DNA of 15,233 nt from Moraxellaceae bacterium (GTDB taxonomy: Bacteria; Pseudomonadota; Gammaproteobacteria; Pseudomonadales; Ketobacteraceae), in the NCBI GenBank assembly GCA_002402125.1, contig NVVG01000002.1:81005-96237 (forward strand). Reading direction: 5' to 3'. The position numbers were made by a program, and so were the translations under genes. Below the pieces are notes generated by a model that was not told where the DNA came from, searched no databases, and saw only the letters and a program-made list of their open reading frames with translations. Positions within the stretch are counted from its first letter, which is position 1, and each line of letters begins with the position of its first letter. Of the stretch, positions 1-15,233 are shown one piece after another.

Positions 1-2214
1 GTATGGCGGGGAGAGATTTGTAATCGTGCTAAGGGTGGGCATGAATATTGGGTTGATACTACCATTGCGCCTTTTTTGGATGAAGCTGGAAAACCCCGCA
101 GTTATATCGCTATCCGTACCGATATAACCATCATTAAACAAGCCGAACAATCGATGAAATTAGCAAAGATAGCGGCGGAGGAAGCTGCTCTCGTCAAAAG
201 TGATTTTCTCGCTAGCATGAGTCATGAGATTCGCACTCCCATGAATGGTGTGCTGGGAATGCTAGGGTTGCTAGAAAAAAGCCAATTAGGAAAAACCCAG
301 CGTCGACAGGTTGCCTTAGCGCAAAATAGTGCCGGATCATTGTTGAGCATTATTAATGACATATTGGATTTTTCCAAAATTGAAGCCGGTAAAATGGAAT
401 TGGAAAAAGTAGATTTCAACTTGTGCCGACTACTGGGAGATTTTTCTGAAGCGATGGCGTTGCGTGCAGCTGACAAAGATCTGGAGTTGATTGTTGATAC
501 CCATAACGTAGAACATTCTATGGTGGTGGGTGACCCAAGCCGATTGCGTCAAATACTCGCTAACCTTGTGGGCAATGCGATAAAGTTTACCGAACAAGGA
601 GAGGTGGTTATTCGGGCTACCTTGCATGACAAAGGTGAATATGGTCTACAGCTATACTGCGCAGTGTGTGACACTGGTATTGGTATTCCCAAGGAAATTC
701 AAAACCGGTTGTTTGAAGCCTTTACTCAGGCAGACTCATCGACCACACGTCGTTATGGGGGTACGGGTTTGGGGTTGTCTATTACCAAGCAGCTATGTGA
801 ATTGATGGGGGGTAGTATTAGTGTAAGCAGTGAGCCGGGAAAGGGTTCATCGTTTGAGTTCAGTGTCGAGCTTTTTCCAAGTCAACAATCGTTTCCATTA
901 CTACCCCAAACGGATATCAGTCAGCTGCATATTCTGGTGGTTGATGATAATGCTACCAACCGTGAGGTGTTGCATACCCAGTTGGTGTTATGGGGGGCGC
1001 AGGTAACAGAGGCACATGATGCAGTACACGCGTTACAGATCTTGCTAGAGAATGTAGAAGACCCCAATGGCAAAGCGATTGATCTTGCCTTGTTGGATAT
1101 GCAGATGCCAGGCATGGACGGGGCGCAACTAGGGCAGCGAATTCGCAGCGATCAACGGTTTAATTCCCTACAGCTAGTGATGATGACCTCAATGGCGCAG
1201 CAAAATGAAACCCAGCATTTTGCGGACCTGGGTTTTCAAGCCTATTTCCCCAAACCGGTGACGACCGATGATTTGATGATGGCGTTATCCGTGGTGGGGG
1301 ACGCCGGCGATGCTTTGCAACAAGCTACGCCGTTAGTGACACAGCAGTATCTGCACAATCTAGAGCAACAAGCTGAAACGAAACCATCATCGACGCTTGA
1401 TAGACTGTGGAGCCAAAATAAACGTATTTTATTGGTGGAAGATAATGCTATTAATCAGGAGGTTGCCAAGGGAATTCTGGAGGACATGGGGTTAGCTGTT
1501 GATGTGGTAGAAAATGGATTGGAAGCCATCCAGGCATTAAGCTCCGCCACCATTGAGGCTCGATACCACGGCGTGTTAATGGATTGCCAGATGCCTGTGA
1601 TGGATGGTTATCAAGCCACAAGGGCGATCAGGGAGGGACAGGCCGGCGCATCCAATCAAACTCTCCCCATAATCGCCATGACTGCGAATGCAATGCAGGG
1701 AGATCGAGAGAAGTGTCTAGCGGTGGGTATGAACGATTACACCAGTAAGCCGGTGGACGCGGACAAGCTAGAAGATGTCCTTGCTCGATGGTTAGGTGAG
1801 GTGGCATCCGCGAATAGCGCAGTGGGTTTAGCTGGAGAGGACGAAGTAAACAGAAAAAAATCACTCGCCGTTTGGGATCAACCCAGCGCACTAAAGCGCG
1901 TGCGCAATCGCCAAGACCGATTACTTAAATTAGTCAGTTTGTTTTTAGAGGATGTTCCGCCTCGGTTGCTTGATCTACGCCAGGCAATTGATGAGGCAGA
2001 CTTTGAGGCGGTGAGTGTCATCGCACACACGATAAAAGGCGTGGCATTAAATTTGAGTGCGGAGCAATTAGCGGATTGTGCCGTTCAGTTGCAGTCAAGC
2101 ACAGATTCCAAGGATGTGGATAAATTGAAGTCGCAACATACTGACATTGAAGCTGCATTCACCGCGCTGACAAGCAAGTTAAGAGAATTTGAGCAGTTAG
2201 CCGCTGGTCAGTAG
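1..2214 (+). CDS. Hybrid sensor histidine kinase, 5'-truncated (PAS-HisKA-HATPase-REC-REC-HPt)
   Basis: The reading frame is open from base 1, and the first 42 residues read as the C-terminal half of a PAS/PAC sensor domain, so the start lies upstream and the ATG at 76 is internal. Using visible residue numbers (737 in all): HisKA contains [10 protein letters not shown] with phospho-acceptor H75. The ATPase domain has an N-box around N192, DTGIGIP near 224 and GGTGLGLS near 253. Receiver 1 (about 310-430) has D366 in [11 protein letters not shown]. Receiver 2 (about 476-595) has D528 in [11 protein letters not shown]. The HPt domain has H676 in AHTIKGVAL. All catalytic and phospho-acceptor residues are present, so a full His-Asp-His relay of the BarA/TorS type is possible. 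The product is probably cytoplasmic-facing at the membrane, but the N-terminal part is not visible. The output regulator and signal are unknown. It ends in TAG and is convergent with the next gene, so it is probably not co-transcribed with the che genes. Confidence 0.95.
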
Positions 2215-2257
2215 TCGGTAATAAAATCCATGTCGTGTAATGTAACTATTCGCAATA

Positions 2258-2285
2258 GGTAAATGCCGATTTACCGGTTTGTTTA
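2258..2285 (+). terminator. Hairpin after the hybrid kinase, possible terminator
   Basis: GGTAAAT (2258-2264) and ATTTACC (2269-2275) form a perfect 7-bp stem with a GCCG loop, about 44 bases after the kinase stop. It is followed by GGTTTGTTT, which is only moderately T-rich. Position and geometry fit a Rho-independent terminator for the plus-strand kinase, but the stem is AT-rich and the tail is interrupted. Confidence 0.4.
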
Positions 2286-2345
2286 GCGCAATTTGAACAT
2301 ATAAGAACAGACAATACCCTGTTGTTTTGATAGCATAAATCGTGG

Positions 2346-2370
2346 AAAAAACGATAGAATAATAACTATC
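2346..2370 (-). terminator. Probable terminator of the minus-strand chemoreceptor gene
   Basis: Read on the minus strand just after the receptor stop codon, GATAG (2370-2366), an 8-base loop and CTATC (2357-2353) form a short stem, followed one base later by six T residues (2351-2346). The stem is short (5 bp, possibly 6 with a G-T pair) and AT-rich, so it would be weak, but its position and U-tract fit. Confidence 0.45.
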
Positions 2371-2376
2371 AATTAT

Positions 2377-4068
2377 CTAGGTCTTAAAAAATCCCGCCAT
2401 ACTACGCAGCTCTTCAACTCTGCCATTGATCTGTTCGGCGGTTGCGGCTAATTGTTCCGACGCAGAGGCATTGGATTGTGATGAATGATCAACTGACGTC
2501 ATGGATTGAGCAATCAATATGACACCGTTGGTTTGCTCTTCGGAAGCAATGTTGATTTTTTGCACCAATTCCGCGGTTTTATCCACAGCAGGGACAATTT
2601 CTTCTAGCAATTTCCCCGCGCTTGATGCCGCCTTGGTAGTGATAGTTGCCAAGTCGTCAATCTCTTTTGACGTGGTTTGACAGCGATCTGCCAGCTTGCG
2701 CACCTCTCCGGCAACGACGGCGAAACCTTTGCCCACGTCACCAGCACGGGCCGCTTCGATGGTGGCGTTTAATGCTAATAGATTGGTTTTTCGGGCAATA
2801 TCATCGATGGTATCAATTTTTTTGGTAATGGCGGCAATGGCTGAGATCGTTTTCCTTACCGCCTCACCCCCCTCTCTTGCCTCGGAGGCCGCTTTGCTTG
2901 CCAATTCATCGGTTAGACTGGCACATTCGGCGTTACTGTTAATTGATGCGGTCATTTCTTCTAGAGACGAACTGGTTTTTTCCACACTGATTGCCTGCTC
3001 GCTGGCAGATTGGCTGAGTGAATTTGCAGAGGCTTTAACTTCATTGGATGCGCTCGCCAGTACCTCGATACTCTCACTTATATTAGAAATAACATGATGT
3101 AATTTATCCAGAAAAGTGTTGAGGGCAGTGGCGGTTCTGCCGAGTTCATCGTTGCCAAATTTGGGTAATCGTTGGGTTAGATCTCCCTCTCCAGAACACA
3201 GGTCCTCAACCGCCTTCAACATGGCATTTACTGGGCGAAGAATGGCGCGCCTTAATGCTAGGGTTGAAACAAAACTTATGCCAATGACAACTGCCAACAC
3301 TATCATTGCTACCTGTTGCAATTGAACATTCTCTGCTTTTACCTTAACAGACTCACTTCTAAGATTTTCACTGACATTTTGAACTTTAGCGGATGCTTGT
3401 TCTACCTTGTTGGCGCTGGCAAGGGCTTGCTGTTTTGATTGTTGTAGGACTACGTCGAGTTCTTTTTCTATGTTTAATGCCTGGCTTCTCGCGCTGGCTA
3501 TGATCGAGTTGCCAATTACCCTGTTCTCATCCACGTAGGAATCGACGGCCTCAAACATTTTTTCGTGAAATTCATTGCTTTCCTTGCGCAGATTTTTGGC
3601 GAGCAAAGGTTTGTTGATAGCTAATTTGTCCAATAACAAAAACAACCGTTCTTTGGCGGCTTCCGCCTTGTCTTCGGACTCATTTAACCAGCTAACGGAA
3701 AGGTCAAATAACCAAAATCGTTGATCTGAGAATGCTCTTAAAATATCATTTGCCAATGCTAGTTGTTCGAGTTCACCTTGTTGTGCTTGATTTGAAATAC
3801 GCTGATGTTGAATCATTTCAATCTGATTTTGTGCCAAGGAATTTTGGCCATCAATGACTTTTGTAATGTCGGTAATTGAGAGCACAAGATACACTAAGGA
3901 AAGAGAGGTCACTGTAGCAAGCAATATATTCACCGCGGCAATTTTCTTGGAGAGAGAAATATTTCCAATACTGAAGCGGCCAGGTTCCTTATGTTGAGTT
4001 TTTTCTTTTGCTTGTCGATCGGGATAATCACCGGTAAATATGTTAACCATTTTAGAAAATGCAGTCAT
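2377..4068 (-). CDS. Methyl-accepting chemotaxis protein (transmembrane, HAMP, divergent signalling tip)
   Basis: A 563-residue chemoreceptor. It has a 40-residue hydrophilic N-terminus, TM1 at about 44-66, a helical periplasmic domain of about 185 residues with no family I recognise, TM2 at about 252-273, HAMP at about 275-327, then the long antiparallel signalling coiled coil. The hairpin tip (about 420-465) is clearly MCP-like but differs from the usual sequence: K427 stands where AxQTN normally has Q, T436 replaces Ala in LNAxIEAARAG, and D444 replaces the usual Glu. The protein stops at MAGFFKT with no linker or docking pentapeptide, unlike the two large receptors of the plus-strand operon. 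The start ATG is preceded on its own strand by GGGAGA, 6 bases away. It is transcribed alone, divergent from the che operon and convergent with the kinase. Family assignment is secure; the ligand and the array it joins are unknown. Confidence 0.93.
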   Translation of the reverse strand: MTAFSKMVNIFTGDYPDRQAKEKTQHKEPGRFSIGNISLSKKIAAVNILLATVTSLSLVYLVLSITDITKVIDGQNSLAQNQIEMIQHQRISNQAQQGELEQLALANDILRAFSDQRFWLFDLSVSWLNESEDKAEAAKERLFLLLDKLAINKPLLAKNLRKESNEFHEKMFEAVDSYVDENRVIGNSIIASARSQALNIEKELDVVLQQSKQQALASANKVEQASAKVQNVSENLRSESVKVKAENVQLQQVAMIVLAVVIGISFVSTLALRRAILRPVNAMLKAVEDLCSGEGDLTQRLPKFGNDELGRTATALNTFLDKLHHVISNISESIEVLASASNEVKASANSLSQSASEQAISVEKTSSSLEEMTASINSNAECASLTDELASKAASEAREGGEAVRKTISAIAAITKKIDTIDDIARKTNLLALNATIEAARAGDVGKGFAVVAGEVRKLADRCQTTSKEIDDLATITTKAASSAGKLLEEIVPAVDKTAELVQKINIASEEQTNGVILIAQSMTSVDHSSQSNASASEQLAATAEQINGRVEELRSMAGFFKT

Positions 4069-4267
4069 GCCCTATCTCCCAATGAAAATGTATTTTTAAT
4101 CATCTGTGGATGGTTTATCTATTTGACCGGGCTAGTTACCTTTGTTGACGGCTCAAACAGATATGCACTAAAGATAGAATAAACAGCTATATACAATAAT
4201 TATTCTGAATTACTCATTAGTTCCAGAGTTTGTTGACGAAAAACAATCACTTCGGTTTTCTAAGGCT

Positions 4268-4282
4268 GCCAATTTTTTTGGC
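4268..4282. repeat. Inverted repeat, possible operator
   Basis: GCCAA and TTGGC form a perfect 5-bp dyad around five T residues in the divergent promoter region. It is not followed by a U-tract on either strand, so it is not a terminator. A regulator-binding role is possible, but a dyad this short could be chance. Confidence 0.3.
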
Positions 4283-4361
4283 GATGTTAACAAAAAGATC
4301 TATTTAAAACGCTGGCTGCATTCATGGCTATTAACAGACTACTTGCAATTTGAGTTAATGA

Positions 4362-4395
4362 TTGCATTCGGGTGGTGTTGGTTATATTTTATACT
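4362..4395 (+). promoter_or_regulatory. Weak candidate sigma-70 promoter of the che operon
   Basis: TTGCAT (4362-4367) is followed 15 bases later by TATATT (4383-4388), and a second -10-like hexamer TATACT lies at 4390-4395. The spacing is short for the first pair and too long (22) for the second, so the exact promoter is uncertain. It lies 59 bases before the first operon gene, whose ATG is preceded by AAGG at 4440-4443. Confidence 0.25.
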
Positions 4396-4453
4396 ATAAG
4401 GCGGAATACTCAAGCCTCTTTACTTTCGTTTCGTACTGCAAGGCCACTACAAA

Positions 4454-5674
4454 ATGAAAAATGGTGATGATCGAACGTTTTCTAAAGCAATAGATTATAA
4501 AGGGCTCTTTATGTTGCCTCTGGGGCTCGCCTGCTTTGCTCTGTTACTGTTGCTCTACATTGAACTTAGTACCTACACTATCGCAGCTTCAGCGATATTG
4601 ATTACGCTGGCGGTGGTTGGCTCGTTGTGGCTGAAATCAATACTTGCTAACCAAATTACCGAACTTGTTGAAGATACACTGGCGCAGACGGGCCCCGAAG
4701 AGGGGGCGTTGCAAAATAATGCGATTGAAGATACCTGTTTGACGGCGATTCCCATATGGGCAAACCAACTAATTCTGTGCAACGAATTATCTACGTCAGG
4801 GATTGATATACTGGCGGATCGTTTCTCCGGTATTGTGCAACAGATTGCCGAGATAGAAACCATAACCCAAGGTAGTGGCAGTAATCGATCTCAACAAGAG
4901 GCGATGTTGCAATCCCACAGTAAGACCTTAAACGGTATTACCGACACCCTACGCGCAGCGTTAAGCTCGAAAAAGGAAACGGTTACTCAAATTCGACAGT
5001 TAGAAGAGTTTGTTGAGCCGCTTCAGGGCATGGCAGAGAGGGTGGGTTATATCGCGGACCAAACTAACTTACTGGCACTTAATGCAGCGATAGAGGCGGC
5101 CAGGGCGGGGGAGGCAGGTAGAGGGTTTTCGGTGGTGGCGGATGAGGTGAGAAACTTGGCCAATACCTCCGGTGAAATAAGTACCCAAATCCTCGATAAG
5201 GTTGGTTCAATATCTGACATGGTGACCTCCGTGTTAGGTGCCGCCGAGGTTGCAGAGCAGCGTAAAGGTGAATTTCTTGAGAATGCCGATAAAACCATTA
5301 TTAATGTGCTCGATGATTTTCACACGGATTTGACAGCGCTGATGGAGTCGTCTGAAAAACTCATGTCAGTGAATGACGGTATCCGCCATGAGGTTGATGA
5401 GTCGTTGGTGTCATTGCAGTTTCAGGATCGAGTTAGCCAAATATTATTAAACGTCAAAACCAATTTAGAAAATTTTAGTGAACAGCTAGCGTTGTTACAG
5501 GCTAAAAGATCCATGGGTGAAGAGTTGATTGGCACTGAATTGGACGATTGGTTGGATAAAATGAAAGAGGTGTACACCACCGTCGACGAAAAAAACGCCC
5601 ACAACAGAGTGACGGGCGAGAAAGATGCGGAAACATCCAAAGCAGGCGAAGGTGGCGATGTGATGTTTTTTTGA
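4454..5674 (+). CDS. Short HAMP-less chemoreceptor with a CheZ-like DxxxQ segment
   Basis: A 406-residue membrane-anchored MCP-like protein. Two adjacent transmembrane helices (about 17-37 and 41-62) are joined by only a few residues, so there is no periplasmic sensor, and no HAMP domain follows. The signalling tip is canonical ([20 protein letters not shown], about 200-219, then [15 protein letters not shown]). After the descending helix, residues 321-330 read [10 protein letters not shown] and continue as an amphipathic helix to about 350. This resembles the active-site helix of E. coli CheZ, where FQDLTGQV holds the catalytic D143 and Q147; the matching residues here are D325 and Q329. A hydrophilic linker then leads to the acidic-hydrophobic end GGDVMFF, loosely like the CheY-binding tail of CheZ. 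It is the first gene of the operon, 81 bases before cheY, and no cheZ is visible. Receptor-like identity is firm. Phosphatase function is inferred from motif and context. Confidence 0.9.
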
Positions 5675-5755
5675 TGGAATTGCTAATAAAGAATTTTGAG
5701 AACGTTGGGTGCTCACATGAGTGAAACAATGATTACTTAGAAGGAATTGAGGGCG

Positions 5756-6121
5756 ATGTCAAAAACCATATTAATTGTTGATGATTCAAGTTCTGTTCGT
5801 AGTGTCGTTGGTATTGCATTAAAACGCGCAGGTTATGATGTGATCGAGGGCTGTGATGGCGTGGATGCATTATCAAAAATGACCGGTCAGAAGATTCATC
5901 TCATCGTCAGTGATGTCAATATGCCAAATATGGACGGCATAACCTTTGTAAAAGAAGTAAAAAAGGATCCGCGTTACAAATTCACTCCGGTTTGTATGCT
6001 GACGACCGAAGCCGAAGAATCAAAGATGCTGGAAGGAAAAGCCGCTGGCGCCAAGGCGTGGATTATAAAACCCTTTCAGCCGCCGAAGTTATTGGATGTT
6101 GTTGCGAAGCTGGTGGGTTAA
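5756..6121 (+). CDS. cheY: Single-domain response regulator CheY
   Basis: A 121-residue stand-alone receiver with no output domain. It should be phosphorylated by CheA and relay the signal to the flagellar switch or another target. Key residues are the acidic pair D9/D10, the phosphorylation site D53 in VSDVNMPNMDG, T83 and K105 in IIKPF. These match E. coli D12/D13, D57, T87 and K109 with a constant offset of four. W102 occupies the position of the E. coli switch residue Y106. An in-frame TTG at 5747 could add three residues, but AAGGA at 5741-5745 is almost touching it and lies 10 bases before the ATG at 5756, so the ATG is preferred. It sits between the CheZ-like receptor and the STAS gene. 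Confidence 0.95.
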   Translation: MSKTILIVDDSSSVRSVVGIALKRAGYDVIEGCDGVDALSKMTGQKIHLIVSDVNMPNMDGITFVKEVKKDPRYKFTPVCMLTTEAEESKMLEGKAAGAKAWIIKPFQPPKLLDVVAKLVG

Positions 6122-6162
6122 TGAGGCATGAAAAAATAAGCGTTGGATAACAGGTTAGGACA

Positions 6163-6513
6163 ATGGTCATGGCACTTAATAAAGAATCTGATAGTGATGG
6201 TGGCAGCACGATCGACAGCAATAACGATAAGGGTGACTGTGAATTGACCCTCGCGGAGGAGATGACTATCTATACCATCAGCAACCTCAAACAAGAACTT
6301 TCAAAGAATATGGATAGTTACCAAACCTTGGCGCTCAATCTACAGAACGTGGAAGAGATTGATTCGGCAGGGATTCAACTGTTATTAGCGTTAGATAAAG
6401 AGCTTAGCCAAAAAAACAAATCATTAAAGCTTACTTCGATGAGCGGCGCAGTAAATAAACTTATCGAGAGTTACGGCCTCAGTGATCGTTTTCCCATAGG
6501 AGAAGCCGCATGA
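6163..6513 (+). CDS. STAS-domain protein (anti-sigma-factor-antagonist type) of the che operon
   Basis: A 116-residue small protein with a hydrophilic N-terminus of about 25 residues followed by a STAS fold of the SpoIIAA/RsbV type. The diagnostic segment is VEEIDSAGIQLLLALD (about 63-78), in which S68 aligns with the serine that partner kinases phosphorylate in SpoIIAA-like antagonists. A second ATG at 6169 lies 8 bases after AGGA (6157-6160) and may be the true start. The stop codon overlaps the cheA start as ATGA, which suggests translational coupling. No serine kinase or PP2C phosphatase is in the window. STAS proteins directly before cheA are known in accessory chemosensory operons, but their role there is not one I can state. 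Domain call confident, function open. Confidence 0.85.
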   Translation: MVMALNKESDSDGGSTIDSNNDKGDCELTLAEEMTIYTISNLKQELSKNMDSYQTLALNLQNVEEIDSAGIQLLLALDKELSQKNKSLKLTSMSGAVNKLIESYGLSDRFPIGEAA

Positions 6514-8759
6514 CAGACGACAGCCTGCAAATATTTGCCGAAGAAGCGGAAGACCTTCTCAGTGTCGCTGAGCAGGCGTTACTTAATTTGGATGATATTA
6601 AAAACAAAGCCGAAGCGTTAGATTGTGTTAACGACCTGTTTCGTACTTTTCATACGATTAAAGGAGCCGCTGGATTATTTGGTTTAGATCTCATTGTAAA
6701 CTTTACCCACATAGTCGAGAGCGTACTGGTTAAAGTGCGGGAAGGCACGCTGGAGGTGGATGATGATATGGTCTCCCTATTTCTTGCTAATCGCGACCAC
6801 CTGGAATATTTGGTTAATGATGCTCTTTCTGGCAAAACAGAGATGGATAAAGAACTTAAACAAAGAGATGATTTACTGGTTTCGCAATTAAATTCCTATT
6901 TGGGAGAAACCAGTGACGCAGCTGATACTGATAAAAATCACACGATAATTAGTAGCGACTATATACCCGCCGGCGGGGTAAAAAATAAAAATTGGCATAT
7001 CTCCTTGCGTTTTGGTCCCGATGCCTTACGTAATGGCATGGATCCCTCATCGTTTATTAATTATCTGAGTAATATAGGTGAGATAAAGACAGTCACGCTT
7101 ATTGATGACGCGCTGCCAGCCTGGAAAAATTTTGATCCGGAAACCTGTTATCTGGGATTTGAGATTGTATTGATCGCACCCCAAACCAACAAAGAAACCA
7201 TCGAAGAGGTATTTGAATTTGTGCAGGACGATTGCAAGATCAGCATCTTGCCTCCCCATAGCCACATAGCCGAATATATCCAGCTGATCGAGCAGCTACC
7301 GGAAGAGGATATGCGCATCGGTGATATTCTGCTGGCCTGTGGTGCGCTCACCGAATTGGAACAAGATGATGTGCTGAACGCGCAAGATCGGATTACCGAT
7401 GAGGTCATGGTCGGTGCAACCGACCAACAGGTACCGTTGCTAGGAAGTGTCGCGGTTGATCAACAGGTAGTTCAACAAGAGGTGGTTGATGCCGCCATTA
7501 AAAAGCAGACCGAGGTAAAACAACACCGCACCGATGCTCAGCAGACAATCCGAGTCAATGCCCTTAAATTGGAGAGTTTGGTGAATTTGGTGGGCGAATT
7601 AGTGATTGGATCGGCTAATGCCGAGATGAATGCGCGAAAATTTAGTGATACTGGTTTAAACGAAGCGATGGAAAATCTATTACACCTGATTGAGGAGGTT
7701 CGAGATACCACGTTGGGTCTGCGTATGGTGCAGATCGGTGAAACCTTCAATCGTTATAAGCGGGTGGTACGAGAAGTCAGTCGAGATACCGGTAAAGATA
7801 TTGAACTACATATCAGTGGCGCGGATACTGAACTGGATAAAACCCTCATTGAAAAGATTGTCGACCCACTCATGCATTTGGTGCGAAATGCCATCGATCA
7901 TGGCATAGAGTCGCCAGAGAAAAGATTGAAATTGGGTAAGCCAGCCAAGGGGATTGTGCATCTGGGTGCCTTTCATGAATCCGGCAGTGTGGTGATTCAA
8001 GTCAGCGATGACGGTGGCGGATTAAACAAACAAAAAATTCTCAGCAAAGCTATAGAAAAAGGCCTGGTGCAACAAAATCAGCAGCTCAGCGACAAGCAGA
8101 TCTATCAACTTATTTTTGGCGCTGGTCTATCTACCGCCGATTCAGTCAGCAATATATCCGGTCGTGGTGTGGGTATGGACGTCGTACGCAGCAATATTGA
8201 GTCATTGCGTGGTCACATAGAGATAGAAACCACAGAAGGTAAGGGTAGTACCATTTCAATTCGCTTGCCCCTTACGTTAGCCATTATCGATGGTTTCCAG
8301 GTTCGAGTAGGTGATGCCCAGTATATAGTGCCACTGGATATGGTTGATGAATGTATTGAATTAAACGAGTCACTTCTAGGTAAAGATGACTCGGCAAACT
8401 ACATTAATCTTCGGGGTGAGGTACTGCCCTTTATGCATCTAAGTGATATGTTTGGGGAAGATAGTCAGCGAGAGGGCAAGCACATCGACAATATCGTAGT
8501 GGTGCATTTTGCTGGCAAAAAAGCCGGTTTTGTGGTGGATGAACTGTTAGGTGAACATCAAACGGTCATCAAACCACTAGGAAAAGTCTTTCAGCATCTG
8601 ACAGAAATCAGCGGTACTACCATTCTTGGCAGTGGCGAGGTGGCATTGATACTTGATGTGCCAGAGATTTTAAATCGAGTGACTCAGATAGGTGGGGATC
8701 ATGTTGGTGACGCTCATGTTGGTCGGGCTGATGTTGATGCTTCGGCAGCGGCGCACTGA
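6510..8759 (+). CDS. cheA: Chemotaxis histidine kinase CheA with non-canonical middle domains
   Basis: A 749-residue kinase that should autophosphorylate in receptor/CheW arrays and pass phosphate to CheY (and CheB). Domains in order: P1/HPt (about 1-130) with phospho-acceptor H48 in FRTFHTIKGAAG; an alpha/beta domain at about 160-250 where P2 is expected; a tandem pair of helical repeats at about 266-336, each of the pattern (I/L)G-x-x-x-x-x-x-x-(L/V)...A-x-x-x-Q; the dimerisation helices P3 (about 347-415, with VNLVGELVIG); the ATPase P4 with N-box N460 in LVRNAIDHG, DDGGG at 500-504 and SGRGVGMDVV at 550-559; and the CheW-like P5 (about 590-725). The C-terminus ends in a short repetitive His/Asp/Ala tail. 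All catalytic residues are present. The start overlaps the STAS stop (ATGA). Confidence 0.97.
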   Translation: MTDDSLQIFAEEAEDLLSVAEQALLNLDDIKNKAEALDCVNDLFRTFHTIKGAAGLFGLDLIVNFTHIVESVLVKVREGTLEVDDDMVSLFLANRDHLEYLVNDALSGKTEMDKELKQRDDLLVSQLNSYLGETSDAADTDKNHTIISSDYIPAGGVKNKNWHISLRFGPDALRNGMDPSSFINYLSNIGEIKTVTLIDDALPAWKNFDPETCYLGFEIVLIAPQTNKETIEEVFEFVQDDCKISILPPHSHIAEYIQLIEQLPEEDMRIGDILLACGALTELEQDDVLNAQDRITDEVMVGATDQQVPLLGSVAVDQQVVQQEVVDAAIKKQTEVKQHRTDAQQTIRVNALKLESLVNLVGELVIGSANAEMNARKFSDTGLNEAMENLLHLIEEVRDTTLGLRMVQIGETFNRYKRVVREVSRDTGKDIELHISGADTELDKTLIEKIVDPLMHLVRNAIDHGIESPEKRLKLGKPAKGIVHLGAFHESGSVVIQVSDDGGGLNKQKILSKAIEKGLVQQNQQLSDKQIYQLIFGAGLSTADSVSNISGRGVGMDVVRSNIESLRGHIEIETTEGKGSTISIRLPLTLAIIDGFQVRVGDAQYIVPLDMVDECIELNESLLGKDDSANYINLRGEVLPFMHLSDMFGEDSQREGKHIDNIVVVHFAGKKAGFVVDELLGEHQTVIKPLGKVFQHLTEISGTTILGSGEVALILDVPEILNRVTQIGGDHVGDAHVGRADVDASAAAH
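8700..8744 (+). repeat. Imperfect 15-base tandem repeat at the 3' end of cheA
   Basis: Three units begin at 8700, 8715 and 8730: CATGTTGGTGACGCT, CATGTTGGTCGGGCT and GATGTTGATGCTTCG. The first two differ at only three positions. The period is in frame and encodes the tail (HVGDA)(HVGRA)(DVDAS), beyond the conserved CheW-like domain. It looks like a small slippage-derived extension with no known role. Confidence 0.6.
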
Positions 8760-8789
8760 TTACTAATAAAAGTATTTATGGAGACTGTT

Positions 8790-9314
8790 ATGCAACAACT
8801 ACACGTCGATGTTGAGAGTTATGAGGTTCAATCAAATGAGCCTCAACAATATCTCACCTTTATGCTGGGTGGCAAGATCTACGGTCTAGGTATTCTTAAT
8901 ATAAAAGAAATTATCGAGTATGGCGATATCACTGAGGTTCCGATGACGCCGGAGTTTATTTCCGGAGTGATTAACTTACGTGGCAGTGTGGTGCCAGTTA
9001 TCGATTTGAGCCAACGGTTTTCTGGCAAAACCTTAGAGCGAACCAAGCGTACCAGTATCATTATCCTTGAACTAATGAATGAGGATCTAAAAATTGAGAT
9101 TGGTGTCACCGTCGATATTGTCAATGAGGTACTCGACATTCACCCCAGTGAAATAGAACCGGCGCCATCCTTTGGTGAGAATATTCAAACCCGATTTATT
9201 AGTGGTATGGCTAAGATTTCTGGCAAGTTGCTTATCTTGCTAAATATTGAAAATCTACTGTCGGTGGAAGAACTTACTCAGATTGGCAGTATCCAAAGCT
9301 CTGCGAATGAATAA
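8790..9314 (+). CDS. cheW: CheW coupling protein (copy 1)
   Basis: A 174-residue adaptor that links receptor tips to CheA. The CheW beta-barrel core is recognisable from LTFMLGGKIYGLGILNIKEI through the conserved TPEFISGVINLRGSVVPVID segment to the end, with a short N-terminal lead of about 18 residues. An upstream ATG at 8778 is in frame, but GGAGA at 8780-8784 lies 5 bases before the ATG at 8790 and no Shine-Dalgarno precedes 8778, so 8790 is preferred. It lies 30 bases after cheA. It is clearly paralogous to the second cheW at 12116. The next gene is a carbonic anhydrase rather than the usual receptor. Confidence 0.95.
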   Translation: MQQLHVDVESYEVQSNEPQQYLTFMLGGKIYGLGILNIKEIIEYGDITEVPMTPEFISGVINLRGSVVPVIDLSQRFSGKTLERTKRTSIIILELMNEDLKIEIGVTVDIVNEVLDIHPSEIEPAPSFGENIQTRFISGMAKISGKLLILLNIENLLSVEELTQIGSIQSSANE

Positions 9315-9426
9315 AGGCTACGGTGTAAAAGTAGATTGTAAGTGAGATGTAACTTTTTTCGAACAAATATAACTTGGTTGTCAACGAAAGTTTTATCAAA
9401 CGTATTTAACGAGAAGGAATACTATC
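9315..9426 (+). promoter_or_regulatory. Gap before the carbonic anhydrase gene, possible internal promoter
   Basis: This 112-base AT-rich gap is the widest inside the operon before cheR. Promoter-like pieces are TATAAC at 9368-9373 (close to a -10, with a poor -35) and TTGTCA at 9378-9383 followed 19 bases later by TATTTA (weak -10). Neither is a convincing promoter. GAGAAGGA at 9411-9418 is a good Shine-Dalgarno for the ATG at 9427. Confidence 0.25.
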
Positions 9427-10308
9427 ATGCTTAATCGTCCTAAGAGAAACTGGCTGCAGTACAAAGGACCATTTAGAAAAGCTAGCCTATTTTCTATAAT
9501 TGTGGCTGCGGCGATGAGTTTAGCCATTGTGTCTGGCTCAGCGGGCGCTAGTGGTGGCGGTGCCCATTGGAGTTATAGCGGCCACGATGGCCCTCACAAT
9601 TGGGGGGCCTTGGCAAAAGAGTATGGGCTGTGTAGTGCAGGCATTAATCAGTCGCCGATCAATATCAAAACCCCGCTCGACTCCACCTTATTTGAGTTGA
9701 ATTTTAATTATGGTCGAGTGCCGTTGCAGATTGTCAATAATGGCCACACCATTCAAATAAACTACTCCACCATTTCCAAAAATGAGGAATCCATTGTCGA
9801 AATCGACAATAAGAAATATTCCTTGCCAAGTGCCACGACTTATCACAGTACAGTCAGCATCAGTGGTGAAAGGTATAAATTGCTCCAGATACATTTTCAT
9901 AGCCCTAGTGAGCATCACGTGGCAGGTAGCCCTTATTCGATGGAGGCGCATTTTGTTCATGCCAATAGTGCGGGGCAATTAGCCGTGGTGGGTGTGCTAC
10001 TAAAAGAGGGTAGTCACAATAAATTTATTAGCACGCTGTGGAATAACATGCCGCAGGATGCCGATGGCGTACATGTGATTGAGGGGGTGGAGGTTAACGC
10101 TAGCGAGCTGTTGCCGAGGAATAAAGAATACTACCACTATCGTGGTTCACTAACTACGCCACCATGCAGTGAAGGCGTACGCTGGTTTGTGATGCGCACC
10201 CCGCAAGAAGTATCATCGTCACAAATCGCGCTGTTTTTGTCGATTATTCGAGAAAATGCTCGGCCTATACAAGGCGTTAACTCTCGATTTTTACTAAAGA
10301 GCAAGTGA
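9427..10308 (+). CDS. cah: Periplasmic alpha-class carbonic anhydrase
   Basis: A 293-residue zinc enzyme that interconverts CO2 and bicarbonate plus a proton. The N-terminus is a long signal peptide: a basic region of about 20 residues, a hydrophobic core (about 21-36) and a likely signal-peptidase site near SGSAGA (about 41), so the mature enzyme should be periplasmic. Alpha-CA hallmarks are the zinc ligands H156 and H158 ([10 protein letters not shown]) and H175 (MEAHFVH), the proton-shuttle histidine H107 in NNGH, E162, and T243/T244 in SLTTPPC. C69 and C247 are placed for the disulphide typical of bacterial alpha-CAs. The catalytic set is complete, so the enzyme should be active. It sits between cheW and a chemoreceptor, same strand, 40 bases before the receptor start, so co-transcription is likely. 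This location is unusual; no insertion-sequence remnants or flanking repeats were seen. Confidence 0.96.
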
Positions 10309-10348
10309 CCGCTCGCCAGTAGATTCAACAATTTTGAGGAATAGAAAA

Positions 10349-12100
10349 ATGAACATTAACCAGCCATATGAAATGAGCGTAAAACTGAAACTTGGTTTGC
10401 TTACCGGGTTTTTTATGACCGTAATTTTGGGTACCAGCATGGTGACTTGGAGTAACCTGTCGAGTTTAGGCAGTGAGCTAGAAGCGATTACCGAACAAGA
10501 TATTCCTTTAAGCGAAGCCATGGTGCAGATTACCACTCATCAACTTGAGCAGGCGATTTACTTTGAACGAGCGTTGCGCACAGGTGAAGAAATGGTAGCT
10601 AGTCAGGTCGAGGAGGCACACTTTAAACACGCAGTGCATGAGTTTGAGAAATTGACACATCAGGTGGATAAGGAGCTACATGAGGCAGGTATATTGGTCG
10701 CAGATGCCATTGTTAACGCACATTCTCTGCTTGATGAGGCAGAATTTAAACATGTTGAAGAGATTATTAAGGATGTAGAAATAAAACATGCAGTCTATGA
10801 GAAAGAGGTGTTGCAGGTGTTTGCGATGCTGGCACAAGGTAATGTTCATGGGGCCCATGAACAGGTACAAACCATTGAAGAGCACGAAGATGAGCTGGAT
10901 AATGAACTAAAAGATATCATTGCTGAAATTGGGCAGTTTACCCAGGCGTCATCAATCAAGGCCGTTGAGCATGAGAAGGGAGCGGTAGTTTTTTTGCTGG
11001 TGATGGCGGTTGTCTCATTTGCTTTGGGTGCCATCGCATCGGTATGGATTATCCGCAGTATGTTGCGTCAATTAGGTACTGAAGCGGTAGAGGTACGCCA
11101 GTTAGCCGAGCGTATTGCACAAGGTGATTTAACCCTCGACATTAGCACGGTAGATAGTCGTAAGAAGGTGGGTATTTATGGATCGATGATTGCTATGCAA
11201 GAGAGGATGGTGGAGGTGGTACGGCAAATTCAGTTTAATTCCAGCCAGATAACGGCCGCGGCGGCTGAAGTGAGTGGTACCGCAGGTTCCTTGAGTCAGG
11301 CAGCCAGTGAACAGGCGGCTAGTGTCGAAGAGGTCAGTGCTTCGGTAGAACAAATGGGAGCCTCCATTAGTCAAAATAGCGAAAATGCTCAGACCACAGA
11401 AGATGTTGCCAGTCAATCGGCTGCCTCGGCGGCGGAAGGTGGCGAGGCGGTGAATGGCACCGTGAAGGCAATGAAAGATATTGCCGAGAAAATTTCCATT
11501 GTGGAGGAAATTGCTTACCAAACTAACATGTTGGCACTGAACGCTGCCATCGAAGCGGCACGGGCGGGTGAGCATGGCAAAGGTTTTGCCGTGGTGGCTG
11601 CAGAAGTGAGAAAACTTGCCGAGCGTAGCCAACTGGCGGCGTCAGAAATTAGCACCCTCGCCGGTGATAGTGTCAAAGTGGCGGAAAAAGCTGGCTCATT
11701 ACTGCAAGTTATGGTCCCCGATATTACCCGTACCGCAGAATTGGTACAGGAGATCAGTGCCGCGTCAGAAGAACAGTCCAGTGGTGTAGGGCAAATAAAT
11801 AGCGCCATGCAACAACTTGATAAGGTGACTCAGCAAAATGCCGCTGGTTCTGAGCAGCTTGCCGCTACGGCAGAAACAATGCAAACCCAAGCGGCAAACA
11901 TGCAGAGAGTAGTGGCGTTTTTCCAATTATCAAAAGTTGCCGCTGATATGGATGCTTACGGTTCGGCGGTGTTACCTAGTGCTGAGAGTCAGGCGGTTGG
12001 TGCAGCGGGTGCAATGGGCTCTGGCGCAGAAGGCAATGTTGGTAGTGTTAGCAATAAAGAGGGTTCAGAAGTGGATAGCTCGAAATTCGGACGTTTCTAA
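10349..12100 (+). CDS. Methyl-accepting chemotaxis protein with histidine-rich periplasmic sensor and docking tail
   Basis: A 583-residue receptor: TM1 at about 14-33, an all-helical periplasmic domain at about 34-210 (four-helix-bundle-like by pattern), TM2 at about 211-234, HAMP at about 235-290 and the signalling coiled coil with tip [20 protein letters not shown] (387-406). The periplasmic region has 13 histidines (64, 91, 94, 97, 104, 111, 125, 135, 147, 167, 170, 179, 208), many beside Glu or Asp, suggesting metal or pH sensing. A flexible Ala/Gly/Ser linker from about 531 leads to the final pentapeptide KFGRF, which fits the aromatic-x-x-aromatic CheR/CheB-docking pattern. The start ATG follows GAGGA (10336-10340) by 8 bases; an in-frame TTG at 10334 overlaps that site and is rejected. 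It follows the carbonic anhydrase directly. The signalling half is nearly identical in protein sequence to the receptor at 12759. Ligand unknown. Confidence 0.95.
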
Positions 12101-12115
12101 GCGGAGGAATGGGAG

Positions 12116-12673
12116 ATGCAGGATCAGACTAAGCAGCAAAAAAGGCAGCAGTCACAACAACAGCCATCAGGAAAAAACGAAAAGGGAGAATTGGTCAGCG
12201 AAGCTGTCGCAGAGCATGTTGCGCAGGTGCTCACCTTTGGCTTGAACAAGGAAGTCTACGGCTTAAATATTCTCAATATCAAAGAAATCATTGGTCACGG
12301 CCATATCACCCGAGTGCCAATGATGCCTGAGTTTATTGCCGGGGTGATTAATCTACGGGGCAATGTGGTGCCGGTGGTAGACCTAGCGTTACGTTTTTCT
12401 GAGAAACCATCACCAAGAACCAAGCGTAGTAGCATTGTCATCTTAGAAATTGAGTGTGATGAGCAAACCATTGAGATTGGCATTACTGTCGATGCGGTGG
12501 ATGAAGTGTTGGATATACCCACCGATGAAATTAAGCTGCCGCCTTCATTTGGTACTAAAATTCGTGCCGACTTTATTAGCGGTATGGTAAAAGCCGGTGA
12601 TAATTTGTTAGTGCTGCTGGAGATCGAGAATATATTATCGATTGCAGAATTATCGAGAGTGAGCGGTGAATGA
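12116..12673 (+). CDS. cheW: CheW coupling protein (copy 2)
   Basis: A 185-residue CheW with the same core as copy 1: LTFGLNKEVYGLNILNIKEI, then MPEFIAGVINLRGNVVPVVD. Unlike copy 1 it has a hydrophilic Gln/Lys-rich N-terminal extension of about 35 residues before the beta-barrel, probably disordered. GGAGG at 12103-12107 lies 8 bases before the ATG, and the gene follows the upstream receptor by 15 bases, so the two are surely co-transcribed. Two CheW proteins in one cluster may bias assembly with different receptors, or may simply be redundant. The similarity to copy 1 points to duplication. Confidence 0.95.
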   Translation: MQDQTKQQKRQQSQQQPSGKNEKGELVSEAVAEHVAQVLTFGLNKEVYGLNILNIKEIIGHGHITRVPMMPEFIAGVINLRGNVVPVVDLALRFSEKPSPRTKRSSIVILEIECDEQTIEIGITVDAVDEVLDIPTDEIKLPPSFGTKIRADFISGMVKAGDNLLVLLEIENILSIAELSRVSGE

Positions 12674-12758
12674 TATTGAGTGGAATTGGCGTGAGGTAAG
12701 CAGTATTCCCTTGTACATAACGTTCTAATGAAAGAGTAATCTTACTGGAGATGAGATC

Positions 12759-14987
12759 ATGATTAAGAATTTACAGATGCGATGGTTACTCGTTATTGTG
12801 ATGCTTTTCTCTGGCTTGGTACCCTTGGTTGTTACCGGGCTCTATATGTTGAATGGCGCCCAAGAGGCTTTAAGAAACAAAGGTTTTGATCAATTGAAAT
12901 CCCTAAAAACTGCAAAAAAATCCGAGATTGAGCGCTATTTTCAGCAAATAGAAAATCAGATTGTCACTCTTTCGGAAGATCAAAAGACCATTGAGATGAT
13001 GCGTGAGGCCAAGAGTTCCTTCCATGCTTTAGCCAGTGATCTAAACATTGATAAGGCAACGCTTGCAGAATATCGCAATGACGTACGGCGTTTCTACAAT
13101 AGTCAATTTGGTACAAAATTTACTAAAGAAACAGGAGAGCCTATCTTGTCGGATCAACTATTGCCGGTGTCTGATTCGAGCATCATTGCCCAGTATCAGT
13201 ATATTTCGCACAACTATAATCCGCTGGGTAGTAAATCATTGCTAAGTGACAATGAGGACGGTTCTAATTATGCGCGGATGCACGCCAAGTACCACCCGGT
13301 TATGCGCAGCTACCAGGAGAAATTTGGTTATTATGATGTCTTTCTGGTTGACCATCAGACCGGTGACATTGTCTATTCAGTTTTTAAGGAGATTGACTAT
13401 GCCACTAGCCTCTATTCGGATGCCCATAGAGATTCAGGCATTGCCGCAGTCGTGAGAAAAGCGGCCACTTCACGATCTAAGGATGAGACTTTTGTCGATG
13501 ATTTTAGGGTTTACGTGCCCTCCTATAATGCCGCTGCATCGTTTATCGCTTCGCCGATCTTAGATGAGGGCAAGATGTTAGGCATCTTGGTTTTCCAAAT
13601 GCCGGTTGATGAGATCAACAGTCGTCTATTGGTCAAAGAAGGCCTCGGTGAATCAGGCGAAGTCTATTTGGTGGGAGCTGATAGGCTGATGCGCTCACAG
13701 TCGCGCTTCTCTACAGAAAGCACCATATTGGTTAAGAAGGTTGATACCGCTACGGTTAATGCCGCTTTTGCTGGCAATGAAGGTGCTGATATTACGCCAG
13801 ATTATCGAGATGTTAGTGTGCTATCGGCCTATGCGCCACTTAAGTTAAAGGGCTTTGACTGGGTTATTCTGGCGGAAATTAATGAAGAGGAAGCATTTCG
13901 AAGTATCGCCGAGCTTGAATTTGCCATCATGATTGCATTGGTTATCGCAGCAACGCTAATTGTTGCGATTGCTGGATGGTTTGTTCGCCATGTGATGGGA
14001 CAGCTAGGTGCAGATCCGCGGGAAGTGCGGGTGCTGGCCGAATCTATTGCTGCGGGTGATTTTACCATGGACTTGAGTGAAATTGATCAGTATAAGCGGG
14101 TAGGAGTCTATGCGGCGATGATCAGTATGCAGGAAAAACTCATTGAGGTGGTGCAACAAATTAAAGGCAGTTCAGACCAGATCTATTCGGCAGCGGCTCA
14201 GGTGAGTGATACCGCGGGCACCCTGAGTCAGGCCGCCAGTGAGCAAGCCGCTAGTGTTGAGGAAACCAGTGCATCTGTCGAGCAAATGGGAGCATCGATC
14301 AGTCAGAACAGCGAGAATGCCCAGACCACTGATAACATTGCTAGTGAGTCTGCCACTGCCGCGGCTGAGGGCGGAGAAGCCGTTGCGGAGACCGTTGAGG
14401 CGATGGTGCAGATTGCCGAGAAGATTTCAATTATTGAGGAAATAGCATACCAAACAAATATGTTAGCGCTTAATGCGGCAATTGAAGCGGCTCGCGCAGG
14501 AGAGCACGGCAAAGGCTTTGCGGTGGTTGCTGCGGAAGTAAGAAAACTTGCTGAACGCAGTCAGATAGCCGCTGCGGAAATCAGTGACCTTACCAGTGAC
14601 AGTGTAAAAGTTGCGGAGAAAGCTGGTAGCTTGCTGGAGAAAATGGTGCCTGATATTACCAAGACTGCAGAACTGGTACAGGAGATCAGTGCTGCTTCTG
14701 AGGAGCAATCGAGTGGCGTCGGTCAGATCAATAGCGCAATGCAGCAGCTTGATAAAGTGACTCAGCAAAACGCCGCCGGTGCTGAACAACTCGCGGCCAC
14801 TGCTGAGGAGATGCAGTCACAGTCGAAAAATTTGCAACAGGTGGTAGGTTTTTTTCGTTTGGCTGTGGGTACTGATATGGCGAGTTTCGAGGTGTCGTCG
14901 CCTTCGAGTACATTGCCTGTAGACAAGTCACATTCGAATACTAAGATAGCGGTAACCGTTGATGAGTCGAAGTTTGAGCGATTTTGA
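12759..14987 (+). CDS. Methyl-accepting chemotaxis protein with large Cache-type periplasmic sensor and docking tail
   Basis: A 742-residue receptor: TM1 at about 8-30, a periplasmic domain of about 355 residues, TM2 at about 388-410, HAMP at about 411-465 and a signalling coiled coil with tip [20 protein letters not shown] (561-580). The sensor begins with a long helix ([18 protein letters not shown], 57-74) and contains [20 protein letters not shown] (191-210), [12 protein letters not shown] (245-256) and [18 protein letters not shown] (265-282), the pattern of a double-Cache domain; its ligand cannot be read from sequence. After the coiled coil a linker of about 37 residues leads to the final pentapeptide KFERF, a CheR/CheB-docking-type end. 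The ATG follows GGAG (12747-12750) by 8 bases. It lies 85 bases after cheW copy 2 and 102 bases before cheR. The HAMP and signalling halves match the receptor at 10349 closely in protein sequence but differ at many synonymous sites, so the duplication is not recent. Confidence 0.95.
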
Positions 14988-15089
14988 ACCTAGTGGATGA
15001 CTATGAATTTGATAACGTAATAAGTAACAGAAATAATTCCCGGATAGTCGGTGTTGTCTAAGGCGAGACTGGTTTGTGAGGTAGACGCA

Positions 15090-15233
15090 ATGTTGGAAGC
15101 TAATATATCCGATCGTGAGTTCAACGCTTTTAGGACGTTTATTTATGATCAGGCGGGTATTAGCTTGAGTGACGAAAAGAAAATGCTAGTGACCTCTCGC
15201 TTAGGAAAAAGACTTCGACATTATTCACTGCAA
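15090..15233 (+). CDS. cheR: CheR receptor methyltransferase, N-terminal fragment (cut by window edge)
   Basis: The last 144 bases are an open frame of 48 codons starting MLEANISDREFNAFRTFIYD and continuing with AGISLSDEKKMLVTSRLGKR. This matches the N-terminal helical domain of CheR (F..F...I....GI.L...K..M...RL..R), which binds the methylation helices of receptors. CheR transfers methyl groups from S-adenosylmethionine to receptor glutamates. The SAM-binding and pentapeptide-binding parts lie beyond the window. GAGGT at 15078-15082 lies 7 bases before the ATG. The 102-base gap upstream shows no clear terminator. By analogy with related clusters, cheD and cheB probably follow. Confidence 0.9.
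   Translation, partial: MLEANISDREFNAFRTFIYDQAGISLSDEKKMLVTSRLGKRLRHYSLQ

Follow-up and report, generated by a model that had tools for sequence, protein, structure and literature searches.

The mcpZ gene and its chemotaxis cluster

The window, meaning the whole 15,233-nucleotide stretch of DNA analyzed here, carries at 4454..5674 a gene for a 406-residue chemoreceptor with a CheZ-like C-terminal module, delineated from sequence, Pfam matches and an AlphaFold2 model and given the working name mcpZ; this gene and all features below are on the forward strand unless stated otherwise. The protein is identified as a chemoreceptor by Pfam MCPsignal (PF00015, E 2e-25) over a signaling hairpin at residues 174-281 (4973..5296) with a conserved signaling tip, most residues of which are invariant in the alignments. 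Toward the N-terminus, two hydrophobic helices (residues 15-35 and 40-60; 4496..4633) separated by a four-residue turn form a putative membrane anchor without a periplasmic domain, with AlphaFold2 helices at 15-35 and 40-77. They are followed, at residues 96-126 of the N-terminal helix (4739..4831), by a conserved patch in which L120 and F124 are more than 90% conserved in 31 aligned rows; counting back from the hairpin turn, not using coordinates, we infer that this patch faces the FQD motif. That CheZ-like active-site motif occupies residues 320-330 (5411..5443) and aligns in register with FQDLTGQ of CheZ; residues 321-330 are encoded by 5414-5443, and the codons of D325 and Q329 lie at 5426-5428 and 5438-5440. 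A second conserved element of the module, YTTVDEK (residues 374-380; 5573..5593), has the family consensus YTTxEQR or YTMxxER and is common to the stand-alone proteins described below. After a low-confidence linker, the protein ends in an acidic-hydrophobic tail, DVMFF (5657..5671), with an invariant final F406; we propose that this tail is a CheY-binding peptide.

Pfam and NCBIfam scans of the protein returned MCP families and noise and nothing else. Neither a HAMP nor a periplasmic domain was among the Pfam matches, in agreement with an earlier reading of the DNA alone (the sequence-only reading); the D-x-x-x-Q spacing of D325 and Q329 and the C-terminal DVMFF that it had pointed out were confirmed in sequence and coordinates. 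The AlphaFold2 model (31 sequences; mean pLDDT 81.6, pTM 0.47) contains a helix at 144-320, a one-residue break at 321 and a helix at 322-353, with pLDDT of 90-93 in the ten-residue blocks between 311 and 340 and a disordered C-terminal end (pLDDT <50 for residues 393-406). The predicted hairpin, modeled as a monomer, puts the CheZ-like motif on the returning helix. Fold comparison of two monomer models by VIA-align retrieved receptors and generic helical bundles, and CheZ was absent among the 50 rows listed for each, an absence that rules nothing out.

The next gene, 81 nt past the mcpZ stop, is cheY (5756..6121, ATG at 5756), which encodes a single receiver domain (Response_reg, 3e-25) with D53 at 5912-5914 and is the proposed substrate of the module. 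It is followed by a STAS-domain protein of the anti-sigma-factor-antagonist type (6163..6513; STAS_2, 3e-14) and, by Pfam, cheA (6510..8759), cheW (8778..9314), a chemoreceptor without the motif (10334..12100), a second cheW (12116..12673) and a Cache-type chemoreceptor, also without the motif (12759..14987; dCache_1 just under the cut-off). A carbonic-anhydrase-like ORF, named by eye, sits inside the cluster between cheW and a receptor (9427-10308), and a divergently oriented MCP-like ORF, also named by eye, lies upstream of the cluster on the reverse strand (2377-4068). Beyond the window, behind the Cache-type receptor, are cheR, cheD and cheB (L082 28-672, 675-1217 and 1246-2313, named by eye). 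No look-alike of cheZ, cheC or cheX was found among the eight window ORFs by Pfam or the flanking ORFs by eye, which bears out what the sequence-only reading had said of the cluster. Rfam gave no match in the window at gathering thresholds, and nothing in a promoter and terminator scan of the window exceeded shuffles.

Conservation, gene neighborhood and relatives of the module

A search seeded with residues 280-406 yielded 12 proteins, among which one shared 98% identity with the mcpZ protein; residues 321-330 were invariant in 12/12 rows (11 found proteins plus the window). With eight genome loci added (20 rows), the only invariant residues outside the tip region were Q322, F323, Q324, D325, Q329 and F406 (20/20), and all of these except Q324 remained invariant in 31 diverse rows (31/31), where identity to the window over the whole alignment was 22-34% (15-35% in another alignment). 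The largest set for the C-terminal part comprised 46 rows, window included: 18 from alignment A5 and 28 from a class-wide genome sample, the latter selected for carrying the motif and the tail pattern, with a single row from each of 28 loci and none lost. Q322, F323, D325, Q329 and F406 were identical in 46/46 of these rows, Q324 in 45 and Y374 in 44; conservation of D325 and Q329 among orthologues, which the sequence-only reading had named as a check, thus held throughout. The architecture belongs to a large receptor class and is not peculiar to the window. A profile search scored 7993 of 7995 candidate proteins at E <=1e-10, the motif not necessarily being present in all; FQDxxxQ occurred in 131/131 of the homologues listed, and in 130 of them F323 lay 114 residues behind the point where the hairpin motif starts. 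These rows and homologues were found by profiles that themselves contain the motif. In three homologues (P0002-P0004) the motif is kept, the receptor tip reads QIKLL instead of QTNLL and about nine residues extend past the tail.

Across all genome loci examined, 57 distinct family receptors had QF.D...Q 100-130 residues behind the hairpin motif, at +114 in 55 and at +116 in two. Among 117 distinct receptor ORFs (ORFs of <150 aa, without a stop or with <125 residues behind the hairpin were left out), D and Q stood at the fixed positions in 30, namely 26 family members and four motif-less receptors with a chance D...Q at the same spot and no preceding QF; beyond those 30, two more family members carried the motif two residues off.

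Linkage to cheY was scored as a cheY-like receiver on the same strand with its domain starting within 450 nt, for receptors with or without the pattern QF.D...Q, duplicates being left out. A same-strand cheY was found behind 47/57 family receptors, comprising 42/42 of the FQDR type present in the window and 5/15 of the others, and behind 0/93 receptors without the motif, four of 97 having been set aside for want of 450 nt of room. The ten family receptors without cheY behind them were those of L008, L009, L077, L104, L116, L125, L131, L132, L139 and L173; in L151, the locus stops within cheY. The class-wide sample comprised 370 genomes, of which 47 matched at 1e-10, in 53 places, and of the 30 loci examined from these places (two already known) 29 had cheY next, the exception (L112) being the same gene as L104. 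Neither set is random among receptors, the first having been drawn by similarity to the family and the class-sample loci being the best-scoring. The order mcpZ-cheY-STAS-cheA recurs in L001-L006, including two Pseudomonas loci, a Sterolibacterium MAG and the actinomycete Dactylosporangium; no STAS gene was found between cheY and cheA in L007 and L021. The Dactylosporangium roseum cluster (L006) reads cheW-cheR-cheD-cheB-mcpZ-cheY-STAS-cheA and might reflect horizontal transfer.

A second subfamily has LQFxDxxxQ at +114 and a tail ending in ELF or DLF, and occurs in receptors of Vibrio, Shewanella, Alteromonas, Stenotrophomonas and others. Both V. aestuarianus and V. metoecus have such a receptor behind cheB and in front of a STAS gene and a receiver-PP2C gene; in the V. 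metoecus sequence examined, the latter is split over two frames (L131 2153-3326). A genome of the genus Pseudomonas has the receptor, STAS and a receiver gene ahead of cheY-cheA. The receptor, STAS and a receiver are also found in S. decolorationis, where the locus ends and the neighborhood was seen in part, and in Alteromonas marina two second-subfamily receptors are followed by cheY instead. The source genome of the window has a paralogue of this kind (L125, contig C174; L127 8427-9668); it carries LQFGDVTGQ and DVDLF, and STAS and receiver-PP2C genes come behind it.

For McpA-like receptors of F7 systems, the published stage 1 and stage 2 gene orders are cheB-mcpA-STAS-serine phosphatase, or the last three before cheY-cheA (PMC7184735). 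By gene order, the second-subfamily receptors of the Vibrio and Pseudomonas-genus F7 clusters are McpA-like receptors; mcpZ does not have this order, being followed by cheY-STAS-cheA. Stage 1 and 2 F7 systems are described as having cheY but no cheZ in the cluster, nearly all with an McpA-like receptor, for whose conserved C-terminus no clear role was given (PMC7184735). In S. oneidensis and P. aeruginosa, McpA-like receptors are reported to cluster with the F6 arrays and not with the F7 ones (PMC9855816, PMC7534058, PMC7184735), and overproduction of S. oneidensis McpA raised swimming, as did that of three other receptors (PMC9855816).

The module also exists outside receptors. Proteins of about 200 residues without the receptor hairpin carry QFYDRxxQ, YTMExER and a tail of the D-D-I-E-LF type, and relatives of these numbered 637 among 728 candidates. 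Among the 120 listed, the names given were 'hypothetical protein'; QF.D...Q was present in 120/120 and an F-ending acidic-hydrophobic tail in 119. The stand-alone profile matched the mcpZ C-terminal module (E 2.9e-15, probability 98.5%) and did not match CheZ (probability 0.3%). By these sequence comparisons, the C-terminal module of mcpZ is a mobile homologous unit that also exists alone, and the stand-alone proteins are candidate free CheY-type phosphatases. Of five stand-alone loci (L115, L117, L118, L119/L126 and L123), only L123 precedes cheY and cheA; the stand-alone protein of the source genome (L119 1270-1869, contig C245) has no chemotaxis context. Two proteins of about 430 residues (L122 1444-2685 and L124 505-1782) lack the receptor hairpin, contain two stretches of the QFxD type and end in ELF or DLF; no Pfam family scored above cut-off in them. 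NCBIfam gave no name to one stand-alone relative or to one two-module relative.

Resemblance to CheZ and candidate signal-termination genes of the source genome

In the same order, most CheZ proteins have the sequence A-Q-x-[FY]-Q-D-L-T-G-Q and a C-terminus of DDLLSSLGF or something close to it. In the mcpZ family, as in these proteins (FQDLTGQ or YQDLTGQ), DxxxQ is preceded by F/Y-Q. DxxxQ has been described as the two-residue phosphatase signature of CheZ and NarX (PMC3510030), and the mcpZ motif agrees with the published CheZ consensus of AXXF(Y)Q beside DXXXQ, but with S for A (PMC7750401).

The Pfam CheZ family (PF04344) did not match the mcpZ protein. Sub-threshold matches were obtained for two family members (1.8e-4 and 4.3e-4) and for the source-genome paralogue (0.015); these count for little, because the motif-less receptor L105 reached 7.6e-4 in the same search, below the cut-off and over another part of the profile. 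Profile-profile alignment by hhalign placed the motif gap-free on the CheZ motif at full length (P 0.0016, probability 16%), with 18 rows (P 2.2e-4, 45%) and with eight rows of the second subfamily (P 8e-4, 25%), and was likewise gap-free with 46 rows (P 7.5e-5, 62%) and 54 rows (P 9.1e-5, 59%). In local mode, the 18- and 8-row alignments scored 31.1 and 28.2 against 24.2 and 23.5 for the best shuffles; 0/100 heptad-preserving shuffles reached the score of either alignment, and six groups of motif-less receptors scored 11.1-20.2, below the family. When the nine motif columns were masked, in global mode only and with 59 scored shuffles per alignment, the CheZ score fell into the shuffle range (from 19.7 to 8.3 for A5 and from 19.6 to 12.7 for A6). 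Since the signal rests on the motif columns, common descent with CheZ does not follow from it. As judged from these profiles, the resemblance to CheZ is real and local, and fits homology and convergence alike. The sequence-only reading had taken this segment for a CheZ-like phosphatase that profile comparison should recognize: Pfam CheZ was silent, while conservation of the motif and an hhalign signal above shuffles and motif-less controls, in the right register, speak for it.

No separate CheZ was detected in the source genome, whose assembly is 87% complete. In related bacteria, cheY-cheZ lies behind fliA, and the fliA look-alike of the source genome is cut at the edge of contig C117. Because of the incompleteness and of this break, the statement that the genome has no cheZ was dropped; the search for a separate cheZ suggested by the sequence-only reading gave none in this incomplete assembly. 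FliM is present, and the cheA of the window is the only match found in the assembly to the CheA dimerization domain (PF02895). Two CheC/CheX-like ORFs with E-x-x-N stretches recognized by eye lie directly behind a receiver-domain gene (L108 1303-2606, contig C30), and the first of them exceeds the CheX cut-off. CheZ was found in 18/37 genomes of the same order and co-occurs with a family receptor in G004, G029, G032 and G035. The idea that the mcpZ family replaces CheZ was dropped on account of such genomes; since receptor and CheZ can share a genome, the receptor would be tied to one particular system rather than to the genome as a whole.

A possible receptor-phosphatase compared with known systems

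We consider it likely, on the strength of sequence comparisons, that the mcpZ protein is an array-embedded phosphatase of CheY-P, so that the receptor itself probably ends the CheY signal. The observations that speak for this are the sequence itself, the strict conservation and fixed position of the motif, the separate homologous module, the cheY neighborhood and the profile resemblance to CheZ, along with the F7 clusters that have an McpA-like receptor and no cheZ. Counting against it are the silent Pfam CheZ family, the weak CheZ matches equaled by L105, the loss of the hhalign signal on masking, the stand-alone profile that does not match CheZ, the ten family receptors without cheY, the fold comparison, the chance D...Q of four motif-less receptors, the LF ends of L043 and L064, the CheR3 proposal for Mlp44, the clustering of McpA-like receptors with F6 arrays, the swimming effect shared by McpA and three other receptors, and the CheC/CheX-like proteins of the source genome. 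Receptor tips are dimers of helical hairpins. CheZ is described as a hairpin that dimerizes into a four-helix bundle (PMC7750401). With both being hairpin dimers, the base of a receptor can present a CheZ-like face without a new fold. The mcpZ tip would join the CheA/CheW array as any chemoreceptor does, and the CheZ-type active site would lie on the returning helix at the membrane-proximal base, the usual place of HAMP, within a presumed dimeric four-helix bundle. The acidic-hydrophobic tail, held on a flexible linker, may capture CheY-P made by the neighboring CheA and deliver it to the bundle, where D325 would orient the receiver and Q329 would position the attacking water at phospho-D53, as do D143 and Q147 of CheZ (E. 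coli numbering). Production and termination of the signal would thereby take place in one array.

Three other readings were weighed. The best of them, though improbable, is that the module docks CheY without catalysis, holding CheY or CheY-P at the array as a scaffold or sink, with D and Q as contacts: cheY linkage and tail conservation need binding alone, and D and Q of CheZ also contact CheY, but binding leaves unexplained an invariant DxxxQ pair preceded by F-Q in the register of CheZ. Somewhat less probable still is that the target of the module is a different receiver or the STAS/PP2C branch; several second-subfamily forms, including the paralogue in the source genome, precede STAS and receiver-PP2C genes instead of cheY, but cheY stands behind the FQDR type of the window in every one of the 42 cases. 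Least probable of all is an ordinary receptor whose C-terminus is a CheR/CheB tether and whose QF-D-Q is a feature of coiled-coil packing. Packing would not fix a polar D and Q, and stand-alone proteins that have no receptor hairpin bear the same motif and a similar tail. In favor of the tether reading, the tail ends in F as tether pentapeptides do, and the receptors of L043 and L064 have an LF end without the motif. In a review on V. cholerae, Mlp44 is placed in System III on the basis of unpublished methylation data, and its tail, E-W/V-E-X-F, is interpreted as a possible CheR3 site (PMC11940527). Against this, none of 40 McpA-like tails was reported to fit the CheR tether motif, and P. aeruginosa McpA to bind none of four CheRs (PMC7184735). 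Given this misfit, the lack of CheR binding and the sharing of the tail by non-receptors, it is improbable that the tail serves purely as a CheR tether.

Extending the receptor-phosphatase reading from mcpZ to a whole class of orphan receptors, we rate at about even the chance that cheY-linked and McpA-like F7 forms alike are array-embedded CheY-P phosphatases and not inputs, possibly gated by their own signaling state, with a C-terminal unit that is a mobile phosphatase module, also occurring alone, and may share its origin with CheZ. We found no description of this receptor architecture as a phosphatase in the open-access literature searched. In chemotaxis, signal input and termination are ascribed to separate proteins, and here one chain seems to hold both, so that a single array would tie kinase and phosphatase together.

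Among known systems, CheZ (PF04344; 1KMI) shares with mcpZ a helix bearing F/Y-Q-D-x-x-x-Q and, beyond it, a linker and an acidic-hydrophobic peptide at the C-terminus. It differs in lacking the receptor hairpin with its signaling tip, the membrane anchor and the second motif YTTxEQR, and in its tail (DDLLSSLGF, against D-h-x-FF in mcpZ). CheX and CheC attack CheY-P by means of an acidic and an amide residue, which in CheX form ExxN (PMC3510030); their motif is another one and they are not receptors. CheT of Sinorhizobium meliloti, which we liken to mcpZ by description alone, is reported to be a CheY phosphatase that carries DXXXQ and is predicted to resemble CheZ in structure (PMC12654446); unlike mcpZ, it is a separate protein and not a receptor. 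As regards Pseudomonas chemosensory cluster II (F8), the 120 best profile matches include proteins of P. syringae and P. viridiflava, and the Pseudomonas loci L001 and L003 share the window order mcpZ-cheY-STAS-cheA; we infer that the window cluster belongs to F8. The accessible text of a P. syringae cluster II paper mentions CheZ once, in general terms (PMC11253619). Finally, the McpA-like F7 receptors (CttP/PA0180, VCA1088/Mlp44 and SO_2117), compared by way of the receptors of V. metoecus, V. aestuarianus and S. decolorationis and not of PA0180, VCA1088 and SO_2117 themselves, resemble mcpZ in architecture, in the position of LQFxDxxxQ and in a D/E-V/I-E-LF tail. They differ in having STAS and receiver/PP2C genes behind them instead of cheY, and no YTTxEQR (A6 rows); the papers examined assign them no phosphatase role. 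If the proposal is true, it would answer what McpA-like receptors do in F7 systems without cheZ.
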